DNA from: Thalassotalea sp.
Lineage (GTDB): Bacteria > Pseudomonadota > Gammaproteobacteria > Enterobacterales > Alteromonadaceae
DNA: 64,000 bases
Assembly (NCBI GenBank): GCA_029237915.1
Contig: JAQWHD010000016.1
Span: forward strand, 1 to 64,000
Reading direction: 5' to 3'
The notes under the pieces are model-generated. The model worked only from the letters and a program-made list of their open reading frames with translations, made no database searches and had not been told where the DNA came from. A program made the position numbers and the translations under genes. Below, piece by piece: positions 1 to 64,000 of this stretch. Within the stretch, counting starts at the first letter, position 1; every line of letters starts with the position of its first letter.

Positions 1-158
1 ATTTGTGATGAGCTGTAATTTCTTTACTTGTAATTGTTTTTGATGTGTTTTTAAAGCGATCTAATTTGTTTTTATGGCTTTATTTTACTCGCTCTAACAA
101 GCTATTTCCTTATAGTAATGCCATCAAAAATTATTATATTGAGTAGTCGAGTTAAATA

Positions 159-1430
159 ATGAACAGTATAAAAAATTCTTTATCAGCCAGAGTGTTTGTT
201 GGTCTGATTTTAGGTTTAACCATAGGTACTCTAATCCAGTACGCAGTTCCACCAACATGGGCAATCGGTACATTCACCTTAGAAGCTTCACAAGGCTTTG
301 GTGGCATGTTCGTTAAAATGATCCAGCTCATCGTTGTGCCATTAGTATTCTTTTCAATTGCTAGCGGTATTTGTGAGTTAAAAGATTTATCTAGCTTTGG
401 CCGTTTAGGTTCAAAGACTTTTGGTTTGTATGTACTTAATACTATTGTTGCAATTGGCGCGACACTGCTATTAGTTTTATGGCTAAAACCAGGCACAGGT
501 GTTGATTTAGGGATTATGTCTGAATCGGTTAAACTTGCTGCGACTGAGCCACCAAGCATGTGGCAGATGGTGGTAAATATTGTTCCATCTAACCCATTTA
601 GAGCGTTTGTTGATGGTGATATGCTACAAATTATCTTTATGGCAATTATGACTGGTATTGCAATTCAGTCATTGGGCGATCAAAGCGGTCCTGCTAACCG
701 AGCCTTTAAAGTAGGTAACGAAGTAATGATGAAACTAATTACCTTAGTGATGTCATTAGCCCCATACGGTGTATTTTTCTTAATGATCACCTTAGGCGGA
801 ACACTCGATACTTCTAAAATGTTAGCTGTAGCCGGTTACATTGCATTAGTTGTTGGTATGTTCATTCTTATGTTTATGGTTATTTACCCAACAGTCGTTT
901 ACTTCACAACGGGCATAAAACCACTAGTCTTTATTAAGCATATTCGTGAGCAAATCATGTTCTCGTTATCGTCAGCTAGTTCTAATGCAACTATTCCAGT
1001 AACTATGAAAACTGTGCAAAACATTGGTGTTTCTAAATCAATTGCCGGTTTTGGTGTGCCACTTGGCGCAACTATGAATATGTCTGGTGCAGCAGTGTAC
1101 ACAACAATTGCGGTAATGTTTGTGGCTAACGCATACGGCATGCCTCTAGAGATGAACCAAATGCTACCATTAGCTTTTACCGTTCTATTACTTAGTATCG
1201 GTGCTGGCGGTGTTCCAGGTGGCGGTATCGTGTCAATCGGTATTTGTTTACACACCTTTGGTTTGCCAATTGAAGCGTTAGCGATTGTTGCTGCTGTTGA
1301 CCGTATTTGTGATATGTTTTGTACGACTGCCAACGTAGTAGGTGACACAGCTATTAATACCATCGTTGCTAAAACTGAAGGTGAAATTTCAGCTGAGAAT
1401 GCTGAAAATAACTTGCAAATTGTTGCTTAG
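159..1430 (+). CDS. Dicarboxylate/amino acid:cation (Na+/H+) symporter family protein
   Basis: 423 aa multi-TM protein; DAACS-family motifs (SLSSASSNATIPVTMKT, GVPLGATMNMSGAAVY, GAGGVPGGGIVSIG). Confidence 0.9.
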   Translation: MNSIKNSLSARVFVGLILGLTIGTLIQYAVPPTWAIGTFTLEASQGFGGMFVKMIQLIVVPLVFFSIASGICELKDLSSFGRLGSKTFGLYVLNTIVAIGATLLLVLWLKPGTGVDLGIMSESVKLAATEPPSMWQMVVNIVPSNPFRAFVDGDMLQIIFMAIMTGIAIQSLGDQSGPANRAFKVGNEVMMKLITLVMSLAPYGVFFLMITLGGTLDTSKMLAVAGYIALVVGMFILMFMVIYPTVVYFTTGIKPLVFIKHIREQIMFSLSSASSNATIPVTMKTVQNIGVSKSIAGFGVPLGATMNMSGAAVYTTIAVMFVANAYGMPLEMNQMLPLAFTVLLLSIGAGGVPGGGIVSIGICLHTFGLPIEALAIVAAVDRICDMFCTTANVVGDTAINTIVAKTEGEISAENAENNLQIVA

Positions 1431-1688
1431 TTTTAGCCTGTTTTAGTGGTTTATTGAGTAAACGATGAAGTGAAATCAGTTTTATACTCTGGTTTTATTC
1501 GGGTTTTACTCTTTTAAATATATTTAATCGCGTGAATGCATAGGACAGGAAAACGAGTCTGTATAGTCGCTTAACTCGTATATAAGATCCTGTTAACCAA
1601 AGACAACAAATTAGTTAATGTAATTTGTTTGAAATTGCTCTATAATTCGCGCCAAATTTTTGACTATAAATCTAATTGAGGGCTTATC

Positions 1689-2120
1689 ATGGCTATCGAA
1701 CGTACTTTTTCTATCGTAAAACCAGACGCAGTTGCTAAAAACGTAATCGGCGCTATCTACAACCGTTTTGAATCTGCAGGTCTTAAGATCGTTGCAGCTA
1801 AAATGATCCACTTAAGCCGTGAAAAAGCTGAAGGTTTCTACGCAGAACACTCTGAGCGTCCATTCTTTGGTGCTTTAGTTGACTTCATGACTTCAGGTCC
1901 TGTTATGGTTCAAGTTTTAGAAGGCGAAAACGCTGTTCTTAAAAACCGTGAAATCATGGGCGCTACTAACCCTGCTGAAGCATTAGCTGGTACTTTACGT
2001 CACGATTACGCTGAATCAATCGACGAAAACGCATGTCACGGTTCTGATGCTTTAGAATCAGCTGCACGCGAAATTGCTTACTTCTTCTCAGACGAAGAAG
2101 TTTGTTCACGTACTCGTTAA
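1689..2120 (+). CDS. ndk: Nucleoside diphosphate kinase
   Basis: [21 protein letters not shown]...[36 protein letters not shown]: classic NDK sequence and active-site His region. Confidence 0.98.
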
Positions 2121-2171
2121 TTTAAACGAAATACGTTAATACTAGCAACTTCACTGTTTGCTTAGTATGCG

Positions 2172-2211
2172 AAAGGATTTTACTGAATTCAGTAAAGTCC
2201 TTTTGTTTTTT
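2172..2211 (+). terminator. Rho-independent terminator after ndk
   Basis: AAGGATTTTACTGAATTCAGTAAAGTCCTT palindrome (one wobble) followed by TTGTTTTTT. Confidence 0.85.
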
Positions 2212-2380
2212 CTACCTCTTTAAAAAATAACCAAAGAATTAGAGAAAAAACAAAAGGACTTTTATCAATCACCTAGCGATATGCTTAACGATTGTTAACA
2301 AAGTTATAACGTGGCTAAATTGTTTCACTTGCATGAAAAGTGTACAATTGCGCTCCTAGATATTAAGTAAAGAGATACAC

Positions 2381-3523
2381 ATGACCGACACCGCTATGCA
2401 AAACCAGGCTGTTAAAAAGGTTAATTTATTAAACTTTGATCATCAAATGATGCGCGAGTTTTTTGAGTCAATTGGCGAAAAAGCTTTCCGTGCTGACCAA
2501 GTAATGAAATGGATCTACCATTTTGGTTACGAAAATTTTGAGCAAATGACCAACCTTAATAAAGGCTTGAAGCAAAAGCTTGAACGATTATGTGAAATCA
2601 AAGCTCCGACTATCTCTGAAAAACAAGTTTCAGAAGATGGCACCATTAAGTACGCATTATTACTTGAAGGCGGTCAAGAAGTTGAAACCGTATGGATCCC
2701 AGAGAAAGAACGCGCTACTTTGTGTGTCTCTTCACAAGTGGGTTGTGCGCTAGAGTGTACATTCTGTGCTACAGCTACCCAAGGTTTTAACCGAAATTTA
2801 TCTGTATCTGAAATTATCGGCCAAGTATGGCGTGTTGCTAATGATATCGGCGCGACTCGTATTGCCGGTACTCGTCCTATTACCAACATCGTAATGATGG
2901 GAATGGGTGAGCCATTATTAAATATGAAAAATTTAATCCCTTCATTAGATACGTTTTTAAATGATTTAGGTTATGGCTTATCGAAACGCCGCGTAACCGT
3001 AAGTACGTCTGGTGTTGTGCCTGCTCTTGCAATGTTAAAAGAGAAAATTGATTGTGCTTTAGCTATTTCCGTTCATGCGCCAGATAACGCTTTACGTGAT
3101 GTATTAGTTCCAATCAACAAAAAGTACCCATTAGAAACTTTCTTAGCGGCAAGTCGCGACTATATCGATGGCTCAAAAGCTAATAAGCAAGTGACGGTAG
3201 AGTACGTAATGCTTGACCATGTTAATGACTCAACTGAGCAAGCACATGAGTTAGCAAAAGTTCTTGAAGGTACGCCAAGTAAAATTAACTTAATACCGTT
3301 TAACCCATACCCAGGTTCACCATACTCAAGACCTAGTAATTCTCGTATCGATAGATTCGATAAAGTCCTGCAAAGTTATGGTCTTACCGTGATCACTCGT
3401 CGCCCTCGTGGTGAAGATATTGATGCGGCATGTGGGCAGTTAGCTGGCGATGTTTTTGATAGAACAAAAAGATCTGTAAAAAATAAAGAGCAAGTGGGCG
3501 ATCTTTCCGTAAAAATGGTGTAA
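2381..3523 (+). CDS. rlmN: 23S rRNA/tRNA (adenine-C2)-methyltransferase RlmN (radical SAM)
   Basis: [19 protein letters not shown] radical SAM CxxxCxxC motif; full-length RlmN family sequence. Confidence 0.97.
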
Positions 3524-3599
3524 TTTATTATCTGCGCCATCAATAGTGATACTATGGTGGCGAAAATAATAATAATGACTGCATCAGCTGGAAGACCCA

Positions 3600-4952
3600 A
3601 TGCCAAAATTAGTGAAAAAACCAATAGAGCAACTAGGAAAGGTTGCTTTAGTTATTTTATCTTTAGGCTCATTAAGTGCCTGTGTTACGCAAAATTTCGC
3701 AGAAGAAAAACCTGTTGTTGAACGTGATTACAGTGATACTCAAATTGCTCGTACTCGTATCTCTTTAGCCTTAGGTTATTTGCAAATGGGTAATATGACT
3801 CAAGCAAAATATAACCTCGAAAAAGCTAAACAATTTTCTCCTGATTTACCTGACGTTTATACGGCATTTGCTCATTATTATGAAACTGTAGGTGAGTTTG
3901 AACAAACAGAAGAAGCCTACTTACAAGCGCTGTCTTTGGCTGATGATAATGCTGATACCTTAAACAATTTTGGTGTGTTTTTATGTCGCCAAGGTCGAGT
4001 AGATGAAGCTGAAACTCATTTTATGAGAGCAATCGAAGTACCTACTTATGTAAATGTATCTGCAACCTATGAAAATATTGCACTGTGTCATTTAAAAGAA
4101 GGTAATTTTGACAAAGCCGAAAAAGCATTAAATCGAAGTATTTTACATAGCCCAAACAGTGCCTCAAGCTTGTTGCAAATGGCACAAATTCAATATGCCA
4201 AAGGGCAATATAAAAAAAGCTCTGACTATTTAGGGCGCTTTGAATTAGCCACTCGTCGATTTACTCCGCAAGCTATTGCATTAGCGTATAAAGTAAATAA
4301 AAAAATGGGCAATAAAGAGGTCGCCGATAGCTACGGCACTATGTTGTTAAAAATGTTCCCTGATTCACAACAAGCGCAAGCATTTATTGATAATGGCTTA
4401 GTTCAAATTGAAGCTGATAATTTAGCGATGGAATATCGTAAATATCGCTTAATTAAATCAGGCGTGAAAATTAACAAAAAACCTATAGTGGTCACTCGCA
4501 AGGGATCTTCCCAAAACGAAGCGTTTAAACAAACGCCACCGACTATGTTGGCAACGGATAATAAATTAGTTGCGGATGCAACTATTGCCAAACAAACAGG
4601 TCAAAGTATTGCTAGCAATAGCCAAATTGATAAACAGAGTAAACCTGTAGCTGCAAGTAACACTGCAACGCCAACCACGACTCAGAGTAAACCTGTTAGT
4701 GCGCCAGCAGCAAATGTAGCAAGCAATGTTACAACAACACAAAGCCCTGCTAAGCAACTAGCTTCAGTTAAGCCAGCTTTGCCTAGTGTTAATGCCGTGG
4801 TCGATTACCCGGTACATGTAGTTGAAAAAGGTGAAAACCTTTATCAAGTATCATTAAAATATAATATTATGATCAGCAGTTTACGCCGCTGGAATGATTT
4901 AAAAGAAGAAACTATCCACGTTGGACAAGTACTTAGATTAACAAAACCTTAA
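3600..4952 (+). CDS. pilW: Type IV pilus biogenesis/stability protein PilW (PilF) with C-terminal LysM domain
   Basis: Lipoprotein signal (LSACV), TPR repeats, position between rlmN and rodZ, C-terminal LysM-like YPVHVVEKGENLYQVSLKYNIMISSLRRWNDLKEETIHVGQVLRL. Confidence 0.85.
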   Translation: MPKLVKKPIEQLGKVALVILSLGSLSACVTQNFAEEKPVVERDYSDTQIARTRISLALGYLQMGNMTQAKYNLEKAKQFSPDLPDVYTAFAHYYETVGEFEQTEEAYLQALSLADDNADTLNNFGVFLCRQGRVDEAETHFMRAIEVPTYVNVSATYENIALCHLKEGNFDKAEKALNRSILHSPNSASSLLQMAQIQYAKGQYKKSSDYLGRFELATRRFTPQAIALAYKVNKKMGNKEVADSYGTMLLKMFPDSQQAQAFIDNGLVQIEADNLAMEYRKYRLIKSGVKINKKPIVVTRKGSSQNEAFKQTPPTMLATDNKLVADATIAKQTGQSIASNSQIDKQSKPVAASNTATPTTTQSKPVSAPAANVASNVTTTQSPAKQLASVKPALPSVNAVVDYPVHVVEKGENLYQVSLKYNIMISSLRRWNDLKEETIHVGQVLRLTKP

Positions 4953-4965
4953 GTTAGAAGAGATT

Positions 4966-5910
4966 ATGAGTAATACGCAACAACCTATTGATATTAACGA
5001 TGATGAAGTTTTAATAGGACCAGGTCAAATCTTGCACGATGCCCGCATTGAGCAAGGTTTAACTGAACAACAAGTCGCAAAACATTTAAATTTACGCCCT
5101 ATGTTAATAGGTCAAATAGAGAAAAATGAATTTGATTCTACGACTCCTGAAATTTTTGTCCGTGGCTATTTAAAGAATTTTGCCAAATATGTTGGAGCGA
5201 ATGAAACTGAAGTTTTAGCAAGCTATCAATCATTAACTATAGCGCGTCATCAAGGCACGCAAATGCAAAGCTTCTCGCAAGTTACTCGCCAAAAAGCTGA
5301 AAATAACCGCTTAATGATGATCATTTATTTTATCATTTTTGTATTAGTTAGCCTTACAGTGGTGTGGTGGATACAAGATGCGAATAAGAAAACAATTGAA
5401 GAGCCTGTTGCCCAGCAAAATATTGTTGAAAAAATTGACGACAATCCTACTTCTGCAGCAGACGAAGTAGAGCTCACCGACAGTGTTGAAAGCTCGGATG
5501 ATAACGCCGTTAATGAGTTGCAACCTGCTATTGAAAACTCTAATTCAACGCAAGATACAGTAAATACAACGCCTTCATCAGGCGCGATTCCGGCAGAGCA
5601 AAGCTTAGTCGTTATTACCAATCACCCAATGAGCAACATCAGTTCTGAACACGAAAATATCACCCCATTAGAAACCTTTGTGTTTGATTTTGTTGGTGAT
5701 TGTTGGGTTAATATCTTTGACGCCAATGGCGACCGCCTGGCTTGGGGTATTAAACGTGCCGATTATAAAATGACATTAACGGGCAAAGCGCCATTTACCA
5801 TCACCTTAGGTAAACCAGAATTAGTGTCAATAGAGTATAATAAAGAAACTGTCGATCTTAGTCAGTTTTTACCGGGTCAAATTGCAAAGTTTGTTTGGCC
5901 AAAAGCGTAA
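4966..5910 (+). CDS. rodZ: Cytoskeleton protein RodZ (HTH + TM + DUF4115)
   Basis: N-terminal Xre-like HTH, central TM segment, C-terminal DUF4115-like domain, conserved synteny upstream of ispG. Confidence 0.9.
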   Translation: MSNTQQPIDINDDEVLIGPGQILHDARIEQGLTEQQVAKHLNLRPMLIGQIEKNEFDSTTPEIFVRGYLKNFAKYVGANETEVLASYQSLTIARHQGTQMQSFSQVTRQKAENNRLMMIIYFIIFVLVSLTVVWWIQDANKKTIEEPVAQQNIVEKIDDNPTSAADEVELTDSVESSDDNAVNELQPAIENSNSTQDTVNTTPSSGAIPAEQSLVVITNHPMSNISSEHENITPLETFVFDFVGDCWVNIFDANGDRLAWGIKRADYKMTLTGKAPFTITLGKPELVSIEYNKETVDLSQFLPGQIAKFVWPKA

Positions 5911-5940
5911 CGAGTACTTAGAAAATAATATTGAGTTTTT

Positions 5941-7056
5941 ATGTTTAGTGAATCACCAATAAAACGTCGAGTATCCACCCAAGTCATGGTGGGTAATGTT
6001 CCTGTTGGCGGCGGTGCACCAATTGCCGTGCAATCGATGACCAACACTTTAACAACAGATGTTGCAGCGACTGTTGCGCAAATCAAAGCACTAGAAAATG
6101 TCGGTGCTGATATTGTTCGAGTGAGTGTACCAACAATGGATGCGGCCGAAGCATTCAAACTAATCAAACAACAAGTGGATGTACCTTTAGTGGCAGACAT
6201 TCACTTTGATTACCGTATCGCCTTAAAAGTGGCTGAGTACGGTGTTGATTGTTTACGTATAAACCCTGGCAACATAGGTAATGAAAATCGCATTCGCTCT
6301 GTAGTAGAAGCGGCGCGTGATAAAAACATTCCTATTCGTATCGGTGTTAATGGCGGTTCATTAGAGAAAGACATTCAAGAAAAATACACCGAGCCAAATC
6401 CTGAAGCATTATTAGAATCAGCAATGCGTCATGTTGATATTCTTGACCGACTTAACTTTGATCAATTCAAAGTAAGCGTCAAAGCATCAGATGTATTCTT
6501 AGCTGTTGGCGCGTATCGTTTATTAGCCAAACAAATTAATAACCCATTACATCTTGGTATCACCGAAGCTGGCGGCTTTCGATCTGGTGCGGTAAAGTCT
6601 GCTGTAGGTCTAGGTTTATTATTGTCAGAAGGTATTGGCGATACCATTCGTATTTCTTTAGCGGCAGACCCTATTGAAGAAATCAAAGTTGGCTTTGATA
6701 TTTTAAAATCACTTCGCTTGCGTAGCCGTGGCATTAACTTTATTGCTTGCCCAAGTTGTTCTCGTCAAGAGTTTGACGTGATCTCAACGGTAAACGCACT
6801 TGAAGAGCGTTTAGAAGATTTAATTACCCCAATGGATGTGTCGATTATTGGCTGTGTGGTTAATGGCCCGGGTGAAGCGTTAATCTCAGATCTTGGTTTA
6901 ACCGGCAGTGCCCGCAAAAGTGGTTTTTATTTAGATGGTGAACGCCAACGTGAGCGCATTGATAACACCGATATTGTTGACCAGTTAGAAACAAAAATTC
7001 GTGCCCGTGCGCAGATGTTAGATAAAGAAAACCAAATCGAAATAAAAGAAGTTTAA
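5941..7056 (+). CDS. ispG: 4-hydroxy-3-methylbut-2-en-1-yl diphosphate synthase (flavodoxin)
   Basis: [40 protein letters not shown] motifs. Confidence 0.97.
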
Positions 7057-7207
7057 TTTTCGATTATAGGTTAAAGAATTTATTGGCGGCTATGTGCGCT
7101 AATGTGTTTTACGATTAAGCACATTTAGCCTATAATGCCGCCTTTGTTTTAATAATTCCCTAATGGTCAATTTTTTGACGGTTAGATTTGCATAGAGAAC
7201 TACTTAA

Positions 7208-8488
7208 GTGAGTAAAGCAATTCAAGCGGTACGTGGCATGAACGATTGTTTGCCAGGCGAAACCAATAAATGGCAAATGGTCGAAGATGTACTTCGTCGT
7301 GTTGCTGGCAATTATGGTTACGCTGAAATCCGTATGCCGATAGTAGAGTCTACAGCACTTTTTAAACGCGGTATTGGTGAAGTAACCGACATCGTAGAAA
7401 AAGAAATGTATACCTTTGATGATCGAAATGGCGATAGTTTAACACTTCGACCAGAAGGTACTGCAAGTTGTGTTCGTGCTGGTAACCAGAATGGTTTGTT
7501 GTATAACCAAGAGCAACGCCTTTGGTATATGGGGCCTATGTTTAGACATGAACGCCCGCAAAAAGGACGTTACCGTCAGTTCCATCAATTTGGTATTGAA
7601 ACCTACGGTATTGCTAGCGCTGATATAGATGCAGAAGTAATTATGTTAAGTGCTCGTCTTTGGCGGGAACTTGGCATTGAAGAGTTTGTCACACTAGAGT
7701 TGAACTCATTAGGTTCAAACGAAGACAGAGCAAATTATCGCGATGCCTTGATTGCATTTTTAACGGCAAACGAAGACGCATTAGACGAAGATTCAAAACG
7801 TCGTATGCATGCTAACCCGTTACGTGTTTTAGATTCTAAAAATAAAGAGGTACAAGCCATATTGGTTAATGCCCCTAAGTTATCTGAATACTTAAGCGAA
7901 GAATCAAGCGAGCATTTTGCCAAGCTTTGTAGCCGATTAGATGCCGCGGGTATTAAGTATGTGATCAACGAACGTTTAGTGCGTGGCCTTGATTACTACA
8001 ATCGCACCGTATTTGAATGGGTAACTGATTCATTAGGCGCTCAAGGCACTGTGTGTGCTGGTGGCCGCTACGATGGTTTGGTTGAACAACTTGGTGGCAA
8101 GGGTACTCCTGCAGTAGGTTTTGCCTTAGGTATTGAGCGTTTAGTGCTAATGCTTACCGAGTTAGATAAGTTACAAAATATTCGAGCCACAACCGATGTT
8201 TATTTGGTTATGGTTGGCGAAAATGCCGATGCCGCAGGTGTTGCGCTTGCAGAACAATGGCGCGATGAAGTTAGCGATATACGCATTCAAGTACATTGTG
8301 GTGGCGGTAAGTTTAACAAACAAATGAAACGCGCAGATAAATCTGGTGCAGCGATTGCTATTATTTTAGGTGAGTCTGAAATTGAGCAACAGGTCGCGAC
8401 CATCAAATATTTACGTGAAAATAAAGAACAACAAAGCTTGCCACTCAATGAAGTAGCAGCGTTATTAACAGATTTAATTAAAGGGTAG
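7208..8488 (+). CDS. hisS: Histidine-tRNA ligase
   Basis: [41 protein letters not shown] motifs. Confidence 0.97.
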
Positions 8489-8492
8489 TACT

Positions 8493-9131
8493 GTGGACGA
8501 TTTTCAAACTGAAGAACAACAAGTAGAATGGATTAAAAAGTTTTGGCATGAAAATGGTAATTCATTAATTGCCGGTTTAGTGATTGGTTTAGGTAGTTTT
8601 GTTGGTTTTAACTACTACCAAGATAGCCAAGTAGAAGCACAAGAAGCTTTATCTGCCGAATTTCAAGCTACGATGGAAAGCTTTGCTGCACAGGAAGATA
8701 ACTTCCGTACTAATGCCCAAGCATTTATCGATGCCAATAAAGAAAATAGCTACTCAGCATTTGCTGCGTTTGCACTAGCAAAAGATGCAAGCTCGCATCA
8801 AGATTGGGCTGGCGCACAAGCTCATTTAGAACAAGCTGCAACGTTAGCAAGTAGCGATAACATGAAAGCGATTGCTTACATTCGTTTAGCTCGAGTACAA
8901 ATTCAACAACAATCATACGCGGATGCGCTAGCAACGTTAGCAACACCTATGCCTGAATCATATGCGGCTTCGATTGAAGAAATTAAAGGTGATGCTTACC
9001 TATTACAAGGTAACAGTGAAGCAGCACGTACTGCATACCAAGCGTCTGCAGATGCCGGTGGTTTACAAACTAATCCTGCATTACAAATAAAAATTGATGA
9101 TTTAGCCGTAGCAATTACTACAGCAAACTAA
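8493..9131 (+). CDS. yfgM: YfgM family (ancillary SecYEG translocon subunit), TPR protein; GTG start
   Basis: MDDFQTEEQQVEWIKKFWHENGNSLIAGLVIGLGSFVGFNYYQD; N-terminal TM plus TPR; located between hisS and bamB. Confidence 0.92.
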   Translation: MDDFQTEEQQVEWIKKFWHENGNSLIAGLVIGLGSFVGFNYYQDSQVEAQEALSAEFQATMESFAAQEDNFRTNAQAFIDANKENSYSAFAAFALAKDASSHQDWAGAQAHLEQAATLASSDNMKAIAYIRLARVQIQQQSYADALATLATPMPESYAASIEEIKGDAYLLQGNSEAARTAYQASADAGGLQTNPALQIKIDDLAVAITTAN

Positions 9132-9141
9132 GGAAGCGTTA

Positions 9142-10359
9142 ATGAAGTTTTTCAATAAACGCCTGATCAGTGCTATTTTACTTTCTTCAGCATTAGTTGC
9201 TTGTTCATCAGACGATGACGACGAAGCTCCGGTGATTGCTGAGTTAACAGAAATTGAAGAGTTATTTGAAGTAGAAGTGGTTTGGGATGACTCGATTGGT
9301 GATGGCGTTGGTCATTATTTTTCTCGTTTAACTCCAGCTATCGCTTATGAAAAAGTATTTATTTCAAGTCGTTTTGGTGATGCCTATGCGTTTGATGTTA
9401 GCACTGGTGATGAGTTGTGGAACATTGACCTAAGTGATATCGAAGACGAACGTGGTTTCTTTGATGACGCAATCTCAGCTCGTATTTCTGGCGGTGCGGT
9501 AACTGGTTATAACAAAGTTATCTGGGGTAGTGAAAATGGCGATGTGTTCGCCATTGAAGAAGATAGCGGCAAATTAGCTTGGCGTGCGAAAGTATCTGGC
9601 GAAGTGATATCGGCTCCAGCATTAGATAGTAACTTAGTGGTAGTTAATACCGCTTCTGGCGCATTAGTCGCATTAGATGTTACTAATGGTGAAGAAGTAT
9701 GGAAAGCTGAACAAGCTGTACCACCTTTAACGTTACGCGGAGTTAGTGGTGTATCTATTTCTTCAGGTGGTGCCTTTGTTGGTTTAGCTTCTGGCGAAGT
9801 CGGCGTCTACATTATAGAAAACGGCCAACAAGGTTGGGCTACTGAAATTGGTGAAGCGAGCGGCTCAACTGAGCTTGAGCGCATCGTTGATGTGGATGTA
9901 ACACCAATTATTATGGGCGATAAAATTTACGCTATTTCAACCAATGGTAATTTAGCTGCATTAGATTTACGCAGTGGCCGTGAAGTTTGGAAACGTAAGT
10001 ATTCGTCATACCGTCAACTAACCGTTGCCGGCAACCAAATTTTTGCAACAGATACCCAAGGTCATGTTTATGCTATTGACCGTAATTCAGGTATCGAGCA
10101 ATGGAGTCAACTAGCATTTACTGGCCGTGGTACAACAGGTGCAGCAAGTGTAGGAGACTACGTTGTAGTAGGTGATTTTGAAGGCTACTTACATTGGTTA
10201 AGTAAAGCTGATGGTAGTATTGTTGCTCGTCACGAAGTTGATAGCAGCGGCATTTATAATACGCCTCTAGTAGACAATGGTTTATTATACGCAACAAGCC
10301 GAGATGGTGATTTAGAAGTAATTAAAACACCTGAAATAGTAACTGTATCGAACGATTAA
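9142..10359 (+). CDS. bamB: Outer membrane protein assembly factor BamB
   Basis: Lipobox (LVACSS), PQQ-like beta-propeller repeats, synteny yfgM-bamB-der. Confidence 0.95.
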   Translation: MKFFNKRLISAILLSSALVACSSDDDDEAPVIAELTEIEELFEVEVVWDDSIGDGVGHYFSRLTPAIAYEKVFISSRFGDAYAFDVSTGDELWNIDLSDIEDERGFFDDAISARISGGAVTGYNKVIWGSENGDVFAIEEDSGKLAWRAKVSGEVISAPALDSNLVVVNTASGALVALDVTNGEEVWKAEQAVPPLTLRGVSGVSISSGGAFVGLASGEVGVYIIENGQQGWATEIGEASGSTELERIVDVDVTPIIMGDKIYAISTNGNLAALDLRSGREVWKRKYSSYRQLTVAGNQIFATDTQGHVYAIDRNSGIEQWSQLAFTGRGTTGAASVGDYVVVGDFEGYLHWLSKADGSIVARHEVDSSGIYNTPLVDNGLLYATSRDGDLEVIKTPEIVTVSND

Positions 10360-10469
10360 TTAGCTAGTTTTATAACTGATTTTACAGTTAAGCTAAATCA
10401 TTTAAGCAGTTCTTACGCTTTTTGCTAAAATTAAGATAGATACTTTAACCAGTTAGGTAAAGTAATTGT

Positions 10470-10510
10470 TAACGGTTGCACATAACTTGTGCAACCGTTA
10501 TTTGTTTTTT
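10470..10510 (+). terminator. Rho-independent terminator after bamB
   Basis: AACGGTTGCACA-TAACT-TGTGCAACCGTT then ATTTGTTTTTT. Confidence 0.85.
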
Positions 10511-10560
10511 AAAACTAGCTGTTTTAGCAGTTAGTTAATGTTTTTAATATTGAGGTTTTC

Positions 10561-12027
10561 ATGCTTCCGGTAGTTGCCCTAGTTGGTCGTCCAAATGTTG
10601 GTAAATCAACATTATTTAACCGTTTAACTCGCTCTCGCGATGCTTTAGTTGCCGATTACCCGGGCTTAACCCGCGATCGTCAATATGGCCAAGCCGTAGT
10701 TGAAGGTTTACCGTTCATTGTAATTGATACCGGTGGTATTGAAGGTAATGAGCAAGGCATTGATGCCAAAATGGCTGAGCAATCATTACTCGCTATTGAT
10801 GAAGCCGATGCCGTATTATTTATGGTAGATGCTCGCTCTGGTTCTACTTCTGCAGATTTAGCGATTGCTGAACATTTACGTAAGCAAAGTAAAAAAGTAT
10901 TCCTTGTTGCCAACAAAATTGACGGTGTTGACGCCGACTCTGCTGTTGCCGAGTTTTACGATATTGGTTTAGGTGAAGTACACCCAATTGCAGCCGCGCA
11001 TAACCGTGGGGTAACGCAACTACTTAACCTTGCGCTATCGCCGTTTGTTGAAGAAATGACGGATGAAGAAGAAAGCAACGATGGCGTTGTTTATCTTGAA
11101 GAAGGCGAAGAGTATGACGATTCAGCTGAAACCCAACAAGACGATAAAATCAAACTTGCCATTATTGGTAAGCCAAACGTTGGTAAATCTACTCTAACCA
11201 ACCGTATTCTTGGTGAAGAGCGTGTTGTGGTATTTGATGCACCAGGTACAACGCGTGACAGTGTTTACATTCCTATGGAGCGTGGCGACCGTGAATACAC
11301 ATTAATCGATACTGCTGGTGTTCGTCGTCGTAAAAACATGACCGACGCAGTAGAGAAATTCTCAGTAATTAAAACGCTACAAGCAATCAACGATTCAAAC
11401 GTAGTATTATTAGTTATTGATGCTCGTGATGGTATTACCGACCAAGACTTAAGCTTACTAGGTTTTGTTTTGGAATCAGGTCGTTCATTAGTACTTGTAG
11501 TAAATAAGTGGGATGGTTTAGATAACGACGTTAAAGACCGAGTTAAATCTGAGCTAGACCGCCGTTTAGGTTTTATCGACTTTGCTCGTATTCACTTTAT
11601 CTCAGCATTACACGGTACAGGTGTAGGCCATTTATTTGAATCAGTTGAAGAAGCGTTTGACTCTGCAACCAAACGTACTTCAACAGCAATGTTAACTAAG
11701 ATCATGGAAATGGCGGCGTTCGATCACCAGCCACCACTTATCCGTGGTAACCGTGTTAAATTGAAATACGCTCATGCCGGTGGTTATAACCCGCCACTTA
11801 TCGTAATTCACGGTAACTTAGTAGACTCATTACCTAACTCGTATAAGCGTTATTTAATTAACTACTTCCGTAAGTCATTAAAAATTATGGGTACGCCAAT
11901 TAAAGTAGACTTTAGAGGCTCAGTAAACCCATTTGCAGGTAAACGTAAACTAACCTACACCGAGCGTAAGAAAGCTGCTCGTGAAACTCAAGGTTGGAGC
12001 GACGAAGCAAAAGCTGCTAAAAAGTAG
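10561..12027 (+). CDS. der: Ribosome biogenesis GTPase Der (double GTPase)
   Basis: Two GTPase domains: [12 protein letters not shown] and [13 protein letters not shown]-terminal KH-like domain. Confidence 0.97.
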
Positions 12028-12035
12028 CTCTTTAA

Positions 12036-12072
12036 TATCAAAAAAAAGCCGCATTAATTGCGGCTTTTTTGT
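12036..12072 (+). terminator. Rho-independent terminator after der
   Basis: AAAAAAAGCCGCATTAATTGCGGCTTTTTTG. Confidence 0.88.
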
Positions 12073-12124
12073 TTCTATAGGATTATTATGTTATTAACTT
12101 GGCATTCTTAAAAGGATTAATTAA

Positions 12125-12592
12125 TTGAATCTAAACTCTCTCGAGCTAAAAGTACCGCCAATTGTCTTAGTATTTATTACTGCACTGGCAATGTACTTTT
12201 CCCCTAACCCTATTGTTTATTTCACTTTTGATAAGGAAGTTGTACTGTATCTAACCCGCGGGTTGTTTGTGCTGTCTTCTTCCATTGTCGTTGCAGGGAT
12301 ATATTGCTTTAAAAAGGCGAATACAAGCGTTGATCCCGTTAACCCGAATAAGAGCTCAGTGTTAGTCGATTTTGGTATTTATAAATTTACTCGCAATCCT
12401 ATGTATTTAGGTTTTGCAATAATGCTATTAGCGATGGCAATTAAGATGCAAACCCTAATTGCCTTGTTGTGGTTATTGGTCTTTGTGCTTTATATGACAC
12501 GCTTTCAAATAAAACCAGAAGAGCAGGCGCTAACTAAAATTTTTGGTGATGCGTATGATTATTATTGCCAACGGGTAAGGCGTTGGGTTTAA
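12125..12592 (+). CDS. Isoprenylcysteine carboxyl methyltransferase (ICMT)/PEMT-like membrane methyltransferase
   Basis: Multi-TM; GIYKFTRNPMYLGFAIMLLAMAI...EEQALTKIFGDAYDYYCQRVRRWV motif. TTG start. Confidence 0.82.
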   Translation: MNLNSLELKVPPIVLVFITALAMYFSPNPIVYFTFDKEVVLYLTRGLFVLSSSIVVAGIYCFKKANTSVDPVNPNKSSVLVDFGIYKFTRNPMYLGFAIMLLAMAIKMQTLIALLWLLVFVLYMTRFQIKPEEQALTKIFGDAYDYYCQRVRRWV

Positions 12593-12799
12593 TAGAGTCT
12601 TAAATATTCAAAAACAGAAAGGATCCTACTTCCAACCCTTCAGTAATAGCTATGTGAACCTTTTTTTTGACATCGTTGTAATGATTGTAAGTTGTTGATT
12701 GTTGTTTTTTTGTTTATAAAAATATACCTGTATACTTTGTTTTAGGTAAACGTTATTCTATATAAATAATTATAATAATAAATATAGATGGATTTATAG

Positions 12800-15700
12800 A
12801 TGAACAATACATTAAAAGCTTTTGTTTTACTTGTCGTGTCTTCAGCTTTAATTTCTTGTGGAGGAGGCGGAGGTGGCTCAGATGAAACCACGCCTACCCC
12901 GCAACCTGTCGAGACTCCCGCTCCATTAAACGCCGTAGCCCTCAGCTATAAAATATTAAGCGGTAAAACCTCTTGTCCCGCCGGCGGTATCGAAGTTAGT
13001 ACCGGTATTGATACAAATGCCAATGGTACGCTAGACGTTGATGAAATAGATAATACTCAGCAGGTATGTAACGGCGAAAGCGGTCCGAAAGGCCAAGATG
13101 GTAATAATGGCCAGTCTAGTTTATTAGATATTAGTAATATTGATGCCGGTGAAACCTGTAGCAATGGTGGTATTTATATTAAGGCTGGCTTTGATGCAAA
13201 CTTAAACCAACTCCTTGATAGTGCAGAAGTTACCCGAACGAATACTATTTGTTTTGCCGTCGATGGCGCTGATGGCTTAAAGTCGCTGTTAAACATCACT
13301 GATATAACACCAGGTGAGCTATGTTTAGAAGGTGGAGTTCAAGTTGACTCTGGTATTGATCTTGATAACAACAACGCACTATCTGCAGATGAAATCGATC
13401 ATACACAAGTTATTTGTAATGGTGAAAATGGTCAAAACGGTAATGATGGCCAAAATGGTGATAGCGGTTTAAATACGCTTACCTCATTAACTACTTTAGC
13501 TGCTGGCGAACAATGTGCTGCTGGTGGAGTTGAAATTAATTCTGGTTTAGATCTAGACAGTAATAATGTATTAGCTGTTAGCGAAATTGAAAATACTCAA
13601 GTTGTGTGTAATGGCGCAAATGGTCAACCGGCTGACGGCGGTTCAACAACGCTTACTCAATTAATTTCACTTACGGCAGGTGAACAATGTGCTGCTGGTG
13701 GGGTAGAAATTAATTCTGGTTTTGATCTTGATGGCAATAACGTTTTATCAGAAGCTGAAGTTAGCCAAAGCGAAGTGGTTTGTAACGGCACCAATATTCA
13801 AGATGGAATAAATGGCTTAACGAGTTTAATAGCAACCACAGAAGTTGCAGTTAATGAAACTTGTAGCTATGGCGGTATTCAAGTTGATACTGGTATTAAT
13901 AGTAATAAAAACAATGTACTAGACGTTACTGAAATTTCCCAAACAACCATGTTATGTTTTAATAATTCTGGTGAACTTGGAAATCAACCTACACCTGATG
14001 CTGATATAGCAACAATTCAAGGTACTATCCAGTTTGATGCGTTTGCCGCGAAACTTTCGGCTAAACAAAGCCGTATATTAAGCAGTAAAACAACGGCTTC
14101 AGATGTCAAACTTATCCTTGCTCCTGCTTCTGAAACCGCAACGACTCACCAATCACAAGCAAATATTAATTCAGATAATAAAGCGCCAATATTACAAAGT
14201 ATAGAACTACCTGTTGGTGAAGCTGGCGACTACTCTATTAATGTTCCTGCAGGAACCGGTTATTCATTAATTTTAGTCAATAAGGCTAATGGGAAAGGTA
14301 TAAAACTTCGTGGCTTATCAGTATTTGCAGGGCAAATACTAACTAAAGATATAACCGAAGCCGAACAAACCGAATTAGGTGGAGTTAAGCTTACTGTCGC
14401 ATCTTTAGCATCTGGCTCTGTCCTTGAAAATGCTAACGTTACGGTAATGGAAGTTAATCAACAGCTAACGTCTTCTATTGATGGTGTGGTGGAACTTTCA
14501 GATTTACCTGCCGGTATTTATACCCTACTTATTGAAAAAGAAGGCTTCGTAAGCAAGCAATTATTATTTAGCGTTGCTTCAGCACAAACAACCGATTTAA
14601 ACACTATTGAGCTTAATAACCAAAAAGGTAATGCTGTCGGTAAAGTTGAAAGCACCGGTGAAACTGGCTTAGCGAATATATTAGTATATGCACGAGCAGC
14701 TGATAATAGTGTTTACTCAACTATCACCAATGACAGCGGTACTTATACGTTTACTGGTTTGCCAGTAGGTAATGACTATCAGTTTATCTTTGTTGCTAAT
14801 AACTTCCACAGTACTAAAAGTGGCAGTGTAACGATTAATCGTAATCAAACTAGTGTGGTTGATACGGTTAAATTGGTTATGCGCTCATTTATTATTACAG
14901 AAGCAGGCGTAACGGGAAGTGTTACTGGCCATGTCAAATTTGCTGACAAGTTAGCGCAAGTTGCGCATGCTGGAATAATTATTTCAGTGCAGGGTACAGA
15001 TAAAGAAGCAATTAGTGCTAACGATGGTTCATTTGTATTAAATGACTTAGCCGCTGGCGATTATGTAGTTAACTTTACCGATTCTAGCCATCAAAGTGTT
15101 TCTCAAACAATTGCCGTAACCTCTGGTACTACAAATAACTTAGATTTAATCCAGCTAAATAGTCTCAATGGTAGCCTTGTCGGTACTGTGCTTGATGACC
15201 AAGATAACCCACTTGCCGGTATTACTGTTTTAATCCATGAAACAGGTGCAACTACGGTAACTGATGCATTAGGTCAATTTACTCTTGCTGATCAACCTGT
15301 TGGTAATTACACCTTATTGATTAATCAAAAAGGTTACGGTGTTAAGCAACTTGATGTACTTATTAAAGAAAATGAAATCACCACGCTAACAGACTCTGTA
15401 GTTATTACTCCGTTTATCTTCAGCGGGGTAGTATCATTAGGCGATGATATTACCGATCATAGTGGCGTATCAGTTACTTTATCTGGTACTGGCTTAACCG
15501 AGCAAACTAATGTTGATGGTAGCTTCTCTTTTGTGGCGATCAATCCAGGTAATTATCAACTGCAATTATCTAGAGCAGGTTATAAATCACAAGTTGTGAG
15601 TGTATTAATTACCGAGCAAAGTAACGAACTTGGTTATGCTATTGCTATGGATCCTGTGCAAGGTGAATTAAAAGGTCAAGCGTCACTAAATAACCGCAGC

Positions 15701-18700
15701 GATCACTCGGGTGTTGAAATTAGTGTTATTGGCACCGAGTACAAAACCTATACCGACAGTACAGGCTCGTGGAATATCAACCTACCCGTTGGTAACTATG
15801 CCGGTCTGCAATATGCAAAAGACTTATATGCAGCGCAAACCAATAATCAAACCATTACCATTACTGAAAGTGGTCAATATTCGGTAGCGCCGGTCAAACT
15901 TTTGCAAAACAATGTCTATATTTCATTTAATGTTGGCGCTGCCAATACTTGTTCTGGTGAGCTTACCGTACAAGCTGAAGGTTTATCTGGAGCAGCATTA
16001 GGATACTCTGGAAAACTTGAAGTAAGTGAGTCAGGCCAAGTTAATCAGGCCCTACCACTTGGTGAATACCAGTTTACCGTGTTTTGTAGTGACAGCGGCT
16101 GGGAAAAGCACGTTAGCACTATCGAGTTAACACCTGAACAAGAAAGCTATGAGTTAGAAGATGTTTCTCTTAGAGAAAGCTTTGTGGTTATTAATAACGG
16201 TCAAGAAATCACTAACAACCAGTTAATTAACTTAGCACTGGGAAATACCGATGCCACTTTAATGAAAATTGAAGACGGCATTAATAATACTGATTGGTTA
16301 ACATTTACAACAGCATACAACCATAATTTGTCTATTGGCGATGGCGTAAAAACCGTAACGGTACGTTTTAAAGATAAAGACGGTATTGAACTTTCATCAG
16401 TAACAGACACTATTTTATTAGATACTAAATTAGATGTTGCTAGCTTTGTCGCTGCAGGCGCAACAACCAAAGGCGAGTTATTACACTTTAGCCTTAATTT
16501 ATCAGCCGAGTTAGGCGCGACAGTAACCGCAAGTGTTCCTGGGCTTATTGACGGTTTACCGTTACTTGATAATGGCTTTGGTGGCGACACTCTCGCCAAT
16601 GATGGTGTTTACGAACGTGATTACTTAATTAATACGGCAATCGATATTAATACCCTGGCTGTCGCTAGCGTACAAGATGCTGCAGGCAACTCAATATCTA
16701 TTGAATCTGCAGGTAAAGTGGTTATCAATACCGCGCCAAGTATACTCAATCTAAGCTCTAGCTCAGATGTTATGGCTGGTGAAATGACCTTAAGTTTCAC
16801 CACAGACGAGCCAGCAACCGCAATTATCGAATACGGTAATAGCTACGCCGACTTATCTAGCACATTAACGGTAAGCGACGTACTTAACACTAATCATGAC
16901 GTTACTTTGCAAGGACTTCCAGCAAGCAGCTTAACTTACTATCGAATTACCGTAACCGATAATGCGAATAACAATGGCGATCTTGATGGTTACAGCAAGC
17001 TAGCGCCTTCAGTTGTTGCTGGCCTTTCAGCATACTCTGGTGATAACGAAGTTGGATTGATTTGGGATACCAATGCAAACGCAGTAGGCTACCGCGTGTA
17101 TCGTTCAGATGATGGCGGTAATGTATTTACCTTAGTTAATCCTGACGTGTTAATGACTGAACGATTCTATGTCGATACTAATGTTGTTAACGAAACTAGC
17201 TATGTTTACCGCCTTACTGCAGTAGATAAAGACGACAATGAAAGTCAAGACAGCGAACAAGTGTCGGCATTGCCATCGTTAACCCTTGCAGGCCCAACAA
17301 CTATAGATGGCGGCGTAATTGACTCGGATACTGTATGGCTACAATCACGATCACCGTACAATATTACCGCGAATACCAAGGTAAAAGAAGGTGCAGAATT
17401 AATTCTACTTCCTGGTGTTAATGTGAGCTTTACTGCCGTTGATTTAGGTATTTACCTTTCGGGTAAGCTTACCGCATTAGGCCAAGCAGATAATAAGGTT
17501 GTATTTAATGCGTTTGAAGCGAGTACTCAGAATTATTCTGGTGCAATAATATTTGATACGGCAAATTATACTAAAAGTGAATTTAACTATGCAGAGCTAA
17601 ACTTCTTAAAAATTTATTATGATTATTCAGATCGTTATAACCGATCAGGTTATGTAACTCCTCTATCTTTAGATAATAGTGTTGTAAATTTAAAGAGTAA
17701 CTACCATTCAGATTTTTATATAAAAGCTGCAAAAAATTCATCATTCTATGAATTCGGGAATGGTAGTAGTTATGCAGCTCGAATAAGTTCTGTTGACAAT
17801 ATTTTGTTTAGACATGAAAGCTATACTGGCGAATGGGTAAAAGCTACGAGTACCATTGCTCGTATAGATAGTGCTGTTAACAGCCAGTTAAATCGGGGCG
17901 GTTTTTATTTCTCAGGTGCAGTTGAAAATTCTAGCTTTACCCATGCAAGAATTACTCGTGCAACTAGCATCGCTAATTCAACATTACATAAAGTCACTAT
18001 TACCCAAAGTAATAACCTTAGAGTGACTGACAGTACCATTACTGACTCTAGTATTACTTTACCAGGTGATTATACTAGATTAACCATGCATTACAGTGTG
18101 TTAGATGCACTTTCTACTGTGTCAGCTAAATACTTAGATGTGTCACATAACTATTGGGGCAGTACTGACCTTGCAGCAATTGCTTTGCAAACCTCTTACA
18201 GCCCGGTTCAAACTAAAGACACTCATCTTTATCCAATCATCTCAAGCAGTGACTTATATAACGCTGATGCCGATGGTGATCTAATCCCAGATTATTTAGA
18301 TCATGATAACGACAACGATGGCTACTCTGATTTACAAGAAGACTGGGCATCTGATCCATTATTCCAAAGTATCTATAATCCGCTAGACGCGAATTCGCAT
18401 CCATCAACTGAGCAAGATAACGATATGGATGGCATCGCTGACGCGTTAGATATCGATGATGATAACGACGGGTTGACTGATACTGATGAGCTTATTCGTT
18501 TAACTAGCCCATACCTTGCTGATAGTGATGGTGATGGCGCGAACGATGCAGATGAAATTAGCTATAAATATAACCCGCTTGATAAAGCTAACTACCCACT
18601 AATGGGTAATATTAGTGGCAAAACGATTGATAACAGTAATGTTAACAGTGATGGCGTTGTTTATATCGCTGGTTATATTGATACAGACCCTATGATGGAT

Positions 18701-21700
18701 GGTGGAGAATACGTTGTACCGGTAAATCTTAATAATGTTGTGGTGAGTGCTGGTACTGCACTGATGATTGAAAAAGATACTCCAGTGTATTTCAATAACA
18801 GTATTATTGAGGGTAACGATGCTAACGTTATCACCATTCGTGCAACCGGTACGGGCAATGGTCAATTATACTTTAACAATAGCCAAGTAGCTTTTGCGAA
18901 TATCAAAATGGCTTTAGGACTTAATATTAATCAATCTACAACTGTTGATCGCAGTGATTTAAGCTTTAACAGAAGTTGGGATGTATCTAATTATGGCCGA
19001 ATTACTAATAGCCTAATATCATCAGAGGCAACTTGGCATAACTTTGGTTTGATCGAACAAAGCTACATTACAGGTAGTTCATATTTTTATAACTTCGATT
19101 CTGGAACAATAATAGCTAGTTATGTCAATTTATCTTATGAGTATAGTGAGGTGTATAATGAAGGTTCAATTGATAATAGCTTTGTAAGTAATCACGTATA
19201 TATGCAAAATGGTGGATCTGTTTCTAATTCTGTTATTGAACGATTAGGAGGAGGGAATGAAGCTTCTGTTATGAATTCGGATGTTAACTTAACTAGCTCT
19301 CCCAATAGAGCAACATTTTTTGATAACTCATATATAGAAGATGAATATGCTAACTATTCATACACCGGTTCAGGTGAACCCGTTGATGAAATTGGCGATG
19401 GTATTGCTGAAACTATATTCCAACTAGGAAGCACTACTTATACAGTTGACGGTATTACCAACCCACGTTCAACACCTAACTTCCCTAATTTAGTCTTTAA
19501 ACCATATTTAGACGCTAATGGTATCTGGTCACCTAAAGGTGTTGGTGCTTGGTGGGATATGAATGACGCTGCTACTTTCCCTGAAAGCGATCCTGATCAA
19601 AGTATAGGCACTATTTCTGGTCAAGTTGATGTACTTGATTTTGCTAATAACTCAGGTGTAGCGGTATCTATTAATAATACCTCTTTATCTACAGTAACCG
19701 ACAGTGATGGTAACTGGTCTATTCGTTTACCGGCTCGTGATTATGCCAATGGTATTACTTTTTCTAAAGCGTATATCGCCCCAGTAGTTAAAACTCGCTC
19801 TTATAGCGTGGTTGCTCAAACTGATACCGATGTTGGTTTAGTTGAGCTTAACCAAACTACAGCCAAGCTTAGTGGTGTGGTTACTATTGATGATACAACT
19901 GACTATACTCTTGCAACAGTTACAGCTACTAAAAATGGCCAACAAACGGTTATTAACCCAAGCGAGTCTGGTAGCTTTGAATTTGCGGCTCTAGCGTTAG
20001 GTGATTATGATATTGCCATTACCTATCCAAGTGGTAGCTGGGAAACGGTAAGTTATCAGTTAAGTCTTGTTTCTGGGCAAACTGAATACACCTTACCATT
20101 AACCAAAGTACGCAATAGCTTTGTATATATTAATGACGGCGCGCAATACACTAACTCAATAGATGTAACACTTGCCATTACTAATGCCAATGCTACTAAT
20201 ATGCAAATTAGTGAAGGCGGCGTAAGCCAAGCTGTTGAAACTTACAATAGTGTAAGCACATTAACTTTAAGTGCTGCTGATGGCGAAAAAGCGGTACAAG
20301 TCGACTTTACCGATATTAATGGTGATGCGTTAACTTCTGCTTTTGCTAACATTATTCTAGATACACAAGTTAATCTAACTAGCCTAGAGCTTTCTAGTGT
20401 TAGTACCATGAATGACGTCTTGCATATCAGCTTAGTTGCCAATGAAACCGCAGGCGTAGCGACAGTAACGATTCCTGGTTTAGTTACAGACTTAACCTTG
20501 TATGATGATGCAACGCATGGTGATATTACTGCAGAAGATGGTATTTATGCTGCTGACTATCTAATAACTTCTGCTGAAGATATTACCGCGACAGCTACAG
20601 CCTCATTTATTGATAGAGCCAATAATAGTGCCACTATTGATAGCAGTACAGAACTTGCGATTACTACCTCACCAACCATTAATAATTTATTGGCGCAATC
20701 GGTTGATGGGCAATTGCAAATTAGCTTTGTAACCAATGAGCTAACTACGGCGACAATTAATTATGGTATCGACCCTGATAACCTAGACCAAGTATTAGTG
20801 ATCTCTGCTGATGAATCGTTAGAGCATGCAATCTCTTTAGTAGCTACAGAAGGTGACATTATTTACTTCAGTATTACTACCGATGATGGCGTAACGTTAA
20901 CAACGGAAATTAGTGGTAGTGCGCAGTTAGGTGCAAGCGCATTAACGGGGTTAAATATTTCAGCGGGCGATAACGAAATTGGTTTAGTGTGGAATAAACA
21001 ATCCAACGCCACAACCTATAGGGTATACCGTTCACAAGATAGTAATACCTTTACTCAGTTAGCCGATATCAGCAGTGATACTAACTATTATGTTGATGAT
21101 AGTGTGATTAACGATACACAATATTTTTATCGTGTTACTTGGCTTGACCAAGTCGCTGAAGAAAGCGATCAAAGCACTTCCGTTACAGCAACTGCTTCAC
21201 TTGCTAATTCCGGTGAAACTGAATTATCTGGTGGTATTATTAGCCAAAATGAAATTTGGTTGAAATCACGTTCACCATACATATTAACCAATAATATTCT
21301 TGTTAAAAACACTGCAACATTAACATTAATGCCTGGCACCGAAATTGAGTTTAATGGTGCTCAGCGACATATTATGGTTGAAGGTAATATAATGGCTTAT
21401 GGTGTAGCGGATGATTTAGTTAAATTGTCTACTGACCCTACGTATATTTATAGTTCATACGAACAGGGACAGATTATCTTTAGTGCCGATAACATTATCG
21501 CGAGCGAGTTGCATTTTACGGATGTCAATTATTTACGTATTTATCGTGAACCAGGAGGTACAGCTCCGTTATCATTATTTAATAGCACTGTACAAAGTTA
21601 TATTCAAAGCTATGCCAGATTTAATATCGAGTCCCTAATAAATTCTATTTATAATGAGTATGGCTATGGAAGTGGATATCAAGGCAATGCTTCGGTAATT

Positions 21701-23587
21701 AAAGAGGTGATAGGAACAACGTTTAATAAGGTTAGTGAAGCGGGTGTTGCTGAAGAGACGAGTACCCATATAGCTAAAATAACTTTTGCTTTAAGTTCTA
21801 CTTTTAATGGTGCCGCCTATAGCTTTGAGCAAAGTCTTACGGATAGCTTTCTATATAATACTCGAGTTTATGGTTTTGCAATAATTAACAATACAACGAT
21901 AGAACAGTCTTATTTCCATAATACTGCGAGCAGTATTATCAACAGTACAGTCGTTGATTCAACTGTAGAGGCCTCAACTGTTGATAGCAGTAACTTTATA
22001 AATTCGACTATTTCTTATGCGTCGTTAGTTGAGCATAGTGAATTTGAAAACTCGACTGTGTCTACCAATAGATTTATGTATAACCAGTTGGTAAATACTC
22101 ATGTGACTAACTCTGATGTAATGCATTTTAATGTGTTAGATAGTGACTCTACCAGCCAATACGGACGAGACATTGCTTTTAACTATTGGGGAAGTACAGA
22201 CTTAGAGTTAATTATTGCTCAAACAGGTTATTCAACAGATCCTGACAACAATACTCATTTATATCCAATTATAACTTCAAATGAACTATATCTTGCAGAT
22301 TGGGATGAAGATGGAATTGCTGATTATCTTGATTCAGATAACGATAATGATGGTTATAGTGACTTACAAGAAGATTGGGGATCAGATCCTCAATATGGTA
22401 CAACCTATAATCCGTTAGATGCAGAGTCTCATCCTGATGCAGCAACAGATAATGACATGGATGGCATAAGTGATGTTGACGATTTAGATGATGACAATGA
22501 CGGCTTAACTGACGTTGAAGAAGAATCGTATGGAACTAACCCATTATTGTCAGATAGTGATCGCGATGGCGTGAATGATAAAGATGAAATCACCTATAAC
22601 TACGATGCATTAGATAAAAACAGCTACCCGTTAATAGGCAATATAACCGGTAAAACGATTGCAAGTACCAATGTAAATAGTGATGGCGTGGTTTATATCG
22701 TCGGTTATGGTGATGACATATATAAACAATCGGTATCATTAACGAATGTAACGATTACTGCCGGCACATCGATAATGATAGACAAAGATACTCCAGTTTA
22801 TTTTAATGATAGTAACATTGCCGGTGATGCAGAGAATGTGGTTACTATTCGTAGTTCTGGTACAGGTAATGGAAGTTTTGAGTTAAATAATACCCAAGTT
22901 AATTTCGCAAATATTAAGTTATCACAGTATTGGCAATTTTCTTCAAACTCAGTTGTTGATAGGAGTGACTTAGCTCTTGCTTGGGGAAGAAATTATGCAA
23001 TGATTAAAAATAGTTTTTTCACAACCAGTACAGATTGGTATAACTATGGGGAACTTGAACATAGCTATTTAACAGGGAATAATTATTGGCGTAATATGAG
23101 TGGAGGCATAATTAAAAGCATCCACTTGTATTCTTTATCTAGCTCATATCGTATATTAAACAATGGGCAAGTTGAAAATAGTTATTTAGCTAATCATATT
23201 ACACTTCAATCGGGTTCATCTGTCGTTAATAGTATTGCTATTAGATTAGATGGAGAGGGGAATTCAGAAGTGCAAAATTCTGATGTTCAATTTTACTCTT
23301 ATGCTGAAACAGCAGCTACTTTCTTTAATAGTAGTTATTTAGCCTTACCAGATGGTTCTAATTTTTATGACGGCTTTGGTAGCCCAGAAGATAAAATTGG
23401 TGATGGTGTTGCCGAAACTTCGTTTACTATAGGCGGTTATAGTTATACGGTTGATGGTATTAACAATCCTCGTAGTACTAAAAACTTTGAAAATGGTGCT
23501 GCCGATATATGGGTTCCTGAAGGAGTAGGTGCGTTATGGGATGCGAATGCAGTTGACCCAACGGCATTCCCTGAACCTATTCAGTAG
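12800..23587 (+). CDS. Giant (3595 aa) surface lipoprotein: Cys/EF-hand-like repeats, carboxypeptidase-regulatory-like domains, FnIII-like domains, parallel beta-helix-like regions, TSP3-type calcium repeats
   Basis: Signal plus lipobox LISCGGGGGGS; six xCxxGGxxxxxGxDxDxNxxLxxxE repeats; TDNDMDGIADALDIDDDNDGLTD-type Asp-rich repeats; HNYWGSTDL beta-helix motif; single uninterrupted ORF. Confidence 0.9.
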   Translation: MNNTLKAFVLLVVSSALISCGGGGGGSDETTPTPQPVETPAPLNAVALSYKILSGKTSCPAGGIEVSTGIDTNANGTLDVDEIDNTQQVCNGESGPKGQDGNNGQSSLLDISNIDAGETCSNGGIYIKAGFDANLNQLLDSAEVTRTNTICFAVDGADGLKSLLNITDITPGELCLEGGVQVDSGIDLDNNNALSADEIDHTQVICNGENGQNGNDGQNGDSGLNTLTSLTTLAAGEQCAAGGVEINSGLDLDSNNVLAVSEIENTQVVCNGANGQPADGGSTTLTQLISLTAGEQCAAGGVEINSGFDLDGNNVLSEAEVSQSEVVCNGTNIQDGINGLTSLIATTEVAVNETCSYGGIQVDTGINSNKNNVLDVTEISQTTMLCFNNSGELGNQPTPDADIATIQGTIQFDAFAAKLSAKQSRILSSKTTASDVKLILAPASETATTHQSQANINSDNKAPILQSIELPVGEAGDYSINVPAGTGYSLILVNKANGKGIKLRGLSVFAGQILTKDITEAEQTELGGVKLTVASLASGSVLENANVTVMEVNQQLTSSIDGVVELSDLPAGIYTLLIEKEGFVSKQLLFSVASAQTTDLNTIELNNQKGNAVGKVESTGETGLANILVYARAADNSVYSTITNDSGTYTFTGLPVGNDYQFIFVANNFHSTKSGSVTINRNQTSVVDTVKLVMRSFIITEAGVTGSVTGHVKFADKLAQVAHAGIIISVQGTDKEAISANDGSFVLNDLAAGDYVVNFTDSSHQSVSQTIAVTSGTTNNLDLIQLNSLNGSLVGTVLDDQDNPLAGITVLIHETGATTVTDALGQFTLADQPVGNYTLLINQKGYGVKQLDVLIKENEITTLTDSVVITPFIFSGVVSLGDDITDHSGVSVTLSGTGLTEQTNVDGSFSFVAINPGNYQLQLSRAGYKSQVVSVLITEQSNELGYAIAMDPVQGELKGQASLNNRSDHSGVEISVIGTEYKTYTDSTGSWNINLPVGNYAGLQYAKDLYAAQTNNQTITITESGQYSVAPVKLLQNNVYISFNVGAANTCSGELTVQAEGLSGAALGYSGKLEVSESGQVNQALPLGEYQFTVFCSDSGWEKHVSTIELTPEQESYELEDVSLRESFVVINNGQEITNNQLINLALGNTDATLMKIEDGINNTDWLTFTTAYNHNLSIGDGVKTVTVRFKDKDGIELSSVTDTILLDTKLDVASFVAAGATTKGELLHFSLNLSAELGATVTASVPGLIDGLPLLDNGFGGDTLANDGVYERDYLINTAIDINTLAVASVQDAAGNSISIESAGKVVINTAPSILNLSSSSDVMAGEMTLSFTTDEPATAIIEYGNSYADLSSTLTVSDVLNTNHDVTLQGLPASSLTYYRITVTDNANNNGDLDGYSKLAPSVVAGLSAYSGDNEVGLIWDTNANAVGYRVYRSDDGGNVFTLVNPDVLMTERFYVDTNVVNETSYVYRLTAVDKDDNESQDSEQVSALPSLTLAGPTTIDGGVIDSDTVWLQSRSPYNITANTKVKEGAELILLPGVNVSFTAVDLGIYLSGKLTALGQADNKVVFNAFEASTQNYSGAIIFDTANYTKSEFNYAELNFLKIYYDYSDRYNRSGYVTPLSLDNSVVNLKSNYHSDFYIKAAKNSSFYEFGNGSSYAARISSVDNILFRHESYTGEWVKATSTIARIDSAVNSQLNRGGFYFSGAVENSSFTHARITRATSIANSTLHKVTITQSNNLRVTDSTITDSSITLPGDYTRLTMHYSVLDALSTVSAKYLDVSHNYWGSTDLAAIALQTSYSPVQTKDTHLYPIISSSDLYNADADGDLIPDYLDHDNDNDGYSDLQEDWASDPLFQSIYNPLDANSHPSTEQDNDMDGIADALDIDDDNDGLTDTDELIRLTSPYLADSDGDGANDADEISYKYNPLDKANYPLMGNISGKTIDNSNVNSDGVVYIAGYIDTDPMMDGGEYVVPVNLNNVVVSAGTALMIEKDTPVYFNNSIIEGNDANVITIRATGTGNGQLYFNNSQVAFANIKMALGLNINQSTTVDRSDLSFNRSWDVSNYGRITNSLISSEATWHNFGLIEQSYITGSSYFYNFDSGTIIASYVNLSYEYSEVYNEGSIDNSFVSNHVYMQNGGSVSNSVIERLGGGNEASVMNSDVNLTSSPNRATFFDNSYIEDEYANYSYTGSGEPVDEIGDGIAETIFQLGSTTYTVDGITNPRSTPNFPNLVFKPYLDANGIWSPKGVGAWWDMNDAATFPESDPDQSIGTISGQVDVLDFANNSGVAVSINNTSLSTVTDSDGNWSIRLPARDYANGITFSKAYIAPVVKTRSYSVVAQTDTDVGLVELNQTTAKLSGVVTIDDTTDYTLATVTATKNGQQTVINPSESGSFEFAALALGDYDIAITYPSGSWETVSYQLSLVSGQTEYTLPLTKVRNSFVYINDGAQYTNSIDVTLAITNANATNMQISEGGVSQAVETYNSVSTLTLSAADGEKAVQVDFTDINGDALTSAFANIILDTQVNLTSLELSSVSTMNDVLHISLVANETAGVATVTIPGLVTDLTLYDDATHGDITAEDGIYAADYLITSAEDITATATASFIDRANNSATIDSSTELAITTSPTINNLLAQSVDGQLQISFVTNELTTATINYGIDPDNLDQVLVISADESLEHAISLVATEGDIIYFSITTDDGVTLTTEISGSAQLGASALTGLNISAGDNEIGLVWNKQSNATTYRVYRSQDSNTFTQLADISSDTNYYVDDSVINDTQYFYRVTWLDQVAEESDQSTSVTATASLANSGETELSGGIISQNEIWLKSRSPYILTNNILVKNTATLTLMPGTEIEFNGAQRHIMVEGNIMAYGVADDLVKLSTDPTYIYSSYEQGQIIFSADNIIASELHFTDVNYLRIYREPGGTAPLSLFNSTVQSYIQSYARFNIESLINSIYNEYGYGSGYQGNASVIKEVIGTTFNKVSEAGVAEETSTHIAKITFALSSTFNGAAYSFEQSLTDSFLYNTRVYGFAIINNTTIEQSYFHNTASSIINSTVVDSTVEASTVDSSNFINSTISYASLVEHSEFENSTVSTNRFMYNQLVNTHVTNSDVMHFNVLDSDSTSQYGRDIAFNYWGSTDLELIIAQTGYSTDPDNNTHLYPIITSNELYLADWDEDGIADYLDSDNDNDGYSDLQEDWGSDPQYGTTYNPLDAESHPDAATDNDMDGISDVDDLDDDNDGLTDVEEESYGTNPLLSDSDRDGVNDKDEITYNYDALDKNSYPLIGNITGKTIASTNVNSDGVVYIVGYGDDIYKQSVSLTNVTITAGTSIMIDKDTPVYFNDSNIAGDAENVVTIRSSGTGNGSFELNNTQVNFANIKLSQYWQFSSNSVVDRSDLALAWGRNYAMIKNSFFTTSTDWYNYGELEHSYLTGNNYWRNMSGGIIKSIHLYSLSSSYRILNNGQVENSYLANHITLQSGSSVVNSIAIRLDGEGNSEVQNSDVQFYSYAETAATFFNSSYLALPDGSNFYDGFGSPEDKIGDGVAETSFTIGGYSYTVDGINNPRSTKNFENGAADIWVPEGVGALWDANAVDPTAFPEPIQ
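12950..13985 (+). repeat. Six tandem ~55-60 aa repeats (DUF7151-like) with paired Cys and EF-hand-like loops, separated by Gly-rich GxxGxxG linkers
   Basis: e.g. GEQCAAGGVEINSGLDLDSNNVLAVSEIENTQVVCNGANG and GEQCAAGGVEINSGFDLDGNNVLSEAEVSQSEVVCNGTN. Confidence 0.85.
15661..19605 (+). repeat. First copy of ~3.9 kb internal duplication in the giant lipoprotein gene
   Basis: Module order (regulatory-like, FnIII, beta-helix, HNYWGSTD, TSP3, GNISGKTI..., NPRSTPNF...PKGVGAWWD) is repeated in the same order from ~19606. Confidence 0.85.
19606..23587 (+). repeat. Second copy of ~3.9 kb internal duplication in the giant lipoprotein gene
   Basis: Collinear with 15661-19605: FNYWGSTD, DNDNDGYSDLQEDWGSDP, GNITGKTIASTNVNSDGVVYI, NPRSTKNF...PEGVGALWD. 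Confidence 0.85.
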
Positions 23588-23607
23588 TTAATTTATCTGA
23601 ATGATTA

Positions 23608-23641
23608 AAAGCCAACAATGTTTATTGTTGGCTTTTTGCTT
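23608..23641. terminator. Bidirectional rho-independent terminator
   Basis: AAAAGCCAACAATGTTTATTGTTGGCTTTTTG between convergent genes. Confidence 0.85.
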
Positions 23642-23724
23642 TGTATGGTGGGCATTTAAAACAAGGGTTAAAACTAGGGTAAAAAAGAGGGCTGTTCTAT
23701 GGCTAAAGTTAGTTATGGTTAACT

Positions 23725-25077
23725 TTAGTCAGTATTAACATTAACCACTTTACTCTCAATTGCGCCATCACTTAATTGCGTGGTGATGCTGTCACCTTGG
23801 GCTAACTGTGTTGTGCTGTTGATCAGCTTGCCGTTTTCATCTCGGGTAATTGAATAACCACGGGCGATGGTTGCCAGTGGGCTGACAATATTTAAATTGT
23901 GGGCAAGTTTGGCTAGTTGTAGTTGTTTTGCATCTTTAAGTTGCATCTGCGCGCGTTTTAATCTGCTGTCAAAATCGCTTAGTTTGTTTTGCGCGAGTGT
24001 GATTTTTTGGCTTGGGTTGCTGCCGGTTAAGCGTTGCTGTAATAAGTTTATTAGGTTCGTGCGCTGCGTTTGTTGATTTACTATTATTTGTTGCAAGCGT
24101 ATGGCTAAGTCATCGGCGTGTTGTTGCTGATTTTGTAACTGTTTTACTGGGCTAACTAATGCCAATTGATGAGCAAAGTACTGACCGTTGGCTTTATGGT
24201 TTTGCAGCGTTTGCTTAATTAAATGAGTTAGGCGCTGGCGATAATGATTAAGCTGGGTAACTAAGTGCTGATTATCTTTTGAGACTAACTCGGCTGCCGC
24301 CGATGGTGTTGCAGCGCGCAGATCGGCGGTGTAATCACTTAAGCTGGTATCGACCTCGTGGCCAACAGCGCTTATTACCGGGATATCACACTCAAATATG
24401 GCGCGTACTACAACTTCTTCGTTAAACGACCATAAATCCTCTAATGAGCCACCACCACGGCCAACAATAAGTACATCACATTCATCACGCTCGTTTGCCG
24501 CATAAATAGCATCACTAATTTGCTCTGCGGCTAATTCACCTTGTACTAGGGTAGGGTAGATAATGACTTTAATGCCAGGGTTACGACGATTTAATACCGT
24601 TAAAATATCTTTAACTGCCGCGCCTGTTGATGATGTAACTACACCTACGGTTTGTACAAATTCAGGAATAGGTTGTTTATATCGGCTGTCGAATAAGCCT
24701 TCCATTTGTAATTCGGCTTTAAGTTGTTCAAAGCGTTGTCGTAATAACCCTTCGCCGGCGTCTTCCATTTGTTCAATGATTAATTGAAATTCGCCTCTTG
24801 GCTCGTACATCGACACTTTCGCTTTACACAAAACCTGTTGGCCGTTGCCTGGCTTGATGCGCACGAATCTATTGTTGCCTTTAAACATGGCACAACGGAC
24901 TTGTGATTTGCCATCTTTTAACGATAAATACCAATGACCAGAGCCTGCGGCCATGAAGTTAGATATTTCACCACATAACCATACCGTTCTTAGTTCATTT
25001 TCTAAGATGAAACGTACTTTTTTGGTAAGCTCACTTACTTGTAATATATGCTGTTGTGGCGCGTTAAATTGATTCAT
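23725..25077 (-). CDS. xseA: Exodeoxyribonuclease VII large subunit
   Basis: OB-fold N-terminus (LSLKDGKSQVRCAMFKGNN), VGVVTSSTGAAVKDI, RGGGSLEDLWSFNEE motifs. Confidence 0.96.
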   Translation of the reverse strand: MNQFNAPQQHILQVSELTKKVRFILENELRTVWLCGEISNFMAAGSGHWYLSLKDGKSQVRCAMFKGNNRFVRIKPGNGQQVLCKAKVSMYEPRGEFQLIIEQMEDAGEGLLRQRFEQLKAELQMEGLFDSRYKQPIPEFVQTVGVVTSSTGAAVKDILTVLNRRNPGIKVIIYPTLVQGELAAEQISDAIYAANERDECDVLIVGRGGGSLEDLWSFNEEVVVRAIFECDIPVISAVGHEVDTSLSDYTADLRAATPSAAAELVSKDNQHLVTQLNHYRQRLTHLIKQTLQNHKANGQYFAHQLALVSPVKQLQNQQQHADDLAIRLQQIIVNQQTQRTNLINLLQQRLTGSNPSQKITLAQNKLSDFDSRLKRAQMQLKDAKQLQLAKLAHNLNIVSPLATIARGYSITRDENGKLINSTTQLAQGDSITTQLSDGAIESKVVNVNTD

Positions 25078-25221
25078 TGTCGTTCTTTTGCCGATTATTT
25101 GTGAAAATCACGTTTATTTACAAAATATAAGTTTACCTGAGCAAACAAAGTGGTTAAAATCCATTCGCAATTATTACTCCATCTATTGGAGTACGACTCC
25201 CACATAAGCGAGAATGTTGCA

Positions 25222-26691
25222 ATGCTAAGAATAGCCCAAGAAGCCCTAACCTTTGATGATGTACTACTAGTACCTGCCCACTCAACGGTTTTACCCCACA
25301 CAGCCAATTTAAAAACCAAACTTACCAGTACAATTGAACTAAATGTACCGATCTTATCTGCGTCTATGGACACAGTAACCGATGCGCGTTTAGCTATTGC
25401 ACTTGCACAAGAAGGTGGTTTAGGTTTCGTTCATAAAAACATGACGATTGCTGAACAAGCTGCAAATGTTCGTCAAGTTAAGAAATATGAAAGTGGTATT
25501 GTCTCAGATCCTGTAACTGTTGGTCCAGATATTAGCATCCGTGACGTATTAGAGCTATCTTACGAGCTTAAATTTTCTGGTTTTCCAGTTGTTGACGCAA
25601 AAAATAACTTAGTTGGTATCATTACTTCACGTGATTTACGTTTTGAAACGAACTTAGACCGCAAAGTATCTGAGCTAATGACAGGTAAAGAAAACCTAGT
25701 TACCGTTAAGGCTGATGCTAAGCGTGAAGAAATCTTAAACTTAATGCACGAACACCGCATTGAAAAAATCTTAGTGGTTAACGACAACGGTGCCATCATC
25801 GGTATGATCACAGCTAAAGATTACCAAAAAGCTGAAAACAAGCCTGATGCATGTAAAGATGAATTAGGTCGTTTACGTGTAGGTGCTGCAGTTGGTGTTG
25901 GCGCTGGTACTGATGAGCGTATTGCTGCATTAGTTGAAGCGGGCGTTGATATTTTATTAATCGATACATCGCACGGTCATTCTCAAGGTGTAATTGAAAG
26001 AGTAAAAGCGACTCGTGCGCAATACCCTGATTTACAAATCGTTGCTGGTAACATTGCTACTGCTGAAGGCGCTAAAGCGTTAGCAGATGCTGGTGCCAAT
26101 GCGGTTAAAGTAGGAATTGGCCCAGGTTCAATTTGTACTACTCGTATCGTTACTGGTTGTGGTGTTCCACAAATCACAGCAATCTCTGAAGCCGTTAAAG
26201 GTGTTGCAGGTTTAGATATTCCAATTATCGCCGATGGCGGTATTCGTTTCTCTGGTGATATCGCCAAAGCATTAGTTGCTGGCGCTCACTGTGTAATGGT
26301 TGGCTCTATGTTAGCTGGTACTGAAGAAGCTCCTGGTGAAGTTGAACTTTACCAAGGTCGTTACTACAAATCATACCGCGGTATGGGCTCTCTTGGCGCG
26401 ATGAACCAAAAAGAAGGTTCATCGGATCGTTACTTCCAAAAATCTGACGAAGCAGACAAATTAGTACCAGAAGGTATTGAAGGTCGTGTTGCTTATAAAG
26501 GTCCTATGGCGGCAATCATTCACCAACAAATTGGTGGTATTCGCAGTGCTATGGGCTTAACCGGTTCAGCTGATATCGAAGAGATGCGTACTAAGCCACA
26601 GTTTGTGAAGATCACAGCTGCCGGTATGGGCGAGTCGCACGTACACGATGTAACAATCACAAAAGAAGCGCCTAACTATAGATTGGGCTAA
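25222..26691 (+). CDS. guaB: Inosine-5'-monophosphate dehydrogenase
   Basis: [21 protein letters not shown] start; CBS domains; [20 protein letters not shown] active-site loop. The track ORF starts at an upstream GTG (25150); the ATG at 25222 fits the family. Confidence 0.96.
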
Positions 26692-26815
26692 TTTTTTGTT
26701 GTTAGAGTGGTTATTTCGCTCTATTTCAGGTTATTAGTGTACTCATTTGCAAGAGCAAACTCCGTGCACTAAAACCTGAAATAAAACCAAATTCCTGACT
26801 CTAACAAGCAAAAAA
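26692..26815. repeat. Three-tier nested inverted repeat/structured intergenic element between guaB and guaA
   Basis: Outer TTTTTTG(C)TTGTTAGAGT / ACTCTAACAAGCAAAAAA, middle TATTTCAGGTTATTAGTGTAC / GTGCACTAAAACCTGAAATA, inner TTTGC-AAGA-GCAAA. Confidence 0.75.
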
Positions 26816-26942
26816 TGGGTTGATGTAAAAAGCTACTTGTTGTGAAAAATTAAGTTAACTAGTACCAATAATAAAGAAATTAAATTTATAAAGAGCAGTA
26901 CTGTTTTGCAGTATTGTTCTATTAAAAAAAGAGAACAGACTA

Positions 26943-28520
26943 ATGAGTCAAGATATTCATGATCATCGAATTCTAATTTTAGATTTTGGTTCGCAATACA
27001 CGCAACTAATTGCACGTCGTGTACGTGAAATTGGTGTTTACTGTGAGCTTTGGGCTTGGGATGTAACCGAAGAACAAATTAAAGGTTTTAACCCAACGGG
27101 TATTATCCTTGCTGGTGGCCCTGAGTCGGTAACTGAAGAAAATTCACCGCGTGCTCCTGAGTATGTATTTAATGCCGGCGTGCCTGTTTTAGGTATTTGT
27201 TACGGCATGCAAACTATGGCTGAGCAATTAGGCGGTGGTGTTGAGAGTTCAGAGCACAAAGAATTTGGTTACGCTGCGGTTGAAGTAATTGGCGAATCAG
27301 CATTATTTAAAGCGATTGAAGATTCAATCGGCGCTAATGGCAATGCATTATTAGACGTATGGATGAGCCATGGCGATAAAGTTTCAGCTATTCCTGCTGG
27401 CTTTAAAACTATTGCGCAAACGTCTAGCTGTAAATACGCTGCTATGGCTAATGAAGAAAAGAACTTCTACGGCGTACAATTTCACCCAGAAGTTACTCAT
27501 ACCAAACAAGGTTTGCGTATTTTAGAGCATTTCGTTGTTGATATCTGTAAATGTGAAAAGCTTTGGACTCCTGCAACTATCATCGAAGACGCTATCGCTA
27601 AAATGAAAGCACAAATTGGTGATGATGAAGTTATCTTAGGCTTATCAGGTGGTGTTGATTCATCTGTAGTGGCTATGTTGTTGCATCGCGCCATTGGCGA
27701 TAAGCTTACTTGTGTATTTGTTGATAATGGTTTGCTTCGTTTAAACGAAGGCAAACAAGTAATGGATATGTTTGGTGATCATTTCGGCCTAAACATCATT
27801 AAGGTCGATGCTGAAGATCGTTTCCTTGACCGCTTAGCCGGTGAAAGTGAGCCTGAAGCTAAACGTAAAATTATCGGTAATGTATTTATTGATGTTTTTG
27901 AAGAAGAATCTAACAAATTAGATAACGCTAAATGGTTAGCACAAGGGACCATTTACCCTGACGTGATCGAATCTGCAGCATCTGCAACAGGTAAAGCGCA
28001 TGTAATTAAATCTCACCATAACGTTGGTGGCTTACCTGATTACATGAAGTTAGGCTTAGTTGAACCATTACGTGAATTATTTAAAGATGAAGTGCGTAAA
28101 ATTGGTTTAGAGTTAGGTTTACCTTACGACATGTTATATCGTCACCCGTTTCCTGGACCTGGTTTAGGTGTACGTGTACTTGGCGAAGTAAAGAAAGAGT
28201 ACTGTGACTTATTACGCCGTGCAGACGCTATCTTTATTGAAGAGCTACACAAACATGATTTATACACAAAAGTAAGCCAAGCATTTACTGTGTTCTTACC
28301 AGTAAAATCAGTTGGTGTTATGGGCGATGCTCGTAAATATGATTGGGTTGTATCACTACGTTGTGTTGAAACAATTGATTTCATGACCGCACGTTGGTCA
28401 CATTTACCTTACGATTTCTTAGGTTTAGTATCTAACCGTATTATCAACGAAATCGATGGTATCTCACGTGTTGTTTACGATATTTCTGGTAAGCCACCAG
28501 CAACTATCGAATGGGAATAA
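26943..28520 (+). CDS. guaA: GMP synthase (glutamine-hydrolysing)
   Basis: [54 protein letters not shown]-terminal PPATIEWE. Confidence 0.98.
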
Positions 28521-28541
28521 CCTGTTAGATTATAAATCATT

Positions 28542-28569
28542 AAAAACGAGTCTTATGACTCGTTTTTTT
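28542..28569 (+). terminator. Rho-independent terminator after guaA
   Basis: AAAAACGAGTCTTATGACTCGTTTTTTT. Confidence 0.88.
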
Positions 28570-28690
28570 ATGTCAGAAGTAAGCTGTTTTAGCAATTAAT
28601 CTAATTATGTGGTCTACTTTTTATTGTAAGCATTCGATTTAAAAAAGTATTAGCTGCGGCAGCTATGTAGATAAACAAGTAGGAAAAAAA

Positions 28691-29554
28691 ATGAAAATAA
28701 TAAAGTGGGTAGCGGCGATATTGATACTTAATGTGTCGTGTTTAAGCCAAGCGAAGAATGCAGAGCCGCAGGTTATACCAAAAATCAGTGTGCAATTATG
28801 GTCTGTTAAAAATGAGCTAAAGCAAGATTTTAAAGGAACGCTGCAAAAAATTTCTGCAATGGGCTTTACTGGTGTTGAATTTGCTGGTGACTTTGGTCCT
28901 TACAAGAATGATGCTCCCGGTTTAAAGCGCTTTCTCGATAGCTTGAATTTACAAGTAAGTGCAGCTCATGTTCGTTTCTCTGCCTTTGATGAAGATAACT
29001 TTGCAAAGTCAGTGGCTTTTTATAAAGCATTAGCAACCGATACCTTGATTATTCCAGGAGATCCACGTTCGGCAGATATTGAGCAAATTGATAGCTTTAT
29101 TAGCGACTTAAATGAACTGTTTGTGAAATTAAAAAGCCAAGGATTTAAGTTTGGTTTTCATAACCATGACAAAGAATTTAATCAGCATAAAGCCGCAACA
29201 TTTTGGGATCATATCGCACGTTCAACCCCTAAAGATTTTGTCTTACAAATGGATGTTGGTTGGGTCACTTATGCAGATAAAAATCCTGTTACTTATATTG
29301 AGCGCTACCCTGGTAGAACATTAACAACCCACATTAAGGCTAAGTTACCAAATACTGAGCAAGACTTTACTGGCAAGCGCCAAATTGTTGGGGATGATGT
29401 TACCGATTGGAATGCGGTATTAAATGCTGAGATTGCTGTTGGTGGAACCGTATGGTTTGTTGTTGAGCAAGAAGAATACCCTGATGGCTTATCACCTTTA
29501 GATGCGGTTAAGTTATCTAAACAAGGTTTAGATAAAATTATTAGCGGTTTATAA
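28691..29554 (+). CDS. Sugar phosphate isomerase/epimerase family protein (xylose isomerase-like TIM barrel), exported
   Basis: Signal peptide plus SVQLWSVKNELKQDFKGTLQKISAMGFTGVEFAG...GFHNHDKEF...QMDVGWVTYA. Confidence 0.87.
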   Translation: MKIIKWVAAILILNVSCLSQAKNAEPQVIPKISVQLWSVKNELKQDFKGTLQKISAMGFTGVEFAGDFGPYKNDAPGLKRFLDSLNLQVSAAHVRFSAFDEDNFAKSVAFYKALATDTLIIPGDPRSADIEQIDSFISDLNELFVKLKSQGFKFGFHNHDKEFNQHKAATFWDHIARSTPKDFVLQMDVGWVTYADKNPVTYIERYPGRTLTTHIKAKLPNTEQDFTGKRQIVGDDVTDWNAVLNAEIAVGGTVWFVVEQEEYPDGLSPLDAVKLSKQGLDKIISGL

Positions 29555-29560
29555 GACAAA

Positions 29561-29591
29561 AATGCCAGTCAGCTATTAACTGACTGGCATT
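29561..29591. terminator. Bidirectional terminator between convergent genes
   Basis: AATGCCAGTCAG-CTATTAA-CTGACTGGCATT. Confidence 0.75.
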
Positions 29592-29641
29592 AAACTATTT
29601 AGTTGTCATATATTTAATTGTAAATATTTACAGCTTTAGAA

Positions 29642-31522
29642 TTAATCATCCATATTTTGATATGCTTGATAGTATATCCACTTATCAATTTTCTTTTCTA
29701 ATATCGGCATCGGCAGAGCGCCATCAATTAATACTTGTGTGTGGAACTTCTTAATATCAAAATGTTGTCCTAACGCACGAGAAGCTTTATTACGTAGTGA
29801 ACGAATTTCGCGTTGACCAATTTTATAAGAAACCGCTTGTCCCGGAATAGAGATGTAGCGCTCTACTTCAGAAGTAATGTCACTTTCAGCCATTGATGAG
29901 TTATCAGTCATATATTGAATAGCTTGCTCTCGAGTCCAACCAAAGGCGTGTAAACCGGTATCAACCACTAATCGCATGGCGCGTAATTGTTCATCTGATA
30001 AACGCCCATACCACTGGTAAGGGTCTTCAAACAGACCCATTTCTTTACCTAAGCTTTCAGCGTATAACGCCCAACCTTCAGAAAATACCGTGTAACCACC
30101 GAATTTTCGGAACATAGGTAGACCTTCAACTTCTTGTTGAATAGTTATTTGAAAGTGATGACCCGGTGACGCTTCGTGAATACTTAAGGTTTCTAATAAG
30201 AACTTAGGCTGGGATTTAAGGTTGTGAGTATTGATATAAAAAACACCTGGGCGAGAGCCATCTGGTGCAGGCGACTGGTAGCTTGCACCTGCACTTGAAG
30301 CCGCTCTAAATGCTTCAACAGCTTTTACTTCATAATCAGCTTTCGGGAAAACTTCAAATAAATCAGGTAAACGTTTATCAATTTTATTTTTAACATCAGT
30401 GTAAGCTTTAATTACTTCTTCTTCTGTTTTCCAATAAAATTGTTCATCATTTTTCAAAAACTCAAAAAACGCTGGCAAATCACCTTCAAATTTAACGGTT
30501 TCTTTTACCTGTTTCATCTCATTTAAAATTCGAGCAACTTCTTCTTTACCAAACTTATGGATATCTTCAGCAGTTAAAGCAAGCGTAGTATTAACCTCGA
30601 TTTTATGTTCATACCAAGCTTTACCATTGGGTAAATCGGCTAAGCCAACCGTTGTTCTGGCTTTAGGTAAATATTCATTTTTAATAAAATCATGTAGCTT
30701 TTTATAGCTTGGCGCCAATGTTTTCAGTATTAAATCATTATACTTTTTAGTTATTTTTTTCTTATCGCTGGCGCTGATATCTTTGTTATCGGCAAGCATA
30801 TTCACAGGGCCGTAAAAAACACTGTCTTTAGCATTTTTGACTACATGCGCAGAAAGCTGAGGTAATATTTTTTCAGCGATAGGTTTAGGTAGAACTACAC
30901 CTTGCTTGATACCTTCGCGCATCATTAAAATTACGCTATCCATATAGGCAACATAACCCTGACTTCTTTTAATGAAATTATCGTAATCTTTTACCGTATT
31001 GAAAGGTTGAGCACTCTCTCCTGAGCCTAGCGAGGCAAATGTATTATGAATACCGTGCATTTGATTTATCGGCGTTAGATGACCTTGAAATTTTGCCCCT
31101 TTGATGGCTATTTCACGATCACGCTTAAATATCTGGTAGCTCAGTATGTCTTGGCCTTTTAACAAGCTTTCATCTATGTTGTTAATTTGCCCTAAGTATT
31201 TTTCCTCTAAAGCTAACTCAGCTGCTAAAGACTCGTTAGTAATAGGGGCACTAAATTTATCGTTATACTCAATTAAGCCTATGTATGTACCGTATATCGG
31301 CGACATATCTAAAGTATCTTTAAAGTGCTTATCAAAAATTTGTTGCAGTGCTTGCTTTTCGGTTTCTGGGGTTCGCTCTACTGGTTTTTCTACAGGAGCT
31401 GGCTCTGAAGCAGTAACTTCAGTCGCAGCTACTTCACTTTCTGCACTAATTGCAATGTAGGAATTTCCTGCAGTTACTGCGAGGAGTGTTAATGCTAAGA
31501 TTGATTTTTTCATAGTTTCCAC
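29642..31522 (-). CDS. DUF885 family exported protein (predicted metallopeptidase-like)
   Basis: Signal peptide; LLETLSIHEASPGHHFQITIQQE (HExxPGHH), FSEGWALYAESLG, DTGLHAFGWTREQAIQYM. Confidence 0.88.
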   Translation of the reverse strand: METMKKSILALTLLAVTAGNSYIAISAESEVAATEVTASEPAPVEKPVERTPETEKQALQQIFDKHFKDTLDMSPIYGTYIGLIEYNDKFSAPITNESLAAELALEEKYLGQINNIDESLLKGQDILSYQIFKRDREIAIKGAKFQGHLTPINQMHGIHNTFASLGSGESAQPFNTVKDYDNFIKRSQGYVAYMDSVILMMREGIKQGVVLPKPIAEKILPQLSAHVVKNAKDSVFYGPVNMLADNKDISASDKKKITKKYNDLILKTLAPSYKKLHDFIKNEYLPKARTTVGLADLPNGKAWYEHKIEVNTTLALTAEDIHKFGKEEVARILNEMKQVKETVKFEGDLPAFFEFLKNDEQFYWKTEEEVIKAYTDVKNKIDKRLPDLFEVFPKADYEVKAVEAFRAASSAGASYQSPAPDGSRPGVFYINTHNLKSQPKFLLETLSIHEASPGHHFQITIQQEVEGLPMFRKFGGYTVFSEGWALYAESLGKEMGLFEDPYQWYGRLSDEQLRAMRLVVDTGLHAFGWTREQAIQYMTDNSSMAESDITSEVERYISIPGQAVSYKIGQREIRSLRNKASRALGQHFDIKKFHTQVLIDGALPMPILEKKIDKWIYYQAYQNMDD

Positions 31523-31585
31523 TTTAAAACGATATTTTGATTAAGATGCATAGGGCCAGTAATTAACTCTTATTATAGTGAATTA

Positions 31586-32413
31586 TTAATAACTTGCAGT
31601 AACTTCATAAGAAGTAAATTTACGAATATTAATGACACCTGTATCGAAATATAAATACTGACCTTTAATACCCATTAATGTGCCACTTACTTGTGGGGTT
31701 TTATCAAAATTAAACGAACTGATCTTCGTTGGGTATTCTAATACCGGGAAATCAATATCTACCACCTCAGCATCTAAACGCTCAAACGCATCTTCCCCAT
31801 AGTTTAATTTAATATCTGCTAACTTTGCTTCAATTTGCGGGATTAACTCATTCGCTCGAGCTTTTAAATCTAAGGTTTCAGCTTTGCCTTTAAGCATGTT
31901 ACGCCAGTTGGTTTTATCGGCGATAAACTCAGCTAAAGCGATTTCTACTAAGCCTGAAATAATCCGCGATTTAACCTTAAAGATAGGTAAAGCTTGGTTC
32001 GCGCCTTGGTCAATCCAACGGGTTGGTATTTGTGTATGGCGAGTAATACCCACTTTTATCGCTGTGGTATTGGCCAAATAAACGTAATGATCAACAAAAC
32101 AGTTATCTTCACCCCATTGTGGCTCTCGACAAGTACCTTGGGCGAAATGGCAAGTTTCAGGTTTCATAATACACATGTCGCATTTCGCTAGCTTGGTCAT
32201 ACAAACATAACAAAAACCTTGCGAGTAACTTTTTTTAGTTTTTCGACTACATTCACTACAGTTAATGTTTCCTGAAAAATCTAAGGTTAAGTGCTTTCCA
32301 ATAAGAGGGTTTAGAGCAAGTGAGTGCTCACCTAGTGGTAGGTTGTATTCAACTTGACCATCATTTAGCTTGGAAGTCATTTTGGCTAAATGGCCAGTAA
32401 TAGAGTTTGTCAT
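31586..32413 (-). CDS. DUF2797 domain-containing protein (Cys-rich, zinc-binding-like)
   Basis: INCSECSRKTKKSYSQGFCYVCMTKLAKCDMCIMKPETCHFAQGTCREPQWGEDNCFVDHYVYLANTTAIKVGITR. Confidence 0.85.
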   Translation of the reverse strand: MTNSITGHLAKMTSKLNDGQVEYNLPLGEHSLALNPLIGKHLTLDFSGNINCSECSRKTKKSYSQGFCYVCMTKLAKCDMCIMKPETCHFAQGTCREPQWGEDNCFVDHYVYLANTTAIKVGITRHTQIPTRWIDQGANQALPIFKVKSRIISGLVEIALAEFIADKTNWRNMLKGKAETLDLKARANELIPQIEAKLADIKLNYGEDAFERLDAEVVDIDFPVLEYPTKISSFNFDKTPQVSGTLMGIKGQYLYFDTGVINIRKFTSYEVTASY

Positions 32414-32485
32414 AGTATTGTCTTGGTTCTTATAGTTAGCTTTATCTGAATTGTTTGTTGATTATAATTTTCAGGCCAGATGTTA

Positions 32486-32920
32486 TTAAATTTGAACTTT
32501 GCCGCGGTTTGATTTGATTTGTCCGCGTTTATTTTTGCTGTCCATTCTGCGCCTTTGTGAAGCTTTAGTTGGCTTAGTTGCTCTACGCTTTTTTTGTACC
32601 ACAGTTGCCGTCTTAATAAATTCGATTAAACGGGCAATGGCGGCTTCTTTATTTTTTTCTTGAGTACGAGAGCTTTGTGACTTGATGACAATAATACCAT
32701 CTTTGGTCATGCGAGAATCACTGTACGCCAAAATTAATTCTTTATATTTATCTGGCAAGGATGATTGTTTTACGTCAAAACGTAAATGAATGGCAGTTGC
32801 CACTTTATTGACATTTTGTCCACCCGCACCTTGCGAGCGAATTGCCGAAAATTCAATTTCTTGCTCGTTTAAGTACAGGTTGTTTGATATAACTATCATT
32901 AATTTCTGGCCATCTTCCAT
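32486..32920 (-). CDS. arfB: Alternative ribosome-rescue factor / peptidyl-tRNA hydrolase ArfB
   Basis: GAGGQNVNKVATAIHLRFD GGQ motif, basic C-terminal tail KKRRATKPTKASQRRRMDSKNKRGQIKSNRGKV. Start may be the Met 7 codons downstream. Confidence 0.92.
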   Translation of the reverse strand: MEDGQKLMIVISNNLYLNEQEIEFSAIRSQGAGGQNVNKVATAIHLRFDVKQSSLPDKYKELILAYSDSRMTKDGIIVIKSQSSRTQEKNKEAAIARLIEFIKTATVVQKKRRATKPTKASQRRRMDSKNKRGQIKSNRGKVQI

Positions 32921-32960
32921 AGTTGCAGGCCTAGAGTAGCAATATTGAGAAAAATAATAA

Positions 32961-33215
32961 ATGTCAAAGTGTTGGTTTGTTTATGTTTTACGTTGTAAAG
33001 ACGATAGTTTATATGCCGGTATTACAACAGATATAGCTAGGCGTGTTGCAGAGCATAATGAAGGTGGCGTTAAGTCGGCTAAATACACGCGTAACAGACG
33101 GCCTGTAGCTCTTGAGTACTTTGAGCAATGCGATGACAGATCGAGTGCTACCAAACGTGAAATAGCCATTAAAAAACTTACTCGAAAACAAAAACTACTA
33201 CTCATTTCTAGTTAA
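32961..33215 (+). CDS. GIY-YIG nuclease family protein
   Basis: WFVYVLRCKDDSLYAGITTDIARRVAEHNEG...KYTRNRRPVALEYFE. Confidence 0.93.
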   Translation: MSKCWFVYVLRCKDDSLYAGITTDIARRVAEHNEGGVKSAKYTRNRRPVALEYFEQCDDRSSATKREIAIKKLTRKQKLLLISS

Positions 33216-33353
33216 TTACTATCTAAATTTTTATCTCTGGTCTGATAAGTATTTTAATCTTCGATTTAATACAAATTCACTGTTAAAATACGCGCTCTAA
33301 TGTGCGTTATATTACGTACTAAAATTTTTTACATCTAGGAAAGTATAAAAAAC

Positions 33354-34073
33354 ATGTTTATCGATAAGTATTATAACGAGGAAAATCAAAAGATTAACTT
33401 TACGCGTGAGCAGGCAAGTGATTTTGCTAAGCAAGTAGCTGATGATTTTAATCCTATCCATAACGTCGATGCTAAACGTTTTGTTGTACCTGGTGACCTA
33501 TTATTTGCCATTGTGATTGCAAAGTCTGGTTTGAGCCAAAAAATGACATTTAATTTTTCTGGCATGGTTACCGATGCTGTAAACCTTAATGTACCTGAAA
33601 GAGTTGGTAAATTTACCAGCATTACAGATGATAAAGAAAAAGAATACTTAAACTTTTCTGCAGATGCAGAGCATACAAGATGTGAGTCATTAATCGATTC
33701 ATTAATCCGCTCTTATGTTGGTTTTTCTGGGCAAACTTACCCAAACATTCTTTGTGCTTTAATGAAGAAAAATAACGTAATGATCAACCCTAAGCGTCCT
33801 ATGATCATGTATGAAAGCATGGAAATTGATTTAAATACCTTAGATGTTAAGTCGGTTTCACTTGAACTGAATAAGCAAGAAACCACACTAAGCGTAGATG
33901 GTAAACGTGGTAAGGCACAACTTAAATTTGATTTGATTAGCGAAGGTAAAGTGATTGGCCATGGTGTTAAATACATGGTGCTAAGTGGCTTACGCGAGTA
34001 TGAACAAGACGTAATGGATGCCGTTAATACTGAATATTACGCAATGAAAGATGCTTACTTAGCTGTTAATTAA
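33354..34073 (+). CDS. DUF3581 family protein
   Basis: 239 aa hotdog-like protein; ADDFNPIHNVDAKRFVVPGDLLFAIVIAKSGLS; matches a gammaproteobacterial conserved family as I recall it. Confidence 0.75.
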   Translation: MFIDKYYNEENQKINFTREQASDFAKQVADDFNPIHNVDAKRFVVPGDLLFAIVIAKSGLSQKMTFNFSGMVTDAVNLNVPERVGKFTSITDDKEKEYLNFSADAEHTRCESLIDSLIRSYVGFSGQTYPNILCALMKKNNVMINPKRPMIMYESMEIDLNTLDVKSVSLELNKQETTLSVDGKRGKAQLKFDLISEGKVIGHGVKYMVLSGLREYEQDVMDAVNTEYYAMKDAYLAVN

Positions 34074-34106
34074 TTACACTAACACTAAGCGTTACAACTC
34101 TATTTC

Positions 34107-34144
34107 AACGCCTAGCTCTTTATTTAAGTGCTAGGCGTTTTTGT
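34107..34144 (+). terminator. Rho-independent terminator
   Basis: AACGCCTAGC...GCTAGGCGTTTTTG. Confidence 0.8.
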
Positions 34145-34177
34145 TTACACTCTATGCTGAACTTTTAACTTCTGAGT

Positions 34178-34417
34178 TTAACCTTTAACCTTCTTATATT
34201 TTTTTGGCAGCTTGTTGTTTTTACAAAGCCACCATAACTTTCTCGCCTGTTTTTCCTGTTTTTTTAATTTCTCACCTTGCTTTACGCTATAGCCATTTTT
34301 AAGTTTGGATTGTATTTTCTTTAAATCCAGCATAAATGGATCGCATTTAGCTTTTGCTTGAACAGGTTGTGCTAAAAGCATCAACAGAATAGGTGATAGA
34401 GCGACTAAAATTTTCAT
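34178..34417 (-). CDS. Small basic exported hypothetical protein (79 aa)
   Basis: Signal peptide MKILVALSPILLMLLAQPVQAKA, Lys-rich mature region, two Cys. Confidence 0.6.
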   Translation of the reverse strand: MKILVALSPILLMLLAQPVQAKAKCDPFMLDLKKIQSKLKNGYSVKQGEKLKKQEKQARKLWWLCKNNKLPKKYKKVKG

Positions 34418-34561
34418 AACATTCCTTGTTAATTGTTGCGAAGGTTTTAGTATAGTTTAATTTTAAATAATGAAATTTAAACTACACTTATAAAACTACA
34501 GCAGGAGGCTGTTTATGCCAATTTAATTGAATTGGTATCCTATTTGATTAAGGAAGATCTT

Positions 34562-35428
34562 ATGTGTTTTATAAACAAATCTATAAATATTCTATGGTTA
34601 TCAATCTTTGCCTGGCTAGGTATTTTTATACCTTATGCAAACGCATCACCCCCGCAATTACAACATGCCAAAAACTATCACGAAAATGTGTCAATAAAAG
34701 ACTATTTTGTTAGTGAAAAGCTTGATGGTATTCGTGGCTATTGGGATGGTAACAAGCTACTTTCTCGCAATGGTCTGTTAATCTCTACTCCAACCTGGTT
34801 TGTAAAAAACTTTCCCAGTTACCCATTAGATGGTGAACTGTGGTTGGGTCGAGGGAATTTCCAACAAGCTTTGAGTATTGTTTCACAAATAAGCCCTTCA
34901 TCTAGTAATGATGTACGCTGGCAAAAGATGCGCTTTATGATCTTTGATTTACCGAATCATGTAGGAGACTTTAGTGAAAGAGTAAAGAGCATGCGCAGCT
35001 TAGTTGCGAAAATTAACTCACCTTACTTAAAAATGATCCCCCAACAAAAAATACAATCTAGGGAGCAGCTGCAAGAGCTTTTAGATGAGGTTGTTAAAAA
35101 TGACGGTGAAGGGCTTATGCTACACAAATCTAATGGTCAATATACTGTGGGTCGAAATAACAACATTCTCAAATTAAAACCTCATTATGACGCCGAAGCA
35201 ACTGTGGTTGCTCATTTACCCGGGCAAGGTAAATTTGCCGGCATGTTAGGCTCTCTACTGGTTGAAAATAATGAAGGCGTTCGCTTTAAAGTCGGCACAG
35301 GTTTTAGCGTTCAGCAACGGCGTAACCCACCGGCAATAGGCTCAATTATTACTTATAAATATTGGGGTTACACTGAAACTAACGTACCTAGATTTGCCAG
35401 TTATTTGAGACAGCGAAAAAGTTTTTAA
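34562..35428 (+). CDS. ATP-dependent DNA ligase, minimal Lig E-like with N-terminal signal peptide
   Basis: SEKLDGIRGYWDG (KxDGxR adenylation motif), DGELWLGRG, DGEGLMLHK, KLKPHYDAEATVV; hydrophobic N-terminus. Start ATG 34562 follows AAGGAAGATCTT. Confidence 0.9.
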   Translation: MCFINKSINILWLSIFAWLGIFIPYANASPPQLQHAKNYHENVSIKDYFVSEKLDGIRGYWDGNKLLSRNGLLISTPTWFVKNFPSYPLDGELWLGRGNFQQALSIVSQISPSSSNDVRWQKMRFMIFDLPNHVGDFSERVKSMRSLVAKINSPYLKMIPQQKIQSREQLQELLDEVVKNDGEGLMLHKSNGQYTVGRNNNILKLKPHYDAEATVVAHLPGQGKFAGMLGSLLVENNEGVRFKVGTGFSVQQRRNPPAIGSIITYKYWGYTETNVPRFASYLRQRKSF

Positions 35429-35564
35429 AATAATCGATAGAATAATAGATAAATGAATTGATAACTTGCTGGCTGGATTACCTTGTATGCTTAGGCAGAC
35501 AATGGTTAGAATGCTAATAGTGGTTAAATTAATCCAATTAAATGAGATAAGAGCAATAATAAAT

Positions 35565-36173
35565 ATGGAATTAGAACTTTGGTTGTCACTCGTAGTTATT
35601 TGCATGTTAGGCGCACTCTCTCCAGGGCCTAGTTTAGCCTTAGTGCTACGTAATACCATTTCCGCGGGACATGGGCCGGGATATGCTACTGCAATTAGTC
35701 ACGGCTTAGGCGTGGCTTTATATGCTGCTATTGCAGTTACCGGTATCGGCTTGGTTATAGTGCAATCACCCGTTGTTTTTCAAGTAGTACAATATACTGG
35801 TGCTGCTTTTTTAGTGTATTTAGCCATTAATGCACTGCGCAGTTCGGGTAGTAAAATTGATTTATCTGAAACAGTAAATAAGCTGAAAGTTCATGGCTGG
35901 CGTGATGGCTTTTTAATTGCCTTTTTAAACCCTAAGTTGGCGATATTCTTTCTGGCTTTATTTAGCCAATTTGTTGATGTCAATGCCAGCATGCAGCAAA
36001 AGCTTATTATGATTTTTAACGTTGGTGGTATCGATACCATTTGGTATTGCCTTGTGGTATTTGGCTTGTCTCGCGGGCCGGTTTTAAACAAGTTAAAATC
36101 GAATAGTCATGTTGTTGATAAAGTCACAGGAGTGGTGTTACTCCTGTTAGCTGTCCGCGTTGTTATAAATTAG
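35565..36173 (+). CDS. LysE family translocator
   Basis: MELELWLSLVVICMLGALSPGPSLALVLRNTISAGHGPGYATAISHGLG; the track ORF begins at 35466 but family homology starts at this Met. Confidence 0.9.
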   Translation: MELELWLSLVVICMLGALSPGPSLALVLRNTISAGHGPGYATAISHGLGVALYAAIAVTGIGLVIVQSPVVFQVVQYTGAAFLVYLAINALRSSGSKIDLSETVNKLKVHGWRDGFLIAFLNPKLAIFFLALFSQFVDVNASMQQKLIMIFNVGGIDTIWYCLVVFGLSRGPVLNKLKSNSHVVDKVTGVVLLLLAVRVVIN

Positions 36174-36219
36174 CTGCCAATATGCCATCAACCTATTCTA
36201 GGACTGGACAGTCGCTAAC

Positions 36220-36254
36220 AAAAAAGGAAAAGCACAATGCTTTTCCTTTTTTTT
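36220..36254. terminator. Bidirectional rho-independent terminator
   Basis: AAAAAAGGAAAAGCACAATGCTTTTCCTTTTTTTTC between convergent genes. Confidence 0.85.
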
Positions 36255-36271
36255 CAATATTAGTTAGTGAT

Positions 36272-37180
36272 TTAGTCTACTTGATGATATTTAAAAATTA
36301 ACACCTTTAAACCTTTACCCGGCATAGCTTCTTTATAAACCTCTGGCGGGGCAATACTTTCTATGTATTCACAGCTTGGGCATTCCGCTTCGATCATTTG
36401 ATGAATAAAATCTGCTGATAAATCTGGCGAGTTAAGGCACAGCATCATTAGTCCGCCGTCATTCATTAGTTGTGGTAAACGCCTAATGATTTTAGGGTAA
36501 TCGCGCTTTATATCGACACTGCCTTTTTGGAACGATGGTGGATCGCTGATTAATAAGTCGTACGGGCCGTGCTTTTTCAAGCGCCCATAAGATTTGAAAA
36601 TATCGACACCTTCAAACTTAACTTTACTTAATTCATGTTTGTTTAGTCTGTGATTATCACGGCCTTTGGCAAGAGGTGCTTTACTGATATCTATATTAAC
36701 AACTTTGTCGGCATTTCCGGCAATCGCGGCAATCGAGAATGGGCAAGTATAAGCAAATAGATTCAACACTGTTTTATTAGCGCTGTTGTTTAAAACCCAT
36801 TGTCGACCATTACGCATATCTAAGAAAATACCATAGTTCTGCGCTTGGCCAAGTTGCACCTGATACTTCAAACCGTGCTCTATGGCAATTAAGTTAGTGA
36901 CTTCATCACCTAACAAAAGCTCGGTAGGGGCTTTTTCTCTGCATCTGAACTGTACTTGTACACTTTTGCACTCAGCTAGGTTAGTCATTAATAGCTCGGC
37001 TTGTTTAGCAAGCCATGCAGAGTCTTCTTCCTTGTATAGAGTAATTAATGCAACCGGTGGCAACCAATCCACGCATACGTGTTCTAGACCTTCGTAGGCA
37101 TGACCACGACCATGAAATAAACGCCTGCTTTCTAGTAAGTCATCTTGTGAGTATTGGCTAAAAGGAATATGTTCAATCAT
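36272..37180 (-). CDS. Class I SAM-dependent methyltransferase (RlmI/RlmK-like)
   Basis: NYGIFLDMRNGRQWVLNNSANKTVLNLFAYTCPFSIAAIAGNADKVVNID...LLISDPPSFQKGS. Confidence 0.87.
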   Translation of the reverse strand: MIEHIPFSQYSQDDLLESRRLFHGRGHAYEGLEHVCVDWLPPVALITLYKEEDSAWLAKQAELLMTNLAECKSVQVQFRCREKAPTELLLGDEVTNLIAIEHGLKYQVQLGQAQNYGIFLDMRNGRQWVLNNSANKTVLNLFAYTCPFSIAAIAGNADKVVNIDISKAPLAKGRDNHRLNKHELSKVKFEGVDIFKSYGRLKKHGPYDLLISDPPSFQKGSVDIKRDYPKIIRRLPQLMNDGGLMMLCLNSPDLSADFIHQMIEAECPSCEYIESIAPPEVYKEAMPGKGLKVLIFKYHQVD

Positions 37181-37224
37181 GGTATTTGTTGAGGATAAAA
37201 TAGAATTTCAGAGATTTTAACATA

Positions 37225-37258
37225 AAAAAACCTAGAGTTATTAATTCTAGGTTTTAAA
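37225..37258. terminator. Rho-independent terminator (downstream of the NSS transporter)
   Basis: AAAACCTAGAGTTATTAATTCTAGGTTTT with flanking A/T runs. Confidence 0.75.
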
Positions 37259-37261
37259 ATA

Positions 37262-37310
37262 TTTCTAGTTTCTAGTTTCTAGTTTCTAGTTTCTAGTTTC
37301 TAGTTTCTTG
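37262..37310. repeat. Tandem heptanucleotide repeat (TTTCTAG) x6 + 1 degenerate unit
   Basis: tttctag repeated six times perfectly, then tttcttg, abutting the stop codon of the NSS transporter gene. Confidence 0.98.
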
Positions 37311-37312
37311 TT

Positions 37313-38737
37313 TTAGCCAAACATTGAATAACCAAAGTAAATTTTAGCTACTGTATTCACTAGAATAACAACCAGTACTACCGGGATAAAAGTACCTAAT
37401 GAGATATCAACATACTTTGCCATTAAGGTATTAGCAAAGCCTGGATTACCTTCACTAAGCTCGGCGTTTAAGTTGTACTTTTTCCAGCGGTAACTAACGA
37501 ATAAACAAATCAATAAACCATTCAACGGTAAAATTGTGTCGTAAAACATATCGTAAATCACATCAAATAATGATTTAGTCGCGCCGCCGTAGGTAGTTAG
37601 TTCAGTTAAAAATGATACTAAACCAAATGATAATGTAGATAAGGCAGCTAAAATACCACCCCACAAAAACATGTTTCCTAACGCTTTTTTACGAGTTTGT
37701 TTTTTCTCATCAATTAAATAAGCAACTGGTACTTCCATAATAGAAACCAGTGACGTGATCGCCGCAAAAAATACTAATAAGAAAAATACTGAGGCAATCA
37801 CGCTTGCTAAAAAGTAGCCTACGGTAAGCTGTAATGCTAAGAATATTTTAGGTAAGAAAACAAAAATCATCGACACTGAGCTTGAGCTTAAATCATCAGG
37901 GTTAATCTCAGGATTAAAAGAGAAAATCGCAGGTAAAATCATTAAACCAGCAATAAATGCTACTGCGGTATCGGTAAGGGCGACTAATTTTGCTGAGTTA
38001 GGAATATTAGTTTCTTTACTGATATATGAGCCATAGGTAATTAATATACCCATACCTAGTGATAACGAGAAGAAGGCTTGTGCTAGCGCGCCACTAATTA
38101 CCGAGGGGGTGATCTTGTCTAAATCAGGTATAATATAAAACTTCAAACCTGCCATAGCATTATCTAAGGTTAATACAAAGATAACTAGTAATATCAGCAT
38201 GATAAACAAGCCAGGCATCATTACTTTTGCTGCTCGCTCAATACCGTCTTTAACACCTGCTTTTAATATAAAAGCAACTAAACCACCAACACCGGCCATC
38301 GCTGTAAATAGATATAATGGGTTGTTGATTATAGTAGAGAAACCTTCGTTACTAGCCAAATAATCTAAATTACCGGTAAGGGTCATGACTAAATAGATTA
38401 ATATCCAAATAGTTAATACAGTATAAAAAACAGCGATCATAAATGGGGTGATAATGCTCACTAGCCCAGCAAGACGCCAACGCGAATTTTCTCCAGCTAA
38501 AGCGCCATAAGCACCTACAGGATTTTTTGCTGTTTTACGACCTATGGCCATTTCAGCCATCATTACCGGTAAACATATAGCAAATACAAAAATAGCGTAC
38601 ATTAATAAAAATGCGCCGCCACCATTTTTAGCTGCGTTTACTGGAAAACCGACAATATTACCAATGCCTACAGCTGAACCAGCTGCTGCTAAGATAAAAC
38701 CTAATTTTGAACTAAAATGCTCGCGTGGTGCACTCAT
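37313..38737 (-). CDS. Sodium-dependent transporter, NSS (SNF) family
   Basis: FSSKLGFILAAAGSAVGIGNIVGFPVNAAKNGGGAFLLMY; ~12 TM. Confidence 0.93.
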   Translation of the reverse strand: MSAPREHFSSKLGFILAAAGSAVGIGNIVGFPVNAAKNGGGAFLLMYAIFVFAICLPVMMAEMAIGRKTAKNPVGAYGALAGENSRWRLAGLVSIITPFMIAVFYTVLTIWILIYLVMTLTGNLDYLASNEGFSTIINNPLYLFTAMAGVGGLVAFILKAGVKDGIERAAKVMMPGLFIMLILLVIFVLTLDNAMAGLKFYIIPDLDKITPSVISGALAQAFFSLSLGMGILITYGSYISKETNIPNSAKLVALTDTAVAFIAGLMILPAIFSFNPEINPDDLSSSSVSMIFVFLPKIFLALQLTVGYFLASVIASVFFLLVFFAAITSLVSIMEVPVAYLIDEKKQTRKKALGNMFLWGGILAALSTLSFGLVSFLTELTTYGGATKSLFDVIYDMFYDTILPLNGLLICLFVSYRWKKYNLNAELSEGNPGFANTLMAKYVDISLGTFIPVVLVVILVNTVAKIYFGYSMFG

Positions 38738-38902
38738 ATAAAAATCCTGATGTAAAAATCGTTATTATTATTCTAATTGATTAAGAAAGTTTTTTTGTTA
38801 TTTTCAGTAACTGAAAATAGGTGATGCTTGATGCTATCAAGGATTTTCTCTGATGTCTTGTTTCTCATACTCGATTGTTACACTTTACTGTAAACATTTT
38901 GC

Positions 38903-39352
38903 TTATTTACTCTCTGTTGCATCGTCTTCTTGCTTATTTTTTTCTTCTTTCTCAGGGTGCCATTTATAAATTCCCATGATAGTACAGCTGTCATGTCTGT
39001 CCATATCGGCATCCGTGATCACTTTATCGCCTCTAGATAAACAACTTGAACTACCCCTTGATACTGTAGCAATTCGCATCATCGCAAACTCTGGATCACA
39101 GGTACCAATAAGATCTAATTTATATTGCTCTTTACGGCGGTCAAAAACAATTAAGGCTTTGTTTTCACCTTCAATAGGACTCCAGCTATCCATAGTTCGG
39201 TTAAAGCACACTTGGTTAACTTCTTCACCTTGACGAGGATCTACTTTTTTCGGTTGTGCATCGTCAGGGTTAACAGCACAAGCTGATAATAAGCTGACAG
39301 AAGACACTAATAAAATATTTTTTAACATAATCTTAAACATAGAAAGACTCAC
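38903..39352 (-). CDS. Hypothetical lipoprotein
   Basis: Lipobox LLSACAVNPDD; 149 aa; several Cys. Confidence 0.65.
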   Translation of the reverse strand: MSLSMFKIMLKNILLVSSVSLLSACAVNPDDAQPKKVDPRQGEEVNQVCFNRTMDSWSPIEGENKALIVFDRRKEQYKLDLIGTCDPEFAMMRIATVSRGSSSCLSRGDKVITDADMDRHDSCTIMGIYKWHPEKEEKNKQEDDATESK

Positions 39353-39414
39353 TTATAACGAACTCACTAGTATAACTATAGCTTAAAAATTAATAGCTTA
39401 ACTATTTATGTAAT

Positions 39415-39454
39415 AAAAAAGCCCTAAATTACTTACTGCAATTTAGGGCTTTAT
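39415..39454 (-). terminator. Rho-independent terminator of the GH10 transcription unit
   Basis: AAAAAAGCCCTAAATTACTTACTGCAATTTAGGGCTTTATT just downstream of the minus-strand GH10 stop. Confidence 0.8.
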
Positions 39455-39472
39455 TAACACTAAACTAAATGC

Positions 39473-41278
39473 TTATTTCAGTGTTATTTGTTGTGACGCT
39501 TGTTTGGCAAAGTCAATTAGGTGTGTGCTTTGCTTACCGTTAACTTGAGTAACGGTTACTTCATAGCGACCTTTAAAACCCCTAAAACTTAACTCGCCGG
39601 AGTTATTAGTATTGCTAGTTAACTTAGTATGCCAAGTTTCGTGGATAAGTTTGTCGTAAACTTGACCACTTAAGTTAAGCTCACCTTGCTCATTGTATAA
39701 ATCGGTTAAGTTCCAATGCATAAAAGCATCAGTACTTGGGTGTGAGAAAAATACTGTGATTAAATCGTTAGTAAACTTTGCCTTTAACTCTTCATCAATT
39801 TCGAAAAAATCAAATTCGGTCATACTGATAGGTAAACCGAATTCGGCGAATCGGTTAAGTCGGTCGTAAATTTCACTAATAGGCATTGGCCCTTGATAAT
39901 GTCCTTGTACACACACTTTATCAATAGCGTTATTATCGGTATAAAACTTCATCCAGTCATAATAGGCATCTTGATGCCAAGCATCATAGCGAGACACAAT
40001 ACCGTAATCATTGGCACAACGTTGTGCATTAGGGTTAGCTTCTTTAGCAGCCTTTAGCCACTCAATACTTGCTTCTTTACCGACTATATCGACAAAGTGA
40101 TGCTCAGGTGATGGCTCATTTATTACATCCCAGTCAATTATTTGCTCAGGGTAAAGCGAAGCAAACTCTTTTACGTGTTTGATTAGCTCTTGTTGAAACT
40201 CCTCAGGATGCTTTTTGAAATACTCTTGCTGCTTTTCTATGTCTTTGTGAGCACTGCGGAAACGACCCCAAACTAGTGCATGGCCGCGAACTTTTAAATC
40301 GCGTTCAGCAGTCCACTGCATTGCTTTTTCGATAACCTCTGGCTTGTAATAACGCCATTTAAGTGCATTGTTGTACACGACTAAATTACACATTTCTTCA
40401 ATGTTATTTAATTGCTGTTGCTTTTGCTCTTCGGTTAAGTTTTTCCTCTTGTTATCGAATAACTCTAATGCTTTTAAACCACAACCAAAGCCGTAGTCGT
40501 GACGGTTAAGCTCTATGTCAATTTTAGCATTAGTAACGGTTTGATTATTTGCATCAACAAGCTTAATTGCATAGTCCGCTTTACGAGTTTCTTCAATGCG
40601 AGCATTCGCTTCTGCGCGCCATGGTGCATCAGCTTGGTGACCAAAATATTTCATTTTTGTCATAGGTAAGCTAGCGACTGTTTGTTGTTGCTGATAATTA
40701 ACTAATTCGAGCTCGGCAATTTGAATTTGTTGTTTCTCTAAACCGCCTAATAACAAAGCTAAACGCATATTTTTTGTAGCTGTTTTGCCTTTAGTTTTCA
40801 CTGGTACGAAAAATGTTTGCCACTGTTTAGTTAGCATTAAACGCTTATTTACTAGAGGCTTACCTTTTTGGTTATATCTAAAAAATAAATCCATTTGGCC
40901 AACGCTACCATCGGCTATTTCAGATTTTACGCTACGCGCAACAATTTTAAATAAAACTACATCACCTATAGCAACATTGGCATCATCAAAAGCAAATGGT
41001 ACTTGTATGCCCCAAATTTTTGCCGATTTTTTAAATACGTTAATATCTAAAACCTCAGGGTATTGTTTATTATCAATGGTTGTTTTTGCTATGGTTGCAA
41101 ATTCATTGTTGGGAACAAGGTTAAGTAGCGCAGGTTTATATTGAACAACCTTGCCACCTTGAGGCGCTGTTTCTTTTTCGACAGCTATAGCTGTTTGGAC
41201 CATTACTAGGCTAGATAACATTAGCGTACTAATAAAAGTTAGCATTTTTTTTGTTTTTAGTAGTCTTACTTTCGGCAT
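39473..41278 (-). CDS. Glycoside hydrolase family 10 (endo-1,4-beta-xylanase-like) with N-terminal carbohydrate-binding-like region
   Basis: IIDWDVINEPSPEHHF (acid/base Glu) and LPISMTEFDFFE (nucleophile Glu); RGHALVWG motif; signal peptide. Confidence 0.87.
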   Translation of the reverse strand: MPKVRLLKTKKMLTFISTLMLSSLVMVQTAIAVEKETAPQGGKVVQYKPALLNLVPNNEFATIAKTTIDNKQYPEVLDINVFKKSAKIWGIQVPFAFDDANVAIGDVVLFKIVARSVKSEIADGSVGQMDLFFRYNQKGKPLVNKRLMLTKQWQTFFVPVKTKGKTATKNMRLALLLGGLEKQQIQIAELELVNYQQQQTVASLPMTKMKYFGHQADAPWRAEANARIEETRKADYAIKLVDANNQTVTNAKIDIELNRHDYGFGCGLKALELFDNKRKNLTEEQKQQQLNNIEEMCNLVVYNNALKWRYYKPEVIEKAMQWTAERDLKVRGHALVWGRFRSAHKDIEKQQEYFKKHPEEFQQELIKHVKEFASLYPEQIIDWDVINEPSPEHHFVDIVGKEASIEWLKAAKEANPNAQRCANDYGIVSRYDAWHQDAYYDWMKFYTDNNAIDKVCVQGHYQGPMPISEIYDRLNRFAEFGLPISMTEFDFFEIDEELKAKFTNDLITVFFSHPSTDAFMHWNLTDLYNEQGELNLSGQVYDKLIHETWHTKLTSNTNNSGELSFRGFKGRYEVTVTQVNGKQSTHLIDFAKQASQQITLK

Positions 41279-42789
41279 TACTTGGCGCTCACTTTTATTG
41301 GTTTAGGTAAGTCCCACTTCATCTTTTTACCCGGTTTACGATACTGGGCATTCGCATCAATTAACCAAGCATCAAGTTTGGCTTTTAACTGTTTTACTTT
41401 TTCTGGATTTTGCTTGGCAATGTTGTTGTTTTCGCCTAAATCGTCTTTTAGATTAAATAACTCAACAAAGCCGTCTTGATACCAGTTAATTAATTTCCAA
41501 TCACCATCAATAACCGCTGAGCTGATACGATCGCCAGTAGAGTTTGGACGAGATATTGGCGAATGCCAAAACATAGGCTCGCGGGTGTAATTTTCACCTT
41601 TAGCGGCTTTAACGTAACTTACGCCATCTAAATGATCTTGCGGACTTAACGCTAAGCCAGCAGCTTCGAGAATCGTCGGGTAGTGATCTGTCCCAGTAAC
41701 TTGCACATCTGATTCACTATTTGCAGCGACAACGCCTGGCCATTTAATAATGTGTGGCACACGAATACCACCGTCATATAACCAACCTTTACCATGCTTA
41801 TAAGGTAAGTTTGATGTAGCAAGCTCGCGAAGTTTTGGACCACGAGATGATAAACCGCCGTGATCTGAGGTAAAAATAACAATAGTATTTTTATCTAGGC
41901 CTAAGGCTTTTAATTTCGCATTTAGTTTACCAACACTGTCATCAACAGACTTAACCATAGCCGCATAAGTCGGATGATTTTGTAGGGTTTTTTGTAATGA
42001 AATCCCAGTACCATCAGATTCAAGATCGTATTGCTTTTGACCTTTAACTGGCTTGCGGTCCATTTTCTTTAACTTGTCAGTGAAATAATCAGTATCTTTG
42101 CCTAAAGACTCAATTGGGGTATGTACTGCATAATGAGATAGAACAAGTAAAAATGGTTGTTCTTTATGACGCTCAATAAAGCTTAATGCTTCAGTATTCA
42201 TGCGGTCAGTTAAAAATTCACCTTTGGTGCCTTTAGCACTACCGAAAGTCTGTTTTCCTTTTTTAGATTTAGCGCCCCAAGGATAAAAATAACTGTCAGG
42301 TGCGCCGGCTGATGCGGCTAAAATGCTTTCATCAAAACCTTGCGCTTTTGGCCAACCATCGGCCTTTTTACCTAAATGCCATTTGCCAATAAAGCCAGTT
42401 GAATAACCGGCTTGTTGTAAATGCTCGGCAAAGGTTACTTTAGCAAGAGGTAATGCATTTAACTTATGATTTGCAAGGCTACTACCGGTGCGAGTTGGTG
42501 ATTGACCACTCATAAAGCCAATACGAGAAGGTACACAACGCGGGTGAGATACATAAGTATTATTAAATTGCATGCCTTCGCTTGCTAATTGCGTAAGGTT
42601 AGGTGATTCATGAAAATCACTACCGTAACTAGCAAGATCTTGACGGCCCATATCATCAGAAATAATTAATACGATATTTGGTTTGATGTTATCAGTCGTT
42701 GTGTCTGTGTTGGTTTCGGCATTGGCTTGGTAACTACCTAAGCTAAGTACTAGGCCAGAGACTATTAATCTTAATTTCGGAAATTTCAT
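41278..42789 (-). CDS. Sulfatase, S1 family (arylsulfatase-like), exported
   Basis: NIVLIISDDMGRQDLASYGSDFHESPNLTQLASEG; HPRCVPSRIGFMSGQSPTR (CxPSR formylglycine motif); stop overlaps the GH10 start (TAATG). Confidence 0.93.
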   Translation of the reverse strand: MKFPKLRLIVSGLVLSLGSYQANAETNTDTTTDNIKPNIVLIISDDMGRQDLASYGSDFHESPNLTQLASEGMQFNNTYVSHPRCVPSRIGFMSGQSPTRTGSSLANHKLNALPLAKVTFAEHLQQAGYSTGFIGKWHLGKKADGWPKAQGFDESILAASAGAPDSYFYPWGAKSKKGKQTFGSAKGTKGEFLTDRMNTEALSFIERHKEQPFLLVLSHYAVHTPIESLGKDTDYFTDKLKKMDRKPVKGQKQYDLESDGTGISLQKTLQNHPTYAAMVKSVDDSVGKLNAKLKALGLDKNTIVIFTSDHGGLSSRGPKLRELATSNLPYKHGKGWLYDGGIRVPHIIKWPGVVAANSESDVQVTGTDHYPTILEAAGLALSPQDHLDGVSYVKAAKGENYTREPMFWHSPISRPNSTGDRISSAVIDGDWKLINWYQDGFVELFNLKDDLGENNNIAKQNPEKVKQLKAKLDAWLIDANAQYRKPGKKMKWDLPKPIKVSAK

Positions 42790-42833
42790 AAAGTTAACTC
42801 TGTTATATTATTTTCAGCTAAAGCAACAATATA

Positions 42834-42847
42834 TGATATCGTTATCA
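42834..42847. promoter_or_regulatory. Putative LacI-family operator TGATATCGTTATCA
   Basis: 14-bp imperfect palindrome with central CG in the divergent sulfatase/DUF1800 intergenic region; shares TGAyAnCGnTrTCA with 48644-48657. Confidence 0.65.
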
Positions 42848-42990
42848 ATTGGAACTTACTCACTTTACTAAACATTTACACGCGCCAGGTAAATATGAAT
42901 GTAAAGTTTTGTAAAAGGGTTAGCGAGATCAGCAATTGTTGTTAATGTTAAAGTTATCTAATTTGATCAGTCTATTTTGTAGGTACTAAA

Positions 42991-44343
42991 ATGAGTGTTA
43001 TCAATACACAAGCGGTTATTGCCGTGAATCGGTTTGGTTTAGGCGCTAGGGGAGATGAGCTTGCACAAGCAAGTAAAAATCCTAAAGCTTGGTTAAAACA
43101 ACAATTACAGCCAATTGTCTTTACTAATAAGCTAATGTCATCGAATGAAATGTTTGTTGAATTAGCGAAATTAGGTGAAGCTCGTAAAGCCGCTAAAAAA
43201 TCTACAAACGCTGATGAAGAATTCAAAAAAAATTCCAAAGACCGTAAGAAATTTTTAACTAAAAGTTACCGTGCTTTGTCTACAGATACTTTCAAAGAAG
43301 CGCTAAATTCAAACAATAGCCTTAGTTGGCGCTTGCTCGACTTTTTCTCAAATCACTTTAGCGTAACTGCCTCTGGCCCTGTAATGGGGGCTATATCTGC
43401 AACCCTAGAGCGTGAAGCGATTGCGCCAAACTTATTAGGTAATTTTGATGAGATGTTACTCGCCGTAAGCAAACATCCAGCTATGTTAATCTTTTTAAAT
43501 AACGAAAGATCTTTTGGTCCTAATTCGCGCATTGGTAAAAAAGGCAAAGGCTTAAATGAAAACTTAGCTCGTGAAATATTAGAGCTACATACGTTAGGTG
43601 TTGATGGCGGCTATAAACAAGCAGACGTTATCGAATTAGCTAAAGGTATCACAGGTTGGAGTGTGGCTAACCCCCGTAAAGATGACAGTGTTGGGTTTAT
43701 CTATCGAGCTGCTGGTAAAGAGCCTGGCAACAGAATGTTATTAGGTAAAACCTATAAACAAAATAACATGGCGCAAGGGGAGGCTATGCTTAAAGATTTA
43801 GGCAACCACCCAAAAACTGCGCACTATGTTTGTACTAAGTTAGTGAAACATTTTATTAGTGACAAGCCTTCTCCTGATCTAGTACAAAAACTGGTTAGTA
43901 CCTGGCAAAAAAGCGGCGGTAATATTAAGCAAGTTATGACAACTCTGATCGATTCTGATTGGTCTTGGCAGGCAGACAGTCAAAAGTTTAAAACGCCGAG
44001 AGAATTTGTTATGTCATCGCTGCGCGCAGTGGGTAGAAAAGAGATAAAGCATAAAGAGTTATTTTTTACGTTAATGACTTTTGGTCAACAACCTATGCAA
44101 GCAGGTTCACCTGCTGGTTACAGTGATGAGCAACAAGATTGGGATGGCGCTAATGCGTTAATGAGTAAAATTGATTGGGTGGCATTATTAGCTCGAAAAA
44201 CTAAAGCAAATGCTGAAAAGGTTATGGCTAAAACCTTAGCTTTAACACCTGAGGTGTCTACTTATAAGGCAGTTGTTAGGGCTGAAAGTAGAACACAAGC
44301 TTTAGCATTACTGCTACTAAGCCCTGAATTTTTAAGAAGATAA
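42991..44343 (+). CDS. DUF1800 domain-containing protein
   Basis: AVNRFGLGARGDELAQASKNPKAWLKQQL; ENLAREILELHTLGVDGGYKQADVIELAKGITGW. Confidence 0.92.
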   Translation: MSVINTQAVIAVNRFGLGARGDELAQASKNPKAWLKQQLQPIVFTNKLMSSNEMFVELAKLGEARKAAKKSTNADEEFKKNSKDRKKFLTKSYRALSTDTFKEALNSNNSLSWRLLDFFSNHFSVTASGPVMGAISATLEREAIAPNLLGNFDEMLLAVSKHPAMLIFLNNERSFGPNSRIGKKGKGLNENLAREILELHTLGVDGGYKQADVIELAKGITGWSVANPRKDDSVGFIYRAAGKEPGNRMLLGKTYKQNNMAQGEAMLKDLGNHPKTAHYVCTKLVKHFISDKPSPDLVQKLVSTWQKSGGNIKQVMTTLIDSDWSWQADSQKFKTPREFVMSSLRAVGRKEIKHKELFFTLMTFGQQPMQAGSPAGYSDEQQDWDGANALMSKIDWVALLARKTKANAEKVMAKTLALTPEVSTYKAVVRAESRTQALALLLLSPEFLRR

Positions 44344-44356
44344 CTGGAGAGTCATA

Positions 44357-45508
44357 ATGAAAAGACGCCAATTTGTAAAAATGCTCGGTGCATCTGCCTC
44401 ATTAGTCATGATGCAATCTCCAGTGCTAGCGGCAATAAATAAAAGTCATAAAAAGCCGGCTAAAGTTGTTTGGTTGGTATTAAGAGGGGGGATGGACTCT
44501 CTGCATACCGTTGTACCTTATAACGACCCAGATTATGCATCACTAAGACCGAAGTTAGCTAAAACATTTAAAAATGATTTATTGCCATTAAATTCAGATT
44601 TTGCTCTGCATCCGTCACTTAAACATATGCACAGTTTATATAAAAATAAACAAATGATGCCTATTGTCGCGGTTGGTTCAGGTTATCCTAAGCGATCTCA
44701 TTTTGATGGCCAAGATTTTTTAGAAAGTGGCTTAACTACGATGGATCATGATACCGGCTGGTTAGGGCGAGCGATTAACTTATTACAAGTGCAGCCCAAC
44801 AGTAAAGCATTAGCTGTGGCTAATTCAGTGCCGATTAGTTTACGCGATACTGAAAAAGTCAGTACTTGGTACCCATCGAATCTAAAAGATGCCGATGAAA
44901 ATATCTATGAATCATTAATGGATCTATATCAAGAGGATGAACTGCTATCATCACGCTTAAATGAAGGCTTAAATACTCAAGACATGGCAGGTAATAGCAA
45001 AACTAAGAAGAAGGGTAAGTTTGTTGATTTGGCTCGTGCATGTGGAAAACTATTAGCCAGTAATAATGATACTGACTGTGCCATGCTCGAAGTTGGTGGT
45101 TGGGACACTCATAATAACCAATCATTTCGCTTAGCTCGGCAGCTTACAGACCTAGATAATGGTATTGCAGCGCTTCAAGAAGAGCTTGCAGATGACTGGC
45201 AAAATACAGTAGTTATGGTTGCTACAGAATTTGGCCGTACCGCGAAAGAAAATGGTACCGGAGGTACTGACCATGGTACTGGTGGTGCTATGTTTATGCT
45301 TGGCGGTGCTGTAAATGGCGGTAAGGTACTTGGACAATGGCCTGGTTTGAAACAAGAACAACTATTTGAAGGTCGCGATTTAATGCCAACGACAAGCACT
45401 TTTTCTTGGATTGCTACCGTGTTGCAGCAACATTGGCAGTTATCTAACGATGATATTTCAAAAGTATTCCCAAGTGCTCCAGCTTACAAGGTTAAATTAA
45501 CAACTTAA
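44357..45508 (+). CDS. DUF1501 domain-containing protein, Tat-type signal
   Basis: MKRRQFVKMLGASASLVMM twin-Arg signal; VWLVLRGGMDSLHTVVPYNDPDY; VATEFGRTAKENGTGGTDHGTGGAMFMLGG. Confidence 0.92.
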   Translation: MKRRQFVKMLGASASLVMMQSPVLAAINKSHKKPAKVVWLVLRGGMDSLHTVVPYNDPDYASLRPKLAKTFKNDLLPLNSDFALHPSLKHMHSLYKNKQMMPIVAVGSGYPKRSHFDGQDFLESGLTTMDHDTGWLGRAINLLQVQPNSKALAVANSVPISLRDTEKVSTWYPSNLKDADENIYESLMDLYQEDELLSSRLNEGLNTQDMAGNSKTKKKGKFVDLARACGKLLASNNDTDCAMLEVGGWDTHNNQSFRLARQLTDLDNGIAALQEELADDWQNTVVMVATEFGRTAKENGTGGTDHGTGGAMFMLGGAVNGGKVLGQWPGLKQEQLFEGRDLMPTTSTFSWIATVLQQHWQLSNDDISKVFPSAPAYKVKLTT

Positions 45509-45550
45509 TTTAGCGAATAAAGCTTATTTCAGGGCGGGACAAATGATAGA

Positions 45551-45582
45551 AAAAAGCCTTAATATAAATATTAAGGCTTTTT
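45551..45582. terminator. Rho-independent terminator after DUF1501
   Basis: AAAAAGCCTTAATATAAATATTAAGGCTTTTTAT. Confidence 0.85.
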
Positions 45583-45748
45583 ATACCAATTTCATTAATT
45601 AAGTGAACTATGTTTTCATGAGAAAAAATGGATAAATACAAGGCATAAAATTTAGTAAGTAGTTATTCTACTTATAAATTTAATAACGCAGTAGTTATTC
45701 ATTTTAGCCATTAAAAGTGAGCAGTAAATTAACGAACTTGGTATTATG
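45581..45748. repeat. MITE/REP-like element with imperfect terminal inverted repeats and internal hairpins
   Basis: Left TTATACCAATTTCATTAATTAAGTGA, right (rc) ATAATACCAAGTTCGTTAATTTACTG; internal AAATTTAGTAAGTAG/CTACTTATAAATTT and AATAAC/GTTATT hairpins. Confidence 0.6.
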
Positions 45749-46754
45749 CTTTTAAACTAGTTGAGTTTCTCAGTACAAGTTTACATGGAAACTGAGTTTG
45801 AACCTCAGAGTAATCTTGCTTTTGCATGTGCAAAATTAACTTTTTAACCGCGTGTTTTGCAATGTCGCATATCGGCTGTTTTACGGTAGTAATTGACGGC
45901 CAAATTTGCTGTGAAACAGGGGCATCATCATAGCCAGCGACAGACAGCTCTGAAGGTATATTAATTTTCATCTGCGCTGCAACCTTTAAAACCGCCGCAG
46001 CCATATAATCATTACAGGCAAAAATAGCCGTTGGTCGATGCTCTTGGGTTAACAGTTGGCGTGCACAAATCTCGCCTGATTCAAAAGTAAACTCACCTTG
46101 TTTTACCAACTCATCATAAACTGGCATATCAACCTCAGTTAAAGCTCTTTGATAGCCTTCAAACCTTTTTGGCGTTGCGCCAAAATCTTTATGGCCTTTG
46201 ATGATCGCGATATCAGTGTGGCCTAAAGAAATTAGAAACTTAGTAATGTCATAAGCGGCTTGTTCATCGTCTGAGCAAACAAATGGTGAATTATGATCGC
46301 GGTTAAACGGTGATATGCGAGCAAACGGGATCTTGTTATCTTCTAGTAGCTTAATCAACTCTGGGTTATCACATAATGGATGAGTCAGTAATATACCGTC
46401 TTGTCTGGCGTGAGTGATTAATGTTTCAATGTTTTGAATTAAATTTGGTTGGTTATGATCACAAGGCTGAATTTGCAAATTATAGCCTTGTTCATTGGCT
46501 TGGGCGATGGCGCCATTTTGTAACTCTAAAACATAACCTGGGTTTGGGTTAGAATATAACAAGGTAATAATAAAACTGCGTTGGCCGCGTAAGGCACTGG
46601 CCATAGGGTTTTTCTTAAAGCCTAATTCATCAACTGCTTTTTGCACTAATTCTTGCATAGCAGGGCGCACATTAGGTTCATTATTAATAACCCGTGACAC
46701 CGTTTTAACTGATACTCCAGCTAATTTTGCTACATCCTTGATGGTTGATCTCAA
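45744..46754 (-). CDS. LacI family transcriptional regulator
   Basis: MRSTIKDVAKLAGVSVKTVSRVINNEPNVRPAMQELVQKAVDELGFKKNPMASALRG HTH and hinge; periplasmic-binding-like domain. Confidence 0.96.
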   Translation of the reverse strand: MRSTIKDVAKLAGVSVKTVSRVINNEPNVRPAMQELVQKAVDELGFKKNPMASALRGQRSFIITLLYSNPNPGYVLELQNGAIAQANEQGYNLQIQPCDHNQPNLIQNIETLITHARQDGILLTHPLCDNPELIKLLEDNKIPFARISPFNRDHNSPFVCSDDEQAAYDITKFLISLGHTDIAIIKGHKDFGATPKRFEGYQRALTEVDMPVYDELVKQGEFTFESGEICARQLLTQEHRPTAIFACNDYMAAAVLKVAAQMKINIPSELSVAGYDDAPVSQQIWPSITTVKQPICDIAKHAVKKLILHMQKQDYSEVQTQFPCKLVLRNSTSLKA

Positions 46755-46854
46755 AGTAAATCCTTAGAATTATCAAAACTTGTGAATAGTGTGTTATATA
46801 ACTATATGATTGCATTAGACCGTATTATTAACTAATTAGCAATATAGACGGCAT

Positions 46855-46884
46855 AAAAAAGGCTCACATAGCTATGCGAGCCTT
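46855..46884 (-). terminator. Rho-independent terminator of the minus-strand sulfatase
   Basis: AAAAAAGGCTCACATAGCTATGCGAGCCTT. Confidence 0.8.
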
Positions 46885-46909
46885 AAAGTTATTTAAAAGT
46901 AGAGTGCTT

Positions 46910-48553
46910 TTATTTGGTTTTTTGTTTTTTAGGCAAACGTTTTTTATCGTGTTTCATAAAGTCACGTAAACCGTCTTCACCATCTTCTTTTAACCAATGC
47001 TCAGGGAATTCAGCCGCTTTTGAACGACCTTCTTCACGGTAAACTGCACCAGAACTAAACTTCTCAGTAAATGGTACGGTATGTTCACCTTTATTGTTGG
47101 CTAAAAGGGTGAATAATTTGCCGCGCATTTCAACTTTAACAGCTAAATACTTAGGGTCGTCAATCAGGTTAACCATTTCTTTCGGGTCGTTCTTTAAGTC
47201 GTATAACTCTTCTGTATCCCAAACACCGTGGTATTGGATAATTTTGAAGTTATCTGAACGTAAAGCAAAGGTTGTTGGCGTAGAAGGGTAGTTAAACTCC
47301 CAGTAATATTCGTATAAGAAGTTGTTGCGCCATTCACCTTTTGCTTTGCCTTGAGCAAGGTCTAAAAAGCTTTTACCGTCAAAATGTTTAGGGCTTGCAA
47401 CACCAGCCATTTCAAGTAATGTTGGCGCGATATCAATATTAGCAACCATTTCAGTTACTACCTTACCCGCTTCTAAATAACCAGGAGCATAGGCAAGTAA
47501 AGGTACACGCATTGACTCTTCATAAGCATTACGTTTGTCGATAAGACCGTGCTCACCAAACATAAAGCCGTTGTCACCCATTAAGATAACCGTGGTGTTT
47601 TCAGTTAAATTGTTTTCTTCTAACCAAGTTAAGATACGACCTAAGCTGTCATCAACTGCGCCAATTGCTCGATGATATTGCTTTTTATAAGATTGTACGT
47701 CTAAAGAGCTATGGTAAGGAAAATCAACACCATGCCATGAGTTACGTTGGTTCTGCACCCACATTGGCTTACCTTTGCGGTTTTCAGGAGTGTCTGCTTG
47801 GCTTGCCGGTACTGGTAAGGTTACATCTTCATATAGGTTTTCATGGCGTTTAGCTGGTGAAAAGTTAGCATGAACCGCTTTATGTGAAAGGTATAGCATG
47901 AATGGCTTACTTTCATCACGTTCGGTTAACCAATCAATTGAGTAATCAGTTAGTTCATCCGTAATGTAACCAGTTTGCGGTACTCGCTTACCATTAATGT
48001 TAAATGTGTATGGCTTACCATTTGGCATAGTTTTAGGGTAGTAAATACCTTGGCCAGGGAAACTTAACCAGTAATCAAAGCCATTTTGAGGCATATCACT
48101 TACGCCATGGCCAGCAGACTCACCCATGTGCCATTTACCGATAAATGCCGTTTGGTAGCCGGCATCTTGTAAGTATTCAGGGAAGAAAATAGTACCTTCA
48201 CGAGCTGGCTTATTGTTATCTACTACCCCATGGTTGTGCATGTATTGGCCAGTTAATATTGAAGCTCGGCTTGGTGAGCAAAGTGCTGTAGTAACGAATG
48301 CATTTTTAAAGTGTATGCCTTCATTTGCTAACTTATCCATATTAGGTGTATTGAGGATAGGATTTAAAATACCTAATTCGTCATAACGTTGATCATCAGT
48401 TAGAACATAAATGATATTACGTTTTGTATTTGCTGCTTTTTCAGCGGCTTGTACTAAAGTTGTTTGACCAAACAAAGCAAACAAAGAGCTTGCCCCAAGA
48501 AGCAAAACCTTCCATGTATTACGTGTTGTTTTAGTTATATTTGATTTCAACAT
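46910..48553 (-). CDS. Sulfatase, S1 family, exported
   Basis: RNIIYVLTDDQRYDELGILNP; TTALCSPSRASILTGQYMHNHGV (CSPSR). Confidence 0.93.
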   Translation of the reverse strand: MLKSNITKTTRNTWKVLLLGASSLFALFGQTTLVQAAEKAANTKRNIIYVLTDDQRYDELGILNPILNTPNMDKLANEGIHFKNAFVTTALCSPSRASILTGQYMHNHGVVDNNKPAREGTIFFPEYLQDAGYQTAFIGKWHMGESAGHGVSDMPQNGFDYWLSFPGQGIYYPKTMPNGKPYTFNINGKRVPQTGYITDELTDYSIDWLTERDESKPFMLYLSHKAVHANFSPAKRHENLYEDVTLPVPASQADTPENRKGKPMWVQNQRNSWHGVDFPYHSSLDVQSYKKQYHRAIGAVDDSLGRILTWLEENNLTENTTVILMGDNGFMFGEHGLIDKRNAYEESMRVPLLAYAPGYLEAGKVVTEMVANIDIAPTLLEMAGVASPKHFDGKSFLDLAQGKAKGEWRNNFLYEYYWEFNYPSTPTTFALRSDNFKIIQYHGVWDTEELYDLKNDPKEMVNLIDDPKYLAVKVEMRGKLFTLLANNKGEHTVPFTEKFSSGAVYREEGRSKAAEFPEHWLKEDGEDGLRDFMKHDKKRLPKKQKTK

Positions 48554-48629
48554 TAACTCCGTAGTGAAATGTACCTATTACACTATGCCAAAAGACAAAG
48601 TTACAGGTATGATAGTAAAATATGGAATC

Positions 48630-48671
48630 ATTAAACACCCCCTTGACACCGTTGTCAAGGGGGTGTTTAAT
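48630..48671. promoter_or_regulatory. 42-bp palindromic bidirectional promoter/operator between divergent sulfatase and GH3 genes
   Basis: ATTAAACACCCCCTTGACA-CCGT-TGTCAAGGGGGTGTTTAAT: 19-bp perfect arms; each strand carries TTGACA-17 bp-TTTAAT; centre TGACACCGTTGTCA is LacI-operator-like. Confidence 0.75.
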
Positions 48672-48702
48672 GTGATCACTAATTTTTATAAGAATTATAA
48701 CT

Positions 48703-51021
48703 ATGAAATCAACAATTGCGTTACCTATTAGCACTCTGTTTATGGCGTTGAACCTGCTCTCAACCCCTGTTAAATCGGCAGATTTACTTCCTTATCAAAA
48801 TAAAGATTTATCAGCGCAGCAACGTGTCGATGACTTGATTACGCGCATGACTTTGCGAGAAAAAGCAGGACAAATGAGCCAATTTGTTGGCCTTGAACAT
48901 ATAAAAGAGTCTGAATCTAAATTAACGGCTGAGCAATTAAATAGCTCTGACGCGCATGGTTTCTATCCAGGCCTTCGTCCTGCCGATTTACTAGAGATGA
49001 TAGAAAAGAGTGAAATTGGCTCTTTTTTACATGTAGTTAATATTAAAGAAGCCAACGAATTACAAAAACACGCGATGAAGTCGCGTTTAGGTATTCCATT
49101 AATTATTGGTATTGATGCGATTCATGGTAATGCTTTAGTTAGTGGTGCAACGGTTTATCCATCGCCAATTAGTGCGGCGAGCTCGTTTAACTTAGACCTA
49201 GTTAAAAAGTCGTCCGTTGAAACAGCCAAAGAAATGCGTGCCAATGGCTCGCACTGGACCTTTACACCAAACGTAGATATTGTTCGCGATCCTCGTTGGG
49301 GCCGAGTAGGTGAAACGTTTGGTGAAGACCCATTCTTAGTAGCTAAAATGGGTGTGGCTACTGTTGAAGGTCTACAGCAAACTGATTTTAAAGGTTATGA
49401 CAAAGTAATAGCTAACGCTAAGCATTTTGTTGGTGGTGGTGACTCTATTAATGGTTTAAATATCGCACCTCTTGATGTATCCGAGCGCACCTTAAGACAA
49501 GATTACTTCCCTCCATTTAAAGAGGTGATTGATGCTGGCGTATTTACCATTATGGCAGCTCATAATGAAGTTAACGGCGTACCATCTCATGGTAATAAAT
49601 TTTTATTAAATGATGTACTTCGTGGTGAATGGGATTTCCCTGGTTTTGTGGTAAGTGACTGGCTTGATGTTGATCGCTTAAAAACCTTACATAAAGTTGT
49701 ACCAACTCATAAAGATGCAGTGCATTTAACGGTAGATTCAGGCATGGATATGAACATGCATGGCCCTCAATTTGCAGGCCCAATTATTGAGTTAGTAAAC
49801 GAAGGGCGTTTAACTGAAGAGCGAATTGACGCATCAGTTAAACCAATCTTGTTAGCTAAATTTCGTTTAGGTTTGTTTGATAATCCTTATGTCGATGAAA
49901 CGCTGCGCGATAGAGTCAACTTTAATATTGAACATCAGCAAACAGCATTAGCTATGGCCCGTGAATCGATTGTATTATTGAAAAATGACAACAATGTTTT
50001 ACCACTTAAAAATGTGAAAAATGTTTTTGTCACAGGTCCAAATGCTGATGCTCATACCATATTAGGTGATTGGTCATTACCTCAGCCTGAAGACAAGGTA
50101 ACAACTGTTTTAGAAGGTCTGCAACAGGTTAGCGCTAAAAGCATTAAACTTGATTACTTAGATGTAGGTAAACAAGTAAAAGTGTTAACGGATGAGCAAA
50201 TAAGCGAAGCCGCTGAACGTGCAAAATCTGCCGATGTTAGTATTGTTGTCGTTGGTGAAAATCCATTACGCTTTGATAATGAAGGCAAAACCTCTGGTGA
50301 AAACGTTGCTCGCGCGAACCTAGATTTATACGGTAAACAACTTGAGCTGATCAAAGCTATCCACGCAGCTGGTAAGCCAGTTATTGTGGTGTTAATCAAT
50401 GGTCGTCCGGTTTCTGAACCATGGTTAGTGGATAATGTTGACGCTATTGTTGAAGCATGGGAGCCAGGAAGTTTTGGTGGACAAGCTGTTGCCGAGATCT
50501 TATACGGTAAAGTAAACCCTAGCGCGAAAATGCCAATTTCAGTACCTTATAGTGCTGGCCACATTCAATCTATTTATAATCATAAACCATCGACTTACTT
50601 TAAACGTTACGTTGATTCACCGACTAAAAACTTATACGAATTTGGTTTTGGCTTAAGCTATAGCACATTTACTTATTCTGATTTATCAATCGATAAAAGC
50701 TCTATTAGTAAAGATGGTAGTGCCACTGTAACGGTGAAAGTCACTAATACCAGTAACGTTGCCGGCGATGAAGTTGTACAACTTTACATTAATGACAATT
50801 ACAGCCAAGTCACACGTCCTGTAAAAGAGCTAAAAGGTTTTGAACGTATATCTTTAGCTGCTAAAGAAACTAAACAAGTAAGCTTTGCAATTACTCCTGA
50901 ACTGTTAGCGTATTACAATTTAGCTATGCAGTATGGTGTTGAGGCCGGTGACTTTACTCTTATGATCGGTTCGTCATCACGCGATAGCGATTTAAAAACA
51001 ATTCAGTTAAACGTGAATTAA
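48703..51021 (+). CDS. Glycoside hydrolase family 3 (beta-glucosidase/beta-xylosidase-like), exported
   Basis: KAGQMSQF, DPRWGRVGETFGEDP, KHFVGGG, GFVVSDWLDVDRL; C-terminal FnIII-like domain. Confidence 0.94.
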   Translation: MKSTIALPISTLFMALNLLSTPVKSADLLPYQNKDLSAQQRVDDLITRMTLREKAGQMSQFVGLEHIKESESKLTAEQLNSSDAHGFYPGLRPADLLEMIEKSEIGSFLHVVNIKEANELQKHAMKSRLGIPLIIGIDAIHGNALVSGATVYPSPISAASSFNLDLVKKSSVETAKEMRANGSHWTFTPNVDIVRDPRWGRVGETFGEDPFLVAKMGVATVEGLQQTDFKGYDKVIANAKHFVGGGDSINGLNIAPLDVSERTLRQDYFPPFKEVIDAGVFTIMAAHNEVNGVPSHGNKFLLNDVLRGEWDFPGFVVSDWLDVDRLKTLHKVVPTHKDAVHLTVDSGMDMNMHGPQFAGPIIELVNEGRLTEERIDASVKPILLAKFRLGLFDNPYVDETLRDRVNFNIEHQQTALAMARESIVLLKNDNNVLPLKNVKNVFVTGPNADAHTILGDWSLPQPEDKVTTVLEGLQQVSAKSIKLDYLDVGKQVKVLTDEQISEAAERAKSADVSIVVVGENPLRFDNEGKTSGENVARANLDLYGKQLELIKAIHAAGKPVIVVLINGRPVSEPWLVDNVDAIVEAWEPGSFGGQAVAEILYGKVNPSAKMPISVPYSAGHIQSIYNHKPSTYFKRYVDSPTKNLYEFGFGLSYSTFTYSDLSIDKSSISKDGSATVTVKVTNTSNVAGDEVVQLYINDNYSQVTRPVKELKGFERISLAAKETKQVSFAITPELLAYYNLAMQYGVEAGDFTLMIGSSSRDSDLKTIQLNVN

Positions 51022-51028
51022 TAGGACT

Positions 51029-52459
51029 ATGATGAAATTTTCAAAAATTGTTAAGGCGCTTTCAGTAACTTTAGCGTGTTTGCCGTTAGCGTTAAATGCT
51101 GCCGAGCAGGTTAAGCAACCTAATATCTTATTTATCGCGGTTGATGACTTAAAGCCATTGGCGGGCGCTTATGGTGATAAACAAGTTATAACACCTAATA
51201 TTGATGCCATCGCGAACCAAGGCACTATGTTTGCCAATGCTTATTCGCAGTGGCCAGTTTGCGGGCCATCACGAATGAGTTTACTTACTGGTTTTCGACC
51301 AGAAACTAACGGTATTATGAATTTAAAAGATAATATCCGCGATGTTAACCCTGATGTTGTTACCTTGCCACAGCTGTTTAGACAAAATGGCTATGAAACG
51401 GCTGCAGTTGGTAAAATCTTTGATCCGCGTAATGTCGATAGCCGTCAAACTGACGACCCGGCTTCATGGAGCATACCTTATCAACAACCAACATCTACCG
51501 TTAAGGGCAAGCAAAAGTTAGCGGTTGAATCTTTAGAGCATCCTATTGAAAAATTTGTTGATGGTAATATTAATGCCCGTGGTATTAAGTTGCTTAAACA
51601 AATGGCTAATAAAGATAAACCTTTCTTTTTAGCTATTGGTTATAAACGTCCACATTTACCATTTACCGCGCCAAAACAGTTTTTTGACTTATACAATCCA
51701 GCTGATTTTACTTTAGAGCCTTTTCAACAAGCGCCTAAGAATAGTAATCCCAAGTATATTTTAAATAACAATGGCGAAATGCGCACGTATAAGCCAACCC
51801 CAAAAGCGGGTGAAAAGATTAAACCTTACCCTAAAGGTGCCTTTTCAGAGGCGCATCAGCGTGAGCTTATTCATGGCTACTATGCAGCGGTGAGCTTTGT
51901 TGATAGTTTAGTCGGTGATTTAATGGCCGAGCTAGAAAAAACTGGTGAAGCAGATAATACCATTATTGTCTTTTGGGGCGATCATGGCTTCCACTTAGGT
52001 GACCATGGGATGTGGGGCAAACATACCACTATGGAAAAAGCCAATCATGTACCACTTATTATTAAGCTTCCTGGTCAAAAAACTAGCGTTTATAACAAAC
52101 CGGTTGGTTTAATGGATATCTTCCCAACGCTTACTGAATTAGCTAAGTTAAAAGCTCCTAAAGGTTTGCAGGGAGATTCATTAGTCCCAGCTATAAATGA
52201 GTTACCTGAATCAAAACAACCAGTAGCAATTAGCCAGTACAAACGCGGCGGTGCTTTTGGTTATTCTATGCGTACAGAAAACTATCGGTACACTGAATGG
52301 TTAAGCAAGCATAAGAAAGTTGTGTATCGTGATTTATACGACATGACGAATGATCCAGGTGAAACTGTTAACGTAGTTGATGACGCAAAATATAAAGACG
52401 TTGCCGCTAAATTAGCTAAGCTTTTACGCGAAAACTCTTCTGGATTGAAACGCTTATAA
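51029..52459 (+). CDS. Sulfatase, S1 family, iduronate-2-sulfatase-like
   Basis: NILFIAVDDLKPLAGAYGD; WPVCGPSRMSLLTGFRPETNGI (CGPSR); follows GH3 by 7 nt (operon). Confidence 0.92.
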   Translation: MMKFSKIVKALSVTLACLPLALNAAEQVKQPNILFIAVDDLKPLAGAYGDKQVITPNIDAIANQGTMFANAYSQWPVCGPSRMSLLTGFRPETNGIMNLKDNIRDVNPDVVTLPQLFRQNGYETAAVGKIFDPRNVDSRQTDDPASWSIPYQQPTSTVKGKQKLAVESLEHPIEKFVDGNINARGIKLLKQMANKDKPFFLAIGYKRPHLPFTAPKQFFDLYNPADFTLEPFQQAPKNSNPKYILNNNGEMRTYKPTPKAGEKIKPYPKGAFSEAHQRELIHGYYAAVSFVDSLVGDLMAELEKTGEADNTIIVFWGDHGFHLGDHGMWGKHTTMEKANHVPLIIKLPGQKTSVYNKPVGLMDIFPTLTELAKLKAPKGLQGDSLVPAINELPESKQPVAISQYKRGGAFGYSMRTENYRYTEWLSKHKKVVYRDLYDMTNDPGETVNVVDDAKYKDVAAKLAKLLRENSSGLKRL

Positions 52460-52477
52460 GTTTTAAATCTTATTGAA

Positions 52478-52506
52478 GGCTAGAGCACAGTTGCGCTAGC
52501 CTTTTT
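52478..52506 (+). terminator. Rho-independent terminator after the sulfatase
   Basis: GGCTAGAGCACAGTTGCGCTAGCCTTTTT. Confidence 0.8.
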
Positions 52507-52701
52507 ACATCAAACGTGAAATGTTAAAAAGTTGTTGATATAGGCCTCGACTTTTAAGATGATTTTAAAAGTCGATAGTGCTTATACTTGCTGGTACTAT
52601 TAAAGTTAAACCAAGTTTACTAAGTTTTCTCCCATCAGTGAAAAAGTTAATAGAATTGGGATTAAATCTTTCCTCATATAATTATAAAAAATAGGTTCTT
52701 T

Positions 52702-54900
52702 GTGAAATTTATCGCTTTTGTTTTAACCTCGTTCGTTACCGTTATGCTTATTACATCTAGTTTAATCAGTGTTAATGCTTTCGCCCAAGGCGATGGTGCT
52801 TGTGTCGATTGCCATACTGAGCAAACAAGTAAATGGCAGCAGTCTGATCACGCCAAAGCAATGGCTATAGCCGATGAAACAACGGTTAAAGCTAACTTTA
52901 ATAAGCAAACTGCAGAGCACTATGGGCAAAAAGCTTATTTTTATAAAAGCAAAGGTAAGTTTTTTGTTGATATTTCTTATGATGATAAAGTTGAAACCTT
53001 AGCGATTGCTTATACGTTTGGTCATTATCCTCTGCAACAATACTTAGTAGAAACTAAAAAAGGTAGCTATCAGGTTTTGCCTTTTGCATGGGATAGTCGA
53101 ACGATAGAAGAGGGCGGTCAACGTTGGTACCACAACTACGCTAATGAAGAAATAAAACCTGAAGATAGATTGCATTGGCGTCAACCGCTACAAAACTGGA
53201 ATGGCATGTGCGCCGATTGTCATTCGGATGGTTTAGAGCGAAACTATGATGCTAAAAATAATAGCTTTGCCTCAGAGTTTTCTAATATCAATGTTGGTTG
53301 TGTGTCTTGTCATGGTGACAAAGACGAACACAGTGAGCAAGCAACGCAAGATAAAGCTAAGCCGAAATCTAATCACTCATCTAATTCATCTACGGCTAGT
53401 TCTGGCATGTGGAAGCGTAAGTTTGGTGAAGATACCGCCAAGTGGGTTGGTGAAAAACGTGATAATAGTTTTATGGATAACTGTTTTTCTTGTCATTCCC
53501 TGCGTGCACCGCTAACTGATGGCATTAAGCCAAATAGTCACTTTTTAGATCAGTTTACTCCGCAATTATTGCAAGCTCCTGCATATCATGTTGATGGTCA
53601 AATTAAAGAAGAAGTCTATGTTTATGGCTCTTTTTTACAGTCGAAGATGTTTGCTAAAGGTGTTAATTGTATTGATTGTCATGATCAACATACGATGAAA
53701 GTAAAAATCCCTGGTAATGGTTTATGTTTACAATGTCATGCCAGTGAAGTCTTTGATAAACCAGAGCATCACAATCATGAAAATGGTAGCGATGGTGCAC
53801 AATGTGTAAATTGTCATATGCCAGAGAACCGTTATATGGGAGTTGATGACAGACGCGATCACAGCTTTAAAATTCCTCGCCCGGAATTATCAGAGCAGTA
53901 CTCATCACCTAATGCTTGTACTACGTGTCATGAAGGCAAAGACAATCAATGGGCTTTAGGATTTATGCAGTCTTGGAAAATAAAACCTCGCAGCAATAGC
54001 CAAACTCAACAAGATTTCTTTACCTTAAAATCAGGACAGCCGCTACCTGTTGATGCGCATTTAGCAATTGTTGGCGATGAAAATATTGACGTTATTAGCC
54101 GTGCCACTGCACTGCAAATGTTAGTGTTTAGTACACAAGAAATAAGTGCTGATACACTTAAGCCTTATTTACATCACCAGCAAGAGTTATTAAGACTGGC
54201 TGCAGCAAGTGTTGGTACCTTAATTAATCCTGGTTTTAGAGCCCAAGCGTTAAGTCATTTACTAAATGATCCAAGAAAAGCGATTCGAGTAGCTGCAGCG
54301 CGCACATTAGTTGATGTTTATATTCCGCAAGCGGATTTAGCAAGCTTTAATAAGGCATTTAAAGAGTTAACTGTATCGCTAGAGCAAAGTGGCTGGCGCG
54401 GAGAAGGGCGTTTAAATCAAGGCTTGTTAGAGATTGATAAGTCGAACTACTCAAGTGCTGAAAAACACTTTAAAGAAGCGATCCGAGTTGAACCTTATTT
54501 TGACGCTGCTTACAGTAACTTAGCTGAGTTTTACCGTATGCAAAATAAACCAGCACAAGTTATTTCAGTATATAATTCGGGTATTAATAAAGTACCGGCA
54601 TCGGCATTATTGCATTATGGTTATGGTTTGCACTTAATAAGAAATCAGCAGCTTGGCAAAGCGATACCACTATTTAAAAAATCTATGCTGCTAGACCCAA
54701 GCAATGCACAATATGCTTATGTTTATGCTTTATCAATTGATGGTACGGGTGATACTAAGCAGGCGATTGAAATTTTGAAATCGATAATTGGCAATTACTC
54801 GCAAAATCAACAATTGGTTGAACTCGGTCTTTCATTTGCGCAAAAACTACAAGACAAAGCCAGTTTTGATTACTTTATGGGGTTAAGGGGTACTTACTAA
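52702..54900 (+). CDS. Octaheme c-type cytochrome with C-terminal TPR repeats; GTG start
   Basis: Eight CxxCH motifs (CVDCH, CADCH, CVSCH, CFSCH, CIDCH, CLQCH, CVNCH, CTTCH), signal peptide, C-terminal TPRs. Confidence 0.9.
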   Translation: MKFIAFVLTSFVTVMLITSSLISVNAFAQGDGACVDCHTEQTSKWQQSDHAKAMAIADETTVKANFNKQTAEHYGQKAYFYKSKGKFFVDISYDDKVETLAIAYTFGHYPLQQYLVETKKGSYQVLPFAWDSRTIEEGGQRWYHNYANEEIKPEDRLHWRQPLQNWNGMCADCHSDGLERNYDAKNNSFASEFSNINVGCVSCHGDKDEHSEQATQDKAKPKSNHSSNSSTASSGMWKRKFGEDTAKWVGEKRDNSFMDNCFSCHSLRAPLTDGIKPNSHFLDQFTPQLLQAPAYHVDGQIKEEVYVYGSFLQSKMFAKGVNCIDCHDQHTMKVKIPGNGLCLQCHASEVFDKPEHHNHENGSDGAQCVNCHMPENRYMGVDDRRDHSFKIPRPELSEQYSSPNACTTCHEGKDNQWALGFMQSWKIKPRSNSQTQQDFFTLKSGQPLPVDAHLAIVGDENIDVISRATALQMLVFSTQEISADTLKPYLHHQQELLRLAAASVGTLINPGFRAQALSHLLNDPRKAIRVAAARTLVDVYIPQADLASFNKAFKELTVSLEQSGWRGEGRLNQGLLEIDKSNYSSAEKHFKEAIRVEPYFDAAYSNLAEFYRMQNKPAQVISVYNSGINKVPASALLHYGYGLHLIRNQQLGKAIPLFKKSMLLDPSNAQYAYVYALSIDGTGDTKQAIEILKSIIGNYSQNQQLVELGLSFAQKLQDKASFDYFMGLRGTY

Positions 54901-54929
54901 CCTTTTGCTGGGTAGATGCTAATGTACAG

Positions 54930-54975
54930 TTTCTAGTTTCTAGTTTTAGCTTCTAGTTTCTCATTTTAGCTTCTT
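54930..54975. repeat. Second, degenerate locus of the TTTCTAG heptamer repeat
   Basis: tttctagtttctagttttagcttctagtttctcattttagcttctt; overlaps the stop codon of the minus-strand transglycosylase gene. Confidence 0.85.
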
Positions 54976-55619
54976 CGATAGCGCATATGTAAAATTTGTA
55001 CCCGCTCTACATAGGTTTTTGTTTCAGCATATGGAGGTACGCCTCCATATCTTTTTACCGCACCTTCTCCTGCATTATAAGCGGCAGCGACTAATTCGAT
55101 GTTGCCGCGATACTTCTTAAATAGTTTGGCTAAATGCTTAGTGCCACCTTGGATATTTTGTTTAGCAACGAACGAGTCTTTAACACCTAATTCTTTTGCC
55201 GTAGCCGGCATTAATTGCATTAAACCTTGGGCGCCAACTTTTGATAAAGCGCGTTCTTTAAAGTGAGATTCAGCGTGAATTATTGCCCTGATTAACGCAG
55301 GTTCAACATTATAAGTAAATGCCATTTCATCAATAATGGAGGCGAAAGCTTTAGTATTTAACGGGGTTTTATACCAATTAACCATAGAGCTGACATTACA
55401 GGCAAAACAACCAACTTTAACCAGTTTGTATTGCACACCTTGCGGCTCAACGTCGCTAAATGAAGGCACACCCGACTTAGATCTGTATTTATAAACTAAG
55501 GTATCGGCAGCAAAGCTAGGCATAGAAAAAACACAAGCCCAGGCTGAAGCCAAAAGTAAGCGACGGTATGGAATATTCGAGGTAGTGATGCTTTGGTTGT
55601 TAATGTATTGCATGCTCAT
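54966..55619 (-). CDS. Lytic transglycosylase (SLT domain), exported
   Basis: IRAIIHAESHFKERALSKVGAQGLMQLMPATAKELGVKD...VAAAYNAGEGAVKRYGGVPPYAETKTYV. Confidence 0.92.
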   Translation of the reverse strand: MSMQYINNQSITTSNIPYRRLLLASAWACVFSMPSFAADTLVYKYRSKSGVPSFSDVEPQGVQYKLVKVGCFACNVSSMVNWYKTPLNTKAFASIIDEMAFTYNVEPALIRAIIHAESHFKERALSKVGAQGLMQLMPATAKELGVKDSFVAKQNIQGGTKHLAKLFKKYRGNIELVAAAYNAGEGAVKRYGGVPPYAETKTYVERVQILHMRYRRS

Positions 55620-55695
55620 ATTATTGTTATTAAATTAGTATTATTGCTCTTGCTATAACATTGAGTATAGCAATTAAATTACTGTGTAATCTCAT

Positions 55696-55854
55696 TTAAA
55701 GTGATTCATTAGTGTTGGCTTTATTTTTAAAGTCAGCTAGAACTATTTCTAGGGCGGCTACAGCGGTTTCGGTAGAGACATTGTTTTCTTCTAGTAGCTG
55801 GATTAGATCCACGGCGAGAAGCACATGTTTTGGTGCGTTTTTTAACGAAGACAT
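55696..55854 (-). CDS. YbaM family protein (DUF2496), 52 aa
   Basis: Own translation: MSSLKNAPKHVLLAVDLIQLLEENNVSTETAVAALEIVLADFKNKANTNESL; below the ORF-track size cutoff. Confidence 0.85.
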   Translation of the reverse strand: MSSLKNAPKHVLLAVDLIQLLEENNVSTETAVAALEIVLADFKNKANTNESL

Positions 55855-55961
55855 AGTTTGCCTTATTTAAATGATTATAGTTCTGATATACTTACGTTAC
55901 CGAAACAAGGAACAAATATCTACAGCGTTAATGTTGTAGAGTAAACACAAGTGATATTGTT

Positions 55962-56117
55962 ATGAACCGCAAAAAGAAAATAAACTCAATTTTAAAAGCC
56001 AAACTTAAAAAAGCTAACGCTAAATTAAGTAATTCAAACAAAGAGCGTTATATCTCAAAGGCTGAACGTGCAAAGCTAGAAGCGGCTGAACAAGAGAATT
56101 CAGAAACCGCATCATAA
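55962..56117 (+). CDS. DUF2986 family small basic protein, 51 aa
   Basis: Own translation: MNRKKKINSILKAKLKKANAKLSNSNKERYISKAERAKLEAAEQENSETAS; below the ORF-track size cutoff. Confidence 0.82.
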   Translation: MNRKKKINSILKAKLKKANAKLSNSNKERYISKAERAKLEAAEQENSETAS

Positions 56118-56157
56118 GCAGTTTCTGTTAGATGTTCAAATCCGAATTGAGTTGCGA

Positions 56158-57267
56158 TTAACTGCTTTTCACCACATCAATAAACTTATCTAAATCTGCA
56201 GCATCATTATATATGTGAGGTGACACTCGCATTCCTAAGTGCCTTGCATCAACGCTTATATTATTATTTGCCAGAGCCGACAGAATACTTTGTTGTTTAT
56301 CTTTAAAGTCTAAAATCATGGTGCCACTGCGTTTATCATGCGCAATAGGTGAGACTAATTGCTCACTAAACTCAGCGACTACTTTATCTATCATTGCCTG
56401 ATTATGAGCTCTGATCACACCTGAGCCCAGCTTAGCAAAGTAATTAATACTGTGAGTACTTAATGCAAACGGCGCGATTGATGGCGTGCCACCCCAAAAC
56501 ATCATAGCTGAGTCTTGATATTTAAAATTATGGATATCAAATTCAAACGGATTTTCATGAGAAAACCAACCGACATCTTTCGGCTGACATAATGCTATTT
56601 GCTTCGGGTTAACCCATAAATAAGCCGAGCCAGGGCCTCCACATAACCATTTAACACTAGAGCCAAGCATAAAGTCAGGTTGTTGCTTACTTAAATCTAA
56701 TGGGATCACACCCGCCGATTGGGCAATATCTAAAATAGAGAGCGAATTGTTGCTTCTGGTTAATTCTAATAATTGTGATACTGGCGCAAGCTGACCGGTA
56801 TTTGAGTAAGCATTGCTAATAAATACCAAATCAACATCTGCAGTTAAATGTTCAGACCAAACATTGAGATCGGTAATATCTAACTCTTTATTGATAAAGC
56901 GAATAATTGCGCAATCAGGTAATGACTTTTGTAGAGCAAAGCCCATACTTGGAAAATCGGCTTCACTCATTAACACCACAATGTTGTTTGACTGTAATCG
57001 AGCATGAGCCATTACTATTTTAGTTAGCGCACTGGACAAGTTTACTTGTGGACAAAAATCATCGGCATTAGCGTTAAATAAACGAGCTAGAGCAGACTTA
57101 AAGTTCTCTATGATAGCTAGCCAGTCACCCCAAGGTTCACGGCCACTTTCTTGCCAAGGGGCTAAAAAGCTATCTTTAAAGGCTTGCTCAGTAGTTTTTA
57201 ATGGACGGCCAACTGAATGGTTGAGCAAGTAACAGCTATCCGCTAGTAAAAAATCATCTTTGTACAT
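56158..57267 (-). CDS. Aminotransferase class V-fold PLP-dependent enzyme (kynureninase-like)
   Basis: LDIAQSAGVIPLDLSKQQPDFMLGSSVKWLCGGPGSAYLWVNP (Schiff-base Lys region). Confidence 0.85.
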   Translation of the reverse strand: MYKDDFLLADSCYLLNHSVGRPLKTTEQAFKDSFLAPWQESGREPWGDWLAIIENFKSALARLFNANADDFCPQVNLSSALTKIVMAHARLQSNNIVVLMSEADFPSMGFALQKSLPDCAIIRFINKELDITDLNVWSEHLTADVDLVFISNAYSNTGQLAPVSQLLELTRSNNSLSILDIAQSAGVIPLDLSKQQPDFMLGSSVKWLCGGPGSAYLWVNPKQIALCQPKDVGWFSHENPFEFDIHNFKYQDSAMMFWGGTPSIAPFALSTHSINYFAKLGSGVIRAHNQAMIDKVVAEFSEQLVSPIAHDKRSGTMILDFKDKQQSILSALANNNISVDARHLGMRVSPHIYNDAADLDKFIDVVKSS

Positions 57268-57277
57268 TATGAGCGCC

Positions 57278-58447
57278 TTAACTTAACGTTGCTTTTAAGG
57301 TATTTATATCATCAAAACGGGTACGTATGTCACCTCGCTTTGTTGCTGCGCGTCTGTCTTTTAGCTTTTCTAAAGAGTCAATAAGCACATGTAAAGGTGG
57401 TCCACTTGCCGTTACTTTAGACATGTGTTGTTGTCCCATTGTGGTGGCGGCTTGTGCGATATACTTTTTAACTAATTGTTCATGATGCTGAATGGCGGTG
57501 GCACCGTGTAATTTGCATACATCTAAAAATAAACTTAAATTCTCTTGATACCAACTTTGCGTATGACAATTACTTGCTGCTAAAAAGTCGTCCATTATGC
57601 TTGTTCTGCGCATACAATCTCGTAATATCAATTGATCTTCAGGCATCATAAATAAAAATTTATCTACTAACATTTGCGAATAGGAAGGCTCATTGGCAGA
57701 GCACAAACCCAGTTGTAAATCGAGTACATTAATTCCGGCAAAATCACCAGCATTGGCGCCACGATATACTTCTTTACCGACACGATAAGGTTTGTAATAG
57801 GGGCGAACTTGATAGAAAAAAGCGTCAGTATCAAGCTTATTGAATAGTTGCTTATTTGAGTCGATAACGTCAATTAGGGCTTGCTTGGCAACTTTCAATA
57901 AATCGGCTGCAATAGGGTGAGAAATACCTAATGGTTGGATTTTTATTAATGCATCTGCCGCTCGTTTATAAGCTAAAATGCCTTTAGTGTTGTAATCAAT
58001 AAAGATCTCTTCAGCATCTAAATCGGTAAAACGTTTATAGGTGCCATTAACGGCTTTGTTGTGTGTGGTTAAATGAGCAGTAGCAAAACGTGGCGTAACA
58101 CCAATTGATGCGCCTATGTGCATGGCAAGTGCCGAAGCCTCTGTTAGTGGAGAGGTGCGCTCGCGTGAAGGCTCGGTAATTTCATGGCGACGACACGCCG
58201 CCATATAAAGGCCGACATTACCTAATAAATCAAATGCATTGTCAAAGCCGTTATCGGTATTACCTTCGGCTAATAAAGGGTGGATCAACTCTTCCCCTTC
58301 ATGTTGTAGTTGTTGTTTTAATTCTTCACCAACGTTTTCTACATTGGCTTTATCTTCTTGTGCCCAATAAATCGTTTCTAGTTCACTGTTTATTTTGCAA
58401 AAATTCCCTCTGATCCATTGATCAAAAGCTCGTGAGTTTGCCGTCAT
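57278..58447 (-). CDS. PrnB-like / DUF1864 family protein (indoleamine/tryptophan dioxygenase superfamily)
   Basis: YRGANAGDFAGINVLDLQLGLCSANEPSYSQMLVDKFLFMMPEDQLILRDC; operon-like spacing (10 bp) with the PLP enzyme. Confidence 0.72.
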   Translation of the reverse strand: MTANSRAFDQWIRGNFCKINSELETIYWAQEDKANVENVGEELKQQLQHEGEELIHPLLAEGNTDNGFDNAFDLLGNVGLYMAACRRHEITEPSRERTSPLTEASALAMHIGASIGVTPRFATAHLTTHNKAVNGTYKRFTDLDAEEIFIDYNTKGILAYKRAADALIKIQPLGISHPIAADLLKVAKQALIDVIDSNKQLFNKLDTDAFFYQVRPYYKPYRVGKEVYRGANAGDFAGINVLDLQLGLCSANEPSYSQMLVDKFLFMMPEDQLILRDCMRRTSIMDDFLAASNCHTQSWYQENLSLFLDVCKLHGATAIQHHEQLVKKYIAQAATTMGQQHMSKVTASGPPLHVLIDSLEKLKDRRAATKRGDIRTRFDDINTLKATLS

Positions 58448-58589
58448 ATCTGTCTCTGATATTTATTATAATAATACGCTGATGTTAACAGAGTGTGGGC
58501 GCGTTATTTTGTCAATTAATAGTAAATTTATTCGAATAATTAGCGTATTGTGCTATTTTAAGTGGATAAATTAGAGAATATAACTCAGA

Positions 58590-59063
58590 GTGTGTTTTTT
58601 GTATAAATTGGATAGTAAAGATAAAGCTATTGTTGAAATATTACAAAAGCAAGGGCGTATATCTATTTCAGATTTAGCCCAGCAAGTAAGTTTATCTGAT
58701 AAGCCTTGTTTGCGTAGAGTAAAGAAACTAGAGCAGAGCGGCGTTATTGAAGGTTACAGCGCCATTATAAATAGGCGGGCAGTAGATCACAGTGTACTGG
58801 TTTATGCATTTGTACGTTTAGCTGCTAACACTGATACTCTAGCGCAAAAATTTGAGCAAACCTTAGTCGATTTAGAGCATGTTTTAGAATGCTCGGTAGT
58901 GACAGGATCTTATGACTACTTGTTAAAGATCGTAGCTGAGGATCTAGAAAGCTATGAGAGCTTTGTTAAAAAATCATTGGGCAGATTAGATTTTATTTCA
59001 ACCATTGAATCGACTGTGGTGTTAAAGCAAACATTTTCACGCACCACCTTACCCATTAAATAG
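58590..59063 (+). CDS. Lrp/AsnC family transcriptional regulator
   Basis: LDSKDKAIVEILQKQGRISISDLAQQVSLSDKPCLRRVKKLEQSGVIEGYSAIINRRAV; GTG start, divergent from the PrnB-like operon. Confidence 0.94.
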   Translation: MCFLYKLDSKDKAIVEILQKQGRISISDLAQQVSLSDKPCLRRVKKLEQSGVIEGYSAIINRRAVDHSVLVYAFVRLAANTDTLAQKFEQTLVDLEHVLECSVVTGSYDYLLKIVAEDLESYESFVKKSLGRLDFISTIESTVVLKQTFSRTTLPIK

Positions 59064-59102
59064 CAGTTATTTAATGGAGAAAGCGGGGCGTGCTAGCATT
59101 TG

Positions 59103-61058
59103 TTAAGCTGACTTTTTGGTTTTTGCCGGCGCTTTTCTTTTATAGCTACTATTGTTTTTACGCTTGAATTTAGGTTTGTTGGCAAGCTTAGGAAAATGCA
59201 CTAACGGCTGCTCACTCGCTTGTTTTATCATGCTGCTGATAGTTGTAAGCAAAGGTGACATAAAGTTTTGGTAGCTTGCTTGTTTGTCACAAATTGCATT
59301 GAGTGTTGATTCCCAATGAGCGGTCATATCAGGTAGTGTGGCTTGCTCGGGTAGAGCTTTTATTAACGAACTGCCGACTTCGGTTGCTTTAATTTTTTTA
59401 CCTTGGCGAACTAAATATCCCCGTTTAAATAACAGCTCAATAATACCGGCACGCGTTGCTTCTGTACCTAAACCATCGGTATCTTTTAAGACTTTCTTTA
59501 TTTCGGCATCGCGGACAAATTTAGCAATACCTGTCATTGCCGCAAGTAATGTTGCATCGGTGTAATCTTGCGGGGGCTGAGTGTTTTTTTCTACTACTTC
59601 ACCGTAATTACACTGCAATATATCGCCTTTTTGCAGCTGTGGCAGCAATTGTGATTCGGTGTTAGCCGCTTTACTGTCAGCCGATTTTCTTTTAAAAAGA
59701 GCTTTCCAGCCTTCAACTATAGGTACTTTGCTGTTTACCTTAAATAAGCCATTTTCAATGGTCAGCGTAACTTTGGTTTGGGCGTATTGGTAAGCCGGAT
59801 AAAACTGAGCTAAATATTGAGTTACGATCATTTGATAAATATTTTGTTCAAATGAATTCAAGTTACTCTGACCCCTTGATTTTTCGGTGGGGATTATTGC
59901 ATGGTGGGCGCTAACTTTACTGTCGTTCCAGGCTTTACTTTTTATGCTCAAGTCGGCGTTTTTGGCAAACACTGAAAATGGCAGATCTGCTTGTGCTAAG
60001 TTACTTACAATTGCTGTTGCTTGCGATAATTGTTCTGTTGGTAAATAGCGGCAATCTGAACGCGGGTAAGTTATTAATTTGTGCTTTTCATATAAACTTT
60101 GGCATACATCGAGCACTAACTTGGCATTCATAGAAAAGCGATTAGCTGCATCTATTTGTAATGCTGATAAGTTATAAGGTAGCGGTGCAAACTGTTTTTT
60201 TTGTTCTTGTTTTAACTCAGTAACAACTGCTGGTTTATTGTTTATTCGCCCGGCTACATTTTCTGCTAGGGCTTTTACTAGTACTCTGCCTTCTTCATCC
60301 ATATAAGGTTGGCAAGCTTCGGATGGCTGCCACTTGGCGGTGAAAGATTGTTTATTGCTATCTTCTATATGGGCGCTAACTTCATAGAAAGGCTTGCTGA
60401 CAAAGTTGTTTATATCATTGTCACGTTGTACCACTAAACCAAGTATTGGGGTTTGCACCCGGCCAACGGATAACACGCCATTAAAACCTGATTTTTTGCC
60501 CATGATGGTATAGGCACGAGTAAGATTGAGTCCATATAACCAATCAGCTCTTGAGCGGGCAAGTGCCGATACCGAAAGCGGCATAAATTCACTGTTCGGT
60601 TTTAATGAATTTAATGAGCGTTTAACCGCAGGTAAATTTAAATCACTGATTAATAAGCGCTGCACACTTGCTTTCTTTTTGGCGCTAACTTTTAAATAAT
60701 CAATGACTTCATCAACTAATAGTTGACCTTCTCGGTCAGGATCGCCGGCATGAATAATATGATCACACTGCTTTACCAGTTTTCTTAACACGGTTAGCTG
60801 CGAGCGAGTTTGTGTTTTTGGTTTTAGCTGCCAAACATCGGGCACAATAGGTAAGTGTGCCATGTCCCATTTTTTGAATTTATCATCATAAGCGTCTGGT
60901 TCAACTTGCTCGAGTATATGCCCAATACACCAACTCACAATGTCGCCATTGCCAACTTCAATATAGCCTTGTTGTTTTTTATGTGGTTTAGGTAAGGCGT
61001 CGGCGATAGCGCGGCCTAAGCTGGGTTTCTCGGCAATGTATAACTTCAAAGTAAACAC
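59103..61058 (-). CDS. topB: DNA topoisomerase III
   Basis: KLYIAEKPSLGRAIADALP, HAGDPDREGQLLVDEV, SVGRVQTPILGLVVQRD, ITYPRSDCRYLP. Confidence 0.96.
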   Translation of the reverse strand: MFTLKLYIAEKPSLGRAIADALPKPHKKQQGYIEVGNGDIVSWCIGHILEQVEPDAYDDKFKKWDMAHLPIVPDVWQLKPKTQTRSQLTVLRKLVKQCDHIIHAGDPDREGQLLVDEVIDYLKVSAKKKASVQRLLISDLNLPAVKRSLNSLKPNSEFMPLSVSALARSRADWLYGLNLTRAYTIMGKKSGFNGVLSVGRVQTPILGLVVQRDNDINNFVSKPFYEVSAHIEDSNKQSFTAKWQPSEACQPYMDEEGRVLVKALAENVAGRINNKPAVVTELKQEQKKQFAPLPYNLSALQIDAANRFSMNAKLVLDVCQSLYEKHKLITYPRSDCRYLPTEQLSQATAIVSNLAQADLPFSVFAKNADLSIKSKAWNDSKVSAHHAIIPTEKSRGQSNLNSFEQNIYQMIVTQYLAQFYPAYQYAQTKVTLTIENGLFKVNSKVPIVEGWKALFKRKSADSKAANTESQLLPQLQKGDILQCNYGEVVEKNTQPPQDYTDATLLAAMTGIAKFVRDAEIKKVLKDTDGLGTEATRAGIIELLFKRGYLVRQGKKIKATEVGSSLIKALPEQATLPDMTAHWESTLNAICDKQASYQNFMSPLLTTISSMIKQASEQPLVHFPKLANKPKFKRKNNSSYKRKAPAKTKKSA

Positions 61059-61150
61059 TCATAATTGAACACTTTGCTTATAATATAATAAGACTGTGTT
61101 TTTATACAGTCTTATTTTTGAAGTAAATGAGGTGTCTAACTTATAAGGTT

Positions 61151-62152
61151 TTAATAATGTTGAGTCGGTTGGGTGCTTAATAACTCAATTAGATAATCAG
61201 GTAATTTTACGCTGATTTGGTCTTGCAAACGAGTATCAAGTAGTTGCTCTTCTTTGGCTGATATTTTGATTGGCCAGCGCTTTGAGCTGATCACAGTATC
61301 GCCATCCATAATGCTTAAATCGTAGCTACCACGTAGCCAATACCATTGATTAGTAAAGGTTGGATCGATAGTGTCTAGTTTTGCTTTTAAAGTTAAATTT
61401 GATTGCTCGGCATGTGGTATGCCTAACTGTCCTAAAGCCGATTGTAAAACGTTATTACTGCGCTCACTTTCGGCTTTGGTTGCCACTTTTAACTCTGCTA
61501 ATGAATGTTTAATTAAGGTTTCTATTTCTTTGCTACTGGTTTTATTAACAATACCTTGATTAGCAACTTGTACTAATTGTTTGTTAGCTACTTCTCTTTT
61601 TATTTGTTCGCTGCGAGCTTGACGCAAAGCGGTTAATGCGAGTACCACATTAGGTGCTTTGTTACTGCTAAAGCTGATTAATGCTTGGGTATTTTTATCT
61701 GCATTCCTAATGGTTTGAGTTAGATGTCTTGCCGCTTTTTGCTTTACTAAAACCGCTAAGGCGTAATACTCGCCAGTAGGGCTCTGCCAGGTTTCCTTAA
61801 CTATCGCACCTTGTAATTCTAACTCTGTATTGGTCACTATGTTACGTGATAGCTCTTGCGTAGTTGTGGTTTGCATACCTGCAAGTGAACTTGTACTAAT
61901 GGCACTGGTTAAATCTGAGGTATCAGCTTCGATTTCAACGGTAAATATCTTCGCTAGGTTAGCTAAGGCTACATTTGACGCTCTATCTCGTTGTGTTGAT
62001 TGACCAACAGCGGTTAAATATTGAGTGCTAGAATAGGCGCTGTCAGGAGAGTTTATCCAGCTTGGAGGTGTTGTCTGATCATTACTGCTACATGCAGCGA
62101 GTAAGAAGCTACAAAATAGAATATGCAAAGTTAGTTTTAACTGATGTTTCAT
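61151..62152 (-). CDS. LPP20 family lipoprotein
   Basis: Lipobox LLAACSSND; TPPSWINSPDSAYSSTQYLTAVGQSTQRDRASNVALANLAKIF. Confidence 0.85.
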   Translation of the reverse strand: MKHQLKLTLHILFCSFLLAACSSNDQTTPPSWINSPDSAYSSTQYLTAVGQSTQRDRASNVALANLAKIFTVEIEADTSDLTSAISTSSLAGMQTTTTQELSRNIVTNTELELQGAIVKETWQSPTGEYYALAVLVKQKAARHLTQTIRNADKNTQALISFSSNKAPNVVLALTALRQARSEQIKREVANKQLVQVANQGIVNKTSSKEIETLIKHSLAELKVATKAESERSNNVLQSALGQLGIPHAEQSNLTLKAKLDTIDPTFTNQWYWLRGSYDLSIMDGDTVISSKRWPIKISAKEEQLLDTRLQDQISVKLPDYLIELLSTQPTQHY

Positions 62153-62225
62153 AGTATTTCCTTTATATATACTTTCTTATAGCTGTATTTGATAAATTTA
62201 TCCATTTAAGACTAAATGGCGAAAC

Positions 62226-63557
62226 TTAATAAATCGATTTGTCTTGCTGGTAATGAAAGAGTTTGTCACTAATGCTACTGGTTAAAATAACGTGTTTACT
62301 ACCTGCTGTTAACTCGATTTTGCGCTTGGCTAATTTGCGAGCGCGTATCGATACATTTTCTTCATTAGTTGATACATACGCGTATTGAATAGATGCCGGT
62401 AACATGTTCCAGCTACGCACGTCTGCCGATTCGCTTAATACTGTGGCCACGTTCATAAGAAAACCTGCTAGAGGATCTTTTTTCTCAGCATTTTTTACCG
62501 CATCATATTTTATGACTGCCCTTGCCGTTGTCGCTAGTAATATTGCTGGATACTCAGCGTCTAGATCTTCTCTGGCAAGTACGTCAACACTTTCAATCTC
62601 AGTGGTGCGGATATCTTGTTCACCAACATCTATATCTGCACTGCCAATACTTCGAGCCACATTTGGGTAAGAGGGCATTGCGATACGAACTAACTGGTCA
62701 TTACGATTATCGTGATAACTAGGCACCATAATAGAAACTTCTTTTTTACTGGTTACTACACTGTCAAAATGTATAAAGTATAAGTTGCTGTTGTTTGCTG
62801 CGGTTAACTCGTTAATTTGTTCATCACTTATGGCGAATTCGGTTTTATATTGATCGAATTGATCGAGTACACCTAGTTCTTTACTTAACCGAGTTAATGA
62901 TAACTTTATATCGTCAGTTAAAGGCGCACCGCGAGCTTGCATTAATTCTGCGGCAAATTTATAACTGATAAATGCATTATCTTGCTCATCTAGTAACTCA
63001 TAAATAATCGCTGAAATAACATGGGCACTGGCCAGTTGCCCGGAGTTTGAATCTTTTTTTATTAACTTTTTCATCATGATGTCGGCTTGCAATATTTCAA
63101 CACAGGCGGCATCAGGGTCATCGTTAAATAAATAAGACAAGGCTAAAATATTATGTACCATAACCAAATCGGAAGGTGTACCAGAGTAACTTCGCATGGT
63201 TTCATTTACGGTTGCTGCGCCAATATTTTCAGAGAAAGATGTGGCAAAGAGTATTGCCATTTCATCTTTAGCTAAAGTTAATGATGTTATGGCTGCAGGG
63301 TAGTCTTGCGATAAAAATTGCAAAGTCCCAATATTTAAATTAAATAAAGGGCGATCCCTTTCTTCAGGCTTCAACGTTTGGATCTGGGTAAGAACTGCTT
63401 CAGGTGAGTTGGTATTTAAAGATTGCGATAATAGGTTTACTTTTTTATGGGTGACACTACAGCCTGAAAGTATTAACAGAGCAAATAGTAAAAAAAATCG
63501 GTAGCTAATAAAAGAGGGCAGAAAAGATCTTCTGCCCATAGTAATACTCATTAACAC
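62226..63557 (-). CDS. COG3014 family lipoprotein with TPR-like N-terminal region
   Basis: Lipobox LILSGCSVTHK; FNLNIGTLQFLSQDYPAAITSLTLAKDEM; position between LPP20 and LpoB-like genes. Confidence 0.72.
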   Translation of the reverse strand: MLMSITMGRRSFLPSFISYRFFLLFALLILSGCSVTHKKVNLLSQSLNTNSPEAVLTQIQTLKPEERDRPLFNLNIGTLQFLSQDYPAAITSLTLAKDEMAILFATSFSENIGAATVNETMRSYSGTPSDLVMVHNILALSYLFNDDPDAACVEILQADIMMKKLIKKDSNSGQLASAHVISAIIYELLDEQDNAFISYKFAAELMQARGAPLTDDIKLSLTRLSKELGVLDQFDQYKTEFAISDEQINELTAANNSNLYFIHFDSVVTSKKEVSIMVPSYHDNRNDQLVRIAMPSYPNVARSIGSADIDVGEQDIRTTEIESVDVLAREDLDAEYPAILLATTARAVIKYDAVKNAEKKDPLAGFLMNVATVLSESADVRSWNMLPASIQYAYVSTNEENVSIRARKLAKRKIELTAGSKHVILTSSISDKLFHYQQDKSIY

Positions 63558-64000
63558 TTATTTTCTCATTTTACTGTTTTCAACAAGTTTTTTGATTTTC
63601 TGTTGGCCGATCCAAACTTTTCGGTTGTCTTTCATGCTGATTAACTCTAAATCAACTTGATAAAAACGAACTTGATCGGTACCGTCAACATCGATGATGG
63701 TGTTGATTTTACCTTGCATCATGTAGTCTGCGCCAATCTCTTTGCCCATTTCACTGCGAGTTTCTTCCGTTGCGTTTAAGTCTTGATCGCCACGTTCTTC
63801 GCGGATCTCTTTACGTGCTGTAGCATCGGCAACAAACTCTACATCACCTGAGTTAATTAGTTCACGTTCGATATCAGCAATAAAGGTCTGAGTATTGATA
63901 TGCTCGTGGCTTAAATTTTTAATTTTACCAACGATGACCGTTGGCGCTTTTCCGGTTGCTTGCATGTGTTTTTTAAACCAAGGTCTAGATAACGCATCTT
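63558..64000 (-). CDS. Penicillin-binding protein activator LpoB-like (partial, runs off the window)
   Basis: KAPTVIVGKIKNLSHEHINTQTFIADIERELINSGDVEFVADATARKEIREER; the frame stays open upstream of the track Met (DALSRPWFKKHMQATGK...), so the 5' end is beyond 64000. Confidence 0.82.
   Translation of the reverse strand, partial: DALSRPWFKKHMQATGKAPTVIVGKIKNLSHEHINTQTFIADIERELINSGDVEFVADATARKEIREERGDQDLNATEETRSEMGKEIGADYMMQGKINTIIDVDGTDQVRFYQVDLELISMKDNRKVWIGQQKIKKLVENSKMRK

Follow-up and report, generated by a model that had tools for sequence, protein, structure and literature searches.

A predicted mirror-symmetric divergent promoter with a LacI-type operator and covarying spacers between GH3 and sulfatase genes of Thalassotalea

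In local sugar regulons of the LacI family, the operator motifs measure 16-22 bp and are located 30-140 bp upstream of genes for sugar use (Ravcheev et al. 2014, PMC4052901). In E. coli, bidirectional promoters share a -10 element, and their transcription starts are about 10-23 bp, usually 18 bp, apart (Warman et al., PMC12825309). Template switching, in turn, has been described to create and maintain perfect inverted repeats with multi-base paired changes in RNA genes (Monttinen and Loytynoja 2022, PMC8794818). The intergenic element analysed here resembles the LacI-family sites in its even palindromic operator with a central CG, in its distance from the genes for sugar use and in having a regulator gene in the same cluster, but its symmetry extends over 44 bp and spans the predicted -35 and -10 elements of two promoters. 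It is similar to the E. coli bidirectional promoters in that divergent transcription, which is predicted in our case, would be achieved through sequence symmetry at one site. In contrast to them, the two predicted promoters adjoin at their -35 sides; a bidirectional promoter with a shared -10 element was rejected, because the element has two separate -10 boxes and predicted starts about 55 bp apart, both outside the palindrome. Like template-switch hairpins, the element is a perfect inverted repeat with multi-base paired changes, but not in an RNA gene: it is predicted to be a divergent promoter and to lie in untranscribed DNA. As judged from sequence, it would best be described as a local repressor site of the LacI family joined to two promoters that stand back to back. 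A literature search among open-access papers found no description of such a mirrored promoter/operator architecture.

The analysed window is a 64,000-nucleotide stretch of a Thalassotalea sp. genome of 3.22 Mb. The original prediction had pointed to a 42-bp palindrome with 19-bp perfect arms at 48630-48671. Re-reading of this sequence (ATTAAACACCCCCTTGACA-CCGT-TGTCAAGGGGGTGTTTAAT) confirmed the palindrome and extended it by one outer C/G pair, to 20-bp perfect arms around the 4-nt centre CCGT, which is itself not symmetric (48629..48672; no strand is assigned to the palindrome, its spacers or the operators). It is the longest perfect hairpin of the window, with runners-up having 15-bp arms. 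Arms in twenty shuffles of the window did not exceed 11 bp, and the observed 20 bp are thus beyond chance. The inner pattern of the palindrome is found at no other place in the window, where 0 occurrences are expected, or in the entire genome. The repeat finder find_repeats does not list the palindrome, even in a 301-base region, so that this tool can miss perfect inverted repeats of such length.

The palindrome lies between two divergent genes, a GH3 glycoside hydrolase gene (48703..51021, + strand, Pfam PF00933 and PF01915) and a sulfatase gene (46910..48553, - strand, Pfam PF00884). Directly 3' of the GH3 gene, after a gap of 7 nt, follows another sulfatase gene (51029..52459, + strand, Pfam PF00884, syntenic in five species), which is probably on one transcript with GH3. 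The proposed repressor is encoded by a LacI-family gene with a TTG start (45744..46754, - strand, Pfam PF00356 and PF13377). The positions originally given for the GH3, divergent sulfatase and LacI genes were found to be accurate. A GH10 gene and several sulfatase genes are also present, which suggests a cluster for the use of a sulfated polysaccharide. Between the divergent sulfatase gene and lacI, we noted a terminator-like hairpin (46859-46884, - strand), and a weak promoter-like site upstream of lacI (46797-46769). Given these two features, lacI may be transcribed separately.

The sequence TTGACA-17-TTTAAT, claimed for each strand in the original prediction, was located by position on both. 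Towards GH3, the predicted -35 box TTGACA is at 48643..48648 and the -10-like box TTTAAT at 48666..48671 (+ strand); towards the sulfatase, the corresponding boxes are at 48653..48658 and 48630..48635 (- strand). With a 17-bp spacer in each case, both strands carry conserved -35 and -10 boxes within the 16-18 bp spacing of a back-to-back sigma-70 pair. TTTAAT agrees with the -10 consensus in 5 of 6 positions, with T instead of A at position 2. The consensus promoter scan requires this A, and for that reason did not list TTGACA-17-TTTAAT. The putative LacI-family operator TTGACACCGTTGTCAA is located at 48643..48658, and its half-sites coincide with the two -35 boxes. It is even, 16 bp long and has CG at its centre; the central operator proposed originally, TGACACCGTTGTCA, likewise fits the even, CG-centred form of the family. 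Conservation of TTGACA could be due to the predicted operator alone.

In order to follow the element across the genus, we used 17 genomes; the analysed genome falls into one genus group with Thalassomonas sp. M1454. The element was present in five of them (G000, the analysed genome; G109, which is M1454; G106, G102 and G101), always between the same divergent GH3 and sulfatase genes. When aligned with GH3 to the right, the outer ATTAAA, the central TTGACACCGTTGTCAA, the outer TTTAAT and the 17-bp spacing are invariant in all five species; most other intergenic DNA has diverged. The start codon of GH3 lies 43-46 nt from the operator throughout, and the CCGT centre, the only asymmetric feature, is never reversed with respect to GH3. 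Alignment of the region in related genomes had been suggested as a check of the original prediction, and the TTTAAT hexamers and the operator withstood it. Invariant hexamers, fixed spacing and a constant operator core argue for a promoter/operator, since a hairpin alone would keep the pairing, but not the letters. The pattern is the footprint of two putative TTGACA-17-TTTAAT promoters, presumably active, that would share one LacI-type operator and its bound repressor.

The spacers between the boxes behave differently. The left 7-bp spacer (48636..48642) is mirror-complementary to the right one (48659..48665), and its sequence differs in every species (CACCCCC, TACTGTC, TACGCTC and TACCTTA in four of them). 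Nevertheless, the spacers are fully complementary to the opposite arm in four of the five species (28/28 pairs), with five pair positions changed on both sides. Paired multi-base changes combined with perfect arms, as expected of template-switch inverted repeats, are thus found in four species. The observed covariation was reached in 0 of 500 shuffles, a count that is not a strict probability, because the five species are related. We also simulated the descent of a palindromic ancestor along the protein tree, with the two arms evolving independently, and none of 40,000 runs reached 28/28 at any of five rates. The fifth species, G101, lacks the paired changes: only 3 of 7 spacer pairs match, but both predicted promoters and the operator are kept, which indicates that the symmetry is not essential. 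The symmetric promoter/operator of the original prediction is therefore supported by the five-species comparison, but the whole 42-bp palindrome is not required for it, and the long arms have to be explained separately. In single-promoter operators of the same clusters, the symmetry does not extend outwards (matches at 2-6 of 13 outer positions), which argues that such an extension is no requirement of LacI binding. Other LacI-type operators, taken as controls, had 2-7 matches in 13 outer positions.

Beyond the genus, two genomes of the same family (G199, G279) contain TTATAA-N6-TTGACACCGGTGTCAA-N6-TTATAA. The 40-bp arms are perfectly symmetric in both, and the site is flanked on one side by a LacI-type gene and on the other by a gene that, by sequence reading, is uronate isomerase-like or mannitol-dehydrogenase-like. 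A close relative of G199, G304, has the same predicted promoters with unsymmetric spacers. In these three genomes, the -10 boxes are TATAAC or TATAAA at 17 bp. This mirrored architecture of other genera, with TATAAC-type -10 boxes and the same pairing of a LacI-type gene with a uronate isomerase-like or mannitol-dehydrogenase-like gene, is located at positions 1501-1540 of loci L101, L102 and L106, two of which have perfectly symmetric 40-bp arms. At L098, L107 (1501-1540) and similar loci in several genomes of the family, mirrored -10 boxes at 16 or 17 bp surround TTGACACCGGTGTCAA with partly symmetric arms, between two divergent genes, one of them oxidoreductase-like by sequence. Locus L105 was rejected as a mirrored promoter; it is a hairpin between convergent genes and a chance match to the pattern. 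A class-wide search of 369 genomes recovered the mirrored pattern only in the analysed genome, and an order-wide operator search of 395 genomes gave seven sites and no additional perfect arms. The DNA around 55 more distant GH3 relatives contained no such operator. At the sensitivity of the 369-genome search, the arrangement does not seem to extend beyond the family.

The distribution of the proposed regulator follows that of the element. All four other element-bearing genomes encode, about 2 kb from the element, a close ortholog of the LacI protein (73-91% identity), so that the ortholog is found in 5 of 5 genomes with the element versus 0 of 10 tested genomes without it, where the best LacI identity was 44%. 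Its recognition helix SVKTVSRVINNEPNVRPAMQ is identical in all five species. A linked and co-occurring cognate regulator, as is typical for a LacI-family regulon, is thus present. Each cluster contains further operators, for example TGATAACGATGTCA and TGATATCGTTGTCA, which we infer to belong to the neighbouring LacI protein. In many cases, a TATGCT-like -10 box comes next, so that TTGATA or TTGACA of the operator is the -35 box. The regulon thus seems to place its operators on -35 boxes habitually, with the divergent site as the two-sided version. A second operator-like site in the window, TGATATCGTTATCA (42834..42847), precedes the sulfatase-GH10 genes, and its conservation in M1454 (L002 278) suggests a small regulon. 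In sister species, single-direction operators with a conserved GTATGCTA-like -10 box were observed in L002 (9835, 11702), L148 (13577, 15628), L149 (3534, 5465) and L150 (3188, 5159), so that the operator once more doubles as the -35 box; the genes at these sites were not seen beside GH3 in the window. Four sister species also encode a LacI paralog (59-62% identical) about 25 kb from the site (G109:C32:148914, G102:C1:2300853, G106:C1:852576, G101:C1:3594571), which was not found in the analysed genome.

We consider it probable (about 0.8) that the element is a repressible divergent promoter pair which shares a LacI-family operator, and that its arms have been homogenised by template switching during replication. 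Two sigma-70-type promoters would stand back to back around the 16-bp operator, with each half-site doubling as a -35 box. A single dimer of the LacI protein encoded at 45744-46754 could then cover both -35 boxes and silence both GH3, probably with its downstream sulfatase gene, in the rightward direction and the sulfatase gene in the leftward direction. A sugar from the target polysaccharide would presumably free the repressor. The symmetric -35 and -10 boxes would by themselves form a near-palindrome, and thus a substrate for template-switch mutations, so that switching between the arms could repeatedly copy one arm onto the other. On this reading, the letters of the 7-bp filler are as such unconstrained, and its mirror pairing is most probably due to template switching. 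Such switching would explain the paired filler changes, the free choice of filler letters, and why symmetry may be lacking while the promoters are kept. Unsymmetric spacers as in G101 and G304 are to be expected if the symmetry is a by-product.

Paired changes of this kind would result from selection on symmetry just as from template switching, and the five species are neither numerous nor closely related enough for the single mutational events behind them to be told apart. The promoter/operator could thus be as described, but with the spacer symmetry selected, either because a cruciform or hairpin serves as a second switch, extruded for example under negative supercoiling between the two active divergent promoters, or because both promoters have to be equally strong. 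Perfect pairing kept through two-sided changes in four species, a very stable single-strand fold of the palindrome (z about -10) and the renewed occurrence of symmetric arms in G199 and G279 fit this possibility. Nonetheless, we regard it as unlikely, because G101 and G304 keep their predicted promoters with unsymmetric spacers, and because the single-promoter operators of the same clusters do without extended symmetry. That the perfect arms are a supercoil-sensitive cruciform or hairpin which switches both promoters, preserved by compensatory selection and with a separate origin in the other genera, appears quite improbable. Also doubtful, and to be held at low probability, is control of the divergent promoter/operator by a LacI-family protein other than the neighbour. 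The genome does encode at least five such proteins, and four relatives have the 59-62% paralog, but the occurrence of the site is matched by the neighbouring ortholog alone, and the analysed genome has the site without having the paralog.

A role of the hairpin in RNA, as a terminator, an attenuator or a 5'-UTR stem of transcripts that start upstream, seems very improbable to us, even though the stem is perfect and covarying and weak promoter-like sites exist on the + strand (48585-48613 and 48592-48621). These sites are not conserved in the other species, the predicted transcripts begin outside the palindrome, and pairing in RNA would not need invariant TTGACA and TTTAAT letters. An RNA terminator had been named as the alternative that could overturn the original prediction, and it fares poorly: the flanking genes are divergent, neither arm is followed by a T-run, and the terminator scan did not list the palindrome. 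An intrinsic (bidirectional) terminator was rejected on these grounds. A known structured RNA was rejected as well, since all Rfam matches were far below the gathering scores (best match 27.7 bits versus 72 needed).

Compensatory changes commonly count as proof that an RNA stem is functional. In the present element, covariation is found in promoter-spacer DNA that is predicted to be untranscribed, and the one species without it keeps the predicted promoters. The locus therefore offers a clean natural case in which to ask whether template switching alone can produce the covariation signature, and its filler, changing and yet mirror-symmetric, bears on how such palindromes are kept. For the organism, the element would be a compact, repressible and symmetric divergent promoter for enzymes that are predicted to act on one polysaccharide.
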